A stretch of DNA of 64,000 bases from Litorihabitans aurantiacus (GTDB taxonomy: Bacteria > Actinomycetota > Actinomycetes > Actinomycetales > Beutenbergiaceae): positions 2,046,001 through 2,110,000 of the forward strand of contig NZ_BSUM01000001.1 of the NCBI RefSeq assembly GCF_030161595.1. Direction: 5' to 3'. This document shows positions 1-64,000 of this stretch, one piece after another. Numbering within the stretch: the stretch's first letter is position 1; every line of letters starts with the position of its first letter. The notes beneath the pieces were generated by a model that saw only the letters and a list, made by a program, of their open reading frames with translations, ran no database searches and had not been told where the DNA came from. A program made the translations under genes and the position numbers.

Positions 1-596
1 AGGCGAGCCTGCGAGTTGCGCTGCGTGGCGGCGGTCGTCTCGAGCTCGTCGAGCACGTCCGTCTGTGAACGCATGGCCGAGTTGACCGCGGAGGTGCGCG
101 AGGCGAACTCCTCGGGGCTGCCGGCGTCGAACACCACGCGCAGCGCGGTCAGACCGTCACCGCCGCGGTAGGTCGAGCGCGCGAGCTCGCCGATGCCGTC
201 CTCGGTGCTCGCGATCTGCTCGCTGGACGCCTCGATGTCCCCCGTGAGCGTCGTCGCCTCGGTCTCCGCCACGGTGAGGCGGTCGTCGATGGAGGTCTGG
301 TGCCGCTCGGCGGCGGCCAGGTCGACGACCGCCTGGTCGAGCGCCGCCTGGGCGATCGGGATCTCGCCCTCGATGCGTGCCAGCTCGAGGTAGACCGTCT
401 GGAGGGAGGCGTCGGTGCCCTCGAGCTCGGAGCTGAGCCGCTCCTGCTCGGCGCTGTTGGCCTCGCGCTGCTGCTGCAGCTCCTCGAGGGTGTCGGCGCC
501 GGCCGGACCGGTCACGAGGATCGCTCCGGCGGCGACGGCGAGCGCGAGCAGCGCCGAGGTGCGGCGTGCGGCGGCGGTGCGGGGGTGTCGGCGCAT
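1..596 (-). CDS. Secreted coiled-coil cell-wall hydrolase/activator, N-terminal part (runs off window)
   Basis: Only the first ~198 residues are in the window; the 3' end lies beyond base 1. The ATG at 596 gives an Arg-rich start, a hydrophobic segment at about residues 14-30 and a signal-peptidase-like GPAGADT junction, so the protein is exported. What follows is almost pure heptad-rich coiled coil (LEELQQQREANSAEQERL onward) without Cys. This layout and the position four bases after ftsX match the EnvC/RipC class, in which FtsEX in the membrane controls a periplasmic or cell-wall M23 or NlpC/P60 hydrolase at the septum. The catalytic domain is not visible, so the enzyme class is inferred from context. 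Confidence 0.75.
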   Translation of the reverse strand, partial: MRRHPRTAAARRTSALLALAVAAGAILVTGPAGADTLEELQQQREANSAEQERLSSELEGTDASLQTVYLELARIEGEIPIAQAALDQAVVDLAAAERHQTSIDDRLTVAETEATTLTGDIEASSEQIASTEDGIGELARSTYRGGDGLTALRVVFDAGSPEEFASRTSAVNSAMRSQTDVLDELETTAATQRNSQAR

Positions 597-600
597 GGGC

Positions 601-1520
601 TCAGACCTTCGTGTAGCGGGACAGGCTGACCAGGGAGCTGACCGCCGCGATGGCGATCCCGATCGCGGCGAGGACCGGCGCGATGAGCCAGACCTCCGCC
701 GTCGAGACGTAGTCGGTGACGAACCCGACCGAGCTGCTGAGCCAGTCCTCGACGCCGTAGCGCACCCCGAACCACAGGGTGCCGGTCGCCAGCACGGCAC
801 CGAGCAGCGCGGCGAGCGCGCCCTCGAGCATGAACGGCAGCTGGATGAAGAAGTTGGAGGCGCCCACGAAGCGCATGATCTCGGTCTCGCGGCGCCTGCT
901 CATCGCCGAGAGCCGGATCGTGGTCGTGATGAGGAGGACAGCGGTCACGGTCATCACGACGGCGAGCCCGACCGACAGGATCGTCGCGCGGTTCATCACG
1001 AGGAAGATCGGTTCGAAGATCTCGCGCTGGTCGAGCACCTCCTCGACCCCGGTACGACCCGCGACCTCGTCCATCACGATGTCGATCTGGGTGGGGTCCA
1101 CCAGCGCCACGCGGAACGAGGCCTGCATCTGGTCGACGGACAGGAGCTGGAACCAGTCTTCGTCGCCGGCCTGGTCGCGCACGGCCTCGTAGGCCTGCTC
1201 CTTGGTCTCGAAGAAGACCTCGTCGATGTAGGCCGACATCGCGGGGGCCTCGAGCACGCCGCGGATCTCGTCGATCTGCTCCGGTGTCGCCTCTCCTCCG
1301 GCGCACGTCTCGACGCGCGGGGTGCCGCTCGGGCACAGGAACACGGAGACCTCGACGCGGTCGTACCACTCGCCCTGCATCTTGCCGATCTGCATCTGCA
1401 GCAGCGCGGCGGCGCCGACGAACGTCAGCGAGACGAAAGTGACCAGGACGACGGAGACCGCCATCGACAGGTTGCGTCGCAGCCCCTGCCCGATCTCACC
1501 CAGGACGAAGCGGAAGCGGC

Positions 1521-1524
<4 letters not shown>
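601..1524 (-). CDS. ftsX: Cell division protein FtsX, permease-like subunit of FtsEX
   Basis: 307 residues, a normal actinobacterial FtsX length. A transmembrane helix lies at about residues 20-45 ([17 protein letters not shown]), followed by a large extracytoplasmic loop (about 45-170) with two Cys, and three more helices in the C-terminal third. The cytoplasmic motif [11 protein letters not shown] before helix 3 is typical of FtsX. FtsX transmits ATP hydrolysis by FtsE to a cell-wall hydrolase during division, and the secreted coiled-coil protein directly downstream is its likely partner. The start ATG overlaps the ftsE stop by four bases, so the two are translationally coupled. Confidence 0.96.
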
Positions 1525-2249
<725 letters not shown>

Positions 2250-2413
2250 AGCAGCACGTCACTCACAGCGGACCAGTCTCGGGGACGGGGGTGGTTCACG
2301 TCCGCTGCTGGCAGCGGACGCACTCTGGCCCAGGTCACGATAGGCACACGAACCTGGGAGCCCGCCCGCGCCACGCCGGTGGCGGGCGGCCGTCCGGGGC
2401 GGTCGAGGGCGGT

Positions 2414-3922
2414 TCAGTCCGCCGTGACGACGTTCAGGCGCTCGAAACCCGAGGGCAGCACGAGCACCCGGCCGTCCAGCACCGACAGCGCGCGCGCCCC
2501 GCGCCAGGTCGTGACGACGTCCCCCGTCACCGCGTCCAGCACGGTGACGTCCGCCCCCGCACTCCTCGGCCCCCACAGCTCGTGCAGCGGCAGCGGCGCG
2601 GCCTCGGTCGACACGAGCACCAGCCCGCCCTGCGCCCGGAGGTTGGCCCGCTCCGGTACGGGCACGTCCCAGAGCGGCTCGTCCGTGGCCAGGTCGACGG
2701 CGTGGGCCCGGCCGTCCACGACCTCCAGCCGGAGGCCGGCACCGATCACGTCGGTGGTTCCCGAGGTCCAGCTGGCGACGGTGCTCTCGCGCACCTCGGC
2801 CGTCGCGAGGTCGAGGACGACGTCGGAGGGCAGGTCGGTGCGGTCGGCGTCCGCACCGGTGCGCGCGAGGGTCCACGCCACGGCGTCCCCGGTGGTGTAG
2901 CCGCTCGAGGATCGGTCGAGCGGTGCCCACGTGCACGGGACGTCGGCCGCCGCGCGACCGGCGTCGTCCGCCGCGGTGCGCAGGACCTCGGCCCGGCACG
3001 CGTCATCGGCGGCGTCGACCTCCTCGAAGGTGATGACGGTGTCCGCGCCGGCGAGGTAGGTCGTCGTCGCACGGTGACGGGAGACGACGGTGCCCGTGGC
3101 GACGTCGCGCAGCTGCAGCTCGCCCGCGGGGTCCGAGGTCACGAGTGTGCTCGGAACCACGCGCGCGGCGGACGGTCCGTCCGGGTCGAACCGGTCGTCG
3201 ACGAGGCGCTTCGCGTTCGCCCTCGCGGCGCTGACCTCCCAGGTCGTGGCGCCGTCGTCGGCGACGTGGGCGTAGGAGCACAGGGCGCCGTCGGCCGTCT
3301 GGGCACCACCGGGGCACGTCTCGACCACGAGACCCGTGGCGCTGCCGGCGACCACGATGCCGCCCGGCTCGAGGGAGCGGTCGACCAGCACCTCTCCCGT
3401 GGCACCGTCGAGGACGACCGTCCGGTCCGAGAACGGGGCGGTCACGAGCACGCGGCCGCCGTCCAGGAGCGAGACGTCCGGGTCGTCCCGGAGGTCGAGG
3501 TCGGTGCCGGCCGCCACCGACCAGGCCGTGCGGCCGTCCGGGTCGACGGCGGTCACGCCGCTCCGGGACGCGATCCCGACGAGTCCGTCGGGGAGCTCGA
3601 CGAGCACGGCGGTGAGGGCGGGTGCCGCCACCTCCGTCGCGGCCCCCGGCGGGGCGTACACGATCCGCTGCCCGAGCCACGGCAGCGCGAGCGCCATCAC
3701 CAGCAGCGCCGCGGGCGCGATCAGACGGGCTCGCGGGCGCCGCGCGAGCAGGAGGAGCACTCCCGCCGCGGTGAGCAGGACCCCGGCGCCGTAGAGCAGG
3801 CTGGAGGGGACGAGCGACCACGCCGTCGTGGCGGCCACCACCCCGAGGGCGACGAGTGCCACCGCGAGCACGAGGCCCGCCCGGGTCAGGTGCGGCGCGC
3901 TGGCCCCACGGTTGCTGTTCAC
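2414..3922 (-). CDS. Membrane-anchored PQQ-like beta-propeller protein
   Basis: 502 residues. The GTG at 3922 is chosen because a GGGGGGACC ribosome site lies about 8 nt upstream and the first transmembrane helix follows at about residue 14. Three hydrophobic helices occupy roughly residues 13-100 (LVLAVALVALGVVAATTAW and two more). The rest is extracytoplasmic and made of repeated short beta units such as VDPDGRTAWSVAAGTDLDL, VLDGATGEVLVD and VLDAVTGDVVTTWRG, which is the BamB/PQQ-dehydrogenase propeller signature. No catalytic residues are evident, so a scaffold or binding role is more likely than an enzyme. It interrupts the usual prfB-ftsEX neighbourhood. Function unknown. Confidence 0.8.
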   Translation of the reverse strand: MNSNRGASAPHLTRAGLVLAVALVALGVVAATTAWSLVPSSLLYGAGVLLTAAGVLLLLARRPRARLIAPAALLVMALALPWLGQRIVYAPPGAATEVAAPALTAVLVELPDGLVGIASRSGVTAVDPDGRTAWSVAAGTDLDLRDDPDVSLLDGGRVLVTAPFSDRTVVLDGATGEVLVDRSLEPGGIVVAGSATGLVVETCPGGAQTADGALCSYAHVADDGATTWEVSAARANAKRLVDDRFDPDGPSAARVVPSTLVTSDPAGELQLRDVATGTVVSRHRATTTYLAGADTVITFEEVDAADDACRAEVLRTAADDAGRAAADVPCTWAPLDRSSSGYTTGDAVAWTLARTGADADRTDLPSDVVLDLATAEVRESTVASWTSGTTDVIGAGLRLEVVDGRAHAVDLATDEPLWDVPVPERANLRAQGGLVLVSTEAAPLPLHELWGPRSAGADVTVLDAVTGDVVTTWRGARALSVLDGRVLVLPSGFERLNVVTAD

Positions 3923-3990
3923 CGTCGTCGGTCCCCCCGTGGTTCGTGGATGCGTTCGAGACCGGGCGACGTGGCCGCGGTCCGGGCGGG

Positions 3991-5109
3991 TCAGCCCTGC
4001 TCGGCCTCGGTCTGCGCCTGGCGGCGCCAGCGGATGCCGGCGTCGATGAAGTCGTCGATGTCGCCGTCGAACACCGCCGAGGGGTTGCCCGACTCGTGCT
4101 CGGTGCGCAGGTCCTTGACCATCTGGTACGGCTGCAGCACGTAGGAGCGCATCTGGTCGCCCCAGGATGCCTTGACGTCGCCCGCGAGCTCCTTCTTCTT
4201 GGCGTTCTCCTGCTCCTGGCGCAGCAGGAGGAGGCGCGACTGGAGCACGCGCATCGCGGCGGCGCGGTTCTGGATCTGCGACTTCTCGTTCTGCATCGAC
4301 ACGACGACGCCGGTGGGGATGTGCGTCAGACGCACGGCCGAGTCGGTCGTGTTGACGCTCTGGCCGCCGGGGCCCGAGGAGCGGAAGACGTCGACGCGGA
4401 TCTCGTTCTCGGGGATCTCGATGTGGTCGGTCTGCTCGATGAGCGGGATGACCTCGACGGCGGCGAAGGACGTCTGGCGGCGGCCCTGGTTGTCGAACGG
4501 CGAGATCCGCACGAGGCGGTGGGTGCCCGCCTCGACGCTGAGCGTGCCGTAGGCGTAGGGCGCCTTGACCTCGAACGTCGCCGACTTCAGCCCGGCCTCC
4601 TCGGCGTAGGAGGTGTCCATGACCGTGGTCGGGTGCCCGTGCCGCTCGGCCCAGCGCAGGTACATCCGCATCAGCATCTCGGCGAAGTCCGCGGCGTCCA
4701 CACCGCCGGCGCCCGACCGGATCGTGACGACGGCCTCGCGCTGGTCGTACTCGCCGGCCAGGAGCGTGCGGACCTCGAGCTCGCTGAGCGTGCGTCGGAT
4801 CACCACGAGCTCGGCGTCGGCCTCCTCGAGCGTCTCGGCGTCGTCCTCCTCGGCCGCGAGCTCGACGAGCGCCTCGAGGTCGTCGATGCGCGTCGCGAGC
4901 TTCGTCAGCCGCTCGAGGTCCGCCTGCGCGTGGCTGAGCCGGCTCGTGACGCCCTGCGCCTTCTCGGGGTCGTCCCACAGGTCGGGGGCGGAGGCGGCCA
5001 CCTCGAGCTCGGCGATCGTCGCGCGCAGCTTCTCGGGGTCGCTGACGAGCGTGATCTGGTTCAGGGTGCCGCGGAGATCGCTGATCTCGGCGGTGAAGTC
5101 GGTGGCCAC
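3991..5109 (-). CDS. prfB: Peptide chain release factor 2
   Basis: 372 residues from the GTG at 5109 (protein [16 protein letters not shown]). Upstream in-frame codons exist but do not resemble the family. Domains in order: N-terminal helical domain (about 1-110), stop-codon recognition loop with the RF2-specific SPF tripeptide ([15 protein letters not shown], about residues 205-220) and the peptidyl-tRNA hydrolysis motif GGQ in [15 protein letters not shown] (about 250). RF2 ends translation at UGA and UAA. The reading frame is continuous: there is no in-frame UGA near codon 25, so the programmed +1 frameshift used for autoregulation in Escherichia coli is absent. Confidence 0.97.
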
Positions 5110-5161
5110 GAGGAGCCAGCCTACCGGCGCTTCCCCCGCGGCCACCTCGACACGTGGCCGC

Positions 5162-5962
5162 TCACGCGATCGGCGTGCGCCGCACCACGAGCGCCACGAG
5201 CACGCCCGCGACGACGGCGCACCCGACGGCGGCGGCCCAGCCCACCACCGACGTCGCGACGCCGGGCACGTCCCCCACCCCGCCGTCGCCGCTGCCGCCG
5301 CCCATCAGCACGACGTGGGCGAGGATCACGGGCGCACCGACCAGGGGCAGCGCGAGCGTCCCGAGACCGCCGCCGAGCCGGCGATAGGTCACGTTGACGG
5401 CGATGCCGGTGAGGTACGCCGTCGTGCCGAGGATCGCGAGACCGCACGCCGTGGGCACCGCCGCCTCGAACGCCCCGGGCAGGGACGCGCCGTCGGGCCC
5501 TGACGCGGTGGCAACGGCGCGGGAGAGGGCGGTCACGCCGAGGCCGACGACGGCGAAGGAGACACCGACGACGGGTGCGGCCAGGAGCCAGCCCCGCCAG
5601 GCGGAGCGTCGCGTGCCGCCGGCGGCGACGTGCACGGTCAGGAGCCCGGCCGCCGTCACGATGCCCATGACGAACAGGAACACCTGGACGGGGCCGACCG
5701 GGCCGGCGGAGATCTGGATGCCGGCCTCCTCGTCGTCGAGCACGCGCGGCAGCACGATGCCGATCCCGACCTGGAGCACCACGAGGATCCCCCAGAACCA
5801 GAGGCCGATCGCCGCCACGAGGCCGAGCGCGCCGACCAGGATCTGCTCGAGGCCGCGGCGCTCGACGGCGCGGCGGCGGGCGGCGCGGGCCGCCGTCGTC
5901 GCGGCTGGTGTCGAGCCGGAGGCACCGGTGGGTGCGGTGGGGGTGACGGGGGTGCTAGTCAT
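5162..5962 (-). CDS. Multi-pass membrane protein of the YtrA-type ABC operon
   Basis: 266 residues with an Ala/Thr/Pro-rich cytoplasmic N-terminus (about 1-40) and about six hydrophobic segments, for example [22 protein letters not shown] (split between about 42 and 63), [17 protein letters not shown] and [18 protein letters not shown]. No recognised permease motif is obvious. The ATG at 5962 overlaps the stop of the ABC ATPase gene by four bases, and that gene overlaps a GntR regulator in the same way, so it is most likely the membrane partner of the ATPase. The cargo is unknown; related operons respond to cell-envelope stress or antibiotics. Confidence 0.75.
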
Positions 5963-6870
5963 GACTCCTCCTTCGCGGACGCGCCGCTGCGGCGGGTGAG
6001 GTGGACGAACAGGTCCTGCAGTCCGACGGCGCCGATCTCGAGGCCGGCGTCACGGGCGCGCCCGGCCAGCTCGTCCCCGGGCGAGGTCAGGACGGTGACC
6101 TGCGCCGTCGGGCCGAGGTCGCGACGGGCGAGGACCTCCCGGCCACCGAGGACCAGATCGACCTCGCCGGCGCGGCCGGTCAGGGTGAGGCCGCCGGCCC
6201 GGACGTCGTCGGCGCTGCCGCTGACGAGGGCCCGGCCGCGGTCGAGCACCACGACGTCCTCGAGGACCTGCTCGATCTCGGAGATGAGGTGGGTGGAGAC
6301 GACGATCGTGCGGGGGTGGGCGGCGTAGTCGGCGATGAGCGCGTCGTAGAACGTGGCGCGGTTCGGCGCGTCCATGCCGATCGAGGTCTCGTCGAAGAGC
6401 GTCAGCGGGGCACGCGAGGCGAGACCGATCACGGCGCCGACGGCCGAGCGCTGCCCGCGGGAGAGGTGCTCGACCTTCGTGCCGGCGTCGACGCCGAGCT
6501 CGGCCACGAGACCCGACGCGAGATCGGCGTCCCAGTGCTCGCGCGCGTCGGCGTACCAGGACAGCGTGTCGGCGACGGGCTCGCTGTCGAAGGTGTCGCC
6601 GCCCTCGCGCACGAGCTGGGTGTCCGCCGCGGTGACGGGGTTCTCGAAGGGGTCCTCGCCGTCGACCAGGAGCGTGCCCGACGTGGGGCGGTCGAACCCG
6701 GCGACGAGCTCGAGCAGCGTGGACTTCCCGGCGCCGTTGCGGCCGAGCAGACCCGTGATCGCGCCGGCGCGGATCTCGAGGTCGAGGCCGTCTAAGGCGG
6801 TGGCGTCGGTACCGAAGGCCTTGGTCAGACTGCGGGCGCTGACGCCGATCGGTGCGGGGCGGGTGGTCAT
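5959..6870 (-). CDS. ABC transporter ATP-binding protein (YtrB-like)
   Basis: 303 residues. Walker [20 protein letters not shown] (about 37-55), degenerate signature [16 protein letters not shown] (about 140), Walker [14 protein letters not shown], and switch His in [11 protein letters not shown]. The SRG signature and FDETSIGMD Walker B (Thr-Ser replacing Pro-x-x after DE) are typical of YtrB-type ATPases found with YtrA regulators rather than of importers. The C-terminal ~80 residues form a small extra domain. It overlaps the regulator upstream and the membrane protein downstream by four bases each, forming a three-gene operon. Confidence 0.88.
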
Positions 6871-7259
6871 CGCGCGTCCTTCCGGGTGGGGGTGGCGTCG
6901 TCGCCGAGGGCGGAGGCCTCGACGCGGGCGAGGACGACGGCGCGGGGGATGCCGAGCCGCGCGGCCTGGGCGAGGGCGGGGTCGAGCACGTCGGCGACGT
7001 ACGCCGCGCGCCCCGCGTCCCGGAGCAGGTCCCGGGCGCCCGGAGCGACGAACATGCCGAGTCCCCGGCGCTTGTAGAGCACCCCCTCGTCCACCAGGCC
7101 GGCGAAGGCCTTCGCGGCGGTGGCCGGGTTGATGCGGTACGTGGTGGCGAACTGGGTCGTGGACATGACCTGCTCCTCCTCGCCGAGGTCGCCGGAGAGC
7201 ACCTGCTCGCGCACGTGCCGGGCGATCTGCACGTAGAGCGGGTCGGATCCGTCGAACAT
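6867..7259 (-). CDS. GntR-family transcriptional regulator, YtrA subfamily
   Basis: 130 residues from the ATG at 7259. An in-frame ATG 18 bases upstream is less likely because it lies inside the palindromic operator, and a strong AGGAGG sits 4 nt before the chosen start. The N-terminal winged helix-turn-helix ([19 protein letters not shown] to about residue 75, including [21 protein letters not shown]) is followed by only ~50 residues. This short C-terminal region without a ligand domain defines the YtrA subfamily. It should repress its own operon (regulator, ATPase, membrane protein) through the dyad at 7273-7292. Confidence 0.9.
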
Positions 7260-7272
7260 CGTTCCTCCTGGG

Positions 7273-7292
7273 TTCATTACTTAACTAATGAA
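7273..7292. promoter_or_regulatory. YtrA-type operator (20-bp palindrome)
   Basis: TTCATTACTTAACTAATGAA pairs with its reverse complement at 18 of 20 positions (arms TTCATTA/TAATGAA around a TTAA core). It lies 14 bases before the chosen start of the regulator gene and is strikingly AT-rich for this genome. Position and symmetry fit an autoregulatory GntR/YtrA binding site. Confidence 0.8.
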
Positions 7293-7324
7293 CCACAGGT
7301 CCTCCGCGCCGGTCAACCGCGGGA

Positions 7325-7493
7325 TACGTGCGGGGGCTCGCGAGGTATTTGCGGGGAACTCGCGAGGTACTTGTAGGAACTCGCGAGGTACTTGTGGGGA
7401 ACCGCGAGGTACTTGTGGGACGTCTCGGGGTACCTGTGGGCGTTCGCGAGGCACTTCGGAACGTTCGCGAGGCACTTCGGGACGTTCGCGAGG
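7325..7493 (-). repeat. Left array: eight tandem 21-bp repeats
   Basis: Eight consecutive units begin at 7325, 7346, 7368, 7389, 7410, 7431, 7452 and 7473. All are 21 bp except one of 22 bp. The plus-strand consensus is TACTTGTGGGGACTCGCGAGG with a TCGCGA core in most units. The three units farthest right drift to CACTTCGGAACGTTCGCGAGG. There are no unique spacers, so it is not CRISPR. The array belongs to a 693-base stretch without a credible gene between the YtrA regulator and the cysteine desulfurase gene. The same unit recurs in opposite orientation at 7848-7981. Confidence 0.9.
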
Positions 7494-7574
7494 CACGGCG
7501 GCACCTCATCGCCCCGATCCGGCGGCACCATCTCGTGCGGCCTCGACGCGCAGGGCGATCTCTGTGCGCTCCTG

Positions 7575-7699
7575 TCCCGTCGTGAGGTGCGAGCGTCCCG
7601 TCGTGAGGTCCGAGCGCTCCGCCGGACCGATGGCAACGCCTGACCTGCGGCGATGCGCCCGCACGGCGCCCCTGTGCGACCCCGCACCTCACGACGGGA
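7575..7699. repeat. Inner 21-bp direct repeat pair with an inverted copy
   Basis: Two adjacent 21-bp units at 7575-7595 and 7596-7616 (TCCCGTCGTGAGGTGCGAGCG) differ at one base. A reverse-complement copy, CGCACCTCACGACGGGA, lies at 7683-7699. This second repeat family has the same 21-bp period as the flanking arrays and nests inside them, with its centre near 7643 against 7653-7662 for the outer pair. Nothing else recognisable is seen between 7494 and 7847. Confidence 0.8.
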
Positions 7700-7847
7700 C
7701 GCACACACCTCGCGTCGGTACGGTCGACGATCGGACGAACCGATCCGACCAGCCCCGCACTGACACGGACCCGTCGCACCGGATCACCGCGCGGAGCAGC
7801 AGGCGAACGACGGAATTCCGCGACCTCCTCACGGCGACCTCCACGTC

Positions 7848-7981
7848 ACTCGCGAGCTCCCCAAGTACCTCGCAGTCCCCCAGAGCACCCCGCGACTTCC
7901 CACAAGTACCTCGCGAGTCCCCCACAAGTACCTCGCGAGGCCCCACAAGTACCTCGCGAGTCCCCCACAAGAACCTCGCGG
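7848..7981 (+). repeat. Right array: seven 20-22-bp repeats, inverted relative to the left array
   Basis: Units begin at 7848, 7868, 7888, 7909, 7931, 7952 and 7974 (the last is partial). The plus-strand consensus is CCTCGCGAGTCCCCCACAAG followed by TA, the reverse complement of the unit at 7325-7493. The array ends five bases before the stop codon of the cysteine desulfurase gene, so it could shape the 3' end of that transcript. Confidence 0.9.
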
Positions 7982-7985
7982 ATGT

Positions 7986-9176
7986 TCAGCGTGTGAGGGA
8001 GCCGACCGCGTCGGTGAGGGCGGTCGCGGCCGTGGCCAGCTCGGCGGCCGTCGTCGAGCGCGACCACGAGAACCGCAGCGCGGTCTGCGCCGTCTCGCGG
8101 TCCAGGCCCATCGCCGTCAGCACGTGCGACGGCTCGTCCGACCCCGCGTGGCACGCCGAGCCGGACGAGCTCAGCACCCCGCGCTCCTCGAGCTCCAGCA
8201 GCACCGACTCCCCGCTCACACCCCCGAGCACGAACGACGCGTGCCCCGGCAGTCGCCGCGTCGGGTGCCCGGTCAGCCGCAGCCCTCGACCGGCCGGCAG
8301 GAGCGGCCCGACGCCGCCCCGCACCGCCGCGACGAACGCGTCACGCTCGCGCGCGACCGGATCCACGCCGTCGCCCGACGACGCCACCGCCGCCACTCGC
8401 TCGGCCTCGGCCAGCCCGAGCGCGACCGCGAACCCCACCGCGCCCGGGACGTTCTCCGTGCCCGACCGGCGCCCCCGCTCCTGCCCGCCACCGTGCACGA
8501 GCGGCTCGAGCCGCACCCCGCGGCGCACCCACAGCGCACCCGTCCCGGGCGGCGCACCGACCTTGTGCCCCGACAGCGTCAGCGCGTCGACCCCCAGCCC
8601 ACCGACCGCGAGCGGCAGCCAACCCGCCGCCTGCACCGCGTCGGTGTGCAGCGGCACGCCGGCCGCGCGCGTCAGCGCCGCCACCTCGGCCACGGGCTGC
8701 ACCGTGCCCACCTCGTTGTTCGCGAGCTGGAGCGAGACGAGCGCGACGCCGGCCCCGCCGTCGGCCAGCACCGCCGCAACCTCGCCCGGATCGACGAACC
8801 CGTCGCCGTCGACCACGAGCTCGACGACCTCGAACCCCAGGGTGGCGAGCCAGTGCGCGGAGGCCAGCACGGCGTCGTGCTCGACGGCGCTCACCACCAC
8901 CCGTGTGGCCCCGACGGCGGCGCGGCGCGCGAGCGCGAGCCCCTTGACCGCCGCGTTGTCCCCCTCGGTGCCGCCCGAGGTGAAGGTCACCTCCGCCGCA
9001 CGCGCCCCCAGCACCCCGGCCACCGCGCGACGCGCCGTGTCCAGCGCACCCGCGGCGTCGTGCCCGAGCGCGTGCACCGAGGACGGGTTGCCGAACCGGC
9101 CCGTCAGGTGCGGCCACATCGCCTCGAGCGCCTCGCGCCGCACGGGCGTGGTGGCCGCCGCGTCGAGGTAGACCAC
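7986..9176 (-). CDS. Cysteine desulfurase (NifS/IscS-like, class V aminotransferase fold)
   Basis: 396 residues from a GTG one base after the nadC stop. Fold-type I PLP enzyme: N-terminal VYLDAAATTPVRREAL, PLP-Lys in TLSGHKVGAPPGTGALWV (about residue 200), and a mobile catalytic-Cys loop SSGSACHAGSDEPSHVL (about 325-341), which carries SACHAG where NifS proteins have SAC. It releases sulphur from L-cysteine as an enzyme persulfide for Fe-S cluster assembly. As the last gene of the nad operon it probably serves the [4Fe-4S] cluster of quinolinate synthase NadA, as NifS does in the nad operon of Bacillus. It may also be a housekeeping desulfurase. Confidence 0.92.
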   Translation of the reverse strand: MVYLDAAATTPVRREALEAMWPHLTGRFGNPSSVHALGHDAAGALDTARRAVAGVLGARAAEVTFTSGGTEGDNAAVKGLALARRAAVGATRVVVSAVEHDAVLASAHWLATLGFEVVELVVDGDGFVDPGEVAAVLADGGAGVALVSLQLANNEVGTVQPVAEVAALTRAAGVPLHTDAVQAAGWLPLAVGGLGVDALTLSGHKVGAPPGTGALWVRRGVRLEPLVHGGGQERGRRSGTENVPGAVGFAVALGLAEAERVAAVASSGDGVDPVARERDAFVAAVRGGVGPLLPAGRGLRLTGHPTRRLPGHASFVLGGVSGESVLLELEERGVLSSSGSACHAGSDEPSHVLTAMGLDRETAQTALRFSWSRSTTAAELATAATALTDAVGSLTR

Positions 9177-9177
9177 G

Positions 9178-10065
9178 TCAGACCCCGTCGGCCGTCGGCG
9201 AGGTCACGTCGATGTCGAGCCCGAGGTCCACCGACCCCGCGCCGTGCGTCAGCGCCCCCACCGAGACGAGGTCCACGCCCGTGCGGGCGATCGCCCCGAT
9301 GCTCGCCAGCGTCACTCCCCCGCTCGCCTCGACCAGCGCCCGGCCCGCGACCTGCGCCACACCGGCACGCAGGTCCTCCAGCGAGAAGTTGTCGAGCATG
9401 ATCGTGCCGACCACACCCGAGGCGAGCACGGGCTCGACCTGGTCGAGCCGGTCCACCTCGACCTCCAGGTGCGTGGTGTGCGGCAGCCGGTCGGCCGCCT
9501 CCCGGAGCGCCCGCGTGATCTCGCCGGCCGGGTGCGTCGTGAGGTGGTTGTCCTTCACCATCACCGCGTCCGACAGCGAGAACCGGTGGTTGTGCCCACC
9601 CCCGCAGACCACCGCGTGCTTCTCCAGCGCGCGCAGCCCGGGCGTCGTCTTACGCGTGTCCACCACGCGGACGACGCGTCCGCGAGCCGAGAGCGCGCCG
9701 TCGACCTCGGCCACGTACGCCGCGGTCCGGGTGGCGACGGCGACCATACGCGCCAGCAGGTTGAGCATCACGCGCTCGCCGGTCAGGACGGCGCGCGCCG
9801 GACCCGCGATGCGCGCGAGCACGTCGCCGGGGGCGAACGCCTCGCCGTCGGGCAGCACCTCGGTCACGCACACGGCAGGGTCGACGGCGCGCATCACCGC
9901 GGCCACCACGTCGCCGCACGCCATCACCCCCGCCTCCCGGGCCCGCACGACGGCGTCCGCACGCGCCGCCGCCGGCACGAACGCGGCCGCGGTCAGGTCG
10001 CCGTGCGGCGCGTCCTCGGCCAGCGCGAGGCGGACGACGGCGTCGATCGCCGCTGCGGTCAGCAC
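9178..10065 (-). CDS. nadC: Nicotinate-nucleotide pyrophosphorylase (carboxylating)
   Basis: 295 residues. The GTG at 10065 is preceded by a GGGGGCGG ribosome site and lies 10 bases after the nadB stop; frames further upstream are noncoding on this strand. Motifs: EDAPHGDLT at residue ~16, ERVMLNLL, VDTRKTTPGLRALEK, GGGHNHR and MVKDNH in the active site, and FSLEDLRAG then EASGGVTL in the C-terminal barrel. It converts quinolinate and PRPP to nicotinate mononucleotide, CO2 and pyrophosphate, the third step of the aspartate route to NAD. Middle of the nrtR-nadA-nadB-nadC-desulfurase operon. Confidence 0.96.
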   Translation of the reverse strand: MLTAAAIDAVVRLALAEDAPHGDLTAAAFVPAAARADAVVRAREAGVMACGDVVAAVMRAVDPAVCVTEVLPDGEAFAPGDVLARIAGPARAVLTGERVMLNLLARMVAVATRTAAYVAEVDGALSARGRVVRVVDTRKTTPGLRALEKHAVVCGGGHNHRFSLSDAVMVKDNHLTTHPAGEITRALREAADRLPHTTHLEVEVDRLDQVEPVLASGVVGTIMLDNFSLEDLRAGVAQVAGRALVEASGGVTLASIGAIARTGVDLVSVGALTHGAGSVDLGLDIDVTSPTADGV

Positions 10066-10075
10066 GCCCGCCCCC

Positions 10076-11716
10076 TCACACCAGCTCCGAGGCGCCGCTC
10101 GCGCCCGGCGCCAGGTCCCACGCCGTGCCTCCGACCCCGCCCGCGGCCACGAGCACGTGGTGCCGCTCGCGCGAGCCCAGGTCGGCGCCAGGAGCGGGCG
10201 CGTCGCTGCGCGTGTGCGCACCGAGCGAACCCGTGCGCGCCGCGGCGGCCGCCACGAGGGCGCGCGCCGCGAGCAGGAGGTTGGCGTCCTCGACGTCGCG
10301 CGCCTCGAGCCCCACCATCGCGTCCGGGAGGAGTGGCGGCGTGCGAAAGCCCGCCAGCACGTGCGCGGCACGGGCCAACCCGGCGGCGTCGCGTGCGAGC
10401 CCCGCGTAGTCGCTCATCACCCGCTGGAGCGAGTCGCGGTCCCAGTCGGCGGCGCCGGGGCCGTCCGCCAGGTCCACCGCGACGGGCGCGTCCCACGCGG
10501 CCACGCTCGCCGCGGTGGCGGCGCGGTGCACGCGCGGGACGCCGTCGCCGTCGTCGCCGTCCGCCGCGAGCGCGGCCACGACGCGGCGCGCGAACACCGC
10601 CGCCTCGAGCAGCGAGTTGGACGCGAGCCGGTTGGCGCCGTGGACGCCGGTGCACGCGACCTCGCCCGCGGCCCACAGCCCGGGCACGCTCGTGCGGCCG
10701 GCGAGGTCGGTGCGCACGCCGCCCATCCAGTAGTGCGCCGCCGGGGTGACCGGGACGGGCTGCGCGGTCAGGTCGTACCCGCGCTGCGCGCACGCGGCGG
10801 CGATCGTCGGGAAGCGTCGGGCGACGACGTCGGCCCCCAGGTGCGTCGCGTCCAGCAGGACGGGCGAACCCTGGCGCGCCTCCTGCGCCGCGATCGCGCG
10901 GGCCACGACGTCGCGCGGGGCGAGCTCGGCGTCCGGGTGGACGTCCGTCATGAAGCGCCGCCCGGCGTCGTCGAGCAGGACGGCGCCCTCGCCCCGCACC
11001 GCCTCGGAGACGAGGAACGGTCGCGGGCCCGCGAGCACGGTCGGGTGGAACTGCACCATCTCGAGGTCGGCGACCTCGGCGCCGGCGCGCAGCGCGATGG
11101 CGACGCCGTCGGCCGTCGCCACGGTCGGGTTGGTCGTGGTCGCGAACAGCTGCCCGGCGCCACCGGTCGCGAGCACGACGTCGCGCGCGGGGATGCGCTC
11201 GACGTCACCCTCGGGCGTGCGCACGAGGAGGCCCGTCACCTCACCGCTCTCGAGCACGACGTCGATCGCGTGCGTGTGCTCGCGCACGCTGATCCCTCGC
11301 TCACGCACGGCCGCCGCGAGCGCCCGCACGATCTCGGCGCCGGTGGCGTCCCCGCCCGCGCGCAGCACCCGCGCGTGGCTGTGCGCCGCCTCGAGCGCGC
11401 GGCACGGCTCGCCCTCCACGCTGTCGAACGTGACGCCGAGGTCGACCAGGCGCGCGACGGCGTCCGGCCCGTCCGCCGCGAGCGCCATCGCCGCGGCCGG
11501 GTCGCTCAGCGCCCCGCCCGCCCGGCGCGTGTCGCTGACGTGGCTCACCACGGTGTCGGGGCGCGGCCCGACGACGGCGACGCCGCCCTGCGCCCAGGCC
11601 GTGTTCGACTCGGTCAGCGCGCCCTTGGCGACGAGGACGACGGCAGTGCCGCTCGCCTCCGCCTCGAGCGCGACCAGGAGGCCCGCGAGTCCGGACCCCA
11701 CCACGACGAGGCTCAT
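10076..11716 (-). CDS. nadB: L-aspartate oxidase
   Basis: 546 residues from the ATG at 11716, overlapping the nadA stop by four bases. FAD-binding GSGLAGLLVALEA at the N-terminus, TAWAQGGVAVV, the succinate-dehydrogenase-family loop VQFHPTVL, capping-domain RGEGAVLLDDAG and the C-terminal GANRLASNSLLEA. It oxidises L-aspartate to iminoaspartate, using oxygen or fumarate as acceptor, for NadA. A second flavoprotein of this superfamily at 61168-62913 is in another context and is more likely a fumarate reductase. Confidence 0.96.
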   Translation of the reverse strand: MSLVVVGSGLAGLLVALEAEASGTAVVLVAKGALTESNTAWAQGGVAVVGPRPDTVVSHVSDTRRAGGALSDPAAAMALAADGPDAVARLVDLGVTFDSVEGEPCRALEAAHSHARVLRAGGDATGAEIVRALAAAVRERGISVREHTHAIDVVLESGEVTGLLVRTPEGDVERIPARDVVLATGGAGQLFATTTNPTVATADGVAIALRAGAEVADLEMVQFHPTVLAGPRPFLVSEAVRGEGAVLLDDAGRRFMTDVHPDAELAPRDVVARAIAAQEARQGSPVLLDATHLGADVVARRFPTIAAACAQRGYDLTAQPVPVTPAAHYWMGGVRTDLAGRTSVPGLWAAGEVACTGVHGANRLASNSLLEAAVFARRVVAALAADGDDGDGVPRVHRAATAASVAAWDAPVAVDLADGPGAADWDRDSLQRVMSDYAGLARDAAGLARAAHVLAGFRTPPLLPDAMVGLEARDVEDANLLLAARALVAAAAARTGSLGAHTRSDAPAPGADLGSRERHHVLVAAGGVGGTAWDLAPGASGASELV

Positions 11717-13083
11717 CGCGACGCTCCCGTCAGCGGCTTGGGCGCCGCGGCGAGCATGCGCTCGAGCGCGATGCGGGCGTGGCGCGCGACGTCGGCGTCG
11801 ACCTGGATCTCGTTGCGCCACTCGCCCTCGACCAGACCGTCCAGGGTCCAGGCGAGGTAGCCCGGGTGGATGCGGTACATCGTGGAGCACGGGCAGATGA
11901 CCGGGTCGAGGCAGAAGATCGTCCTGTCCGGGTGCTGCGCCGCGAGGCGGTTGACCATGTTGATCTCGGTGCCGATCGCGATGGTGGAACCTGGCGCGGC
12001 GTCGGCGACGAACCGGCGGATCAGCTCGGTGGAGCCGGCCGCGTCGGCCGCGTCGACCACCGGCATCGGGCACTCGGGGTGCACGACGACCTGGACGCCC
12101 GGGTGCTGCTCGCGCGCGGCGTCGATCTGCGCCGTCGTGAAGCGCTTGTGGACCGAGCAGAAGCCGTGCCACAGGATGACGCGCGCGGCGTCCAGGTCGG
12201 CCTCGGTGTTGCCGCCGAGGTCCTGGCGGGGGTTCCACATCGGCATCTGCTCGAGCGGCACGCCCATGGCCTTGGCGGTGTTGCGGCCGAGGTGCTGGTC
12301 GGGGAAGAACAGGACGCGCTCGCCGCGCTCGAACGCCCACTCCAGGACGGTCCGCGCGTTGGAGGAGGTGCACACGATGCCGCCGTGACGCCCGCAGAAC
12401 GCCTTCAGCGCAGCCGAGGAGTTCATGTACGTCACGGGGATCACGGGCAGCTTCACGCCGGGGTGGCGCTCGAACCAGTCGGCGTCGATCTCCTGCTCGG
12501 GGTCGAAGCCGTAGACCTCGGCGAGCTCCTCCCAGGCCGCCTCGACCGACTCCTCGTCGGCCATGTCGGCCATCGAGCAGCCGGCGGCGAGGTTGGGCAG
12601 GATCACGTGCTGGTCGTCGCGGGCCAGGATGTCGGCCGTCTCGGCCATGAAGTGCACACCGCAGAAGACGATGGCCTCGGCCTCGGGGCGGGTCAGGGCC
12701 GCGTTGGCGAGCTGGAAGGAGTCACCCACGAAGTCGGCGTAGGCGACGATCTCGTCGCGCTGGTAGTAGTGGCCGAGGATCACCAGGCGATCCCCCAGCG
12801 CCTCCTTGGCGCGGGTGATGCGCGCGTGCAGCTCCGCCTCGCCCATCCGCTGGTAGGCGATCGGCAGCTGGCCGGGCCGGCGGGTGGCGTTGGTGGTGTC
12901 GGCGGGCACGACGTCGGCCACGGAGGCGCCAGGGCCGTAGGTCGGCACGGCGTCGAAGTCCCAGGTGGGCTCGGCGAGGTCGGTGCCGCAGGTGGTGGTG
13001 CCCGCGGGGGCCGGGGCGGCGAGGCCGGTGGGACCGGCACCCTCCGGCGGGGCGGTGGCGATGCGGACGGCGACGGAGGTCAT
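11713..13083 (-). CDS. nadA: Quinolinate synthase NadA ([4Fe-4S] enzyme)
   Basis: 456 residues. The ATG at 13083 has GAGGAG upstream and overlaps the nrtR stop. A low-complexity Ala/Pro/Thr N-terminal extension of ~75 residues precedes the conserved core, which starts near RITRAKEALGDRLVILGHYYQRDE. Core motifs are GDSFQLANAA, FCGVHFMAETA, the Cys motif LAAGCSMADMADEE, VTYMNSSAALKAFCG, HPECPMPVV and ICPCSTMYRIHP, giving candidate Cys ligands for the cluster. It condenses iminoaspartate with dihydroxyacetone phosphate to quinolinate. The long form with two extra-Cys regions is common in actinobacteria. Confidence 0.96.
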   Translation of the reverse strand: MTSVAVRIATAPPEGAGPTGLAAPAPAGTTTCGTDLAEPTWDFDAVPTYGPGASVADVVPADTTNATRRPGQLPIAYQRMGEAELHARITRAKEALGDRLVILGHYYQRDEIVAYADFVGDSFQLANAALTRPEAEAIVFCGVHFMAETADILARDDQHVILPNLAAGCSMADMADEESVEAAWEELAEVYGFDPEQEIDADWFERHPGVKLPVIPVTYMNSSAALKAFCGRHGGIVCTSSNARTVLEWAFERGERVLFFPDQHLGRNTAKAMGVPLEQMPMWNPRQDLGGNTEADLDAARVILWHGFCSVHKRFTTAQIDAAREQHPGVQVVVHPECPMPVVDAADAAGSTELIRRFVADAAPGSTIAIGTEINMVNRLAAQHPDRTIFCLDPVICPCSTMYRIHPGYLAWTLDGLVEGEWRNEIQVDADVARHARIALERMLAAAPKPLTGASR

Positions 13084-13805
13084 GACGCGCTCCTCGGGGG
13101 TGGGGTGGGGCTGGTGGCCACGCTCTCGGCGCGGTAGCGGTAGAGGCTCGGCGGGCGGTGGCGGGTGCCCTGCAGCCGGTGACCGGTGGGTTCGACGGCG
13201 CCGGTGGCCAGGGCCTGCCGGCGGAAGTTGGCGGGGTCGAGCTCGCGCCCGAGCACCGCCTCGTGGACCGCGCGCAGCTCCGCGAGCGTGAACTCGGCGG
13301 GCAGGAACGCGTGGGCGATCGGCGAGTAGCCGATCTTGGCGCGCAGGCGGGCCAGCGCGTAGTCGATGACCTGCGTGTGGTCGAACGCGAGGTCGGGCAG
13401 TGCGCTCGCGGGGAACCACTCGACGTTGTGCGCGCGCACCGCGGCCTGGTCCTCCTCGGCCTGGACGAGCGCCCAGTAGACGATCGAGACGACCCGGTCC
13501 GCCTGGTCAGCGCCGTCGTCGCCCCCCGCGCCGCCCGCGCCGCCCGCCAGGGAGCGGTCGAGGCCGCCGAACGCGTACAGCTGCTCGAGGTAGGCCGGGT
13601 CGAGGCCGGTGGTCGAGCTCAGCGCGTCCCGCGCGGCCTGCTCGAGTCCGCACGCCTCGCCGAGCGGTCCGCCAGGGAGGGCCCACGAGCCCTCGTACGG
13701 CTCGCGGATGCGGCGCACGAGGGGGAGCCAGAGGGTGAGGGGACCGTCGTCGGGCGCGGGGCGCAGCGCGAGGATCACGCTGGAGACGGCGAGCTGCAGG
13801 GCCAT
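13080..13805 (-). CDS. nrtR: NrtR-type NUDIX transcriptional regulator of NAD biosynthesis
   Basis: 241 residues. An N-terminal NUDIX fold (about 1-135: VSSVILAL, PYEGSWALPGGPL, LEQAARDAL) lacks the full GX5EX7REUXEEXGU hydrolase motif, so it is probably a sensor of ADP-ribose or related ligands rather than an active hydrolase. The C-terminal winged-helix region (FTLAELRAVHEAVLGRELD, NFRRQALATGAVEPTG) is that of NrtR/NdnR. First gene of the nad operon with an overlapping nadA start. The ATG at 13805 follows AAGGGAGG. It likely represses its own operon through the dyad at 13829-13841. A Gly/Ala/Asp-rich insert interrupts the NUDIX domain near residue 85. Confidence 0.9.
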   Translation of the reverse strand: MALQLAVSSVILALRPAPDDGPLTLWLPLVRRIREPYEGSWALPGGPLGEACGLEQAARDALSSTTGLDPAYLEQLYAFGGLDRSLAGGAGGAGGDDGADQADRVVSIVYWALVQAEEDQAAVRAHNVEWFPASALPDLAFDHTQVIDYALARLRAKIGYSPIAHAFLPAEFTLAELRAVHEAVLGRELDPANFRRQALATGAVEPTGHRLQGTRHRPPSLYRYRAESVATSPTPPPRSAS

Positions 13806-13828
13806 CGCCCCTCCCTTCTGGTCGATCC

Positions 13829-13841
13829 GACACTAAGTGAC
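13829..13841. promoter_or_regulatory. Candidate NrtR operator
   Basis: GACACTAAGTGAC is a 13-bp near-perfect dyad (CACT-A-AGTG core with one mismatched outer pair) 23 bases upstream of the nrtR start. ACACTA half-sites are the known hallmark of NrtR/NdnR boxes in NAD operons. It also overlaps the only upstream in-frame start of the divergent SUFU-domain gene. Confidence 0.6.
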
Positions 13842-14574
13842 GGGACGAGCGTACGCCCGGTCTTATGGTCGAGGCAACCTGAAGGGTGCGACGCGAGCGA
13901 ACGACCCCGGGCGCCCGTGCGCCTGCAAGACTCGGCCGACCGCCCGCCCCACCGCAGCGGGCAGCGGCGGAGGCGGGTGGGACGCGCTGATCGTCGCGCT
14001 CGAGCGGGTGCACCCGGGCCAGGAGCCGCGCCACGTCGCCTACCCGCCCGGGGTGCACTTCGGCGCACCGCTCCAGGGCTGCTCCGCCTACGACGCCGGG
14101 GACCACTGGCACTACGTGACGTTCGGGATGAGCGAGCTCTACGTGCCGGACGACCTCGAGCGCGTCCACCCGTCCGTCTCGGGCTGGGGCTTCGAGCTGA
14201 CGATGCGGGTCCCGCGTCGCGCCGACGAGGAAGAGGCGCCCGGCTGGCCGTTCATCGTGCTGGCCGGCATCGCCCAGCAGGCGAGGACGAAGGGCGAACC
14301 CTTCCTCGTCGACGACCGCCTGGACCGGGGCGCCCCGGTCACCGGGTATCCCGACGACGCGACGGCGCCCCCGACCGGGCTCACCGCGTACGCCTTCGCC
14401 CTGGACCAGCAGCTCCAGGTCACGCACACCCCGTGAGGGCACGTGGTGTTGCTGCAGGTCGTGGGGATCACCGAGGCGGAGCGGCAGGCCATGATCGCGA
14501 CGCACACCCAGGACGTGCTCGACGAGCTGCGCCGCACCGACCCCTGGCTGCTGATGGACCCCTCCCGCGCCTGA
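13837..14574 (+). pseudogene. Suppressor-of-fused (SUFU) domain protein, interrupted by an in-frame TGA
   Basis: A SUFU-like domain starts at GWDALIVALERVHPGQEPRH and continues through SAYDAGDHWHYVTFGMSELY and SGWGFELTMRVPRR. A TGA at 14434-14436 stops translation after QLQVTHTP, yet the same frame continues with GHVVLLQVVGITEAERQAM and ends naturally at 14574, exactly the family's C-terminus. One base change (CGA or TGG to TGA) explains it. The 5' end is also weak: the only upstream start is a GTG at 13837 inside the NrtR site, with no ribosome site, and the first ~48 codons look noncoding. Either a decayed gene or a base error. The bacterial SUFU family is linked to immunity or polymorphic-toxin contexts, but none is seen here. 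Confidence 0.72.
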
Positions 14575-14626
14575 ACGCGCGTCGCGCGTCGCCGCCTCGC
14601 CCCGCCGCAGCCATCCCCGACTCCTC

Positions 14627-14840
14627 GTGGGGAAGTTCCGGACGTCAGTAGCATCCGGAACTTCCCCACCAGCGACCCGAGCAGCTCCGCCCCCGCCCCA
14701 TCAGCCCTCGTGGGGAAGTTCCGCAGGCTCAGGCCTGCGAAACTTCCCCACCAGCGAACCCGTCCGTCGCCGCCGCCGGCGCACCAGCCCTCGTGGGGAA
14801 GATCCGGACGTCAGGAGCGTCCGGAACTTCCCCACGAGGG
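14627..14840. repeat. Three tandem long palindromes (REP-like)
   Basis: Hairpin 1: arms 14627-14642 and 14654-14669, perfect 16 bp (GTGGGGAAGTTCCGGA). Hairpin 2: arms 14710-14728 and 14733-14751, 18 of 19 paired. Hairpin 3: arms 14788-14810 and 14818-14840, 22 of 23 paired. All share an outer GTGGGGAAG/CTTCCCCAC and are spaced about 83 bp, with similar spacer text CACCAGCGA after copies 1 and 2 and CAGCCCTC before copies 2 and 3. They fill most of the 366-base gap between the SUFU gene (plus) and gamma-glutamyltransferase (minus), where convergent transcripts meet. Nothing else is seen in this gap. Confidence 0.88.
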
Positions 14841-14940
14841 CCCGGACGGGGTCGGCGACCGCGGCGGACGGGTGGCCGGCAGGCACCGCAGTCGGCAGCT
14901 GCTGCCGCGCCGTCGCCCGCACCACCCCGCGCCACAACGC

Positions 14941-16775
14941 TCACCGCCCGACGGCGTACCCCTGCATCCCCCGCGGGTTCGCCGCCGCCTCGAGCAGCCC
15001 GTCCGCACGCACGCCCGCCGCCGAGATCCGCCCCAGCGTCCACGGCCCCAACTCCTCCACCCGGTGCCCCCGCGCGCGCAGCTCCGCCAGCGCACCCGAC
15101 CCGAGACGCGACTCGACCACGACACCCATCGGTTCCGCGCCCCGCGGCGAGAACGAGCTGGGGGCGTGCGTGCTGTGCCAGCTGGGCGCGTCGATCGCTG
15201 CCTGCAGCGAGGCGCCGTGGAGCAGGTGGCGCACGAGGAACGGCACGGTCCACTGGTCCTGCTGGTCACCGCCCGGGGTCCCGAACGCCGTCACGCGGCC
15301 GTCCGCACCCCGCAGCAGGCCCGGGCTGAGCGTCGTGCGCGGCCGCGCGCCGGGCCGCAGCGACGCCGGGTGCCCCTCCTCCAGCCAGAACATCTGCCCG
15401 CGCGTCGGCAGCGAGAACCCGAGCCCCGGCACCACCGGCGAGCTCTGCAGCCAGCCGCCCGACGGCGTCGCCGAGACCACGTTGCCCCACCGATCCACGA
15501 CGTCGAGGTGGCACGTGTCGCCGCGCGCCACGGTCGGCTCCCCCTCACCCGGACGCACCTCCCCGAGACCGCGGGGCCACGCGCCGTCGCTCTCACCCAT
15601 CGCCCGGCGCACGTGCTCGGGCAGGCGAGGCTCGAGCCCGCGCGGCGAACCGGGCAGCAGGCCCTCGAGCGCTCGCTCACCGATCAGCGCCGCGCGCGAG
15701 CGCACGTAGTCCGGTGCCAGCAGGTCGGCGACGGCGACCGCCCGCGGGTCCCCCGCCTCGAGCGAGTCGCCGAACCAGGCCTCGCGGTCGGCCATCGCCA
15801 GCTTGCTCGCCTCGATCACGAGGTGGATCCAGCGCGGGTTCGACGGCGCGAGGTCGCCGACGCCCGCCGCCTCGAGCAGCGCCAGCTGCTGCAGGAGCAC
15901 CGGCCCCTGGCTCCACAGCCCCGGCTTGTGGACCTCCACCCCGCCGAAGGTGAGCGACGCCGTCGCCTCCTCGCTCGCCCGCCAGGCCGCCATGTCGGCA
16001 CCGGTGAGGAACGAGCGGTGCGCGGCGCGCTCGCCGTCCGGCCCCGCACCGTCCCACTGCGGCGTACGCGCGAACGCGTCGACGGCGTCGGCCACGAACC
16101 CGGCGTAGAACGCGGCGCGCGCGGCCTCGGCCTGGGCCGCGACGTCGTCACCCGCGGCGGCGGCCTCGCGACCGAGCCGCTCGAGCGTGTCCGCGAGGTC
16201 GGGATTGCGCAGGCGCGAGCCCGGGGCCGGCGCCGCTCCCCCGGCCAGGTACACCCCCGCCGAGGAGGTCCAGTGCTCGCGGAACACGTGCGACACCGCC
16301 TCGATCGTGCTCGTCACGCGCGGCAGCGTCGGGTGGCCGTGCCGGGCGTACCCGACGGCGTAGCCCGCCAGCTCGGCGAGCGGCTTCGTCCCGTACCGGC
16401 CGAGAAGGTGCATCCACGCGCCGAACGTCCCCGGCACGACGGCGGCGAGGTGCCCCGTGCCCGGGACCGCCTCGACACCGAGGTCGCGGTAGGCCGCCGT
16501 CGTGGCCGCCTGCGGCGCCACCCCTGCCCGCACACCACCCGCGTGGAGCCCGTCGCCGCCTCGTGCACGATCACCGGCATGTCGCCGCCGAGACCGTTGA
16601 GGTGCGGTTCGACGACGTGCAGCACGAGGCCCGCGGCCACCGCCGCGTCGAACGCGTTCCCGCCCGCCTCGAGCACCGCCATCCCCGAGGCGGAGGCCAG
16701 CCAGTGCGTGGAGGCGACCATGCCGTGCGTGCCGAGGAGGTCGGGGCGGGTGGTGGTCGCGTCGTCGAGGAGCAT
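14941..16775 (-). pseudogene. Gamma-glutamyltransferase, frameshifted near its N-terminus
   Basis: The ATG at 16775 begins MLLDDATTTRPDLLGTHG and runs through VLEAGGNAFDAAVAAGLVLH and GLGGDMPVIVHEAATGSTRV. At the G run 16521-16524 the frame shifts: one extra G would give GQGVAPQAATTAAYRDL and an unbroken protein of ~610 residues to 14941. The second half holds the autoprocessing Thr in ARGDTCHLDVVDRWGNVVS and GGWLQSSPVVPGLGFSL, the hallmarks of the GGT Ntn-hydrolase family. The enzyme would cleave gamma-glutamyl bonds such as those of glutathione. No signal peptide is seen. It is divergent from an APC permease, suggesting linked amino-acid salvage. The shift is probably a sequencing indel. 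Confidence 0.88.
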
Positions 16776-16820
16776 GCCTCCATCCTCACCCGGGGGCAGC
16801 CACCAACCGACCCCGCCGAT

Positions 16821-16837
16821 GCGCAAGAGTCTTGCGC
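16821..16837. promoter_or_regulatory. Perfect 17-bp palindrome between the GGT and permease genes
   Basis: GCGCAAGAGTCTTGCGC has 8-bp perfect arms around one base. It lies 46 bases upstream of the GGT start and 32 bases upstream of the APC permease start, in their 93-base divergent promoter region. Operator-like; the regulator is not encoded nearby. Confidence 0.6.
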
Positions 16838-16868
16838 TCGCGTCGCCGCCCGTAGTGAGGTGGCCCCC

Positions 16869-18281
16869 ATGACTGGACACGCAGGCGGGGCAGCAACGAC
16901 CGGCACGGCGACGACCGCACCCTTGAGCGGCGGTGGGCTGCGGCGGAGCATCGGCGGATTCCTGCTGTTCGCCTTCATCGTCGGGGACACCCTCGGCGCG
17001 GGCATCTACACCCTGGTGGGCACGATGGCCGCCGACGTCGGGGGCGTGATCTGGCTCCCTCTCCTCATCGCGCTCGTCGTGGCCCTGCTCACGGCCGGCA
17101 CGTACGCCGAGCTCATCACGAAGTACCCGCACGCGGGCGGGGCGGCGCGATTCGCCGAGCGCGCGTTCGGCAAGCCCTACCTGTCGTTCCTCGTCGGCTT
17201 CCTCATGATGGCCTCGGGGATCACGACGGCGGCCGCGCTCGCCAACGCGTTCTCCGGCGACTACTTCACCGCGCTGGTGGACGTGAACCCGCAGCTCGTC
17301 GCGGTCCTCTTCATCGTGATCCTCACCGTCGTCAACCTGCGCGGCGTGGTCGAGTCGATGCGGGCCAACCTCCTCGCCTCGTGCATCGAGGTCACCGGAC
17401 TCGTCGTCGTGATCGCCGTGGCGACCATCTTCATCTTCGGCGGGGGCGGCGACACCGGCCGGCTCGTGCAGTTCGCCGAGGGCGTGCCGCCGCTCCAGGG
17501 CGCGTTCGCCGCGTCCATCGTTGCGTTCTTCTCCTTCCTCGGCTTCGAGGCGGCGGCCAACATGGCCGAGGAGGTCCGCAACCCCAGCAAGGTCTACCCG
17601 CGAGCACTGTTCGGCGCGCTCATCACCGCGGCCGTGGTCTACCTCGGGATCGCTCTCGGGGCCGGCGCCGTCCTGCCCGCCGACGAGCTCGCCGCCTCCA
17701 GCGGCCCGCTGCTGGCCGTCGTGGAGGCGACGGGGCTAGGCGTGCCGTCCTGGCTGTTCGCCCTCGTCGCGCTGGTCGCCATCGCCAACGGCGGGTTGCT
17801 GTTCATGGTCATGGCCAGCCGCGTCGGCTACGGCCTCGCCGAGGCCGGACTCCTGCCCCGGGCGTTCGGGAGCGTGCTGCCCGGTCGCCGCACCCCGTGG
17901 ATCTCGATCCTCGTGGTCGCCGGCTCCACCATCGGACTGTCGTTCCTCGGCAACGTGGGGCAGCTGGCCGACGTCACCGTGCTGCTCCTCCTGCTGGTCT
18001 TCATCAGCGCGAACGTCAGTGTGCTGGTGCTGAAGAAGGACCGCGTCGAGCACGAGCACTTCTCCATCCCGCGCGTGGTCCCCGTCCTGGCGATCATCGC
18101 GAGCCTGGTGCTCCTGGCCCAGCAGGACGGCGTCATCTGGCTCGGCTCGCTCGCCTACATCGCCGTCGGGACGGTCCTGTACCTGATCGCGCGCTTCACC
18201 CGCAAGCGCGAGGACGCCGCGGTGGCGGCCCGCCCGGCCGAGCCGAGCGACGCCGTCGAGCGTGTGCCCTGGGACGACTGA
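16869..18281 (+). CDS. APC-family amino acid permease
   Basis: 470 residues from the ATG at 16869, with GTGAGGTGG about 8 nt before. An Ala/Thr/Gly-rich cytoplasmic start is followed by about 12 transmembrane segments. The first carries the APC motif GDTLGAGIYTLVGTMA (unwound GxG region binding the substrate backbone), then GTYAELITKYPHAGGAARF, typical of the APC superfamily. FFSFLGFEAAANMAEEVRNP in helix 6 is a cationic or neutral amino-acid transporter signature. It imports amino acids by cation symport or exchange. Divergent from gamma-glutamyltransferase, whose products it could take up. Ends just before a strong terminator. Confidence 0.92.
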   Translation: MTGHAGGAATTGTATTAPLSGGGLRRSIGGFLLFAFIVGDTLGAGIYTLVGTMAADVGGVIWLPLLIALVVALLTAGTYAELITKYPHAGGAARFAERAFGKPYLSFLVGFLMMASGITTAAALANAFSGDYFTALVDVNPQLVAVLFIVILTVVNLRGVVESMRANLLASCIEVTGLVVVIAVATIFIFGGGGDTGRLVQFAEGVPPLQGAFAASIVAFFSFLGFEAAANMAEEVRNPSKVYPRALFGALITAAVVYLGIALGAGAVLPADELAASSGPLLAVVEATGLGVPSWLFALVALVAIANGGLLFMVMASRVGYGLAEAGLLPRAFGSVLPGRRTPWISILVVAGSTIGLSFLGNVGQLADVTVLLLLLVFISANVSVLVLKKDRVEHEHFSIPRVVPVLAIIASLVLLAQQDGVIWLGSLAYIAVGTVLYLIARFTRKREDAAVAARPAEPSDAVERVPWDD

Positions 18282-18300
18282 GCCGAGCCGCACACAGCGA

Positions 18301-18344
18301 CGGCCGAGGGCCGGCACCCCCGCGGGGGTGCCGGCCCTCGGCCG
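18301..18344. terminator. Bidirectional terminator (44-nt perfect palindrome)
   Basis: Arms 18301-18321 and 18324-18344 are perfectly complementary over 21 bp around a GC dinucleotide. The element lies between convergent genes (APC permease ending 18281, binding protein ending 18360). No long T run follows, as is usual in high-GC actinobacteria. Confidence 0.88.
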
Positions 18345-18359
18345 TTCGTGCTGCGAGCC

Positions 18360-19364
18360 TCACGGCTCGGTGATGAAGCCCTCCTGCACCATCCAGGCGT
18401 AGGCGACGTCGGCCGGCTCCTCGCCGTCGACGTCGACCTGGCGGTTGAGCTCGCGCATGAGGTCGTCGGTGATGCGCGCCGAGACGTCGGCGAAGACGTC
18501 CTGCAGCCCGGGGTAGGTCTCGAGCGTCTCGGCGTAGAACACGACCGAGGCGTTGTAGGCCGGGAAGAAGGCCCGGTCGTCCTCGAGCACCACGAGGTCG
18601 AGCGCGGGGATGCGCCCGTCGGAGGAGAACACCTCGCCGACCACGCAGTTGCCGCGGTCGATCGCCGCGTAGACGGCGCCGAGGTCGAGGACCGAGATCT
18701 GGTTGTCCGGGATTCCCTCCGGGCCGCGCGGCAGCTCGTAGTGCTCGAGCAGCGGCGTGAGGCCGTCGGCCCGGGAGTTGAACTCGGGTTCCACGCAGAG
18801 CGTGCGCTCACCCACCGGCACGGTCGCGAGGTCGCTGATCGTCTCGAGCCCGTACTTCTCCGCGTTGTCGCGCGAGACGGCGAACGCGTAGGTGTTGTTC
18901 AGCGGTGCCGGGTCGCTCCAGGTCAGGCCGAGCTCGCCGTCGGCCTCCGCCACGGCGGCGAACTGCTCGGCCGGGTCGGGGATGCCCTCCTCCTGGCCGA
19001 GGTAGGTCAGCCACGCCGTCCCGGTGTACTCCCAGGTGATGTCGGCGCCGCCGCTGAGCATGAGCTCGCGCACCGGCTGGCTGCCGGGCACGTTGCTGAG
19101 GTCGGTCACGGTGAACCCGGCCGCCTGCGCCGCGAGGACCGCGATCTTCCCGAGGATGAGCTGCTCGGTGAAGTTCTTCGAGGTCACCGTGACGGACGCG
19201 CCCTCGGGGAGGTCCAGGCGCTCGAGCGAGCCCTCGCCGAACTCGGGCACGAAGCTCGCGGCGGGCTGCAGCCCGCACCCGCCCAGGGCGAGGGCCGCGA
19301 GGGCGCCGACCCCGCCGACGAGGGAGCGGCGACGGCGGCGGACGGGACGGTGCACGCGGGTCAT
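18360..19364 (-). CDS. Osmoprotectant ABC transporter substrate-binding lipoprotein (OpuCC/ProX-type)
   Basis: 334 residues. Arg-rich signal sequence with lipobox LALGGC at about residue 30, so lipid-anchored. The mature domain opens with VTSKNFTEQLILGKIAV, the type-II periplasmic fold motif of glycine-betaine/choline/carnitine binding proteins, and has ADITWEYTGTAW and EVFSSDGRIPALDLVVLEDD. Aromatic residues for caging quaternary amines are plentiful, but the ligand cannot be fixed. The start overlaps the preceding permease by four bases. Last gene of the four-gene operon. Confidence 0.92.
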   Translation of the reverse strand: MTRVHRPVRRRRRSLVGGVGALAALALGGCGLQPAASFVPEFGEGSLERLDLPEGASVTVTSKNFTEQLILGKIAVLAAQAAGFTVTDLSNVPGSQPVRELMLSGGADITWEYTGTAWLTYLGQEEGIPDPAEQFAAVAEADGELGLTWSDPAPLNNTYAFAVSRDNAEKYGLETISDLATVPVGERTLCVEPEFNSRADGLTPLLEHYELPRGPEGIPDNQISVLDLGAVYAAIDRGNCVVGEVFSSDGRIPALDLVVLEDDRAFFPAYNASVVFYAETLETYPGLQDVFADVSARITDDLMRELNRQVDVDGEEPADVAYAWMVQEGFITEP

Positions 19365-20140
19365 GAGAGGCCCTTCGGGGTCGCGACGTGCTCGGCGACG
19401 CGTCCGAGCCAGTCGATGGCGAGCGCGAGCAGCGCGACCAGGAGCGACCCGGCCACCAGCACGTTGGTCAGGAAGAGCGAGACACCGGTGGTGATGAGGA
19501 TGCCCAGCCCCCCGCCGTCGATGAACGCGGCGAGGGTCGCCGTCCCCACCAGGAGCACCAGCGCGGTCCGGATGCCGGCGAGCATGAGCGGGACGGCGAG
19601 CGGCAGCTCCACACGCAGCAGCACACCGGTGGAGCTCATCCCCATCCCGCGACCGGCGTCGATGAGGCGCTGGTCCACGCCGGTGATGCCCAGCATCGTG
19701 TTGCGCAGCACGGGCAGCGCCGCGTACAGCACGAGCGCCACGACCGAGGCCCAGAAGCCGAACCCGAGCCAGAACGCCAGGAGCACGACCAGGCCGATGG
19801 CCGGGGCCGCCTGCCCGATGTTCGCGATCGCCAGGACGGGTGCGCGGGCGGCACGCAGCGAGCGCCGCGTGAGGAGCACGCCCAGGGGGATCGCGATGAC
19901 GAGCACGATGCCCGCCGCCGTGAAGGTGAGCGCGAGGTGCTCCACGAGGTAGCCCCACAGGTTCGACGGCGCGAGCGTATTGGCCTCGGTGGCGGTGATC
20001 TCCGCCGTCGTCACCCAGAGCGCGTAGGCGCCGAGCGCCGCGAGGATCGCGAGCGGCTGGATGATCAGACCGCGGGGGAAGGTGCGCCCTGCCCGGCCCG
20101 AGGAGGCGGGAGCGGAGGCGGCTGCGGTGGCGGCGCTCAT
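19361..20140 (-). CDS. Osmoprotectant ABC transporter permease (distal)
   Basis: 259 residues with an Ala/Ser-rich N-terminus and about six transmembrane helices. The binding-protein-dependent permease EAA-like loop is present (IDAGRGMGMSSTGVLLRVEL followed by PLAVPLMLAG), the site that docks to the ATPase. Similar to OpuCD/ProW. It pairs with the second permease (21416-22057) around one ATPase, as in OpuC systems. Overlaps its neighbours by four bases on both sides. Confidence 0.92.
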   Translation of the reverse strand: MSAATAAASAPASSGRAGRTFPRGLIIQPLAILAALGAYALWVTTAEITATEANTLAPSNLWGYLVEHLALTFTAAGIVLVIAIPLGVLLTRRSLRAARAPVLAIANIGQAAPAIGLVVLLAFWLGFGFWASVVALVLYAALPVLRNTMLGITGVDQRLIDAGRGMGMSSTGVLLRVELPLAVPLMLAGIRTALVLLVGTATLAAFIDGGGLGILITTGVSLFLTNVLVAGSLLVALLALAIDWLGRVAEHVATPKGLS

Positions 20141-21423
20141 CGCGCCCCGTCGTGGTCGGACACCGCGGGCAGGACGGCGCCGGAGGTGGCCCCCGGGACG
20201 GCGTCGAGGGCCGGCTCCGCACCGCTCCCGGTCGAGCCGTTCACGCCGATGGGCGCGGCGGCGTCGCGGCTCGAACCCTCGCGCGCCTCGGCGATCGAGC
20301 GCATCACGGTCTCGACGTCGATCACGCCCACGAAGGCGTCGCGCCGCCCGGTGACCAGCGCCCCGGCCACGCTCGAGACGAGCATCGTGTCGAGGGCGTC
20401 GTTGAGCGTCGCGCTGCGGCTCACGACCGGCAGGCCGGCGTCCGTGTCGGCCGGGATCTGCGTGACGCGGCCGAGCTGCTTGCGCGAGAGCCACGAGAGC
20501 GGCCGGTCGCGGTCGTCGAGCACGACGACGTGGCCGTGGCCGGCCTGCGTCACCCGCTCGAGCACCTCGGCGGCGACCTCGCCGGGGCGCGCGGTGACGG
20601 CGTCGGCGAGCTCGACGTCGCTCACCCGCGTCAGCGCGAGCTGCTTGAGCCCCGCACCGGCGCCGATGAAATTCTCGACGAACTCGTCGGCCGGCTCGGC
20701 GAGGATGCGCTCGGGGGTGTCGTACTGCACGATCTGGCCGCCCTCGCGCATGATCACGATCCAGTCGCCGAGCTTGACCGCCTCGTCGAAGTCGTGGGTG
20801 ACGATGACGATGGTCTTGCCCACCTCCTCCTGGATCAGGAGGAGCTCGTCCTGCAGGCGCTGGCGCGTGATCGGGTCGACGGCGCCGAACGGCTCGTCCA
20901 TCAGCAGGACGGGCGGGTCGGCGGCGAGCGCGCGGGCGACGCCGACGCGCTGCTGCTGACCGCCGGACAGCTCCCGCGGGTAGCGGTCGCGGTAGGTGTC
21001 GGGGTCGAGCGAGACGAGGTCCAGCAGCTCGTCGACGCGGGCACGGATGCGCTCGGCGTCCCACTTCAGTAGCTTCGGGACGATCGCGATGTTGGCGGCG
21101 ATCGTCATGTGCGGGAAGAGGCCGCCGGCCTGGATGACGTAGCCGATGCGGCGGCGCAGCTGGTCGCCGTCGATGTCCGTGACGTCCTGGTCGCCGAGGC
21201 TGATCGTGCCGGAGGTCGGCTCGATGAGGCGGTTGATCATTTTCAGGGTGGTCGTCTTGCCGCAGCCCGAGGGGCCCACGAGCATGACGATCTTCCCCGC
21301 GGGGATCTCCATCGTGAGGTCGCCGACGGCGGGGGTGGCGGAGCCGTAGCGCTTCGTCACGTTCTCGAGCAGGATGCGGGAACCCCCGGTGGGCGGGGTC
21401 GCTGTCGTCGATGTCTCAGACAC
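20137..21423 (-). CDS. Osmoprotectant ABC transporter ATPase with tandem CBS domains (OpuCA/ProV-type)
   Basis: 428 residues. ABC domain: Walker A GPSGCGKTTTLKMINRL (about 40-56), signature LSGGQQQRVGVARAL, Walker B VLLMDEPFGAVD, switch VTHDFDEA. A CBS pair follows at about 270-385 (PLSWLSRKQLGRVTQ, ATLNDALDTMLVSSVAGALV), known in this family to sense ionic strength and gate uptake. A flexible Ala/Gly/Ser-rich tail of ~40 residues ends the protein. Energises the two permeases and the binding protein of this operon. Confidence 0.94.
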   Translation of the reverse strand: MSETSTTATPPTGGSRILLENVTKRYGSATPAVGDLTMEIPAGKIVMLVGPSGCGKTTTLKMINRLIEPTSGTISLGDQDVTDIDGDQLRRRIGYVIQAGGLFPHMTIAANIAIVPKLLKWDAERIRARVDELLDLVSLDPDTYRDRYPRELSGGQQQRVGVARALAADPPVLLMDEPFGAVDPITRQRLQDELLLIQEEVGKTIVIVTHDFDEAVKLGDWIVIMREGGQIVQYDTPERILAEPADEFVENFIGAGAGLKQLALTRVSDVELADAVTARPGEVAAEVLERVTQAGHGHVVVLDDRDRPLSWLSRKQLGRVTQIPADTDAGLPVVSRSATLNDALDTMLVSSVAGALVTGRRDAFVGVIDVETVMRSIAEAREGSSRDAAAPIGVNGSTGSGAEPALDAVPGATSGAVLPAVSDHDGAR

Positions 21424-22057
21424 GGAGGCCTTTCGGGGTGGTGAGCCGGCCGAGGCCGACCAGCAGGAGGTCGAGGATCAGGGCGAGCACGACGACGGCG
21501 ACGACGCCGACCACCACCGAGGTCAGCGCGTTCGCGCCGCCGAGGCGGGACAGGCCGGAGAAGATCAGCCCACCGAGCCCGGGCCCGAGGGAGTAGGCGG
21601 CGACGGCGGCGATGCCCATGACCATCTGGGCCGAGATGCGGATGCCGCCAAGGATCACGGGCCAGGCCAGCGGCAGCTCGACGCGCACGAGGGTCTGGAA
21701 ACGCGACAGGCTGATGCCGCGGGCCGCCTCGACGAGGGAGGAGTCGACACCGGCGAGGCCCACCAGCGCGTTGCGCAGGATCGGCAGCGCGGCGAAGAAC
21801 GTCACGACCGTGACGGCGGGCGCCACGCCGAAGCCCATGGGGGCGATGAGGAGGCCGATGAAGGCGAAGGAGGGGATGGTCAGCCCGACGGCGCTGACGC
21901 CGTTGGCCAGCGAGGCGAGGGGCTTGCGGCGGTAGGTCAGCACCGCCAGACCCACGGCGATGACGGTGGCCAGGGCCAGCGACTGCACCACCAGGCTGAG
22001 GTGCTGCCACGACGCGAAGGCGATCTGGGGCCATCGTTCGACGACGAAATCGATCAA
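21416..22057 (-). CDS. Osmoprotectant ABC transporter permease (proximal)
   Basis: 213 residues, about five transmembrane helices with the coupling loop VEAARGISLSRFQTLVRVEL then PLAWPVILGG. First gene of the operon; it overlaps the ATPase start by eight bases. The 240 bases upstream hold its leader with a small stem-loop at 22132-22148 and no recognised gene. Confidence 0.9.
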   Translation of the reverse strand: MIDFVVERWPQIAFASWQHLSLVVQSLALATVIAVGLAVLTYRRKPLASLANGVSAVGLTIPSFAFIGLLIAPMGFGVAPAVTVVTFFAALPILRNALVGLAGVDSSLVEAARGISLSRFQTLVRVELPLAWPVILGGIRISAQMVMGIAAVAAYSLGPGLGGLIFSGLSRLGGANALTSVVVGVVAVVVLALILDLLLVGLGRLTTPKGLRV

Positions 22058-22131
22058 GGGACGGGTACCTGCTCACGTGGATTCGGGTTCGTCCACCGGC
22101 GCACGGCCGGTCAAGAACTGGATAAGGGATC

Positions 22132-22148
22132 GTCCGCACGGGGCGGAC
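22132..22148 (-). promoter_or_regulatory. Stem-loop in the leader of the osmoprotectant operon
   Basis: GTCCGC (22132-22137) and GCGGAC (22143-22148) pair around a 5-nt loop, 75-91 bases before the first permease start. On the minus strand a TTGACT that could serve as a -35 box precedes it by two bases, but no convincing -10 follows at 17 bp. Weak evidence for a regulatory leader. Confidence 0.3.
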
Positions 22149-22297
22149 AAGTCAAAGACCGTACCCGGTTCTCGTCATGACTGCACGGATCGTGATGCAC
22201 GGACGACCCGTGGGCGCAGGTGCGCCCGCGGGCCTCCGTGTCCGCAGGGAGCCGCTCCCCGGGCGCCGCGAGCGGCCGCGGAACGCCCGGGATCGCG

Positions 22298-23602
22298 TCA
22301 GTCGCGACCGGCTTCGTAGCCGCCACGGCGGAACGCCGGCGTGCCGAACGCGGTGACGGCCAGGGCCGCCAGCAACGAGGCGAGCATCACGGCCGCCATC
22401 GCGACCGCGGTGCCGCCGAAGACCCCGACGAGGGGGCTGATGGCGGCGGGGAGCAGGGCGCCGAGCGCCCCGCAGACGGCCGCGGCGGCGCCGGCGCGCT
22501 CCCCGTGACGTCCCAGCGCGATCGCGGTCGCGTTCGGGGGCACGAAGTTCTGGAAGGAGACGGCGACGGCGAGCGGGATCAGGAACCCCGCCACGCCACC
22601 GACCCCGGCGATCGCGATCGCGAGCATGACCACGACGACGGCGATCTGCACCGGGAGCGCGACCCGGATGATGCGGATGGGCGAGTACCGGTGGACGAGG
22701 TGGGCGTTGATCTGGGCCATCCCCACCATGAGGACGCCCGCGGCCGCGAAGAACAGCGAGAACTGCCCGCCGGAGAGCCCGAACTGCCCCTGCAGCACGA
22801 ACGGCGAGCCGGACACGTAGGCGATGAGGGCGCCGGTGACCAGGCCGGGGAGCACGGCGAAGGCGAGGAAGCGGCGGTCCGCCGCGAGCACGCGGTAGCT
22901 GCGGAGCGCGACGGCGACGCCCCCGGTCGTGCGCCGCTCGCGCGGGTGGGACTCGGGCAGGTAGCGCCAGACGGCGACCATCACGCCCAGCCCGCACACC
23001 GCGAGCACCGCGAAGACGGCGCGCCAGCCCCACAGGTGGGCGATGAACTCGCCGGCGGTCGGCGCGAACAGCGGCGCCACGCCGATGACGAGCATGAGTC
23101 GCGAGAGTGTCGCCGCCGCGACGGGGCCGTTGTAGCGGTCGCGGATGAACGCGTGCGCGCACACGCCGATCGCCGCCGCACCCACGCCCTGCATCAGGCG
23201 GAGGCCGAGGAACACGGCGATCCCGGACCCGAGCAGCACCGCGAGGCACGCGACCACGTGGATCGCGGCGCCGACGAGGACCGGCAGGCGGCGCCCGACG
23301 CGGTCCGACCACGGGCCGACGACGAGCTGCCCGAAGGCGGCCCCGACCATCATGAAGGAGATCGTCAGCTGCGCCGTCGCCGCGTTGACCCCCATCTCGT
23401 CGGCCACCTGCGGCAGCGACGGGAGGTACATGTCGACCGTGATCGCGAAGACGGCGGCCATCGCGCCCAGCAGGCCAACCAGGGCCGGGCGGGGGCGCGG
23501 GGCGGCGCCGGGGCCGCGGCGGACCGGTGCGGGGGCAGCGACGGCGGGCGCTGCGTCGGGGGTCACGAGGGCGTCGGAGGGGCGAAGGGGCGCTTGGGTC
23601 AT
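22298..23602 (-). CDS. MFS multidrug exporter, Bcr/CflA family
   Basis: 434 residues from the ATG at 23602; a GTG at 23647 is an alternative and neither has a clear ribosome site. The Ala/Pro-rich N-terminus is followed by 12 predicted helices. Helix 1 carries the DHA1 signature ITVDMYLPSLPQVADEM, the loop 2-3 motif is QLVVGPWSDRVGRRLPVL and motif C lies in GWRAVFAVLAVCGLGV. Bcr/CflA proteins export bicyclomycin, sulphonamides or chloramphenicol by proton antiport. Monocistronic. The 192 bases upstream, to the lipoprotein stop, hold no gene. Confidence 0.9.
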   Translation of the reverse strand: MTQAPLRPSDALVTPDAAPAVAAPAPVRRGPGAAPRPRPALVGLLGAMAAVFAITVDMYLPSLPQVADEMGVNAATAQLTISFMMVGAAFGQLVVGPWSDRVGRRLPVLVGAAIHVVACLAVLLGSGIAVFLGLRLMQGVGAAAIGVCAHAFIRDRYNGPVAAATLSRLMLVIGVAPLFAPTAGEFIAHLWGWRAVFAVLAVCGLGVMVAVWRYLPESHPRERRTTGGVAVALRSYRVLAADRRFLAFAVLPGLVTGALIAYVSGSPFVLQGQFGLSGGQFSLFFAAAGVLMVGMAQINAHLVHRYSPIRIIRVALPVQIAVVVVMLAIAIAGVGGVAGFLIPLAVAVSFQNFVPPNATAIALGRHGERAGAAAAVCGALGALLPAAISPLVGVFGGTAVAMAAVMLASLLAALAVTAFGTPAFRRGGYEAGRD

Positions 23603-23794
23603 GGCGGGACTCGGTTCGGTTCGCGACTGTCGGGGAGCGATGGCCACACCGGGCGCGGGTCGTGCGCGCGGGGACGCCTCCAGTGTGCGTGCTGGGAGCG
23701 CCGATGTCGAATCGTTTCGAACGTTGGATTTGCAACGTTCACCGGGCAGTCAACCGCGGTTCAAGCGGCTCCCCCGGATCGGTGTGTGAACGCT

Positions 23795-24238
23795 CTACTC
23801 GGCGGTGCCGACGGCGTAGGCCGTGATGTCGTCGCCCTCGGGCACCGCGAGCGAGAGCTGGACCGATCCCTGCGTGGTGCGGCCGAGCATCTGGATCGAG
23901 ACGGGCGAGCCGTTGCACGCCATCTCCTTCGCCGTCGAGCTCGCGCCGTCGATGAGGATCGAGACGGACGCCAGGCCCGTGCCGTCACCGCTGAGGCACG
24001 CGGCCTCGACCCTGAATCGCGACTGCGCCGGCAGCAGCTCCGCCTGGCCCTGCGCGACCTCACCGTTCTCGATCATCACGCGCGTGACCTCGCGGTCCTG
24101 CGGTCCGGGGATCTCGACGGGCGTGGTCGGGGCGGCGGTCGGCTCGGTCGGCACCTCGGGCTCGGGCTCGCTCGTGCAGGCGGCGAGGGCCGGCAGGAGC
24201 GCGGCGGCGAGGACGGCGAGCGGGCGGCGGGGGCGCAC
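23795..24238 (-). CDS. Putative lipoprotein of unknown function
   Basis: 147 residues. N-terminal Arg-rich signal peptide with lipobox ALAAC at residue ~21, then a Pro/Glu/Thr-rich linker (EPEPEVPTEPTAAPTTPVE) and a ~100-residue beta-rich domain with two Cys (EAACLSGDGTG and KEMACNGSP), probably a disulphide. No family recognised. Transcribed alone, divergent from the MpaB-family gene. Confidence 0.75.
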   Translation of the reverse strand: MRPRRPLAVLAAALLPALAACTSEPEPEVPTEPTAAPTTPVEIPGPQDREVTRVMIENGEVAQGQAELLPAQSRFRVEAACLSGDGTGLASVSILIDGASSTAKEMACNGSPVSIQMLGRTTQGSVQLSLAVPEGDDITAYAVGTAE

Positions 24239-24363
24239 AGGTGTCTCCCGGGGGTGGGTGCAGCGGGGCGGGGCAGGTCGTTTCTACCAGGTGGGTCTGG
24301 GCGCGCAGGCCCCCACCCGCCGGGGCGAGGTAGCGGCGGGACCGGGCCTTCGCCGTCGGGCGC

Positions 24364-25254
24364 GTGCGTGCTTCGATGGGAGGCGTGGGTATCACGACGC
24401 CGGTGGCACGGGCCCGGGCACGGGTGGGCCACGCCCTGTTCACGAAGGTGGCGGGCGAGGACGGGTACGACTCGCGCCGCCGCATCCACGAGACGCCGGG
24501 GCCGCGGTGGTTCGAGGCCGGCAGCCCGATCCAGCGGGTGCACGGGGACGCGTCGATGTTCGTCGGCGGGCTGCGGGCGCTGCTGCTGCAGTCGCTGCAC
24601 CCGCTCGCGATGGCCGGCGTGGCCGGTCACTCCGGCTACCGCGGCGACCCGTGGGGGCGCCTCGAACGCACCTCGACCTTCCTGGCGGTGACGACGTTCG
24701 CGACCGCGGAGGACGCGCAGCAGATGGTCGACCGCATCCGCGCCGTGCACGAGCGCGTGCGCGGCAAGGCGCCCGACGGCCGGCCCTACCGCGCCTCCGA
24801 CCCCCACCTGCTGACGTGGGTGCACATCGCCGAGATCGACTCGTTCCTGCGGGCGCACCAGCGCCACGGCAGCGCGCCGCTGACGCCGACCGAGGCTGAC
24901 GAGTACGTGGCGCAGACCGCGCGTGTGGCGCGGGCGCTCGGGGCGGAGGAGGTCCCGACGACGACGGCGGGGCTCGCCGACGCGCTCGCGTCCTACCGCG
25001 CGGAGCTGGGCGCCACCGAGGCCGCCGTCGACACCGCGCACTTCCTGCTGCGCGAGCCGCCGCTGGCCTGGGCCTCGCGCCAGCCGTACCGGCTCATCGC
25101 GGCCGGCGCCATCGGGCTGATGCCGGACTGGACGCGCGCGGAGCTGAAGCTGGGCGGGCCGCGGGGCGACGGGCTGCGGCGCGTGGGCGGCGGGGTCGCG
25201 ACGCGGACGATCCGGTGGGGCATGTCGACCGTGGGGAACCGCCGGCCGGAGTGA
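24364..25254 (+). CDS. Oxygenase MpaB family protein (DUF2236)
   Basis: 296 residues from the GTG at 24364; an in-frame ATG at 24376 is an alternative. The helical domain carries the family motif LLLQSLHPLAMAGVAGHSGY (about 75-95), whose His is a likely haem ligand in MpaB/latex-clearing relatives, then DPHLLTWVHIAEIDSFL. The family contains haem-dependent oxygenases, but the substrate here is unknown. No neighbouring pathway genes. Confidence 0.82.
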   Translation: MRASMGGVGITTPVARARARVGHALFTKVAGEDGYDSRRRIHETPGPRWFEAGSPIQRVHGDASMFVGGLRALLLQSLHPLAMAGVAGHSGYRGDPWGRLERTSTFLAVTTFATAEDAQQMVDRIRAVHERVRGKAPDGRPYRASDPHLLTWVHIAEIDSFLRAHQRHGSAPLTPTEADEYVAQTARVARALGAEEVPTTTAGLADALASYRAELGATEAAVDTAHFLLREPPLAWASRQPYRLIAAGAIGLMPDWTRAELKLGGPRGDGLRRVGGGVATRTIRWGMSTVGNRRPE

Positions 25255-25271
25255 GGTCGGCGCGCGCGGAG

Positions 25272-25505
25272 CTACGGGCCGGGCGGGGCCTGGTCGTCGC
25301 TCCGGCGCGTGAACATCCCGCGCACGAAGACGTAGATGCCGGCCAGGACGATGCCGAGCAGCAGCCCGACGGCGATCGCGGGGACGGTGCCGAGGTCCGT
25401 GGCGCGGCGCACGGTGAAGATCGAGCCGAAGACGAGGACGAGGGTCACGACGCGCGTGATGCCGTCCCCCGGGAACGCGTTGCGGTCACTGTTCACATCA
25501 CTCAT
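25272..25505 (-). CDS. Small two-helix membrane protein
   Basis: 77 residues from the ATG at 25505: hydrophilic start MSDVNSDRNAFPGDG, two transmembrane helices (ITRVVTLVLVFGSIF and VPAIAVGLLLGIVLAGIYVFV) and a basic then acidic tail. No family recognised. Convergent with the MpaB-family gene; its promoter side faces the stem-loop at 25543-25592. Confidence 0.65.
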   Translation of the reverse strand: MSDVNSDRNAFPGDGITRVVTLVLVFGSIFTVRRATDLGTVPAIAVGLLLGIVLAGIYVFVRGMFTRRSDDQAPPGP

Positions 25506-25542
25506 TCGCCCACCGTACAGCGACCTCAGCCCCTGGGGCATC

Positions 25543-25592
25543 GGAGCGAAAGACATCGCGACACTGCCGCAACATCGCGTCGCTTTCGCTCC
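25543..25592. repeat. Inverted repeat enclosing a direct repeat
   Basis: Perfect 10-bp arms GGAGCGAAAG (25543-25552) and CTTTCGCTCC (25583-25592) enclose two copies of ACATCGCG. It sits between the small membrane protein and the precursor gene in a 422-base stretch without a gene, whose composition is lower in GC than the flanks. Could be an operator or the end of an inserted segment. Confidence 0.6.
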
Positions 25593-25726
25593 ACTAACGC
25601 TGCAACTATGAGCCACCCGAAGACGCAACGAATAACCGGCACTTATCACGCACGGCAGGTCGGTCGCAACGGCCACCACTATCGATCTCTGATGCTGGGA
25701 AGTTCCAAAGAAATCGCGCGAAGCAC

Positions 25727-25756
25727 TTGCATCCCTCCGTCGCGCCTCGTTACACA
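25727..25756 (+). promoter_or_regulatory. Possible promoter of the precursor gene
   Basis: TTGCAT (25727-25732) and TACACA (25751-25756) are spaced by 18 bp in an AT-richer patch 172 bases before the precursor start. Plausible sigma-70-like match, not tested against alternatives. Confidence 0.3.
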
Positions 25757-25870
25757 TTTCTCACTCCGCGCAGCATCCCGACGGATGTGCGCGGCGCTTT
25801 TCTCGAGAGGTGTGCGTCCGCCGTGGTGTCGCCCATGGCGGGGAGTGTCGCAGTACGAAACCGAACACGC

Positions 25871-25911
25871 CCTCCCGCAGGGAGGCATCCACAACGGGCC
25901 CCTCCGGGGCC
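25871..25911 (+). promoter_or_regulatory. Two small hairpins in the precursor leader
   Basis: CCTCCC-GCA-GGGAGG at 25871-25885 and GGCCCC-TCC-GGGGCC at 25897-25911, both with perfect 6-bp stems and 3-nt loops. The second ends 16 bases before the GTG start, just ahead of the GGGGGA ribosome site, so it may stabilise the mRNA or tune translation. Confidence 0.5.
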
Positions 25912-25927
25912 AGGACATGGGGGAAAC

Positions 25928-26401
25928 GTGAACGCAGCACGTAGCACGCGCACCACCCGACGAAGGCTGGCGGGGGCTCTGCTCATCGCCGGCCTGGCTG
26001 GCGGCGGGGTCATCGCCGTCGAGACCAGCGCCACCTCGAACAGCCCTTCGCGAGCGTCGGGACCGGCGTCGTCGTCCCAGGCGGCGGGGACGCAGGTGCC
26101 GGGGGCGGTCGCCGCCAGCACCTCTGCCCCGGCAGCCAACGCCGGAACGACCTCGGGTGCGCCCGCGGCGAGCGGTGAACAGCTCGGCACGCTCATCAAG
26201 CAGGTCGCCAAGCAGTTGATCAACTGGGTCAAGTCGCAGGGCAGCAAGCTCTGGAACAGCTTCAAGGCGGCTGCGGAGAAGGGCTGGCAGTCGCTGACCA
26301 CCTGGCTCAAGGAGAAGCTGCCGGGGCACATCCGGGATGCGGCCATCGCCCTCGGTCTCGAAGAGGTCGCGAAGTGGATCATCGAGAACTGGCCGTTCTG
26401 A
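25928..26401 (+). CDS. Secreted bacteriocin-like precursor with Trp/Lys-rich amphipathic C-terminal domain
   Basis: 157 residues from the GTG at 25928 (GGGGGA 4 nt upstream). Three parts: a basic start and single hydrophobic helix (residues ~1-32, RRRLAGALLIAGLAGGG); a Ser/Ala/Thr/Pro/Gly linker without charge (about 35-82); and a compact domain of ~75 residues (83-157) beginning EQLGTLIKQVAKQLINWVK. That domain has six Trp (100, 109, 120, 126, 150, 155), nine Lys, no Cys, and i/i+3/i+4 amphipathic patterning, ending IIENWPF. The composition recalls aureocin A53/lacticin Q-type saposin-fold bacteriocins, but those are leaderless. Two stem-loops and then an ABC exporter and a CPBP protein follow. 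Bacteriocin function is inferred. It could instead be an anchored surface protein. Confidence 0.6.
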   Translation: MNAARSTRTTRRRLAGALLIAGLAGGGVIAVETSATSNSPSRASGPASSSQAAGTQVPGAVAASTSAPAANAGTTSGAPAASGEQLGTLIKQVAKQLINWVKSQGSKLWNSFKAAAEKGWQSLTTWLKEKLPGHIRDAAIALGLEEVAKWIIENWPF

Positions 26402-26408
26402 TCTGACA

Positions 26409-26482
26409 CCGCCCGTCTTCTATCCCTCGGGCGGACAACGTTCCACACCCCGACGGCCGCGGTGACGACCGTGGCCGTCGGG
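26409..26482 (+). terminator. Two stem-loops between precursor and transporter genes (possible attenuator)
   Basis: First: CCGCCCG/CGGGCGG, 26409-26415 with 26428-26434, 12-nt loop. Second: 15-bp arms 26449-26463 and 26468-26482 with one mismatch and a GACG loop. No T tract follows, so partial termination or mRNA 3'-end protection is more likely than full termination. This would keep precursor mRNA in excess over the downstream genes. Confidence 0.6.
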
Positions 26483-26502
26483 CCACCGACAGTGAGGTAC
26501 CG

Positions 26503-27426
26503 ATGATCGACATCTCCAGGCTTTCAGTCTCGATCGGCGGTAGAACGATCGTCAATGACGCAACGTTCGCCGTACCCGCCGGAGCCGTCTCCGTCTTCGT
26601 CGGGAAGAATGGGGCTGGTAAGACCACGACTTTTCGGGCTATTGCGGGAATGTTGATTCCGCGAGCAGGAACCGTGACCATCGACGGGCGGCCCGCGACC
26701 GCGAACGCCACGCGCGCGGACACCCTCGGATACTCGCTGGGGCCCTCCGCCCTGCCCGCCGCTGTGCCGGCCCGCCGCTTTCTCGCGCTGGTGGCGGCGA
26801 CAGCACCGGACCAGGACGCGAGGCGACGTGCGTACGACCGTGCGCTCGCGATGGCGGCGGACGTCGAGATCGAACCCCACCTCCGCAAGCGAATCGGGGC
26901 GCTGTCTGAGGGAACGAAGCAGAAGGTCGCCGTGATCGCGGCACTCGCGCACGCACCCGGGAATCTGCTGCTGGACGAGCCGTACAACGGCCTCGATCCG
27001 GACTCGATGGCCTGGTTGAAGAACCGCATCGAGGAACGGCGACGTGCGGGAGCGAGCGTCCTCGTGTCGACGCACCTCCTGCGCGAAGCTGCGGACAACG
27101 CCTCGATGGCCGTGCAGATAGCCGATGGATCCACGTCGACGGTTCCGTGGCCGCCGGCCTCGACAGGCTCGGTGGCGCACCGCTCGCCGTCCCGTGGCTC
27201 GGAGATCGCGCTGCGCTCGGTGCGGACGCTCACCCCAGAGGCGCAACGCCTCAGCACGGCTCTGCTCGCTGCCGGGCGGCGAGCAGAGATCGTGCAGCCG
27301 GACGAGGTCAGGACGGACGCCACGATCCGTATCGTGCTCGCCGTCGCCAGAGACGCCCACATCCACCTCCTCGACATGTCCGAGCGCCTCGCGCCGGACG
27401 TGCCCTTCTCGAGGGAGCTTCGATGA
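26503..27426 (+). CDS. ABC transporter ATP-binding protein of the bacteriocin-like locus
   Basis: 307 residues. Walker A VGKNGAGKTTTFRAIAGML (about 33-51), variant signature LSEGTKQKVAVIAALA, Walker B NLLLDEPYNGLDPDSM and switch VLVSTHLLREAADNA. This belongs to the drug/peptide (BcrA/CcmA-like) exporter ATPases rather than to SunT-type peptidase exporters, since no C39 domain is present. Starts 101 bases after the precursor gene and overlaps the permease by four bases. Probably drives export of, or self-protection against, the upstream peptide. Base composition is less GC-rich than the flanking operons. Confidence 0.85.
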   Translation: MIDISRLSVSIGGRTIVNDATFAVPAGAVSVFVGKNGAGKTTTFRAIAGMLIPRAGTVTIDGRPATANATRADTLGYSLGPSALPAAVPARRFLALVAATAPDQDARRRAYDRALAMAADVEIEPHLRKRIGALSEGTKQKVAVIAALAHAPGNLLLDEPYNGLDPDSMAWLKNRIEERRRAGASVLVSTHLLREAADNASMAVQIADGSTSTVPWPPASTGSVAHRSPSRGSEIALRSVRTLTPEAQRLSTALLAAGRRAEIVQPDEVRTDATIRIVLAVARDAHIHLLDMSERLAPDVPFSRELR

Positions 27427-28082
27427 CTCTCCACCTGCGCACTCTCACGCTCACGCGCGGTCGGCGGGTTCTGCTGACCGTCATTGCTGTGCTCGTCGCA
27501 TGGCTCGCCGTCTACGGCCGCATCAGCGCCGTCTACCCGTCTTTCGGGGACGCGCTGTCGACGACCGGAATCCTCGTGTCGGTCGCCGCAACCCTGGTGG
27601 CGGTCACGTGGACCGCAGGTGACGTCGGCACCGGACTGGCCGGCACGCTCCTCGCTCACAACGGGAACCGCGATCACTTCGCACGTGTCCGGGTGAACGG
27701 CACTCTCGTCATCGCCGCGGCCGCCGTCGCCGTCGCCGTCGTGATCGCGCTCGTCGCCGGTCCGACGCCGACGATGGACGATTTTCGTGCGGCACCGGTG
27801 GTCGTTCTGACGGCGCCGGCCTACGCGTCGCTCGGTCTCCTGGTGGCGCTGCTCGTCAAGCGTGCGCTGCCCGCCTGCCTCGTCTTCCTCGCGCTCCCCC
27901 TGCTTCCGACGATCCTCGCGACGATCACTCCGGCTCTTGCGTGGCTGCGGTTCTTCTCTGTCGACTGGTACGTCACGGGTCTGCTGGAGCAGACCTCCGC
28001 CGCAGGGTGGTTCGTGCTTCCGCTGGTCACTTTCACGGCCGTTCGCCTCGCCTGGACGCAGGCGAGGCGAACGGCGCTGTGA
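27423..28082 (+). CDS. ABC-2-like membrane subunit of the bacteriocin-like locus
   Basis: 219 residues with about six transmembrane segments (VLLTVIAVLVAWLAVYG, TLVIAAAAVAVAVVIALVAG, VVVLTAPAYASLGLLVALLV and others) and a basic cytoplasmic end QARRTAL. No conserved permease motif, but start overlap with the ATPase and size fit the membrane half of a bacteriocin export or immunity ABC system. It also overlaps the next gene (GTGA). Confidence 0.75.
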   Translation: MTLHLRTLTLTRGRRVLLTVIAVLVAWLAVYGRISAVYPSFGDALSTTGILVSVAATLVAVTWTAGDVGTGLAGTLLAHNGNRDHFARVRVNGTLVIAAAAVAVAVVIALVAGPTPTMDDFRAAPVVVLTAPAYASLGLLVALLVKRALPACLVFLALPLLPTILATITPALAWLRFFSVDWYVTGLLEQTSAAGWFVLPLVTFTAVRLAWTQARRTAL

Positions 28083-29929
28083 AGCGGCGCAAGCCGGGCC
28101 TCGCCGGGCGGGTGACCCGCCGCATCGTGACTCCCGTGGGGCTGCTCCTGCTGCACACGATTCTTCTCGAGGTGGCGCTCGGCCGCGCCGGGACCGGCGT
28201 GATCCTGACCCTCGCCTCAGCGGCCGCGGTCGCCGGACTCGTCCTTGTCCGCTGGGCCGTCGGTCGGCCGGCCACGCCTGGCCTCGTCCCGTGCGGTACG
28301 AAACCATGGGTCAGGAGCCTGCTGGTGATCCTGGTGGCAACCGTGGCGGCGGCGATGCTGGTGACGCTGCTCCCTGCCGCACAGCAGCCCTGGACGGCCG
28401 TGGGCGCGGCGACGATCGCGGGCCGACTGGGCCTCGCGGCGCTGGAGGAGCTGCTGTTCCGGGTGTGGCTGCCGCACGCCCTGGGGTCCTTCTTCCGCAC
28501 GGGCGTCACGACCGCACTCCCGGTCCTCGGATCAGCCGTCCTGTTCGCGGCGATACACGCGCCCGTCACCGTCACCGCGGCCATCTATCACGTCGCGTTC
28601 GGCGTCGCCATGTCACTCCTCCTGGCGCGGCTGGGCAACCTGGTCGTCGTCGTGCTGGCGCATGCAGCCACGAACATCGTGCTCGTCAGCGGTGGTGGCA
28701 TCGATCTCACGACGCCGGCGCCGATGCTCGCTCTCCTTGCGATGACGGCCGGGTTCCTCCTCGTGTCGAACGGGCGCGTCAACCACCCGGGCCGGACGCC
28801 GGCGCCCGGCCTCGTCGGGACCGCCGCGTCGTCGCCCGGTCGCATCGACGCCCTCGACCTCCTGCGTGGTGTGGCGATGCTCCTCGTCGTCCTCGACAAC
28901 GCACTCGTGTACCGGTGGTCGCACGAACGCCCCGCGATGTCGACCGAGCTCGCCGCCGGCGTGCTCGGCAATCTCGGACTGGTGCTGCTCGTGGTCGTGT
29001 TCGCGGCTTCGCTCGACCAGCGTCTGGCGCCAGTTCGCCACTCGGCTCCAACGGTGTCCGGTGACGAGCGACATGCTCGGCTGTGGCGACTCGGTGCCGG
29101 TAACGCCACCTTGTGGTTCCCGTACGACGTGCTGACCATGTACGGCCCGACGGGCGCCCTGACCGAGCGGATGATCCGGCCTCGCGGCCGCTGGATCGCA
29201 TGGATCGTCGTCGCGGGGGTGGTCGCACTGATCCTCGCCAACAGCGCGCGCGTCGCATCCGCGGACTCGGTGCTGGGCGATCGTCCCGCGTTCCTGCCGA
29301 CCTCACTGGTGGATCACGTGCTCGAGGCGTTCGTCGCCGTCGGGCTCAACGTGCTCGTCGCACCGCTGTTCGCATGCCTGGCCGTCGCGGTGATCCACCT
29401 CGTGCGACGCACGCGAGCGGCGGGCACCCGTTCGGCATGGCTCGCGCTGACAGCCGGGCTGGCAGCCCTCCTCGCACTGGCCCTCCCGATCGCGACGGTG
29501 GCGTTCGGGTGGTCCCCGCCCGGCACCGCACCGCTGCGCGAGGCCGCCGTGGTCGTCACCGCGACAGCCCTGACCTTGCTCGCGGTGCGATCACGGTGGG
29601 TCGCCCGCGGCCTCGTGGCGGTGCCACTCGTAGCCGTGGGTCGGCGGTCATTGACGGTCTACCTCCTCGTGTGCGGGATCCAGCTGATAGCGGTGCCCGT
29701 GGTGATCGAACAGGGCGTGGTGCTCTCCCCCGTGGCCGTCGGCCTGCTGAGCATCGCGGCCGCCGTGCTGGTGGGCGCGATGCCACGCGGTGTCGGCGAC
29801 CACCTGGAGCGCTACGTCCGATCGTCGCGCGCGCCCGGTGATACCGGCCGGTGCTCGGACGAGCGTCACGGACCCGACAAATCCGATCCCACCGTGCGCG
29901 GCAAGAACCTGCGTACCTTCGGGGCATGA
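28079..29929 (+). CDS. CPBP intramembrane protease fused to a DUF418/acyltransferase-like membrane domain
   Basis: 616 residues from the GTG at 28079. Residues ~1-235 form a CPBP (Abi) domain with the three catalytic motifs: EE123-124xxxR128 in LEELLFRVW, His160 in FAAIHAP, and His195/Asn199 in VLAHAATN. From about residue 255, RIDALDLLRGVAMLLVVLDN opens a second polytopic domain that resembles DUF418 or acyltransferase-3 proteins, with about eight helices. CPBP proteins serve as bacteriocin immunity or maturation proteases (for example with plantaricins), which fits the locus. The fusion of the two domains is unusual and has no internal frameshift. The last ~40 residues are hydrophilic. Confidence 0.78.
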   Translation: MKRRKPGLAGRVTRRIVTPVGLLLLHTILLEVALGRAGTGVILTLASAAAVAGLVLVRWAVGRPATPGLVPCGTKPWVRSLLVILVATVAAAMLVTLLPAAQQPWTAVGAATIAGRLGLAALEELLFRVWLPHALGSFFRTGVTTALPVLGSAVLFAAIHAPVTVTAAIYHVAFGVAMSLLLARLGNLVVVVLAHAATNIVLVSGGGIDLTTPAPMLALLAMTAGFLLVSNGRVNHPGRTPAPGLVGTAASSPGRIDALDLLRGVAMLLVVLDNALVYRWSHERPAMSTELAAGVLGNLGLVLLVVVFAASLDQRLAPVRHSAPTVSGDERHARLWRLGAGNATLWFPYDVLTMYGPTGALTERMIRPRGRWIAWIVVAGVVALILANSARVASADSVLGDRPAFLPTSLVDHVLEAFVAVGLNVLVAPLFACLAVAVIHLVRRTRAAGTRSAWLALTAGLAALLALALPIATVAFGWSPPGTAPLREAAVVVTATALTLLAVRSRWVARGLVAVPLVAVGRRSLTVYLLVCGIQLIAVPVVIEQGVVLSPVAVGLLSIAAAVLVGAMPRGVGDHLERYVRSSRAPGDTGRCSDERHGPDKSDPTVRGKNLRTFGA

Positions 29930-30498
29930 CGACGTCTTCGCACTCACACCGCCCCGCGGCGACCCTGGCGCAGGAGGTCCGTCGACTCGCGCACGGCCGC
30001 CCGTACACCGTCGTGGACGAGACCGATGACGCCTTCACCGTCCACATCGACGTCGTCGATGCCGGCTGGTGGACCCTCTTCAAGCGCAAGCACCTGACCT
30101 ACGTCTTCACCCACCGCGTATCGGTGAAGCACGACGGCCGCGCGTACTCCGTGCGCGACACGCGCAAGACCCTCGCGTGGGAGGCGGGCGTCGACGTCGC
30201 CGGCGGGGTCCCGCGCCCGGTCATCCGCGGCAGCATGACGTTCGCGACCGGCACCATCCGCGAGAAGTCCTTCCGCAGGGAGATCGCGTTCGACGACGAG
30301 CTGCGCCCCGGTGTGGTGGTCGACTACACGTTCAGCTCGAACGAGGGCAACCAGCTCATCGAGCAGGCGGCCCGGCGCCTCGGGATGCGCAAGACGATGA
30401 ACGGCGTCTCGATCTTCGCGCTGGTCGTCGCGCTCGTCGCCGGGGTGGGGTCGCTGCTGGGTGTGGGGATCGCCGCGCTGACCGGTGCCTTCGGCTGA
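29926..30498 (+). CDS. Hypothetical C-terminally anchored protein
   Basis: 190 residues from the ATG at 29926, overlapping the previous stop by four bases. However, a TACCTT -10-like box at 29914-29919 would give a leaderless transcript of its own. A soluble beta-rich region (TVVDETDDAFTVHIDVVDAG, VTHRVSVKH-like strands) runs to ~155 and ends in one or two transmembrane helices (GVSIFALVVALVAGVGSLLG). No family recognised. Membership in the bacteriocin-like operon is uncertain. Confidence 0.68.
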   Translation: MTTSSHSHRPAATLAQEVRRLAHGRPYTVVDETDDAFTVHIDVVDAGWWTLFKRKHLTYVFTHRVSVKHDGRAYSVRDTRKTLAWEAGVDVAGGVPRPVIRGSMTFATGTIREKSFRREIAFDDELRPGVVVDYTFSSNEGNQLIEQAARRLGMRKTMNGVSIFALVVALVAGVGSLLGVGIAALTGAFG

Positions 30499-30996
30499 CC
30501 TCGGCGCCGACCCCTTCCTCCGCTGGGCCCTCCGGCCCGCACCCACGGAACGCACTCGACCCACCACCCTCGGGCGCAGGCCGAGCGCGACCTCGGCGCA
30601 CCGCTGGACCACCAGCACCGGGACCTGCTGTCCTACGGCAACGGCTGGGAGGCGACCATCCTTCTCGACAGCGATCTCTTCGCGACCGGTGAGCTCACCC
30701 GCGGCGAGCTGGCCCGCCAGGCCCGCGAGATCATCGACATCGCCTACTCCGACGGGGACCCCAGTGGCTACCCACCCCGTGACGAGGTCTACCCCATCGT
30801 CGCCACCGAGGCCGACCGCCACGTCGTGGCGATCTGGCGTGACGGCCCGTGCACGGAGGATGGTGCGCCGGTGCTGTGGTTCGACGGCGGCGTCACCGAG
30901 ACCTGGCCGAACGTCTACGAGTGGTGGTTCGCGATGATCAACTCGCGCATCAACATCCTGGGCAAGCTGCGCGCGATGCGGGAGGCCGACGAGTAG
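30485..30996 (+). pseudogene. SMI1/KNR4-like protein, frameshifted
   Basis: The GTG at 30485 opens MPSADLGADPFLRWALRPAP, overlapping the previous stop. Adding one base near 30572-30577 restores a single frame reading LGRQAERDLGAPLDHQHRDL then LSYGNGWEATILLDSDLFA, and ending at 30996 with KLRAMREADE. The pattern of LGAPL, a tyrosine-containing helix and NGW is that of SMI1/KNR4 folds, which often act as immunity proteins to polymorphic toxins, though many are solitary as here. Without the correction the second half has no start codon. Confidence 0.6.
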
Positions 30997-31083
30997 CGCA
31001 CGCGCACCACCGCGGAACACCTCCCCGGGCGCGCGTGAGGTCCGCGCCTCGAGGCGTGCGGAGACGGCACGGGCGACGCAGAA

Positions 31084-31114
31084 GCCCCACCACCCACGAG
31101 GGGTGGCGGGGCTG
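31084..31114. terminator. Bidirectional terminator
   Basis: AGCCCCACCACCC (31084-31096), a short loop, then GGGGTGGCGGGGCT to 31114: 12 of 13 paired. It lies between convergent genes ending at 30996 (plus) and 31144 (minus). Confidence 0.75.
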
Positions 31115-31143
31115 CGGTCGGTCGTGGTCGGCGTCGGACGCGG

Positions 31144-31425
31144 TCAGCCGCGCCCGGCCGGGACGAACCAGTGCAGGTACCACAGGCTGCTGCCCTTGAC
31201 CTGGTAGCAGTTGTGGGCGTCGTAGTAGCCGGAGGAGCGGATGTGGTTCATCTGCGCCCGGCAGGCCGAGAGCGTGGAGTAGGACGAGGTCCCCGAGCGA
31301 GGGCTGGCCTCGGCGCTGCTGCTCGGGACGGCGACGAGAGCTCCGGCAGCCAGGACACCAGCGGCGAGCGCGGTCGCGGCGAAGCGGGAGATCGAACGGA
31401 GACGGGGGGCGACGGCGGTGGTCAT
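31144..31425 (-). CDS. Small secreted protein with one Cys pair
   Basis: 93 residues from the ATG at 31425. Signal peptide FAATALAAGVLAAGALVAV with cleavage likely after SSAEA, then a ~50-residue mature domain TSSYSTLSACRAQMNHIRSS followed by GYYDAHNCYQVKGSSLWYLHW, with two Cys and many aromatic residues. No family recognised. Monocistronic; a hydrophobic patch suggests an extracellular binding module. Confidence 0.75.
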   Translation of the reverse strand: MTTAVAPRLRSISRFAATALAAGVLAAGALVAVPSSSAEASPRSGTSSYSTLSACRAQMNHIRSSGYYDAHNCYQVKGSSLWYLHWFVPAGRG

Positions 31426-31599
31426 GACTTGACCGTAAGGTGGGCGACCGCGCGTGGCGATGGGGACCTCTCCCCTCAGCGGTGCACGTCGGCCTCCCGA
31501 TGAAACGGCCAGATGAACGAGCCGATATCCACAGGTCGATCTCGACCCTAGCCACGCGTCGCCGGCTACCCCTACTGTTCCGGTCCAGGGGGTGGGGCG

Positions 31600-32861
31600 A
31601 TGGTTGACGCGTTGGTGCAGCTCGAGAGCGAGGTGCGCGAGCTGGTGCGGCGCCGCGCCGTCGACCCCACGCGCGACCTCGCCGGCTTCCGGGCCCTGGT
31701 GGCTGAGGCCGTCGGCGACTGGGAGGAGCGGGCGCTGCGCGGCGCCGTCGCCCCGCTGCCCGACGTCGAGGCCGCCGCCAAGCAGACCGTCGACGCGGTC
31801 GCCGGCCTCGGCCCGCTGCAGGTCTTCCTCGACGAGCCGGGCATCGAGGAGATCTGGATCAACAGCCCCGGCCGCGTCTTCGTCGCCCGCCGCGGCGTAC
31901 CCGAGCTCACCACGCTCCTCCTCACGTCCGACGAGGTCCGCGACCTGACGGAGCGCATGCTGCGCCCCTCGGGGCGGCGCCTCGACCTGTCCATGCCCTT
32001 CGTGGACGCGACGCTCACCACAGGGGAGCGCGTGCACGTCGTGATCCCCGACGTCACACGGGCCCACCTCGCCGTCAACATCCGCAAGTACACCGCGCGC
32101 GCCGCGCACCTGGACGACCTCGTGGCGCTCGGCAGCCTCCCCGCGCCGCGGCCGACTTCCTGGACGCGGCGGTCGCCGTCGGGCTGAACGTGATCGTCAG
32201 CGGCGGCACCCAGGCGGGCAAGACGACGATGCTCGGCGCGCTGTGCGGCTCGATCCCGAGCTCGCAGCGGCTGATCACGTGCGAGGAGGTCTTCGAGCTC
32301 CAGCCCGGTGTCCGCGACCACGTCGGTATGCAGTGCCGGCAGCCGAACCTCGAGGGCAACGGCGAGATCACGCTGCGGCGCCTGGTGAAGGAGGCGCTGC
32401 GGATGCGGCCCGACCGCCTCGTGATCGGCGAGGTCCGCGAGGCGGAGTCGCTCGACCTCCTCATCGCGCTCAACGCCGGCCTGCCGGGCATGGGAACCGT
32501 CCACGCGAACAGCGCCCGCGAGGCCGTGCAGAAGCTGTGCATCCTGCCCCTCCTGGCGGGGGCGAACGTCTCGAGCACCTTCGTGGTCCCCACCGTCGCG
32601 ACGGCGATCGACATCGTCGTGCACGTCGACCTCGACGCGTCCGGACGGCGGAGCGTGCGCGAGATCGTCGCCGTCACCGGGCGTGCCGAGGGTGGCGTCG
32701 TCGAGACCGCCGACCTCTTCCACCGCGCACCGACCGACCGGCTCGGCGCCCTCACCCGCGGCAACGGCTACCCACCGGGTGAGGAACGCTTCGAGCGCTC
32801 CGGCTACGACCTCGCCGCGCTGCTGGGCGCTCCCTCCGGCGACGACGGCTGGAGCGCCTGA
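31600..32861 (+). pseudogene. Tad pilus secretion ATPase TadA/CpaF, frameshifted
   Basis: The ATG at 31600 leads an N-terminal helical region and the GspE core: GPLQVFLDEPGIEEIWINSP, RLDLSMPFVDATLTTGERVH, NIRKYTARAAHLDDLVALG. A missing C near 32146-32147 breaks the frame; restored, LPAPAADFLDAAVAVGLNVI continues into Walker A VSGGTQAGKTTMLGALCGS, Asp box ITCEEVFELQP, Walker B DRLVIGEVREAESLDLL and GLPGMGTVHANSAREAVQ. It powers assembly of Flp/Tad pili or a related type II-like secretion system. First gene of a seven-gene operon. The break is probably an indel error. Confidence 0.9.
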
Positions 32862-33727
32862 TGGGCGCCGTCGTGGGTCTGATGCTGGGCGTCGGGCTGC
32901 TGCTCGCGTGGTCCTCGACCTGGAGTCACACACCGTCCGATGCCGCACCCGGCCGCGTGCGCACCGCGTGGGGCGACCTCGCCGCGCGTGCCGGGATGCA
33001 CGCGGTCTCCCTGCCCGCGTTCGTCGGCGTCTGCACCGGACTCGCGGCCGTGACGGCGATCGTCTCGCTCGGCACGGGGACGGCCGTCAGCGTCGCCGTC
33101 GCGTTCGCGGCGATCGTGGCGACGGCGCCGCTCGCCTACGTGCGATCGCGGGCACGTCGACGCGGGGTCGAGCTGGCGCAGCTGTGGCCCGACGTCGTGG
33201 ACGACCTGACCTCCGCCGTCCGCGCCGGGCTGACCCTCCCCGAGGCGATGATCGCGATGGCCGAGCGCGGCCCCGCCCCGCTGCGCGCCGACATGGCCGT
33301 CTTCGCCGCGGAGTACCGGGCCTCGGGCCGGTTCCTCGAGTCGCTCGCCGTCTGGCAGGAGCACCTCGCCGACCCGGTGGCCGACCGGCTCGCCGCCACC
33401 CTGCGCGTCGCCACCGAGGTCGGGGGCACCGATCTCGGCCGCATGCTCCGGACGCTCTCGGACTTCCTCCGGACCGACCAGCGCACGCGCGGCGAGCTCG
33501 AGGCGCGGCAGTCGTGGACGGTGAACGGCGCCCGGCTCGCCGTCGCCGCCCCGTGGCTCGTGCTGGCGCTGATGAGCGGACGCGGGACCTCGGCCCACGC
33601 GTTCGACACGGCGGCGGGCATCGGTCTGCTGGCGGGCGGTGCTGTGATCTCCGCCGTCGCGTACGCCGCGATGCTGCGCATCGGCCGGCTCCCACAGGAC
33701 CCTCGCGTGCTCCGGGTGGCGCGGTGA
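32861..33727 (+). CDS. Tad pilus inner-membrane platform protein TadB (T2SF domain)
   Basis: 288 residues, ATG overlapping the TadA stop. N-terminal helices, then the type II secretion F domain: LAQLWPDVVDDLTSAVRAGL, a second half SLAVWQEHLADPVADRL, RVATEVGGTDLGRMLRTLSD, and two C-terminal helices. Acts with TadC as the membrane base on which TadA works. Confidence 0.88.
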   Translation: MGAVVGLMLGVGLLLAWSSTWSHTPSDAAPGRVRTAWGDLAARAGMHAVSLPAFVGVCTGLAAVTAIVSLGTGTAVSVAVAFAAIVATAPLAYVRSRARRRGVELAQLWPDVVDDLTSAVRAGLTLPEAMIAMAERGPAPLRADMAVFAAEYRASGRFLESLAVWQEHLADPVADRLAATLRVATEVGGTDLGRMLRTLSDFLRTDQRTRGELEARQSWTVNGARLAVAAPWLVLALMSGRGTSAHAFDTAAGIGLLAGGAVISAVAYAAMLRIGRLPQDPRVLRVAR

Positions 33728-34662
33728 ACGCCGTCGGTGCCCTCGTCGGGGCCGGTCTCGCCACGGGAGCGCTGTGCGTCGTCGGGGCGTGGCACGCCGC
33801 GCGACCGACCCTGGAGGACCGGGTCGCCCCCTACGTCGTCAGCCGGCCGGCGACGTCGTCGCTGCTCGCGGCGCCGCCCCGCACCGCCTCGCGCGCCGGG
33901 ACCAGCGTGGCGCGCGCCCTCGCCACGCCGGTCGTCACCGACCTCACCCGGCTCCTGGAGCACCTCGGCAGCTCCAGCGCGAGCATCCGCTCCCGCCTCG
34001 CGCTGCTGCCCGAGCGTGGCGGGGTGGAGGGCTTCCGCGTCGAGCAGGTGCTGTGGGCCGCGGCCGGGCTGCTGCTCGGCCTCCTCGTGGCGGTCCCCCT
34101 CGCGGCCGCCCGCGGCCTGCAGCCGCTGCCCGTCGCGGTCCTCGTGCTCCTCGGGGGTGTCGGCGGCGCGCTCCTGCGCGACTGGTGGCTCACCCGGCAG
34201 GCGCGCGCCCGCGAGCGCCGCATCGTGGCGGAGTTCCCCGCGGTCGCCGAGCTCCTCGCGCTGGCGGTGGGTGCCGGCGAGTCGCCCGCGGCCGCCCTGG
34301 ACCGGATGTCTCGCACCGTGCACGGGGTGCTCGCCGTCGAGCTCGCGCGGACCCTGGCCGACGTGCGTACCGGATCCTCGATGGCGCAGGCGCTGACCGC
34401 GATGGGCGCGCGCAGCAACCTCGCGGTCGTCCAGCGGTTCGCCGAGGGCGTGGCGATCGCGATCGAGCGCGGCAGCCCGCTCGCGGAGGTGCTCCGGGCC
34501 CAGGCCGCCGACGCCCGCGACGCCGCCAAGCGCGAGCTCATGGAGTCCGGCGGCCGCCGGGAGATAGCGATGCTGGCGCCCGTGGTGTTCCTGCTGCTGC
34601 CGCTGACCGTCGCGTTCGCGCTGTTCCCAGGGATCGCTGTCCTGAACCTGGGGACACCGTGA
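33724..34662 (+). CDS. Tad pilus inner-membrane platform protein TadC (T2SF domain)
   Basis: 312 residues from the GTG at 33724, overlapping the tadB stop. Helices around 95-145, then the T2SF domain IVAEFPAVAELLALAVGAGE, MSRTVHGVLAVELARTLADV, RFAEGVAIAIERGSPLAEVL, and a final helix LAPVVFLLLPLTVAFALFPG. Forms the pilus platform with TadB. The 110 bases downstream before the next gene are C-rich ACCCG repeats. Confidence 0.9.
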   Translation: MNAVGALVGAGLATGALCVVGAWHAARPTLEDRVAPYVVSRPATSSLLAAPPRTASRAGTSVARALATPVVTDLTRLLEHLGSSSASIRSRLALLPERGGVEGFRVEQVLWAAAGLLLGLLVAVPLAAARGLQPLPVAVLVLLGGVGGALLRDWWLTRQARARERRIVAEFPAVAELLALAVGAGESPAAALDRMSRTVHGVLAVELARTLADVRTGSSMAQALTAMGARSNLAVVQRFAEGVAIAIERGSPLAEVLRAQAADARDAAKRELMESGGRREIAMLAPVVFLLLPLTVAFALFPGIAVLNLGTP

Positions 34663-34772
34663 TCCGGACCCGCGCCACCGACCCGCATTCGCGTCCGCAC
34701 CGACCCGCACCAGACCCGACCTGCACCACACCCGACCCGCGGTCGCCCCGCCGCACCACGAGAGGAACGCCG

Positions 34773-35117
34773 ATGTGGCACCGCGACAGAGCACCCCACG
34801 ACCACCCGAGCGAGAGGAGCCGGCCCGGCCGTGCCGAGACCTCGATCGACCCGAGCACCCGGAGCGACCGGGCGCCCCTGTCTCCTTCCTCGAGTGCGTC
34901 GTGGACCGCGAGCCTGCTGGTGTGGCTCACGATCGCCGTCGAGACAATGACCGCGCGGCTGCGGGCACGCGTGGCCCAGCCCGAGCGCGGCGACGTGCCC
35001 GGCTGGGTGATGGTCACGCTCATGACGGCGGGCCTGGTCGCCATCGTGTGGGTGCTCGCCGACGACTGGCTGCGGCAGCTCTTCCAGCAGGCCGTCGACC
35101 GGGTCACCGGCCCCTGA
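34773..35117 (+). CDS. Small single-helix Flp/pilin-like protein
   Basis: 114 residues from the ATG at 34773 (GAGAGGAACGCC upstream). A long hydrophilic N-terminus is followed by QPERGDVPGWVMVTLMTAG and one hydrophobic helix (LVAIVWVLADDWLRQLF). Position between tadC and the TadE-like genes fits the Flp pilin or the DUF4244-type protein found there in actinobacteria. An internal start near 34948 (MTARLRARVAQ) would leave a shorter, more pilin-like product. Confidence 0.6.
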   Translation: MWHRDRAPHDHPSERSRPGRAETSIDPSTRSDRAPLSPSSSASWTASLLVWLTIAVETMTARLRARVAQPERGDVPGWVMVTLMTAGLVAIVWVLADDWLRQLFQQAVDRVTGP

Positions 35118-35508
35118 TCGACCGCACCAGGCCCGCGGACGACCGCGAGCGCGGCTCCGCCGTCGCCGAGACGGTGCTCGTGGGCGCGCTCGTCGTCGTC
35201 CTCGTGCTCGGGGTGGTCCAGCTCGCCTACGCGCTCTGGGTGCGCACCGTCCTCGTGGACGCCGCGGCCGAGGGGCGCGGCACGCCGCGCTGCTCGACGG
35301 CGACCTCACCTCGGGCGAGCAGCGCGCGCGGGACGTGGCGGCGAGCGGGATCGCCGACGCCGCCGTGCAGGGTGCGACCGCAACGGTCGAGTCCGAGGCG
35401 GGCTACGACGTCGTGATCGTCGAGCTGACGGCGCCGGTCCCCGTGATCGGACCGCTCGGGCCCTCGGGGACGCTCGTGGTCCGCGGTCGCGCGGTGGTGG
35501 AGCAGTGA
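35114..35508 (+). pseudogene. TadE-like pseudopilin, frameshifted; apparent CTG start
   Basis: The frame opens at a CTG (35114) overlapping the previous stop and reads ERGSAVAETVLVGALVVVLV, a TadE-type N-terminus with Glu before the helix. At the G run 35272-35275 one G is missing; restored, the protein continues AAAEGARHAALLDGDLTSGE to VVRGRAVVEQ at 35508. No ATG, GTG or TTG lies at a sensible position, so CTG or a start hidden by another indel must be assumed. Minor pseudopilin of the Tad system. Confidence 0.72.
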
Positions 35509-36002
35509 ACCGGCGAGCCGGGGTGACGACGACGCGGGTGCGCCGCGTCCTCGCGGTGCTGCGGGACGGGCCGGGTGCGCAGGTGCCGGGCGACGGCGAG
35601 CGCGGCAGCGCGGTGGTCGAGTTCCTGGGCGGCGCCGTCGTACTCGTGGTCCCCCTCGTCTACCTCGTGCTCACGCTGGCGCAGCTGCAGGCGGCCGCGT
35701 TCGCGGCCGAGGGGGCCGCGCGCGACACCGGGCGCATCGTCGCGACCGCGGACGACCCCGAGCGGGCCGGGGAGCTGGCCGCGATCGGCGTCGAGCTCGC
35801 CTTCGCCGACCAGGGCATCGAGGTCGACGGCGCCGACGCGCTCGCGGTGCGGTGCGCACCGTCGTGCAGCGCACCCGGCGCCGTCGCGACGGTGAGGATC
35901 GCCGCGGACGTGCCACTGCCGTGGTGGCCGGGCGGCGCACTCACCGTGCCCGTGACCGCCGAGGCCGTCACGGTGATCGACAGCTACCGGGTGCGCTCGT
36001 GA
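35505..36002 (+). CDS. TadE-like pseudopilin
   Basis: 165 residues, GTG overlapping the preceding stop. The hydrophilic ~35-residue leader ends in GERGSAVVEFLGGAVVLVVP, the TadE prepilin-like motif with Glu at +5 relative to the helix start, followed by VYLVLTLAQLQAAAFAAEGA and a periplasmic domain with a Cys pair (AVRCAPSCSAP). Confidence 0.8.
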   Translation: MNRRAGVTTTRVRRVLAVLRDGPGAQVPGDGERGSAVVEFLGGAVVLVVPLVYLVLTLAQLQAAAFAAEGAARDTGRIVATADDPERAGELAAIGVELAFADQGIEVDGADALAVRCAPSCSAPGAVATVRIAADVPLPWWPGGALTVPVTAEAVTVIDSYRVRS

Positions 36003-36448
36003 GGCACGCCCGCGCCGCCGACCCCGAGAGCGGCCGGATCCTCGTGCTCACGCTCGGGGCGGTCGCCGTCGCCGTCGCGCTCGTGGCGGTCATCGCGACG
36101 GCGAGCGCGGTCTACCTCGACCGCAAGGCCCTCCTCTCGCTCGCCGACTCCGCCGCCGCCTACGCCGCGAGCCAGGTCGACTCCGATGCGTACTTCTCGG
36201 GCGGCGAGCTCGCCGTGACCGATGCATCGGTGCGCGCCAGCGTCGCCGACTTCCTCGAGACGGCGCCGTCGTCGCTCACCGATGCGCCCGGGCTCGCCGT
36301 CACGGCGCCCACCGGCACGCCCGACGGCGGCACGACCGCCCAGGTGACGCTGACCGCGCTCTCGCGGCCCGCGTTCCTCCCGTGGGTCCTGGCGCCGTGG
36401 AGCGACGGGATCACGATGACCGTGACGAGCTCGGCACGGGCGTCCTGA
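35999..36448 (+). CDS. TadG-like pilus assembly protein
   Basis: 149 residues, GTG overlapping the preceding stop. DPESGRILVLTLGAVAVAVA is the N-terminal TadG-type helix, followed by DRKALLSLADSAAAYAASQV and an extracytoplasmic beta-rich segment. Short for TadG and lacking a VWA domain, so it matches the truncated TadG-like proteins of actinobacterial Tad loci. Its 3' end overlaps the convergent LacI gene by 38 bases. Confidence 0.78.
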   Translation: MRHARAADPESGRILVLTLGAVAVAVALVAVIATASAVYLDRKALLSLADSAAAYAASQVDSDAYFSGGELAVTDASVRASVADFLETAPSSLTDAPGLAVTAPTGTPDGGTTAQVTLTALSRPAFLPWVLAPWSDGITMTVTSSARAS

Positions 36449-37448
36449 CCCCTCCGCCGCCCGGCCAGTACAGCGCGACCGGCAGCCGGCGCTGCGAGGT
36501 CTCGACCGCCTCGTCGGAGTCGGAGCCGGAGCCCGGCCGCGACGCGACCGCGGCCGCGGCCATCGCCGCCACCAGCGCGGCCATCGCCTCGCGGCCGACC
36601 TCCTCGCCGTCGACGTCGATCGCCGGCACGTCGCCCCCGATCGCGTCGGCCACGAGCCGCTCCGCGCTCACCAGCACCTCGCCGGGTGAGGCGATCCCGC
36701 GGGCGCGCAGCGCGAACACGAGCCCCAGCCCCACTGACGTCGCGTACGGGATCGCGGCGCTCGCCCCGGAGGCGAGCACGTCCTCGACCGCGCCGGTCCC
36801 GGCGGCGAACGTGGCCGGGAACGGGCCGAGCCGGTGCAGGTCGGCCCGCCCGTGCGTCGCGGCTGCGACGGCGGCGGCCCGCTGCCCGTCCTGCCACGAC
36901 CCGTCGGGCCCACCGAGGTAGACGACCGAGCGGTGCCCGGCACCCACCAGGTGGTCGGCCAGCGCGCCGAAGGCCGAGGCGGTGTCGGCGACGATCGACT
37001 CCATCCCGGCGATCTCGCGGTCCACCAGCACCGTCGGGACCAGGGCACCGACGGCACGCACGAGGGCGTCCGGGCCGCGCGGCGCCACGAGCACCAGCCC
37101 GTCGACCTGGGTCGCGAGGCGCGTCAGGCCGGCCAGCTCCGCCTCGTCCGCGATCGGGTGCACGGCCACCGTCAGCTGGAGGTCCGCCGCCTCGGCACGC
37201 GCCTGGGCGCCCGCGATGATCGGCGTGAAGAAGGTGTTCTCCAGCGTCGGCACCACGAGCGCGACGATGCCGGTGCGGCCGCGCGCGAGGTGGCTCGCCG
37301 CGCGGTTGCGCACGAACCCCAGCTCCTGCGCGGCCGCGAGCACGCGCGCCACGGTCGCGGGCGCCACCAGCTCGGCCCGGCTCAGGGCGCGCGACGCCGT
37401 CGCCTTCGACACCCCGGCCCTGCTCGCCACATCGGCCAGTGTCGGCAC
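36411..37448 (-). CDS. LacI-family transcriptional regulator
   Basis: 345 residues from the GTG at 37448, preceded by GGGAGGCG. Helix-turn-helix PTLADVASRAGVSKATASRA at residues 2-21 with the hinge GFVRNRAASHLARGRTG, then a periplasmic-binding-like effector domain (IVALVVPTLENTFFTPIIAG, LVLVAPRGPDALV, VLVDREIAGMESIVAD). Divergent from the PotABCD-like operon and flanked by three CAACCGGTT-type sites, so it should control both itself and that importer. The long C-terminal Ala/Gly/Ser stretch after ~310 is unusual, and the effector is unknown. Confidence 0.9.
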   Translation of the reverse strand: MPTLADVASRAGVSKATASRALSRAELVAPATVARVLAAAQELGFVRNRAASHLARGRTGIVALVVPTLENTFFTPIIAGAQARAEAADLQLTVAVHPIADEAELAGLTRLATQVDGLVLVAPRGPDALVRAVGALVPTVLVDREIAGMESIVADTASAFGALADHLVGAGHRSVVYLGGPDGSWQDGQRAAAVAAATHGRADLHRLGPFPATFAAGTGAVEDVLASGASAAIPYATSVGLGLVFALRARGIASPGEVLVSAERLVADAIGGDVPAIDVDGEEVGREAMAALVAAMAAAAVASRPGSGSDSDEAVETSQRRLPVALYWPGGGGVRTPVPSSSRSS

Positions 37449-37523
37449 CCGTCGCCTCCCGGCTCGTTGATCGATCGTGAGCCGCGCCGTCCTCGGCGCC
37501 GCCCTCGTCACCCTACGAGAACG

Positions 37524-37537
37524 CACAACCGGTTGCA
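37524..37537. promoter_or_regulatory. LacI operator O1
   Basis: GCACAACCGGTTGC contains the perfect decamer CAACCGGTTG (37526-37535), the CG-centred dyad typical of LacI/GalR sites, 76 bases upstream of the regulator start. Confidence 0.75.
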
Positions 37538-37613
37538 TCCGCAGCCGCTCCACGTTTTACACGCTGTTCACCGGGGCGGTACCCGCGGGTCACCGCACCC
37601 GCTACCGTTGACC

Positions 37614-37638
37614 GCAACCGATTGTGCAACCGGTTCCA
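37614..37638. promoter_or_regulatory. LacI operators O2 and O3, adjacent
   Basis: GCAACCGATTGT (37614-37625) and TGCAACCGGTTCCA (37625-37638) are two copies of the O1 motif sharing one base, 67 bases before the permease start. Two helix-turn pairs side by side suggest cooperative repression. O1 lies about 90 bp away, suitable for looping. Confidence 0.72.
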
Positions 37639-37704
37639 CCTCGCTTCGCGCGATCCGCTCCCGAGGCGGGACCTCCACCATCCACGACACGGACGGAGAC
37701 CGCC

Positions 37705-38525
37705 GTGATCTCGCGCCGCACCGGACTGCTCCTGATCCCGGGCCTCGTGCTGCTGCTCGCCGGCTTCCTCGTGCCGTCGATCGCCATGCTGCTCGCACCC
37801 CCGGGCGTCACGCCGGGCGACGTGCTGACGCGCCTCGGTCAGATGCTCACCGACCCCTACGACCTCGCGATCGTGTGGCGCACGGTGAAGCTGGGCCTGA
37901 TCGTCACCCTCATCTGCCTCGTGCTCGGCTTCCCGATCGCCTACCTGCTCGCGCGCTCGACGTCGCGCTGGTCCGGCGTGCTGCTCGCACTCGCGATCTT
38001 CCCGCTGCTCCTGAGCAACGTCGTGCGCACCTTCGGGTGGCTGGTGGTGCTGGGGTCCAACGGGGCGATCGGCCGCGTGCTGGTCGCGCTCGGTCTGACG
38101 GACCGGGCGCCGCAGCTGCTCTACACCGAGCTCGCCATCGTGCTCGGCCTGACCCAGCTCTTCCTGCCGCTCGCGATCATCTCCTGCTACTCCGCCGTCG
38201 CCCAGGTCGACCCCGGGCTCGACGACGCCGCCCGCGGCCTCGGCGCCTCGCGCACCCGCACGTTCTGGGGCGTCGTGACGCCGCTGTCCGCCCCCGGGCT
38301 CGTCGTCGCCGCCACCCTCGTGTTCGCGGGGAGCGCGACGGCGTACACCACCCCGTACCTGCTCGGCGGCTCCAGCCAGCGCATGCTCTCCACGCAGCTG
38401 TTCTCCTACGCCAGCGTCAGCATCGACTGGGCCGCGGCCAGCGCGACGGCGCTCATCATGACCGTGCTGGTCTTCGCCGTCTCCGGGCTGTCCTCGCTCG
38501 CCGCGCGACGGGGGCCACCTCGTGA
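37705..38525 (+). pseudogene. ABC transporter permease (PotB-like), frameshifted at its last codons
   Basis: The GTG at 37705 has GGAG 8 nt upstream. ~270 residues, six helices with the coupling loop LDDAARGLGASRTRTFWGVV before TPLSAPGLVVA. At the G run 38510-38514 one G appears missing: restored, the protein ends ARRGATS at a stop overlapping the next GTG start. As written, the frame runs on for hundreds of meaningless residues. PotB/PotC-type permeases import polyamines and other small cations. Confidence 0.88.
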
Positions 38526-39319
38526 AGCAGCGCCGCCCCGTGGCGGCGGCGCTCGCCGTCGCCGGCTACGTCGTGATGATCGTGCCGATCCTCTTCGTCG
38601 TCGCCACCGCCTTCACCGGCGGCAGCACGCTGCGCTTCCCGCCCGAGGGCGTCTCGCTGCAGTGGTTCGAGGCCGCGTTCGCCTACTCGCCCTTCATCAG
38701 CGCGATGGTCTCGAGCCTCCAGCTCGCGGCGCTCGCCACGTTCTTCGCCCTGCTCCTGGGCGTGCCGGCGACCCTCGCGATCCACCGTGGCCGCCTGCCC
38801 GGCAAGGGCCTGGTGGAGGGGCTCTTCCTCTCGCCGCTGATCGTGCCCGAGCTCGTCGTCGGGCTCGCACTCTTCCAGCAGCTGATGATCGGTCTGCGGC
38901 TGGACAACTTCACCGTGCTGCTCGTGGGCCACACGGTGCTGATGCTGCCGTACGCCGTCCGCGTCACGGGGGCCTCGCTCGCGCTGGCCGACCCGTTCGT
39001 GGAGGAGGCGGCCCGCGGGCTCGGCGCGTCCCCGCTGCGCACGTTCTTCTCGGTCACGCTGCCGCTGCTGCGGCCCGGCATCTTCTCGGCCGCGCTGCTC
39101 AGCTTCGTGACGTCGTTCAACAACGTCCCGCTCTCGCTGCTCCTGCAGAGCCGCGACTTCCGCACCCTGCCGGTCACGATGCTCGACTACGTCCAGCAGA
39201 GCTACGACCCCATGGTCGCCGCCACCAGCACCATCATCCTCGCGGGCACCGTGCTCGTCGCCGTCGTCGCCGAGCGCACGGTCGGCTTCGCCCGCATCTT
39301 CGGAGGGATCAACCGATGA
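38522..39319 (+). CDS. ABC transporter permease (PotC-like)
   Basis: 265 residues from the GTG at 38522. Six helices, first AALAVAGYVVMIVPILFVVA; coupling loop VEEAARGLGASPLRTFFSVT then LPLLRPGIF. Pairs with the upstream permease. Its stop overlaps the ATPase start by four bases. Confidence 0.92.
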   Translation: MKQRRPVAAALAVAGYVVMIVPILFVVATAFTGGSTLRFPPEGVSLQWFEAAFAYSPFISAMVSSLQLAALATFFALLLGVPATLAIHRGRLPGKGLVEGLFLSPLIVPELVVGLALFQQLMIGLRLDNFTVLLVGHTVLMLPYAVRVTGASLALADPFVEEAARGLGASPLRTFFSVTLPLLRPGIFSAALLSFVTSFNNVPLSLLLQSRDFRTLPVTMLDYVQQSYDPMVAATSTIILAGTVLVAVVAERTVGFARIFGGINR

Positions 39320-40331
39320 CCGTCGCCGCGCAGTTCCAGCAGGTGACCCAGCGCTTCGGCGACTTCACCGCCGTCGACGCGATCGACCTCACCATCCCCG
39401 CCGGGCAGTTCACCACGCTGCTCGGACCGAGCGGCTGCGGCAAGACGACGTCGCTGCGCATGCTCGCGGGCTACACCGTCCCGACGTCGGGCACGATCCT
39501 CATCGACGGCGTCGACGCCACGCGCACCCCGCCCGAGCGCCGCGGCCTCGGCATGGTCTTCCAGTCCTACGCGCTCTTCCCGCACATGACCGTGGCCGAG
39601 AACGTCGGCTACGGGCTCAAGCTGCGCAAGGTCGGCGCGGCGGAGCGCCGGCGCGTCGTCGAGGAGACGCTCGACCTCGTCGGCCTCGGCCACCTGGCCG
39701 GCAGCCGCCCGAAGAAGCTCTCCGGCGGCCAGCAGCAGCGCGTCGCGCTCGCCCGCGCCATCGCGATCCGCCCGAAGCTGCTGCTGCTCGACGAGCCGCT
39801 GTCCAACCTCGACGCGCGGCTCCGCATCCACATGCGCGCCGAGCTGCGCCGCATCCAGGCCGAGACCGGCCTCACCGTCGTACTGGTGACGCACGACCAG
39901 GACGAGGCGCTCGAGCTCTCCGACCAGATGGTCGTCATGCGCGAGGGCCGCATCCTGCAGGCCGGCGCGCCGCAGGACGTGTTCCCCTCCCCGCGAACCG
40001 GCACGTGGCCGAGTTCCTCGGGTACGAGAACTTCCTGGTCGCCGCCGACGGCGCCGTCCGCACCGTGCGTCCCGAGCACCTGCGGGTGCTGCCCGGGCTC
40101 GGCGAGCACGACGGCGAGCCCGGCTCGTGCGACGGCCTCACCCTCGAGGGGGTCGTCGTCGACGTCGCCTTCCGGGGTGTCGACCGCGTCGTCACGGTCG
40201 ACGCCGACGACGCGACCGGCACCACCGTGCGGCTCACGGCCGACGTGCGCGACAGCGCGCTCACCGCGAGCCCGGGGGACCGCATCCTCCTGCGCGCGGA
40301 CGCCGCGCACGTCGTCGCGCTCGCCGGCTGA
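39316..40331 (+). pseudogene. ABC transporter ATPase (PotA-like), frameshifted after the catalytic domain
   Basis: The ATG at 39316 leads a complete ABC domain: Walker A LLGPSGCGKTTSLRMLAGYT (about 36-55), FQSYALFPHMTVAENVGYG, signature LSGGQQQRVALARAI, Walker B LLLLDEPLSNLDARLR, VLVTHDQDEALELSD. In the C run 39989-39992 one C is missing; restored, SPANRHVAEFLGYENFLVAA joins a TOBE domain (DGLTLEGVVVDVAFRGVDRV) ending at 40331. The FQSYALFPHMT loop is typical of the PotA/UgpC/MalK group. Confidence 0.9.
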
Positions 40332-40424
40332 CGGCTCTCCGTCCGTCCGTCCTGCCCCCTCCACCTCCGCTCCCTGCACCCCCGTCCCGCATCTCAGCCC
40401 GCACCCGCTCCGGAAGGCCCCGCC

Positions 40425-41504
40425 ATGACCCGCCCCGCCCCCCGCCAGCTCACCGCCGCCGCCGCGGTGCTCGCCGCCACCGCCCTGCTCGCCGCCTGCT
40501 CCGGCGGCGACGCCGGATCCGGTGACGGCGGCAGCGGCGACTCCATCGTCGTCAGCACCTTCCCGTTCGGCGTCGAGCAGTTCCAGGAGGCGGTCGTCGA
40601 CCCCTTCACCGAGGCCACCGGCATCGAGGTCGAGATCGAGACCGGCTCGAACGCCGACCGCCTCAGCCAGCTCGAGCTCGCGGGCGACCGTTCCGGCGTC
40701 GACGTCATGCTCATCTCCGACGCGTTCGCCGCCTCCGGCCAGGAGAAGGAGCTGTTCGAGTCCTTCGGTGAGGCCGAGGTCCCGAACCTGGGCGAGATCG
40801 CCGACTTCGCCGTCGAGGAGGGCTTCGACGGTCCGGCGTACAGCTACCAGCTCAACGGGATCCTCTACAACACCGACGAGGTCACCGCCGAGCAGGCCGC
40901 GGACTGGGAGCTCTTCGCCGACCCCGCGCTCGCCGGCCGCCTCGCGTTCCCCGACTTCTCCGTGACCGCCGGCCAGCTCGCGGTCTCGGGCGTCGCCGAC
41001 AGCTACGGCGACGGCCCCTACGACATCGACACGGCCTACGAGGTCATCGGATCCTGGGCGCCCGGGATCCTGCAGTTCTACTCCTCCTCGACCGAGGTCA
41101 CGAACCTGCTGACGCAGGGCGAGATCGTCGCCGCCGACTCCCTCAACGGGTTCGCGACGACGCTGGTCGCCTCCGGCGAGCCCGTCGCCTGGACGGCGCC
41201 CGCGGAGGGTCGCTACATGGCCACGAACCGCGCGATGGTCCCGGTCGGTGCGCCGAACTCCGAGGGTGCGCACGCCTTCATCGACTACCTCCTGAGCGTC
41301 GAGGCGCAGACCGCCTCGGCCGACCTGGTCGGCGACCTGCCGGTCAACCTGGCCGCGGAGGTCCCGGCGGAGCTCACCGACGTCGTCGGCGACATCGCGG
41401 CCGACCCGATCGCGGCCGGTTACGCGACGCTCGACCCGGCCGAGACGACGCCGAACCGCGCCGCGTGGCTCGACCGCTTCGCTCGCGAGGTGTCCTCGCG
41501 CTGA
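40425..41504 (+). CDS. ABC transporter substrate-binding lipoprotein (PotD/PotF-like)
   Basis: 359 residues. Signal peptide with lipobox LLAAC at residue ~26 and a Gly/Asp/Ser-rich tether, then a family-1 solute-binding fold: IVVSTFPFGVEQFQEAVVDP, FTEATGIEVEIETGSNADRL, YQLNGILYNTDEVTAEQAAD, PALAGRLAFPDFSVTAGQLA. Similar to spermidine/putrescine binders, but the ligand residues cannot be assigned by eye. Its partner permeases, ATPase and the deaminase gene are contiguous. Confidence 0.88.
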   Translation: MTRPAPRQLTAAAAVLAATALLAACSGGDAGSGDGGSGDSIVVSTFPFGVEQFQEAVVDPFTEATGIEVEIETGSNADRLSQLELAGDRSGVDVMLISDAFAASGQEKELFESFGEAEVPNLGEIADFAVEEGFDGPAYSYQLNGILYNTDEVTAEQAADWELFADPALAGRLAFPDFSVTAGQLAVSGVADSYGDGPYDIDTAYEVIGSWAPGILQFYSSSTEVTNLLTQGEIVAADSLNGFATTLVASGEPVAWTAPAEGRYMATNRAMVPVGAPNSEGAHAFIDYLLSVEAQTASADLVGDLPVNLAAEVPAELTDVVGDIAADPIAAGYATLDPAETTPNRAAWLDRFAREVSSR

Positions 41505-42655
41505 TGACGTCGCTCCTGTCCAGCACGACCACCTCCCCCGCCGTCCACCCCGACGAGCTGCGCCGGCTGCCGAAGGCCGACCTGCACTGCCACCTCATCG
41601 GCACGGTGCGGGCCTCGACCTTCGCGCAGCTCGCGCGGCGCGAGAAGCTCGAGCTCCCGGACACCCCGGAGCGCATCTTCGCCGACATCAACTCCCTGCC
41701 GCCGGACCCCTCGCTCTACGAGGGCACCCGGATCCCGGTGCCGCAGGGGCGCTCGGCGGACGAGCCGGCCGTCTCCTACTCCCTGTTCCAGGTCTCGGCC
41801 TGGGTGGTGGAGGTCCTGCGCGACGCCGACGACCTCACCCGCATCACCTACGAGGCGTTCGAGGACGCCCACCGCACGAGCGGCACCCGCCACCTGGAGC
41901 TGTTCTTCGACGCGCTGCCGCCGCACCTGGAGCACCTGGGCTACCGCGGCGCGATCGAGGCGTACGCCGAGGGCATCCGCCTGGCCGAGCGCGACTTCGG
42001 CATGACCGGGCTGATGATCCAGGGCATCGACCGCAGCCGGAGCGGCGCGGAGGCGCTCGAGGTGGTGCGGCGCGTCGTGGACAACCCGCACGACGTCGTC
42101 GCCGGGATCGGGCTCGACAACCTCGAGACCGCCGGCCCGCCGGAGCGCTTCGCGGACGCCTACCGCCTCGCGGGCGAGGCCGGACTCGGGCGCACGGCGC
42201 ACTCCTCCGAGCACGCGCCGACCGCCGTCAACACGATCACGTGCCTCGACCTCCTGGGCTGCGACCGCATCGACCACGGCTACTACGTCCTCGAGGACGA
42301 CGCCGTGGTGGAGCGGATGCGCGAGCAGCAGGTGGCGTTCACGGTGGCCTCGACGACGTCGCGCCGGTCCTGGCGGCCGTGGCGGCGCGCCTCGATCCAG
42401 GCGATGCTCGAGGCCGGTCTGAACGTGATCCCGTGCTCGGACGACCCCGGGATGTTCCCGACGTCGCTGGCCGCCGAGTACGGCATCGCGCACGAACGGA
42501 TCGGTGCGAGCCGCGAGCAGCTCGCGGACATGGCGGTGGCGAGCATCGACGCGTCCTGGCTGCCGGCGGAGAGGAAGGCGGCGGCGCACGAGGCGTTCGC
42601 GGCCGAGGTGGCGGCGTTCCGCACGGGCGGTGCCGCGCCGTCGTCGACCGCCTGA
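41504..42655 (+). CDS. Adenosine deaminase-family metal hydrolase
   Basis: 383 residues, ATG overlapping the binding-protein stop. TIM-barrel amidohydrolase: metal site KADLHCHLIGTVRAST (about residues 25-40), SSEHAPTAVNTITCL, RIDHGYYVLEDDAVV, and the catalytic Asp in PCSDDPGMFPTSLAAEY. These are the adenosine/adenine/AMP deaminase motifs. It converts an aminopurine (adenine, adenosine or a modified form) to the oxo product with NH3 release. As the last gene of a LacI-regulated importer operon it probably acts on the imported compound. Confidence 0.86.
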   Translation: MTSLLSSTTTSPAVHPDELRRLPKADLHCHLIGTVRASTFAQLARREKLELPDTPERIFADINSLPPDPSLYEGTRIPVPQGRSADEPAVSYSLFQVSAWVVEVLRDADDLTRITYEAFEDAHRTSGTRHLELFFDALPPHLEHLGYRGAIEAYAEGIRLAERDFGMTGLMIQGIDRSRSGAEALEVVRRVVDNPHDVVAGIGLDNLETAGPPERFADAYRLAGEAGLGRTAHSSEHAPTAVNTITCLDLLGCDRIDHGYYVLEDDAVVERMREQQVAFTVASTTSRRSWRPWRRASIQAMLEAGLNVIPCSDDPGMFPTSLAAEYGIAHERIGASREQLADMAVASIDASWLPAERKAAAHEAFAAEVAAFRTGGAAPSSTA

Positions 42656-42669
42656 CGCGGCGCCACCGG

Positions 42670-42712
42670 ACGGGGCCGGTCGACGGCGCGCATCGCCGTC
42701 GACCGGTCCCGT
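42670..42712. terminator. Bidirectional terminator
   Basis: Arms 42670-42688 and 42694-42712 pair at 18 of 19 positions around CGCAT's five bases, between the convergent deaminase (ends 42655) and ecfT (ends 42722). Confidence 0.85.
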
Positions 42713-42721
42713 CGGCCGTGC

Positions 42722-43507
42722 TCAGGCCGGGAGCGCGCCCGCGGCGCGCGGCGCCAGGAGCGCGAGCCACGCGAGCAGCGCCACCCCCGCCACCAGCGCG
42801 CCGTCGGGCCACCCCAGCGCGACGGGGCGCCACACGGTCCGCGGGCCCGGGCCGAGACCGCGCGACTCCAGCGCGAACGCGGTCCGCTCCGAGGACCGGA
42901 TCGAGACCACGAGCAGCGTGAAGGCGCACCGCGCGAGGGCACGGACGCCCAGCCGCGGTTCGCGACTCGCCCGTCCCCGTCGGCGCTCGCTCACCGGCAG
43001 CCGCACGGCGTGCGCGCGCGTGATCGTGCGCCACTGCCGCGGCAGCTCCCCGAGCAGGCGGTGACCCGCCAGCAGCGCGTACGCGATGCGCGGGCTGAGC
43101 CGCGCGTGTTGCACGAGGCTGACCACGAGTCGGCGCGGCTCGGCGCTCGTCGCGAACGCCACCGCCCCCACCCCGATGACGAGCGCCCGGAGCGCGAGCA
43201 CCACGCCGATGCTCAGCCCCTCCGCCGTCACCCGCACCGGCGCGTCCGGCCAGAGCGGCTCGCCCGGCCGCGCGAGCGCGTTCACCACCACCAGCCCCGT
43301 CCCGAACAGCAGGAACGGGACCTGGGCGCGCGCGAACCGCCACGGGTGCAGCCGCGCACCGACGCACGCGCCGACGGCGAGCGCGCCGTACAGCGCCACG
43401 AGCGGGAGCGGCTCCGTCAGGAGGAGCGTCAGCACCGAGAGCGCGAGCACCAGCGCGAGCAGCACGCTCGGGTTGCGGCGCACGAGCCAGGGCGCGGACC
43501 TGCTCAC
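42722..43507 (-). CDS. ECF transporter transmembrane subunit EcfT
   Basis: 261 residues from the GTG at 43507, overlapping the ATPase gene. Four to five helices; the cytoplasmic coupling helices show the Ala-Arg-Gly-like signature regions expected of EcfT ([17 protein letters not shown] near residue 215). Couples the ATPases to the substrate-binding EcfS. Last gene of the TPP-riboswitch operon. Confidence 0.88.
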
Positions 43508-45186
43508 GCGGCCACCGCGACGTCGTCCGCGAGCCGCTCGAGCACGGCGAGCGCGCCGCGCACGGGCACGTCGTGCTCCACGAGGAACCCCAGCAGCGCG
43601 GGCACGCTCATCCCCGCGGCGGCGAGCGCCGTCGCATCGCGCAGGAACGCCTCCGGGGTCAGGTCGGCCGCGACGCCACCGCCCGCGACCACGACGACGC
43701 GGTCGGCCCACGCGGCCACGGCGCGCAGGTCGTGGCTCGTCAGGGCGACGGCGAGCCCGCCGTCGGCCGCCTCACGCAGCGCGGCCATCGCGGCCCGGGT
43801 CGCGGCGCGGTCGAGGCCGAACCCGGGTTCGTCCGCGAGCAGCACGGGGCGCTCGTGCGCGAGCATCGCCGCGAGGCTGAGCCGCCGCTTCTGCCCGCCC
43901 GAGAGCGTGTAGGGGCTCCGATCCGCCCAGTCCCGCAGGTCGAACGCGTCGAGCAGCTCCGCCACCCGCCCGGGGGCGACCGCACCGAACGCGATCTCGC
44001 CGGTCACCGTGGCGGCGACGAGCTGGTGCTCCGGGTCCTGGAACACCAGGCCCGCACGCGGCCCCTCCACCGTGCCCGCGGCCGGGGCCTCCAGGCCCGC
44101 GAGTGCCGCCAGCAGCGTGGACTTGCCCGCACCGTTGGCTCCCACGATCGCCGTCAGCGCACCGGCGCGCAGGTCGAGGTCGACGTCGCGCAGCACCTCA
44201 CGACCGCCCGCCCGCACGGCGAGGCCGCGCGTGCGCAGCACGACCTCGCGCGTTCTCGACCCCGCCGGCAGTCCCGACGGCGCCGCCGCGGCCTCGCGCG
44301 CGAGCGCCAGCAGGGCGCGCCGCACGTCGTCGGACGCGAGCCCGCCGCCGAGCCCGAGGAGCGCCTCGAGCTCGGCGTCCAGCGGCAGCCAGCACCCCTG
44401 GCGCAGCAGCGCGCGACCGTGGCGCGCGAGCACGTCCGCCGTCGGGCCGTCGGCGAGCACCCGGCCCGAGCGCGCCAGGGCGATCGTGCGCGGCGGCAGC
44501 CCCGCGCTCCCCGCCTGTCCGGCCCACTCGTCGAGGCGGTGCTCCACGAGCACCACGGCGACGTCGTCACCCACGCGGGCGACGGCGTCGCGCACCGCCG
44601 CCACGCCCGGCGCGTCCAGCATCGACGTCGGCTCGTCCAGCAGGAGCACCCGCGGCCGCGCGACGGTGGCGGCCGCGAGCGCCACGCGCTGCAGCTCGCC
44701 GCCGGAGAGCTCACCGCTGGCGCGTTCGCGCAGGTGGGCCGCGCCGGCGACGACGAGCGCACCCTCCACCGCAGGGCCGATCCGCTCGGGCGGGACGGCG
44801 CGGTTCTCGAGCGGCAGCGCGACCTCGTCGGCCACCAGCGTCAGGCAGACGCCGGTGACCGGGTCCTGCGCGACCGTCCCCACGTGCGCCGAGGTCGCCG
44901 CGACGCCGTCGCTCACGGGGTCGACCGGGAACACGGAGCCGCCCCTGCCACCCTCGCCGCCCCCCACGCGCAGCGTGCCGGTCACGTGGGCCCGCACGTG
45001 CTGCGGCACCGCGCCGGCGAGCGTGCGCAGGAGGGTCGTCTTGCCGGAGCCGGAGGGTCCGAGCACGAGGACGTGCTCGCCGGGGGCGACGTCGGCGGTG
45101 AGGGGACCCACGCCGTCGCCACCCGGCAGCACGACCTCGAGGCCGACCGCGTGCACGACCGGGCGCACGACGGCGTCAGCGCTCAC
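43504..45186 (-). CDS. ECF transporter ATPase, two ABC domains fused (EcfA1-EcfA2)
   Basis: 560 residues from the GTG at 45186. Two complete nucleotide-binding domains in one chain: first [18 protein letters not shown] (about 40), [31 protein letters not shown]; second [18 protein letters not shown] (about 345), [30 protein letters not shown]. The fused form is common in actinobacterial YkoD-type transporters, the ATPases of thiamine-precursor importers. Overlaps EcfS by 11 bases. Confidence 0.92.
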
Positions 45187-45841
45187 GCCGCACCGGTGCC
45201 GCTCCCGCGCGCCCGCCGTCGTCCTCGCGGTCGCCCCCACCGTCGACCGCCCCGATCGCGAAGTTGGCCAGGACACCGGTGCGCAGCAGCGCGTCGACGA
45301 TCACCTTCGCGAGCAGGCCGCCCAGGAGCACGCCCGAGACGGCCTGCAGGCCGAACCGCAGCGCGAGGATGTCCTGCCCGTACCAGCCGAAGCGGAAGGC
45401 CGACCAGACGAAGACGAGGCTCGCGCCGAGCAGCCCCGAGAGCGCGAACCGGCCCCAGCCGAAGTGGCGGTAGCGCCCCAGCGCGAACGGGAGCTCGCTG
45501 CCGATCCCCTGCAGCAGTGCCGCGACGATCAGCAGCGGGCCCACCGCGCTGCCCAGGAAGACGACCTCGATGACCGAGGCGAGCACCTCGGCCAGGACGC
45601 CCACGCCCGGCCGCCGGATGATCGTGATCGCGATCGGTGCGACCAGCAGCCACGAGCCGAGGAGGAGGTGCTGCGCCAGGTCCCCCGCGGGACCCATCGC
45701 GACCTGCAGCCCGATCCACGCCTGCACGAACACCCAGTACAGGAAGCCGAAGACGACCCCGAGCACCACGACGAGCACGATCTCCTTGAGCGCGAGGCCG
45801 CGCCCGGAGCGAGCGGTGGTGGTGGTGGTGGTCGCGCTCAT
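45176..45841 (-). CDS. ECF substrate-binding membrane component, YkoE type (HMP/thiamine)
   Basis: 221 residues with six helices: [80 protein letters not shown]. This is the YkoE family, the S component for hydroxymethylpyrimidine or thiamine. The TPP riboswitch upstream supports it. Hydrophilic tail of ~20 residues. Confidence 0.88.
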
Positions 45842-46503
45842 CGTGCGCGCCCGACGTGGCTCGGGCTGTTCAGCGACAGCGTGAGGTGGGAGGTCACGTG
45901 CTGCACACCGCGGCCCACCAGCACCCAGCCGGCGACGGCGGTGGCCAGCACATCCCCGACGTCGCCCTCCAGCCGGGTGACGAAGTGCTCCGAGACGCGG
46001 AAGGTGCCGAGCTCACGGGCGTGGTCGATCGCCGCGTAGATGTCCCGCATGTGGTCCGGCTCGCCACCCGTGACGGCCTGGTCGGCCAGCGGGTAGAGCG
46101 CCCACTCGGCCGCGGCCCACCGACCGGTGGTGCGCGACGTCGGCACCTCACCCCCGCGTGGTCCGGCGCCACCCGGCAGGTCGCACACCACCTCGCCCGG
46201 GCAGCCGCGCGAGAGGTGGACGGTGAGCGCGACGTGGCGCTCCGTCGCCGCGAGCGCCTGCGCGAGGTCGGTCAGCCACCGCAGCAGGTCGGACTCGGAC
46301 CCGCCCGCGTAGGTGGAGACGTCACCGGTCTCGACCGCGAGTCCGGCGGTGTCGAGACCGGCCAGGGCGCGGGTGAGGACGGCGGCGTAGTCGTCGGCCA
46401 TGACGGCGGCGGTCACGCGGACCCCGACGCCGAAGGTGAGCGGGTCGCTCGTGGGGTCGGTGACCTCGGTGGCATCGGTGAGATCGGTGGGGGTGAGCAT
46501 CAT
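45838..46503 (-). CDS. YkoF-like thiamine/HMP-binding protein
   Basis: 221 residues from the ATG at 46503 (GAGAGG upstream). Two related ferredoxin-like halves: FGVGVRVTAAVMADDYAAVL with HVALTVHLSRGCPG, and AEWALYPLADQAVTGGEPDH with FRVSEHFVTRLEGDV. This tandem is the YkoF fold that binds thiamine or HMP in the cytoplasm. First gene of the operon, overlapping YkoE by four bases. Confidence 0.88.
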   Translation of the reverse strand: MMLTPTDLTDATEVTDPTSDPLTFGVGVRVTAAVMADDYAAVLTRALAGLDTAGLAVETGDVSTYAGGSESDLLRWLTDLAQALAATERHVALTVHLSRGCPGEVVCDLPGGAGPRGGEVPTSRTTGRWAAAEWALYPLADQAVTGGEPDHMRDIYAAIDHARELGTFRVSEHFVTRLEGDVGDVLATAVAGWVLVGRGVQHVTSHLTLSLNSPSHVGRAR

Positions 46504-46554
46504 GCGGCAGCCTCTCGGGCTCGCGGCACGGGCGCGGACGGCGGTCGTCACGCG

Positions 46555-46644
46555 TAGCTTCCTGCGCCGGCATGATCCGGATCAGGTTCGACGGTCGGAG
46601 TTGGAGAACTCCCTCTCAGCCCAGCTCACTGGACTCCCGTGCTC
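46555..46644 (-). ncRNA. TPP riboswitch
   Basis: Read on the minus strand it has every landmark of the THI element: the P1-side GCACGGGAGTCC, GGGCTGAGAGGGA, an internal hairpin AGTT/AACT, then GAACCTGATCCGGATCATGC and CGCAGGAAGC. It lies 52 bases before ykoF, so high thiamine pyrophosphate would shut down the thiamine-precursor importer. Confidence 0.96.
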
Positions 46645-46651
46645 GGTCCCG

Positions 46652-46657
46652 ACCCTA
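46652..46657 (-). promoter_or_regulatory. -10 box of the riboswitch transcript
   Basis: TAGGGT on the minus strand places the transcript start near 46645, one base from the 5' edge of the riboswitch, as expected. No good -35 box at 17-18 bp. Confidence 0.6.
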
Positions 46658-46701
46658 GTCGGTGGGCGCCGGGGCCGCCCGCGGTGAACCTTGATCGAAC
46701 A

Positions 46702-46715
46702 GCACGTGAACGTGC
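46702..46715. promoter_or_regulatory. Palindrome upstream of the RpiR-family gene
   Basis: GCACGT-GA-ACGTGC, a perfect 6+2+6 dyad 46 bases before the regulator start and 45 bases behind the riboswitch -10 box. A plausible autoregulatory operator. Confidence 0.5.
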
Positions 46716-46748
46716 ACGGCTTGCAGCCACGGCAAGTCCGCGTGCGCC

Positions 46749-46754
46749 TAGCGT
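46749..46754 (+). promoter_or_regulatory. -10 box giving a leaderless RpiR mRNA
   Basis: TAGCGT ends 7 nt before the GTG at 46762, so transcription should begin at or next to the start codon. No ribosome site is present, which fits. Confidence 0.55.
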
Positions 46755-46761
46755 CGCGATC

Positions 46762-47595
46762 GTGCTCATCACCCAGCTCGCCGCGAGCCACGGCTCGACC
46801 CTCACGGCGACCGACCGCCGCCTGGTCGCGGCGCTCCAGAACCAGCCCGACCGCGCGTCGTTCTGGCTGGCGCAGGAGCTCACCGGGCCGCTCGGCCTGC
46901 ACCAGTCCTCCGCCACGCGGCTCGCGCAGCGCCTCGGCTTCGACGGCTACCCGCAGCTGCGCGACGCCCTGCGGGAGGACTACCTCGCGGGCGACGGACC
47001 GTCGCAGCGGCTGCGCGGCCGGCTCGAGCGCCACCCCGAGGACGACGTGCTCGCGTCGTTCGTCTCCGACGAGGTGGCCGCGCTCGAGGCGCTGCGCCGT
47101 CACGTCACGCAGGCCGACCTGGACGAGCTCGCCGACCGCGTGCTCGCCGCGCGCGAGGTGCTCCTGTTCGGACAGGGCAACGCCACCGTGCTCGTCGAGC
47201 TCCTGGCCCGGCGGCTCGACCGGTTCGGGCTGCGCACCGTGCGGCTCACGGGTTCGCGCCGCGACCTGGCCGAGCGGCTCTCCCGTCTCGCCGGCGCGGA
47301 CCTCCTGCTGGCCTTCGCGTTCCGCCGGGCCCCGGCCGCACTCGGACCGCTCCTGTCGGTCGCGACCGCGGCGGGGGCGAGCACCGCGCTCGTGACCGAC
47401 ACCGTCGTCTGGACGGCGCCCCGGCCCGACCAGATCGTGGCGGCGCCCCGCGGCGGCGCCGACGACTTCCTCTCCCTCACCGTCCCCATGGCTGTCGCGA
47501 ACGCCCTCGTGCTCACCGTGGCGCGCCGCGCGGACGACGGCGCCCTCCACCACCTCGACCGGCTCGGTCACCTCCTGGACCAGCTCGACGCCTGA
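46762..47595 (+). CDS. RpiR/MurR-family regulator (HTH plus SIS domain)
   Basis: 277 residues from the GTG at 46762. N-terminal HTH_6 domain (DRRLVAALQNQPDRASFWLA, GLHQSSATRLAQRLGFDGYP) and a C-terminal SIS sugar-isomerase fold (REVLLFGQGNATVLVELLAR, TGSRRDLAERLSRLAG) that senses phosphorylated sugars or similar compounds. First gene before an ABC importer and a phosphatase, so it probably regulates them in response to a phosphorylated ligand. Confidence 0.87.
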   Translation: MLITQLAASHGSTLTATDRRLVAALQNQPDRASFWLAQELTGPLGLHQSSATRLAQRLGFDGYPQLRDALREDYLAGDGPSQRLRGRLERHPEDDVLASFVSDEVAALEALRRHVTQADLDELADRVLAAREVLLFGQGNATVLVELLARRLDRFGLRTVRLTGSRRDLAERLSRLAGADLLLAFAFRRAPAALGPLLSVATAAGASTALVTDTVVWTAPRPDQIVAAPRGGADDFLSLTVPMAVANALVLTVARRADDGALHHLDRLGHLLDQLDA

Positions 47596-47655
47596 CCCCT
47601 ACGCCCCCGGCACTCACCCACCCCTTCGTCCCACCTCCCGGAAGCAGGTACCGCC

Positions 47656-48812
47656 ATGCCTCGTCACGCCTCCTCGACGCGTCCGCTCACCACCGCGCTC
47701 GGCCTCTCCCTCGTCCTGGCCGCGTGCTCGGGCGCCGAGTCCGCTCCCGCGGACGAGCCCGACTGGGAGTCCCTGAGCCACGAGGAGCTCGTCGAGCTCG
47801 CGGAGGCGGAGGGCACCGTGTCGGTCTACGCCTTCACGAGCCGCATCGCCACGATCGAGGAGTCCTTCGAGGCGGCCTACCCGGGCATCGACGTCGTGGC
47901 CACCGACATCTCCTCGACCGAGCTCATCACACGTCTCGCGAGCGAGCACCGCGCCGGCAGCGCGACCGCCGACGTCGCCTACGTCTCCGACGCGCCCGTG
48001 GTGGTGACCGAGCTCCTCGCGGACGACGTGCTGCTGCCCTACGTGCCCGGCCGCGTCGCCGACGCGCTCGCGCCCGAGCACTCCGCACCGCTCGTCGCCA
48101 ACCGCCTCTCCACGAAGGTCCTCATGTACAACGAGGAGGCGCACCCGGGCGGCGCCCCGGTGTCGAACCTGTGGGAGCTCACCGAGCCCGCGTGGTCCGG
48201 GAAGGTCGTGCTCGTGGACCCGAACGTGCGCGGGGACTACCTCGACCTCATCACCGAGATGTCGCTGCGGTCCGAGGAGATGGCGCAGGCCTACGAGGAC
48301 CACTTCGGGCGCGAGATCGAGCTGGACGAGGGTGTGGAGGACGCGGGCCTGCAGTTCGCCGCCGATCTCTACGCCAACGACGCGGTGCTGGTGGACGACA
48401 CCGACACGGTCAACGCCGCCGTCGGCGCGACCGGGCAGAGCGAGCCGCCGGTCGGCTTCACCTCCTACTCCGACCGCCGCGACAACGACGACGAGGGGTG
48501 GGCCCTGCAGGTGGCGGCGGGCGTGACGCCCTCCCCCGGCATCACCTTCCCCGCGATGCTCGGCGTGACCGCCGGGGCGGAGAACCCGCCGCGGCGCGCC
48601 TCCTGATCGACTTCATGATGGGCGACGACACCGAGACCGGCGGCGCGGGGTTCGAGCCGTTCTACGTCGCGGGCGACTACCCCGTGCGCGACGACGTCGT
48701 CGCCCCGGCGGAGGCCGTGGGCCTGGAGGAGCTGGGTGCCTGGAGCATCGACCCCGCCGCCTCGGCCGAGCGCCGTCGTCAGGTCTCCGACTTCCTGCTC
48801 ACGATCCAGTGA
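47656..48812 (+). pseudogene. ABC transporter substrate-binding lipoprotein (Fbp-like), frameshifted
   Basis: The ATG at 47656 leads a signal peptide with lipobox LVLAAC (residue ~24), then GTVSVYAFTSRIATIEESFE, VVATDISSTELITRLASEHR, ADVAYVSDAPVVVTELLADD and VLVDPNVRGDYLDLITEMSL, a family-1 binding protein of the iron(III)/thiamine/2-aminoethylphosphonate group. At 48587 a missing G (AACCCGCCGCG should read AACCCGGCCGCG) breaks the frame; restored, NPAAARLLIDFMMGDDTETG leads to the end at 48812. Confidence 0.86.
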
Positions 48813-50544
48813 CGCCCCTGGTCCGCCGCAGCCTGCAGGACGCCCGCCGCCCGATCCGCTGGCTCGCGCTCGCCGTCGTCGCCGTCCTGGTGGTGCTCGT
48901 GGCGCTCCCGCTCGCGGGACTCGTGCGGGCGACGCTGGGGGCCGAGGGCGACGGCGCGTGGACCGACGTCGTCGCGAGCCCGCTGTCGCAGAACCTGTTC
49001 TGGACCCCGCTGCGCAACTCGCTGGTGGTCGGGCTCGGCACGGGTGTGCTCTCGACGATCGTCGGTGGGTTCCTGGCCTGGGTCGTGGTGCTGAGCGACG
49101 TCCCGGGGCGGCGCGTGCTCGGCGTACTGGCCGCGGTCCCGTTCGCGCTCCCGAGCTTCGCCATCGCGCTGGCGTGGGAGAGCGTGTTCCGCAACGACCG
49201 CATCGGCGGCGCCCCGGGTCTGCTCACCTCGCTCGGGCTCCCGGTGCCGGACGCGCTCTCGTGGGGCGCCCTCCCGGTGATCCTCACGCTCGTCGCGCAC
49301 TACTTCTCGCTCTCCTTCGTCGTCATCGCCGCGGCGCTCGCGAACGTCGGTGGCGACATGCTCGCCGCCGCGGAGCTGACCGGTGCGAGCCGGGCGCGCG
49401 TGGCCGTGCGAATCGCGCTGCCGGCGGTCGCACCGGCCGCCGTCTCCGGCTTCCTGCTGGCCTTCGCCGAGGGCGTGAGCAACTTCGCCGTCCCGGCGCT
49501 CCTCGGGCTTCCGGTGCGGTTCCAGACCCTCAGCACCCGGCTCTACGGAGCCATCTCCACGGGGACGCGCAGCGCGGCTACGTGCTGTCGATCCTCCTCG
49601 TGGTCATCGCCGCCGCCGTCCTGTTCCTCGGGACGCGCGCGACGGCGGGCCGCAGCTTCGCGACCATCACCGGCAGGTCCACCCGCCCTCACACGATGGC
49701 GACCGGCCGCTGGCGCTGGCCGCTGGCGGGGATCGCCGGGTTGATCATCCTGGCCACGGCCGTGCTGCCGGGGATCGTGCTGGCGGTCAGCACGGTGCTG
49801 CGCCGCACGAACAGGTTCGACGGCGGATTCACCTGGCACTTCTGGACGGGCGCCTCCGACCCGGCGATCGCGCAGGGGTGCGCGGGATCGCTCGCGACCC
49901 GCAGGTCCTCACCGCACTCGGCGGCACCGTCGCGCTGGGACTGTCGGTCGCTCTCGGGGCGACGCTCCTGGGCGTGCTCGGCGCCCAGGTGCTGCGACGG
50001 CTGCCGCGGGCACGCGTGACGGTCGCGAGCATCAGCTTCCTCAGCTACGTGCCGTTCCTCATCCCCGGCGTGGCCTTCGGTGCCGCGTTCATCGCGCAGT
50101 TCGGTGCGCCGATCGGTCCCCTGCCCTCGCTGTACGGGACGTTCGCGATCCTCGTGGTGGCCGGTGTGGCCGCCAGCGTGCCCTTCGCGTTCCAGACCTC
50201 CCGGGCCGCCCTCGGGCAGGTCTCGGGCGACCTCGAGGAGGCGGCGGTCCTCACCGGTGCGAGCGGCCCGCGCCGCCTCGGGCGGATCGTGCTGCCGCTC
50301 GCCTCGCGCGGCGTCGTCGGCGGCGGCGTCCTGGTCTTCGTGACCATGGTGCGCGACCTCTCACTCGTGGTGCTGCTGGTCACGCCCGCCACCCCTGCTG
50401 TCGGTGATGACCTTCCGCTACGCCAGCGAGGGCTTCACCCAGCACGCCAACGCCATCACCCTCGTCATCGCCGCCGTCTCGGTGGCGGCCACCCTCCTCG
50501 CCCGCCGCCTCCAGGGCGCCCGACAGAGCGGAGACCCCGCATGA
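48809..50544 (+). pseudogene. ABC transporter permease with two fused membrane modules, three frameshifts
   Basis: GTG overlapping the previous stop. The intact protein would be ~578 residues with two six-helix modules (FbpB layout), each with a coupling loop: AAAELTGASRARVAVRIAL and EEAAVLTGASGPRRLGRIVL. Breaks: a G missing at 49561-49564 (ISTGDAQRGYVLSILLVVIA when restored), a G missing at 49875-49878 (AIAQGVRGIARDPQVLTALG) and one extra base or two missing near 50393 (then LLSVMTFRYASEGFTQHANA to 50544). Three breaks in one gene strongly suggest base-calling error. Confidence 0.85.
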
Positions 50545-51575
50545 CCCGCCTCATCCTCGACGGTCTCGGCAAGCGCTTCGGCGCACACGCCGCGCTGGCC
50601 GATGTCGACCTCGACCTGCCCGACGGCGCGTTCGTCGTCCTGCTCGGCCCCTCCGGCTGCGGCAAGAGCACCACGCTGCGCATCCTCGCCGGCCTCGAGC
50701 AGCCGACGTCCGGCCGCGTGCTGTTCGGGGACACGGTGGTCGCCGACGGCGAGCGCGGCGAGGTCGTGCCCGCCAAGGACCGCGGCCTCGGGATGGTCTT
50801 CCAGAGCTACGCGCTCTGGCCCCACATGAGCGTGCGCAGCAACATCGACTGGCCCTTGCGCGTGGCGGGATGGTCTGCGGCGGACCGCACCGCGCGTGTG
50901 GCGGAGGTCCTGGAGATGCTCGAGATCGAGGCGCTCGCCGACCGCTATCCGACCGAGATCTCGGGCGGGCAGCAGCAGCGCGTCGCGATCGCGCGCACCG
51001 TGGCCCCGCGGCCCGGAGTGCTGCTGTTCGACGAGCCGCTCTCCAACCTCGACGCCCGCCTCCGCACGGACATGCGGGCCGAGCTGGTGCGGGTGCACCG
51101 CGCGACCGGGGCGACCAGCGTCTACGTCACGCACGACCAGACCGAGGCGCTCGCGATGGCGACGCACATCGCGGTCATGAAGGACGGGCTCCTGGAGCAG
51201 TTCGGTACACCGACCGAGCTGCTCACCACACCCGCGACGGCGTTCGTCGCCTCCTTCCTCGGAACGCCGCCGCAGGTCCTGATCCCCGCGGCCGGCGGCC
51301 GCCAGGAGATGTACCGACCCGAGGACGTGCTGATCGACCCGGCCGGACCGCTGCCGTTCGAGGTGCTCGAGTCCACCCCCGTGGCCGGGCGCTGGCTCGT
51401 CACGGGACTGGCGGGGACCGGCCCCGCGAACGGTGGGAGCGACGCGCCGCGTCGCGCCACCGTCGTGACCGACCACCCCGTCACCGCCGGCACCGCCACC
51501 GCCCTGCGTCCACCCGCTCGCCCGACGGCGGTGTTCGGCGCCGACGGCCGGGTCGAGACCGCGGTGGCGTCGTGA
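50541..51575 (+). CDS. ABC transporter ATP-binding protein (FbpC/PotA-like)
   Basis: 344 residues, ATG overlapping the permease stop. Walker A LLGPSGCGKSTTLRILAGLE (about 34-53), FQSYALWPHMSVRSNIDWPL, signature [15 protein letters not shown], Walker B VLLFDEPLSNLDARLR, YVTHDQTEALAMA. The C-terminal ~110 residues form a TOBE-like regulatory domain. Drives the importer of this operon. Confidence 0.92.
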   Translation: MTRLILDGLGKRFGAHAALADVDLDLPDGAFVVLLGPSGCGKSTTLRILAGLEQPTSGRVLFGDTVVADGERGEVVPAKDRGLGMVFQSYALWPHMSVRSNIDWPLRVAGWSAADRTARVAEVLEMLEIEALADRYPTEISGGQQQRVAIARTVAPRPGVLLFDEPLSNLDARLRTDMRAELVRVHRATGATSVYVTHDQTEALAMATHIAVMKDGLLEQFGTPTELLTTPATAFVASFLGTPPQVLIPAAGGRQEMYRPEDVLIDPAGPLPFEVLESTPVAGRWLVTGLAGTGPANGGSDAPRRATVVTDHPVTAGTATALRPPARPTAVFGADGRVETAVAS

Positions 51576-52129
51576 CCACGCTGCTGCTCGTGCGCCACGC
51601 CGCCACGCCCTGGACCCAGGAGCGCCGGCTGCAGGGACGCACCGACGTCGACCTGTCCGACGCCGGCCGCGAGCAGGCGGCGGCGCTGCGGCCGATCGTC
51701 GACCGATGGGCGCCGGCGTCCGTGCTCAGCTCACCGCTCGCGCGCACGCTGTCGACGGCGGCGCTGCTGAGCGACGTGTCCCCGGAGATCGACGAGCGCT
51801 GGATGGAGTCGGGGCTCGGGGCGTGGGAGGGCCGACTCACCTCGGAGCTCGGCCCCGACTACCTCGCCTGGCGCGCCGGCCGGCTGCTCCCCCCGGGCGG
51901 GGAGGACGCCGCGACCGTCACGCGGCGGGTCCGGGCCGCCGTCGCCGACGCGGCGTGCAAGCCGGGTCCCGTCCTCGTCGTGACGCACGGCGGGACGATC
52001 CGCGCGGTCCTCGCCCGCTACCTCGGCCTCGCCGCGGACCGTGTCGAACCGGTCGCCGCGCCGAGCCTGACCGCGATCGACGTCGCGACGACGGGCGCCA
52101 GGCTCCGCACGTTCAACGCACGCGCCTAG
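51572..52129 (+). CDS. Histidine phosphatase family protein
   Basis: 185 residues, GTG overlapping the ATPase stop. Catalytic LVRHAATPWTQERRLQGRTD (His about residue 9), the second-site ASVLSSPLARTLSTAALL, Glu in MESGLGAWEGRLTSELGPDY, and His in VLVVTHGGTIRAVLARYLG. Hydrolyses phosphomonoesters. Co-transcribed with the importer, it could dephosphorylate the imported compound inside the cell. The substrate is not known. Confidence 0.9.
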   Translation: MTTLLLVRHAATPWTQERRLQGRTDVDLSDAGREQAAALRPIVDRWAPASVLSSPLARTLSTAALLSDVSPEIDERWMESGLGAWEGRLTSELGPDYLAWRAGRLLPPGGEDAATVTRRVRAAVADAACKPGPVLVVTHGGTIRAVLARYLGLAADRVEPVAAPSLTAIDVATTGARLRTFNARA

Positions 52130-52180
52130 GCTGGTCACGGCGGCCGGGACGGTCCGCCGACCGGAGATCCAGGAGGCGAC

Positions 52181-52906
52181 GTGGCAGGCCCGATCGCGGA
52201 GGTCCGGCGCTTCCTGACGGCGGCGCTCATCTCCCCCGACCCCGGCACCCCCGTCCGGCCCAAGCCCGGACCGGCGGCGCTGCGCCGCCGCCGGATCGCC
52301 GTCGTCGTCACGCTCGTGGTCGGTGCGGTCACGCTCTTCCTCGCGCTGCGGATCGAGCCGGGGGACCCCGCGTTCTACCTCACGACGGCGGTGCTGGCCC
52401 TCGTGTGGGCGGGTGGCGCCGTCGCGTCCGGTCCGCTCCACCTGGGGCACTCGGTGACGCGGGCGGGCCGCACGGACGGCCGGGCCGTCGTGCAGTCGCT
52501 CGTGCTCGCCGGTCTCCTGCTGGGCGTGTTCCTGCTGGGTGCCCTGGTCGTCGCCCAGGTCCCGTTCCTGCGGGCACCCGTCATCGAGCTGCTGGACCAC
52601 GCGCGGTTCGGGGTGATCTGGCTGGTGCTGGCGATCACGGTGCTGAACGGGGTCGCCGAGGAGATCTTCTTCCGCGGCGCGCTGTTCTCCTCGATGCCGC
52701 CGCGGCGCGCCGTGCTCGTCACGACCGTCCTGTACGCGGCCTCGACCGTCGGGTCCGGGGTGCCGCTGCTGGTGCTGGCCGCCGTGGTCATCGGCGCGGT
52801 GACGGGGATGCAGCGGCGGGTCACCGGCGGTGTGCTCGGCCCGATCATCACCCACGTGGTCTGGTCGAGCGGCATGGTGCTGCTGCTCCCGCTGGTGCTG
52901 GGGTGA
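52181..52906 (+). CDS. CPBP-family intramembrane metalloprotease-like protein
   Basis: 241 residues from the GTG at 52181 (GGAGGCGAC upstream; a TAGGCT -10 box at 52127-52132 overlaps the previous stop). About seven helices. CPBP motifs: EE-x3-R in NGVAEEIFFRGALFSSM and the His of LGPIITHVVWSSGMV; the central Phe/His motif is weak (YAASTVGSGV). It could be a protease or an inactive relative. Followed by an overlapping aminotransferase gene. Confidence 0.82.
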   Translation: MAGPIAEVRRFLTAALISPDPGTPVRPKPGPAALRRRRIAVVVTLVVGAVTLFLALRIEPGDPAFYLTTAVLALVWAGGAVASGPLHLGHSVTRAGRTDGRAVVQSLVLAGLLLGVFLLGALVVAQVPFLRAPVIELLDHARFGVIWLVLAITVLNGVAEEIFFRGALFSSMPPRRAVLVTTVLYAASTVGSGVPLLVLAAVVIGAVTGMQRRVTGGVLGPIITHVVWSSGMVLLLPLVLG

Positions 52907-54138
52907 GAGCCGAGGTGAGCGAGCCGCGCGTCGAGCGCTGGCGCGCGGTGGCCGCGGCGGCCGGTCTGCTGGACGCCGACGGCACCACGAGGCCGACCAT
53001 CTTCGCCGAGATGACCGCGCTGGCGGCGCGCACCGGCGCGATCAACCTGGGTCAGGGGTTCCCCGACGCGGACGGTCCCGCCTGGGTGCGCGAGGCCGCC
53101 GTCGAGGCGATCCGCGGCGGGGTCAACCAGTACCCACCCGGGCGCGGGGTGCCGGAGCTGCGGCGGGCCGTCGCCGACCACCAGGCGCGCCACCACGGGA
53201 TGTCGCTCGACCCCGCGACCGAGGTCCTCGTGACCGCCGGCGCCACGGAGGCTCTCACGGCGGCGGTGCTGGCGCTCGCCGGTCCCGGTGACGAGGTGCT
53301 CACGCTCGAGCCGTTCTACGACTCCCACGCGGCCGCCGTCGCGCTCGCCGGTGCCACGCACACCACGGTGCCGCTGGTGCGCGGGCCGGAGGGCTTCCGG
53401 CTGGACGTCACCGCCCTGGCGAACGCGGTCTCGCCGCGCACGCGGGTGATCCTGCTCAACAGCCCGCACAACCCGACCGGGGCGGTGCTGACGCGCGCGG
53501 AGCTGGAGGCGCTCGCCGCCGCGGCGGTGCGAGCCGACGCCGTCGTGGTGACGGACGAGGTGTACGAGCACCTGGTCTACGACGACGCCGCGCACGTCCC
53601 GATCGCGACGCTCCCGGGCATGGCGGAGCGAACGATCACGATCTCGTCGGCGGGCAAGACGTTCTCGCTCACGGGGTGGAAGATCGGGTGGGCGACGGGT
53701 CCGGCGCACCTCGTGGAGGCGGTGCTCGCCGTGAAGCAGTTCCTCACCTATTCCGGCGGCGCACCGTTCCAGCCCGCGATCGCGCGGGCGCTGGAGCGCG
53801 GCGACGCGGACGTCGCCGCGCTCCGGGACTCGCTCGCGCAGCGGCGCGACCTCCTCGTGGCGGGGCTCGAGGACGCCGGGCTGGCCGCGGTCCGCCCGGA
53901 GGGGACGTACTTCGTGTGCGCGGACGCGTCCGCGCTCCTCACGCCGGACCTGCCCGACGGCGCAGCGCTCGCCCGTGCGCTCCCGGCGGCGGTGGGCGTG
54001 GCGTCCATTCCGGTGTCGGCGTTCTGCCGGGCGGGCTCGCCGACCGCGTCCGCCGTCGCTCCGCTGCTGAGGTTCACGTTCAGCAAGGACCGGAGCACTC
54101 TTGAGGAGGCCTTGAGGCGGCTGCGCACGCTGCGCTAG
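52903..54138 (+). CDS. PLP-dependent aminotransferase (class I/II)
   Basis: 411 residues from a GTG at 52903 overlapping the previous stop; a GTG at 52915 is an equal alternative. Fold-type I motifs: GAINLGQGFPDADGPAWVRE, GVNQYPPGRGVPELRRAVAD, ILLNSPHNPTGAVLTRAELE, the PLP Lys in SSAGKTFSLTGWKIGWATG, and the Arg of LLRFTFSKDRSTLEEAL. LGQGFPD and NSPHNPTG resemble kynurenine/methionine aminotransferases (YbdL-like). Substrate uncertain. Confidence 0.9.
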   Translation: MRAEVSEPRVERWRAVAAAAGLLDADGTTRPTIFAEMTALAARTGAINLGQGFPDADGPAWVREAAVEAIRGGVNQYPPGRGVPELRRAVADHQARHHGMSLDPATEVLVTAGATEALTAAVLALAGPGDEVLTLEPFYDSHAAAVALAGATHTTVPLVRGPEGFRLDVTALANAVSPRTRVILLNSPHNPTGAVLTRAELEALAAAAVRADAVVVTDEVYEHLVYDDAAHVPIATLPGMAERTITISSAGKTFSLTGWKIGWATGPAHLVEAVLAVKQFLTYSGGAPFQPAIARALERGDADVAALRDSLAQRRDLLVAGLEDAGLAAVRPEGTYFVCADASALLTPDLPDGAALARALPAAVGVASIPVSAFCRAGSPTASAVAPLLRFTFSKDRSTLEEALRRLRTLR

Positions 54139-54287
54139 CAACGATCGTGCGGTCCTCCACAGGCAGTGATGCCGTGCCCCCACCAAGTCGCTCTCCGGGC
54201 TACGGTCGGGTCGCATCGCGCACCGCCACCGCGGCGGTCACGGCGCGATCCACGGGCGCGATCCGCCCGGATCATCAAGGGGGCAAC

Positions 54288-55970
54288 ATGCGAGAGGTGC
54301 GCGGACGCACGCCGTCCAGCGATCAGGACGAGCGAGCGGGCGAGGGGCGACCGGACCGGGGAGGTGGGCGCAGGAGCGCCCGAGTGGCACGGACCGGCGC
54401 GGGGCTCGCGCTGACGGCGGCGATGACGGCGTCGCTCGGCGCGGCGGTGACCGGCACGGCCGCGGCGGCACCCCCGTACGCGACCGAGGCGAGCGTGAGC
54501 GACGTCGCGTTCACGTCCCAGGAGGTGACGACCGGCACGCTCGCGGAGATCCGTGCGAGCTGGTCCCTCCCCGACGACCCGACCTCACCCGCCGGGTTCA
54601 CGCTCCCCCTGCCGCCGGACCTCACGGGGCTGCCCGACGCGTTCGACGTGCTGGACCCGGCCGGCGAGCCGATGGGCTCGTGCGACGTGACGAACCAGGA
54701 GGTGGTGTGCGACCTCGACCCCACCTACCTCGCCGAGCACCCGCGCAACATCACCGGGACGGTCGCGTTCTGGGCGCGCGTCGAGACCCGCGTGAGCGAG
54801 GCGACCTCCACGACGTTCACCTTCGACGACCAGGACGCGACCGTCACGGTCCTCCCCGGCACCGCGTTCAGCGGTCTGGGGAACGACAAGTTCGGCACGT
54901 GGGAGCCCCGGGACGGCACCATCTGGTGGGACATCACCGTCCGCGCACCGATCGAGGGGATGCGGGGCGGCGACTCCGTGTCCGTGCTCGAGCAGCTCGG
55001 GCCGAACCAGACCGTGGTGACGCGAGACGACGGCAGCCCCGAGGTGGTCGTGCGGGGCGCGACGCTGCAGCCGGACGGGTCGTTGGGACCGTGGCAGGAG
55101 GTCGACGACCGCGTCGGCACGACGCTGACCCTCACCGACGCCGGTCTCCTGATCGAGTTCACGGCCGAGGAGGGCTGGTTCTACAACATCGGTGCGCGCT
55201 CGCGGGTGACCGACGGCGGCGCCTCCGACAGCTACGGCAACACGGCGACCGTCACGATCGCGGGACAGTCGCCCGAGAGCGTCAGCCGCGAGGTGCGTCG
55301 GCAGGGCGGCAGCGGCACGGGGCGCGGCGACCGCGTCGGGATGTTCGCCGCGGCGAAGGTCCCCGACGGCACGGGTGCGGGCGCCGTCCCGTCCGACACC
55401 ACGTTCCAGCTCGACTACACCTACCCCGCCGGCGAGACCTGGCCCGCGGGGTCGGGGACGCTCGTACTCCCCGCCGACGGGACCGTGGTGACGTCGGAGT
55501 GGCTCCCCGTGGGTGCCGAGCTGACGCTGGCCGAGCAGGCACCGCCGGCGGTCGACGGCGTCACGTGGGGCACGCCCGAGCTGTCGACGACCACGCTCAC
55601 GATCGGCGCGTCCGAGGTGGTGCGCGTCGACGTCACGAATCCCGTCACGCTCACGCCGCCGACACCCGAGACGCCCCCGACACCGCAGACCCCGGGCGTG
55701 CCCGTGACGGAGACGCAGCCACCGCCGCCGGGACCGACGCCCGCCGTCGCTCCCCCGGCCGTGCCGACCCCGAGCGCCGCACCGGGCCCACCGTCCGTCA
55801 CGGTCAGCACGCCCGAGCATCGCGCGTCCCCGCGGCCCGCCGAGCTCGCCCGGACGGGGGCTGTCGGTGCACCCCACGCCCTCGCCGCGGCGGGAGCACT
55901 CGTCGCGGGTGGGCTGCTGCTGGTGCGGCTCCGGCGACGAGTCGCGCCCGGCGCGACGCACGCCGACTGA
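54288..55970 (+). CDS. Sortase-anchored surface protein with Ig-like domains (LARTG motif)
   Basis: 560 residues from the ATG at 54288 (AAGGGGG upstream). Signal peptide ending at AAAAPPYA (residue ~65), then a beta-rich adhesin-like region (ATEASVSDVAFTSQEVTTGT, ATSTTFTFDDQDATVTVLPG, DKFGTWEPRDGTIWWDITVR) resembling Cna/DUF5979 ligand modules, a DUF5979-like repeat (GTGAGAVPSDTTFQLDYTYP), a Pro/Thr-rich wall-spanning stretch (~470-525), and the anchor AELARTGAVGAPHALAAAGA with a hydrophobic helix and LRRRV tail. LARTG is a class E (LAxTG) sortase signal. No sortase is in the window. Confidence 0.85.
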   Translation: MREVRGRTPSSDQDERAGEGRPDRGGGRRSARVARTGAGLALTAAMTASLGAAVTGTAAAAPPYATEASVSDVAFTSQEVTTGTLAEIRASWSLPDDPTSPAGFTLPLPPDLTGLPDAFDVLDPAGEPMGSCDVTNQEVVCDLDPTYLAEHPRNITGTVAFWARVETRVSEATSTTFTFDDQDATVTVLPGTAFSGLGNDKFGTWEPRDGTIWWDITVRAPIEGMRGGDSVSVLEQLGPNQTVVTRDDGSPEVVVRGATLQPDGSLGPWQEVDDRVGTTLTLTDAGLLIEFTAEEGWFYNIGARSRVTDGGASDSYGNTATVTIAGQSPESVSREVRRQGGSGTGRGDRVGMFAAAKVPDGTGAGAVPSDTTFQLDYTYPAGETWPAGSGTLVLPADGTVVTSEWLPVGAELTLAEQAPPAVDGVTWGTPELSTTTLTIGASEVVRVDVTNPVTLTPPTPETPPTPQTPGVPVTETQPPPPGPTPAVAPPAVPTPSAAPGPPSVTVSTPEHRASPRPAELARTGAVGAPHALAAAGALVAGGLLLVRLRRRVAPGATHAD

Positions 55971-56038
55971 GGCGCGCGGCTGAGGCGCGCGGCGGCTGAG
56001 GCGGCGCAGGACGAGAGGCGCCCTCGGGCGCGTGACAG

Positions 56039-56074
56039 GGGCGGGCCCGGTGCCGAGTCGGATCGGGCCCGCCC
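56039..56074 (+). terminator. Terminator after the surface-protein gene
   Basis: GGGCGGGCCCG (56039-56049) and CGGGCCCGCCC (56064-56074) pair perfectly over 11 bp around a 14-nt loop, 68 bases after the stop codon. Confidence 0.7.
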
Positions 56075-56108
56075 GGGCGTCACGACCTCGGTCACCGTCA
56101 CCGTCGAC

Positions 56109-56122
56109 GTGACCCAGGTCAC
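56109..56122. promoter_or_regulatory. Palindrome before the GAF regulator gene
   Basis: GTGACC-CA-GGTCAC, a perfect 14-bp dyad 53 bases before the start of the GAF-domain regulator. Further GTCACC/GTCAC copies flank it (56091-56135). Probably an operator for this regulator. Confidence 0.55.
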
Positions 56123-56174
56123 GTACGATGTCACCCACACACCGGCGAACGACGACGAGGTCGAGGTGAGGGCG

Positions 56175-57452
56175 ATGGCCGCCTCCGCGACACCACCGCC
56201 CATGGTCCGCGCCCACGAGCGCTTCCTCACCCGCGGCGAGATCGGCGGGGGCGTGCGGGACGTCGTCGCCCAGTCCTGGCGCCGCAGCGCGCGCATCGGC
56301 GTCGACCCGGACCACCCGGCGCCGCCCGTCGACATCTCGGCCGTCGACCTGCGCTCGCTGCGCCGCGACCACCCGCTCGCGATCGCCGTCCCGCTCGTGC
56401 GCAGCATCGTCCTGGAACCCGACGCCGGGTGGATCGCTGCGCTCGTGGACGCCGAGGGGCGCCTGCTCTGGATCGACGGCAACCGCACGGTGCGCGCCGC
56501 CGTCGAGCGCGTGGGTTTCGTCGAGGGTGCGCTGTGGCGCGAGGACGTCGCGGGGACGAACGCCCCGGGGACGGCTCTCGCCACCGGCCGCCCGGTGCAG
56601 GTGCTCGGCGCTGAGCACTGGTCGCGCCCGGTGCAATCTCTGAACTGCGCGGCCGCGCCCGTGCACGGACCGGACGGATCCGTGCTGGGAGTCCTCGACA
56701 TCACCGGGGGTGCCGCCGTCGGCTCCGGCATGGCCCGGTCGCTCGTCCGGTCGGCCGTGGCGGCGGTCGAGGCCGTGCTGGTCGGCTCGGCGGGACGGCG
56801 CCGTGGCACGGTCGGAGCGCCGGACGTCGTGGCACCACCGGAGGGGCCCGACGGCCCTCCGCAGCTGCAGGTCCTGGGCGGCCGCGGCCTGCTGCGCACC
56901 GGCGACGGGTCGCCCGCCGCCCTCACGGGCCGCCACGCCGAGATCCTCCTGCTGCTGGCCGAGCACCGCGGCGGTCTCGGTGCCGAGGAGCTCGCGGTCC
57001 ACCTCTCCGGGGACGAGCTCTCGACCGTGGCCGTGCGCGCGGAGGTCTCCCGGCTGCGCCGGATCGCGGGCGACGTCGTCTCGCAGTCCCGGCCGTACCG
57101 GGTCCGCGACGGCGTGCGCACCGACGTCGACGTCGTGCGCTCCGCACTGCGCGTCGGCGATCTGCCGCGCGCCCTGGCCAGCTACCCGGGCCCCGTGCTC
57201 CCCCGCTCGGACGCCCCCGGCGTCGTCCGGGTGCGCGAGGACCTCGAGTCGGAGATGCGCGCGGCCGTCCACGCGTCCCGCGACCCGGGCGTGATCACCC
57301 GGTGGGTCGCGAGCGAGTCGGGTGCGGAGGACTGGTGGGCCTGGGACCGGCTCGCCCGCGTCGCGGACCCGCGTTCGACGGCGGCGCTGCGCGCGGCGGA
57401 GCGACTGGCGTCGGTCGCCGCACCAGCCGGTCAGACCTCGCGGAACCGGTAG
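56175..57452 (+). CDS. GAF-domain transcriptional regulator of aldehyde metabolism (AcoR-like N-terminus)
   Basis: 425 residues; the ATG at 56175 follows GAGGTGAGGG, while an in-frame GTG at 56109 lies inside the palindrome. An AcoR-type start ([20 protein letters not shown] then [15 protein letters not shown]), a GAF sensor domain ([20 protein letters not shown] to [16 protein letters not shown]), then a C-terminal winged helix ([38 protein letters not shown]) in place of the sigma-54 AAA domain. This architecture is typical of actinobacterial genes next to acetaldehyde dehydrogenase and DUF779, as here. Confidence 0.85.
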
Positions 57453-57994
57453 GCGGTCGACAGGTCGGCCAGGCGGGACCACAGCGCGCCGTCGACCACC
57501 GGCCGGGCGAGGGCGGCCTGCGCCTCCAGACCCCAGGCGACGGCGTCGATCGGGTCCGGGTCCGACGGGACCGGGCGGACGTCCCGGACCACCTCGTCGA
57601 ACCGCGCCCCGGTGTGCACCTGCATGTCGCTGATCCCGCCCAGGGCGACACCGTCCTCGACGATCGCGATCTCGGTCAGCATGTTCACGTTCCAGTAGAC
57701 GGCGACGGCGAGCCCACCCACCGACGCGCTCGCCAGCACCTCCGGGGTGCTGCCGACCCACCCGTTCGGCTCGATCACGACGACACCGCCCTCCAGAGCG
57801 GCCACGACGCCCCAGGGCAGCGGCACGCCGTCGTCGACCAGCTCCCACACGGACGGGTCGGATGCCGCGAACGGCTCGCCGTGGGCGCCGAACGCCTCGG
57901 CGACGCGGGTGAGGTCGCCGTCGCGCACGACGGTGATCGTGGCGGCGTCGGCCAGCTCGGTCGCGGTGATCCAGGTCGGCAGCTCGGTGCTCAT
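57431..57994 (-). CDS. Hypothetical protein (DUF6461-like)
   Basis: 187 residues from the ATG at 57994. [40 protein letters not shown] and [20 protein letters not shown] resemble small cytoplasmic DUF6461 proteins whose repeated pattern is a short aromatic-rich beta sandwich. The assignment is by memory of the pattern only. Its 3' end overlaps the convergent GAF regulator by 22 bases. No signal peptide or helix. Confidence 0.7.
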
Positions 57995-58150
57995 CGTCTC
58001 CCCCTCGGTCGGAGCTCCATCGTGGTGCACGGGCGCCCGCGACGGGTGGGTCCGCGTGCAACGTTCTTGCAACCCGTGCGCTCCTACGCTCGCCGCAGCG
58101 GCAACGACGCCGCCCCGGGCGGCACCCCGCCCGCAGCAACGGAGGTGGAC

Positions 58151-59674
58151 ATGACCGTCTACGCAGCACCCAGCACCGAGGGCAGCCTCGTCACCTACCG
58201 CAGCCGCTACGAGCACTGGATCGGCGGCGAGTTCGTCGCCCCGGTGAACGGGCGCTACTTCGAGAACCCCTCCCCCGTGAACGGGCGGACGTTCACCGAG
58301 GTCGCACGCGGGGACGCGGCCGACATCGACGCCGCGCTCGACGCGGCGCACCGGGCGGCACCCGCGTGGGGGCGTACCAGCGTCACCGAGCGCGCGATCA
58401 TCCTCAACAGGATCGCCGACCGGATGGAGGAGCACCTGGAGGAGATCGCCGTCGCGGAGGCGTGGGAGAACGGCAAGCCGGTGCGCGAGACGCTGGCCGC
58501 GGACATCCCGCTCGCGATCGACCACTTCCGCTACTTCGCCGGCGCGATCCGCGCGCAGGAGGGCTCGATCAGCCAGATCGACGAGGACACGGTCGCCTAC
58601 CACTTCCACGAGCCGCTCGGCGTGGTCGGCCAGATCATCCCGTGGAACTTCCCCATCCTCATGGCCGTGTGGAAGCTCGCGCCCGCGCTGGCGGCGGGCA
58701 ACGCCGTCGTGATCAAGCCGGCGGAGCAGACGCCCGCATCGATCCTGTACCTGATGGAGCTCATAGGCGACCTGATCCCGCCGGGTGTGGTGAACGTCGT
58801 CAACGGGTTCGGCGTGGAGGCGGGCAAGCCGCTCGCCTCGAGCCCGCGGATCCGCAAGATCGCGTTCACGGGCGAGACGACCACCGGCCGGCTGATCATG
58901 CAGTACGCGGCGCAGAACATCATCCCGGTCACGCTCGAGCTCGGCGGCAAGAGCCCGAACATCTTCTTCGCCGACGTCGCGCGCGAGCGGGACGACTTCT
59001 ACGACAAGGCGCTCGAGGGCTTCACCATGTTCGCCCTGAACCAGGGCGAGGTCTGCACCTGCCCCTCGCGCGCCCTGATCGCCTCGGAGATCTACGACGA
59101 CTTCCTCGGTGACGCGCTCGAGCGCACGCGCGCGGTGAAGCAGGGCAACCCGCTCGACACCGACACCATGATCGGTGCGCAGGCCAGCAACGACCAGCTC
59201 GAGAAGATCCTCAGCTACATGGACATCGGCACGCAGGAGGGCGCCACGATCCTCACCGGCGGCGAGCGGGCCGAGCTCGGCGGCGAGCTCGAGGGCGGCT
59301 ACTACGTCACGCCGACCGTGTTCGAGGGCACGAACTCGATGCGGGTCTTCCAGGAGGAGATCTTCGGACCGGTCGTCGCCGTCACGCGCTTCAGCGGCTA
59401 CGACGAGGCCATCAGCATCGCCAACGACACGCTCTACGGCCTCGGGGCGGGCGTGTGGTCGCGCGAGGCGAACACCGCCTTCCGCGCCGGGCGCGCGATC
59501 CAGGCCGGCCGGGTGTGGACGAACAACTACCACGCCTACCCCGCCGCGGCGGCGTTCGGCGGGTACAAGGGTTCGGGCGTCGGGCGCGAGAACCACCTGA
59601 TGATGCTCGACCACTACCAGCAGACGAAGAACCTGCTCGTGAGCTACTCGGCCTCCAAGCTCGGGTTCTTCTAG
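58151..59674 (+). CDS. NAD-dependent aldehyde dehydrogenase (acetaldehyde/ExaC-like)
   Basis: 507 residues from the ATG at 58151 with GGAGGTGG upstream. ALDH motifs: [59 protein letters not shown]-binding [17 protein letters not shown], catalytic Glu in [14 protein letters not shown], and nucleophile Cys in [14 protein letters not shown]. Oxidises acetaldehyde and similar aldehydes to acids. The GAF regulator upstream and DUF779 gene downstream form the usual cassette. Confidence 0.96.
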
Positions 59675-59703
59675 GCCGGCGACGGGGCCTGGAGGAGGGC
59701 GTC

Positions 59704-60123
59704 ATGGACGAGGGAACGGTCGTGGACGAGCCCGGTACCGCAGCGGTCGAACGCGTCGCCGTCACCGAGGCGGCGGCCGCCACGCTGCGCGACCTGCGCT
59801 CGCGGCACGGGGAGCTGATGTTCCACCAGTCGGGCGGGTGCTGCGACGGATCCTCGCCCATGTGCTACCCGGACGGGGAGTTCCTCACCGGGGACGCCGA
59901 CGTGCACCTCGGTGACCTGCGGATCGACACCTTCCGCGTACCCGTGTGGATGAGCCGCAACCAGTTCGAGTACTGGCGGCACACCCACCTGACGATCGAC
60001 GTCGTCCCCGGTCGGGGCGCCGGGTTCTCACTCGAGGCGCCCGACGGCGTGCGGTTCCTCATCCGCTCGCGCGTCTTCACCGACGACGAGGACGCCGCCC
60101 TCCGCGAGGCCGAGCGGCGCTGA
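59704..60123 (+). CDS. DUF779 protein, partner of the aldehyde dehydrogenase
   Basis: 139 residues from the ATG at 59704 (GGAGGAGGG upstream), 29 bases after the dehydrogenase. Conserved Cys motif MFHQSGGCCDGSSPMCYPDG (about 39-58) and VWMSRNQFEYWRHTHLTID. DUF779 genes are found beside ExaC-type aldehyde dehydrogenases. The Cys cluster hints at metal or redox chemistry, but the role is undetermined. Confidence 0.88.
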   Translation: MDEGTVVDEPGTAAVERVAVTEAAAATLRDLRSRHGELMFHQSGGCCDGSSPMCYPDGEFLTGDADVHLGDLRIDTFRVPVWMSRNQFEYWRHTHLTIDVVPGRGAGFSLEAPDGVRFLIRSRVFTDDEDAALREAERR

Positions 60124-60141
60124 CCCCCGGCCAGGCGGACC

Positions 60142-61097
60142 TCACGCCGGGCGCAGGTGCCGACCAGCCCCGCGCCCGGCGTGCAGGAGGCGAGCGACGA
60201 CGTCGCGCAGCACCCGCTCGAGCTCGGCCGACGCGCGTGAGGGACGCACGCCCGCGCGGCGGGTCAGCTCGACCGTGCGGGTCAGCGACGGCCGCCGCAG
60301 CGTCGTGCCGCGCAGGCCCGGGCGGCCCAGCAGGATCGTGGTCGGCACGACGGCGACGCCGATCCCCCGCTCGACGAAGCGCAGCACGGCGTCCATCTCC
60401 GCGCCCTCGACGGCGACGCGCGGGCTCAGGCCGGCGGCCTCATAGGCGGCGTCGGTGGCACGCCGGAGGTCGTAGCCGCGGTTGAAGACGACCTGCGGGA
60501 CCCGGGCGAGCGCGGCCAGCGTCAGCCCGGCCGCGGGGTCGACGTCGCGCAGGGCGGCCGGGGGCACCGCGACGGAGGACGCCACGACCAGCTCTTCGGT
60601 GAACAGCGGCGCCGACTCCAGCGCCGGATCGAGCCGGGTCCGCTCGCGCGTGACCGTGAGAGCGAGGTCGAGGCCACCCTGGGCCAGCTCCTCGCGCAGC
60701 TCGCCCGACCCCGCCTCGCGCACGACGACCTCGACCTCCGGATGCGCCGCGCAGAACTCCCCGAGCGCATCGGCCACGACCGAGACGCACAGCGTGGGGG
60801 CGCCCCGAGCACGACTCGTCCGCGAGTCAGGTCGCCGAACTCGCGCATCTCGCTGCGCGCCGCCGCGACGTCGGCCAGGATGCGGCGCGCGATCGGGACG
60901 AGGGCCTCACCCGCCGCGGTCAGGCGCACGCCCGTGCGCCCGCGCTCGAGCAGGTCGGCCCCGACCTCCGCCTCGAGCGCGGCGAGCTGGCGACTCAGTG
61001 TCGGCTGGGTGACGTACAGCTCCGCCGCGGCGCGGGTGACGTTCGAGGTGCGCGCGACGGCGTCGAACCCGCGCAGCTGGTCGAGCGACAGTGTCAT
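60142..61097 (-). pseudogene. LysR-family transcriptional regulator, frameshifted
   Basis: The ATG at 61097 leads an HTH domain (LDQLRGFDAVARTSNVTRAA, ELYVTQPTLSRQLAALEAEV) and linker. In the G run 60796-60800 one base is missing; restored, GAPPTLCVSVVADALGEFCA joins the effector domain (VVVREAGSGELREELAQGGL, VVFNRGYDLRRATDAAYEAA, ERGIGVAVVPTTILLGRP) ending at 60142. Divergent from the flavoprotein gene, which it should control through sites in the 70 bases between. Confidence 0.88.
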
Positions 61098-61131
61098 GCG
61101 CCCAGCGTATAGCAGGCAGACGGAACAATCA

Positions 61132-61161
61132 TTGGACGCATGCCGGCGGTCGTCTTAGCGT
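61132..61161 (+). promoter_or_regulatory. Promoter of the flavoprotein gene (leaderless)
   Basis: TTGGAC (61132-61137), 18-bp spacer, TAGCGT (61156-61161), then 6 nt to the ATG at 61168. Good match to actinobacterial sigma-A promoters; the mRNA should start at the ATG. It lies in the LysR intergenic region. Confidence 0.72.
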
Positions 61162-61167
61162 CAAGTG

Positions 61168-62913
61168 ATGGCCTCCCACCGCAGCGAACGCCTCCTGACC
61201 ACCTCCGCCCTCGTGATCGGCACCGGCGGTGCCGGCCTGCGGGCCTCGATCGAGCTCGCGCAGCGCGGGGTCGACGTGCTCGCCGTCGGGAAGCGGCGCA
61301 AGCACGACGCCCACACCACGCTGGCCGCGGGCGGCATCAACGCCGCGCTCGGCACGATGGATCCGGAGGACTCCTGGCAGCAGCACGCCGCGGACACGCT
61401 GCGCGAGTCCTACTTCCTCGCCGACCCCGCGATCGTCGAGCACGTCGCGCGCGGCGCCGCCGAGGGGATCGCCGAGCTCGAGCGCTGGGGCATGCCCTTC
61501 GCCCGCGAGGACGACGGCCGCATCAGCCAGCGTTTCTTCGGCGCCCACACCTACCGCCGCACCGCGTTCGCCGGCGACTACACCGGTCTCGAGATCCAGC
61601 GCACCCTGGTGCGCCGGGCGAACGAGCTGGACGTGCGCGTGCTGGACACCGTCTACGTCACGCGCATCCTCGTGGCCGACGGGACGGTCTTCGGCGTCTA
61701 CGGCTTCGACGTCGTCGACGGCGCACCCGTGCAGATCCGCGCCGACGCCGTCATCCTCGCCGCGGGCGGTCACACCCGCATCTGGCGCTACACCTCCTCG
61801 CGGCGCGACGAGAACACCGGGGACTCCTTCCGCCTCGCGGCCCTCGCGGGTGCCCGGCTGCGCGACGCCGAGCTCGTGCAGTTCCACCCCTCGGGCCTGC
61901 TGGAGCCCGACGACGCGGCGGGCACCCTCGTGTCCGAGGCCGCCCGCGGCGAGGGCGGCGTGCTCCGCAACGCCGAGGGCGAGCGCTTCATGGAGCGCTA
62001 CGACCCCGAGCGCATGGAGCTGTCCACGCGCGACCGCGTCGCGCTCGCGAACTACACCGAGATCGCGGAGGGGCGCGGGACGGCGAAGGGCGGCGTGCTG
62101 CTGGACGTCTCCCACCTCCCGCGCGAGCGGATCCTCGAGCGCCTGCCCCGCCTGTACCGCACGATGATCGACCTGCAGATGCTCGACATCACCCAGGACC
62201 CGATCGAGGTCGCACCCACGGCCCACTACTCGATGGGCGGTGTGTGGGTGCGTCCGGAGGACCACGGCACGGGCGTCGACGGGCTCTACGCCATCGGCGA
62301 GGCCTCCTCCGGGCTCCACGGCGCCAACCGCCTCGGCGGCAACTCGCTCATCGAGCTGCTCGTCTACGGCCGGACCACCGGTGCCGCGGCGGCCGACTAC
62401 GTGCAGGCGCGCGACGCCGTCGTGCGCAGCCGGGACGCGACCGCGCAGGCGCGTGCGGAGGTGCAGGGCCTGCTGACCGACCGCGGCCACGAGACGCCGC
62501 GCCGCCTGCAGCGCGCGGTGCGCGACCTGATGACGCAGCACGCCGGCGTCGTGCGAACCGAGGACGGGCTGCGCCAGGGCCTGGCGGAGCTGGCCGAGCT
62601 CGAGCACCGCGAGCTCGACGTCACCGCCCACCCGGACATCTCGGGCTTCGACGACCTCGCCCACGCGTTCGACCTCAAGGGCTCGCTCCTGGCCGCGCGC
62701 GCGACGCTCGAGAGCGCGATCGAGCGCCGCGAGACGCGCGGGTGCCACAACCGCGCCGACTTCCCCGACGTCGACGAGGACCTGCGCGGGAGCTTTCTGT
62801 GGACGCCCGACGCACCTCTCGCGTTCGAGCCGGTGGCACCGGCCCCGGCGAGCTTCCGCGACCTGGCCGCGGCCGGGGCGAGCGACGACGTCGCGGGCAA
62901 GCTCGTGGAGTGA
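61168..62913 (+). CDS. FAD-dependent oxidoreductase, fumarate reductase/succinate dehydrogenase flavoprotein-like
   Basis: 581 residues. FAD-binding GTGGAGLRASIELAQRGVDV, HTTLAAGGINAALGTMDPED, substrate-site ELVQFHPSGLLEPDDAAGTL, RGEGGVLRNAEGERFMERYD, MGGVWVRPEDHGTGVDGLYA and GLHGANRLGGNSLIELLVYG. The C-terminal helical region (HAFDLKGSLLAARATLESAI) is SdhA-like. No Fe-S or membrane-anchor subunit gene follows, so it may be a soluble fumarate reductase, a second aspartate oxidase, or rely on partners elsewhere. Regulated by the divergent LysR gene. Confidence 0.85.
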   Translation: MASHRSERLLTTSALVIGTGGAGLRASIELAQRGVDVLAVGKRRKHDAHTTLAAGGINAALGTMDPEDSWQQHAADTLRESYFLADPAIVEHVARGAAEGIAELERWGMPFAREDDGRISQRFFGAHTYRRTAFAGDYTGLEIQRTLVRRANELDVRVLDTVYVTRILVADGTVFGVYGFDVVDGAPVQIRADAVILAAGGHTRIWRYTSSRRDENTGDSFRLAALAGARLRDAELVQFHPSGLLEPDDAAGTLVSEAARGEGGVLRNAEGERFMERYDPERMELSTRDRVALANYTEIAEGRGTAKGGVLLDVSHLPRERILERLPRLYRTMIDLQMLDITQDPIEVAPTAHYSMGGVWVRPEDHGTGVDGLYAIGEASSGLHGANRLGGNSLIELLVYGRTTGAAAADYVQARDAVVRSRDATAQARAEVQGLLTDRGHETPRRLQRAVRDLMTQHAGVVRTEDGLRQGLAELAELEHRELDVTAHPDISGFDDLAHAFDLKGSLLAARATLESAIERRETRGCHNRADFPDVDEDLRGSFLWTPDAPLAFEPVAPAPASFRDLAAAGASDDVAGKLVE

Positions 62914-62995
62914 GCGCGCCACCGGACCCGCGCGGTCGGGGCGGTGCCGATGCCGGGGCGGTGTCGGTGTGGGTGCCGGTGTGGGTGTCGGTCCC

Positions 62996-63001
62996 TACGC
63001 T
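62996..63001 (+). promoter_or_regulatory. -10 box giving a leaderless SRAP-gene mRNA
   Basis: TACGCT ends 6 nt before the ATG at 63008. The 50 bases upstream are a GT-rich run of GGTGTCGG/GGTGCCGG repeats with no clear -35. Confidence 0.45.
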
Positions 63002-63007
63002 GTTCCC

Positions 63008-63765
63008 ATGTGCGGACGCTACGCAGCCTTCCGCGAGGCGCAGGACCTCGCGCGCGAGCTCGACGTCGCAGTCGTGCAGGAGGCGGCCGCGACGCGCGAG
63101 GCCTCGTGGAACGTCGCGCCGACCGACGGCGTGCGGGTCGTGCTCGACCGGGCGCCGCGCGAGGAGTCCGACGGCGACGTCACCCGCGAGATGCACCTCG
63201 CCCGCTGGGGGCTCGTCCCGCCGTGGGCCACGGACCTGCGCGGTCGCGGTGCGCCGATGTTCAACGCTCGGATCGAGACGGTGGCGGACAAGCGCGCCTT
63301 CGCCCGGTCGCTGCGGGCACGCCGGTGCGTCGTGCCCGCCGACGGCTACTACGAGTGGCGCACGGACGAGGGCCCCAGCGGCAAGCCGCGCAAGACCCCT
63401 TCTTCATCCACCGTCCGCCCGGCAAGGGCGGTGAGGCCGGCGGCGCGAGCCCGTCGCTGGCGTTCGCCGGTCTCTACTCCTGGTGGCGCGACCCCGAGCG
63501 GCCCGAGGACGACCCCGCGCGGTGGGTCCTGTCGACGACGATCCTGACCCGGGCGGCACGCGACGGCCTCGAGGCGATCCACGACAGGGAACCCGTCGTC
63601 CTGCCGCCCGGGGCGCTCGACGCCTGGCTCGACCCCTCCCTGACGGAAGCGGAGGACGCCCTCGACGTGCTCGCCGCCGCCCCGCCGGAGCTGGTCTGGC
63701 ACGAGATCGGCACGCGGGTCGGTTCCGTCCGCAACGACGACCCCGAGCTGCTGCGACCCGTCTGA
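63008..63765 (+). pseudogene. SRAP (SOS response-associated peptidase, YedK-like) protein, frameshifted
   Basis: Starts MCGRYAAFREAQDLAREL with the catalytic Cys2 exposed after Met removal, then ASWNVAPTDGVRVVLDRAP, ARWGLVPPWATDLRGRGAPM, FNARIETVADKRAFARSL and VVPADGYYEWRTD, the YedK/HMCES signature. In the C run 63396-63399 one C is missing; restored, PFFIHRPPGKGGEAGGASPS continues to AGLYSWWRDPERPEDDPARW and ends at 63765. SRAP proteins crosslink to abasic sites in single-stranded DNA. Confidence 0.9.
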
Positions 63766-63859
63766 GCCGCCGTACCGGTCGGGTGGCGTGCACCCGCCGT
63801 CGGAGGCGGCGGTGCGGCGGTACGACCGGGGGCGGACGCGCCGGCCGGGCGCCCGGACC

Positions 63860-63865
63860 TAGGCT
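63860..63865 (+). promoter_or_regulatory. -10 box of a leaderless gene
   Basis: TAGGCT ends 6 nt before the GTG at 63872, the same arrangement as at 61156 and 62996. Confidence 0.5.
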
Positions 63866-63871
63866 CGTGCG

Positions 63872-64000
63872 GTGACCAACCCGTACGGCCCCGCGACCGG
63901 GGCGCCCGCCCCCGGACGCGGACCCGAAGCGGTCCTGGCGCCCACCATCCCCGAGAGCGTCGAGAGCTGGCTCGAGCGGCGCGGGCTCCTGGTCGACATC
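63872..64000 (+). CDS. Unidentified protein, N-terminal 43 residues (runs off window)
   Basis: GTG start 63872 with a leaderless promoter. Visible sequence: Pro/Gly/Ala-rich TNPYGPATGAPAPGRGP, then AVLAPTIPESVESWLERRGL and VDI at the edge. YbjN-type proteins begin in this way, but 43 residues are too few to assign it. Confidence 0.5.
   Translation, partial: MTNPYGPATGAPAPGRGPEAVLAPTIPESVESWLERRGLLVDI

Follow-up and report, generated by a model that had tools for sequence, protein, structure and literature searches.

The intergenic region of about 0.7 kb that separates a GntR-like gene from a class-V aminotransferase gene in Litorihabitans aurantiacus contains one set of inverted 21-bp repeats placed inside another, and the question raised by this locus is what the inner set is and whether it belongs with the outer one. 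All coordinates below refer to the window, the whole 64,000-nt stretch of DNA that was analysed, unless a contig (C1) is named; G000 denotes the source genome (3.85 Mb), G001 and G002 (Serinibacter arcticus K3-2) are congeners, and G007 is Miniimonas arenae.

Anatomy of the inner element

The unit of the inner element is TCCCGTCGTGAGGTGCGAGCG, found at 7575-7595 and here called family 1. A preliminary description had reported two such units in tandem with one mismatch and their inverse at 7683-7699, which sequence matching and shuffles confirm; it missed a degenerate fourth unit at 7700-7720, so that the element has two units on each side and spans 7575-7720. The features of the region are as follows.

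6867-7277, minus strand: GntR-like gene, flanking, with a Pfam score just under the cut-off
7318-7496, plus strand: left outer array (the first family of the preliminary description), separate from the inner element
7575-7595, plus strand: left outer unit of the inner element (family 1), by sequence match
7596-7616, plus strand: left inner unit, one mismatch to TCCCGTCGTGAGGTGCGAGCG
7617-7678: spacer, 62 bp, unrelated in sequence to the spacers of other copies
7638-7654, minus strand: 17-bp core ATCGCCGCAGGTCAGGC, one mismatch to RTCGYCGCAGGTCASNG
7679-7699, minus strand: right inner unit, with 17 exact bases at 7683-7699
7700-7720, minus strand: right outer unit, degenerate, TACCGACGCGAGGTGTGTGCG
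7849-7980, minus strand: right outer array, separate from the inner element
7986-9176, minus strand: class-V aminotransferase (cysteine-desulfurase-like) gene, flanking

The conserved start of the GntR-like gene probably lies near 7259. The unit is matched three times in the window at up to three mismatches (0.05 expected); a 20/21 tandem at a lag of 21 appeared in none of 500 shuffles, and 1000 dinucleotide shuffles yielded no exact inverted repeat of 18 bp whose halves were separated by a gap of at least 20. A control for inverted repeats that carried no gap requirement was positive in 5 of 500 shuffles; we take these to be gapless palindromes, none of which is left once a gap is demanded.

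The inner element and the outer arrays

The inner and outer repeats had been described as sharing nearly the same centre, which holds to within about 25 bp: the midpoint of the inner element is 7647.5, (7575+7720)/2, and that of the outer arrays is 7649, (7318+7980)/2, or 7672.5 if taken between the facing edges at 7496 and 7849. The reading of the whole region as a layered dyad stands as geometry, and such layering recurs at other loci. Elements of a second arm family lie centrally in arrays of a third at four loci (L110, L123, L208 and L209), where start-to-start steps are 35-38 bp on both sides although the joining sequences differ; a further family-2 element lies inside another 22-bp array on both sides (L115), and one lies beside a 22-bp array on the left side only (L117).

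The view of the region as one single dyad is not supported: at the gntR-csd site each congener retains arrays of the outer type, with diverged units, and has no inner element; the same gene pair encloses about 0.2 kb in G002 and about 0.3 kb in G001. Loss of the inner repeat from relatives that retain the outer arrays had been put forward as a mark of chance. The inner repeat is indeed lacking in both congeners, yet chance is not the explanation, because the inner family recurs at seven other loci of the source genome. By this comparison the outer arrays are the older feature of the gntR-csd site, and the inner element is a separate one sitting in their middle. The arrays occupy the same site in all three congeners, with units that differ between genomes and are homogeneous within each (L081; L082). 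The stretches surrounding the outer-type repeat within C1:42000-44700 (L031) and C1:3642000-3644000 (L050), near both contig ends, are alike in sequence; this is either a duplication or an assembly overlap.

Family 1 in the source genome

At up to two mismatches the family-1 unit has 33 matches in the 3.85-Mb genome and one in the reversed control; 28 of the 33 make up eight dyads, and the remaining five are lone matches with two mismatches that were left out of the dyad count. All eight dyads consist of two units, a spacer and two inverted units, with an arm-to-arm gap of 53 bp in two of them and 62-64 bp in six. The copy at L010 takes in the stop codon of the preceding gene within its first unit. 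The corresponding sites of three copies (L009, L011 and L012) have no room for an element in G002, while elements with other arms are present in G002 at the L010 site and in G001 at the L011 site. None of 58 other genomes contains the family-1 tandem pattern at up to three mismatches, and the exact tandem has no match in a wider genome contig set, in which near-identical records may be missing; G002 has one lone exact 15-mer (L051). The inner repeat is one free-standing copy of this dispersed element.

Core, spacers and arm spacing

When family-1 dyads are found through their arms, the core RTCGYCGCAGGTCASNG is present in four of the eight at up to two mismatches and in a fifth at three; the copies at L009, L010 (the gene-adjacent copy) and L014 have no recognisable core. 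Across the source genome the core occurs 139 times at up to two mismatches against 37 in the reversed control, and 38 times against 0 at up to one mismatch; the counts are 29 against 2 in G001 and 42 against 1 in G007, and G004 has none. A survey of core flanks took 42 of the 139 sites in G000 (the 30 best and 12 chosen by place), 20 of 29 in G001, 20 of 42 in G007 and 8 of 12 in G002. Arms in inverted orientation with a score of at least 15 were present at 26, 12, 14 and 1 of these, respectively; mispaired core flanks averaged about 9-10.5. The arms belong to mutually unrelated families in G000 (CTCGCTCACAGCGGCTG, CTCGCCCACGACGGCGA and CGTCGGGCGGTCTGAC), and further families surround the core in G001 (CCTCGCTCTCTGCGGACGG and AGCGGCACCCCGAACC) and in G007 (GCATTGACTGGTCG and ACGCCACAGCGACTC); one core is thus common to unrelated arm families in three species.

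Of 198 genomes belonging to the phylum, 17 contain the exact core, the source genome among them, with four reversed-control matches in total. Outside the family most exact cores were seen without evident arms, and one set is repeated coding sequence; eight exact cores in G204 were set aside as repeats of one sequence, read by eye as a transposase gene. Cores without arms were also seen by eye beside putative tRNA, RNase P RNA or integrase genes (L107, L108, L109, L194 and L195). The core is clade-specific, because Actinomyces spacers carry another, palindromic centre (L296, L297, L306 and L313).

Arm-to-arm gaps step by about 10 bp within families 1, 2, G001a and G007a. In family 2, 15 of 20 gaps are 65-66 bp, two are 76-77 and three are 86 (one unit missing); in G001a, seven of nine are 69-71 and two are 80-81; G007b has a single value, 72-73. 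Because most family-2 loci were retrieved by way of the core, its presence in them is partly by construction, and the two family-2 elements of L279, which were found through their gene, have it only at three to four mismatches.

The spacers themselves are close to unrelated. Mean identity is 0.346 in G000 (0.321 by chance), 0.368 in G001 (0.335) and 0.352 in G007 (0.319), and only 2 of 561 spacer pairs in G000 exceed 0.6; the exceptions are local duplicates and one pair of bracketing elements in G001. Such near-chance likeness is odd for recently copied elements, which weighs against the mechanism proposed below, and the copies are not homologous throughout their interior as those of a MITE would be. 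A broader proposal is that these are ordinary MITEs or REPINs moved by a known transposase, with the nuclease genes described below as bystanders; dispersed copies, inverted ends and presence or absence between congeners would suit it, but spacers that are not copies of one another, the lack of a target site duplication visible by eye in eight flanks, and the pairing of genes with elements leave it improbable.

The arms were also compared within loci. Within a locus, the left inner unit resembles the right one no more than shuffled pairs do, in any of five families (p 0.53-0.73). The two tandem units of one side resemble each other beyond shuffled pairs in family 1 (p 0.01), weakly so in G007b (p 0.07) and in none of the three remaining families. 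Each family-1 copy, if transcribed, is predicted to fold at -89 to -109 kcal/mol over 137-148 nt, and several copies come after stop codons, as an RNA hairpin such as a two-way terminator would; this explanation has a very slight chance of being right, given that left-right matching within loci is not beyond chance and that RNA needs no helical spacing steps. A scan of the window with Rfam 15 gave no RNA family at the inner element at gathering score, and at 16 other loci the element had no Rfam match except sub-threshold ones to a plant microRNA model. A cruciform is not favoured, because the left and right arms at one locus are no better matched than arms taken from separate loci, even though a very stable hairpin could form in each copy.

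Predicted nuclease genes paired with the elements

At L010 the family-1 element extends over the end of a gene whose product matches MTES_1575, DUF559 and AbiEi_4 below cut-off, and relatives of this protein are present in already-fetched loci of G002, G001 and G007. The DUF559 Pfam model is insensitive here (no gene in G000, one in G001), and a profile built from eight proteins (A2) was used in its place. In four whole genomes this profile gave 12 matches, nine of them with E<1e-100; the three weak matches (L280, L283 and L284; 26-29 bits) have no known arm family nearby and were kept outside the count of nine.

Dyads accompany all nine strong genes, on both sides at six of them. Six of these genes stem from loci that had been retrieved close to elements or at their flanks, and L278, L279 and L282 were found without recourse to elements. 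The two-sided cases include the G001 gene, whose bracketing elements share an identical 126-bp stretch, all three G007 genes, the new G000 gene L279 (C1:2784640), with a complete family-2 element on each side, and L282 (C1:2570072), flanked on reading by dyads of a further type. A lone dyad accompanies each metG-site ortholog, in G000 and in G002, and at L278 one side carries a single-unit dyad. Beside the methionyl-tRNA synthetase gene, gene and element adjoin in two Serinibacter species and in Miniimonas, in differing orientations (L276, L275 and L277). The arms of the gene are themselves dispersed for families 1, 2, G001a, G007a and G007b, a set that does not include L274, L278 and L282. 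It had been predicted beforehand that further G000 genes would carry family-2, -3, -4 or outer arms, which came true for one of the four families; the profile search of four whole genomes found no gene for families 3 and 4 or for the outer array, and no core was found for the outer arrays either.

Fold and conserved residues of the protein

The structure predicted for the S. arcticus ortholog (pLDDT 87.6, pTM 0.82, the last 20 residues low) falls into two halves. Residues 1-171 match the AbiEi antitoxin 6y8q (Z 9.1, 11% identity; Foldseek E 2.5e-4), and residues from about 175 to 272 match 3hrl (Z 12.0), the homing endonuclease I-Bth0305I (11.5), Vsr (9.6) and TnsA (7.6); whole-model TM-scores from Foldseek are low, as the halves match different entries. 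Sequence search finds only 3hrl (E 8.6e-6) and, weakly, I-Bth0305I (0.35). Six residues, E179, D206, E216, D218, H223 and D232, are invariant in 52 proteins, of which 44 match MTES_1575 and 46 match DUF559 at E<=0.01; by these matches the catalytic domain belongs with the MTES_1575/DUF559 nuclease domains. The protein is thus predicted to join an AbiEi-like DNA-binding module to a Vsr/homing-endonuclease-like domain. According to excerpts of PMC7319586, AbiEi-type proteins bind 23-bp inverted repeats separated by 3 or 13 bp, with AbiEi bending its own promoter; MTES_1575 is described in excerpts of PMC3710099 as a Vsr-type nuclease domain that accompanies winged helices within giant HEPN proteins.

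For AbiEi and Rv2827c, excerpts of PMC7319586 describe repression of the protein's own promoter that works through inverted 23-bp repeats, and the fusion proteins might autoregulate in the same way, the dyads being operators of a regulon and the nuclease domain otherwise employed. The retention of arms, core and spacing over unrelated spacers is what selection on binding sites would give. An operator network is nevertheless unlikely: complete elements occur downstream of genes too, six of the nine genes have two elements, several family-1 copies follow stop codons, both converging genes at L012 terminate, by reading, inside the arms (the G002 counterpart is a 12-bp gap between stop codons), and an asymmetric core has no role in a simple operator. 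A different use of the nuclease would be addictive anchoring, in which it is harmless while bound to its dyads and harmful once they are lost, so that the dyads are selected and immobile. The origin of the AbiEi fold in antitoxins and the retention of arms and phasing over unrelated spacers are compatible with anchoring of this kind, which by itself accounts neither for gene bracketing and the identical 126-bp stretch in G001 nor for sites that are empty in congeners; we consider it a poor prospect.

Distribution across Actinomycetota

Among named genomes, 204 relatives of the protein were detected, of which 80 were kept, all titled Actinomycetota. Inverted repeats scoring at least 16 are present in 42 of 157 gene-adjacent windows against 1 of 154 windows 1.65 kb away, the latter being mostly coding and so not matched for intergenic sequence. 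At a score of at least 15.5, a strong inverted repeat lies near the gene in 33 of the 80 loci and not in the other 47; it is on both sides at 11 loci, with an arm type that on reading is identical across sides, and these 11 include several related Actinomyces and two G007 genes already counted. Arm similarity tracks protein similarity over 36 loci from which duplicates of the four-genome genes had been dropped (Mantel r 0.82, p 0.0005), a correlation to which shared ancestry contributes and which does not by itself prove binding.

Proposed mechanism

The dispersed dyads are proposed to be protein-binding elements that are cut at the core by a cognate nuclease of AbiEi-Vsr type and copied, a reading to which we give a probability of roughly 0.55. 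Its firmest part is that the dyads are DNA partners of these proteins, which we hold to be very probable; that cutting of the core by the protein is what spreads the dyads is a more tentative proposal. The inner element would then most likely be a remote target of the family-1 protein. The AbiEi half would read the family-specific 21-bp arms and the nuclease half would cut the clade-specific core: the 21-bp units would serve as binding sites for a cognate protein whose gene lies about 1.6 Mb away, at C1:476948-477916, protomers would bind the units on one helix face and bend the DNA, and the nuclease domains brought to the core in this way would nick or cut it. Cutting followed by copying repair could explain both the bracketing of a gene by the element that belongs to it and the scatter of gene-less copies through the genome.

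Relation to known systems

By analogy, the system would work most like the RAYT-REPIN pairs, in which a RAYT enzyme is linked to dispersed REPINs (excerpts of PMC3116915); in both, inverted repeats that lack a gene are dispersed over the genome and fall into several sequence groups, and each group is linked to a cognate single-gene enzyme. The enzyme, however, differs. RAYT is a tyrosine (Y1/HUH) transposase, whereas the element-adjacent enzyme here matches AbiEi_4, MTES_1575 and DUF559 and has a predicted AbiEi plus Vsr-like fold; moreover, stable hairpins are predicted, yet the arms are tandem 21-bp units without left-right coupling, and a separate core is common to unrelated arms. Likeness to AbiEi and Rv2827c of the type IV AbiE systems lies in the modelled fold of the N-terminal half (Z 9.1) and in the presumed recognition of inverted repeats of about 21-23 bp (excerpts of PMC7319586), while the nuclease fusion and the many sites per genome set the present proteins apart. 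The AbiEii (DUF1814) toxin is also absent among the ten neighbouring ORFs at seven of the nine genes (L273 and L278 being the other two), one ORF having no Pfam match.

I-Bth0305I (an EDxHD homing endonuclease) and Vsr resemble the modelled nuclease half in fold (Z 11.5 and 9.6) and in conserved acidic and histidine residues, and differ in that the present proteins have an AbiEi-type DNA-binding module, dyad bracketing and no intron. In lambda-type attP, arm-type sites flank an asymmetric core on both sides, as the dyad arms do here; no recombinase domain was found in the present system, which has many sites per genome. The MTES_1575/DUF559 domains of PMC3710099 are those of giant HEPN proteins, and the excerpted text does not mention dispersed repeats.

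No article tying AbiEi-Vsr-type proteins to dispersed repeats was found by title or displayed abstract among open-licence PMC texts. The system may, with some doubt, represent a new element class of Actinomycetota, in which a single AbiEi-Vsr-type fusion nuclease is bracketed by, and acts on, phased arm-core-arm dyads. Under this equally tentative definition, each genome would hold several independent pairs of gene and arms, arms and protein would co-evolve, and gene-less dyads would be spread and maintained. A family of AbiEi_4 plus MTES_1575/DUF559-type proteins, whose function has so far been undescribed, would thereby be linked to a DNA target that is legible in the flanks of the gene itself, and the specificity would therefore be predictable and testable. 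If true, the system would be a counterpart of RAYT-REPIN with an unrelated enzyme, and would provide a large natural set of proteins and targets for studying change in DNA recognition.

Two other features of the window were recorded. Three near-identical short hairpins (GTGGGGAAGTTCC ... GGAACTTCCCCAC) lie in tandem at 14623-14835, about 83 bp apart, and are unlike the arm families described here; a TPP riboswitch on the minus strand at 46542-46650 is the only match in the window above the Rfam gathering score.
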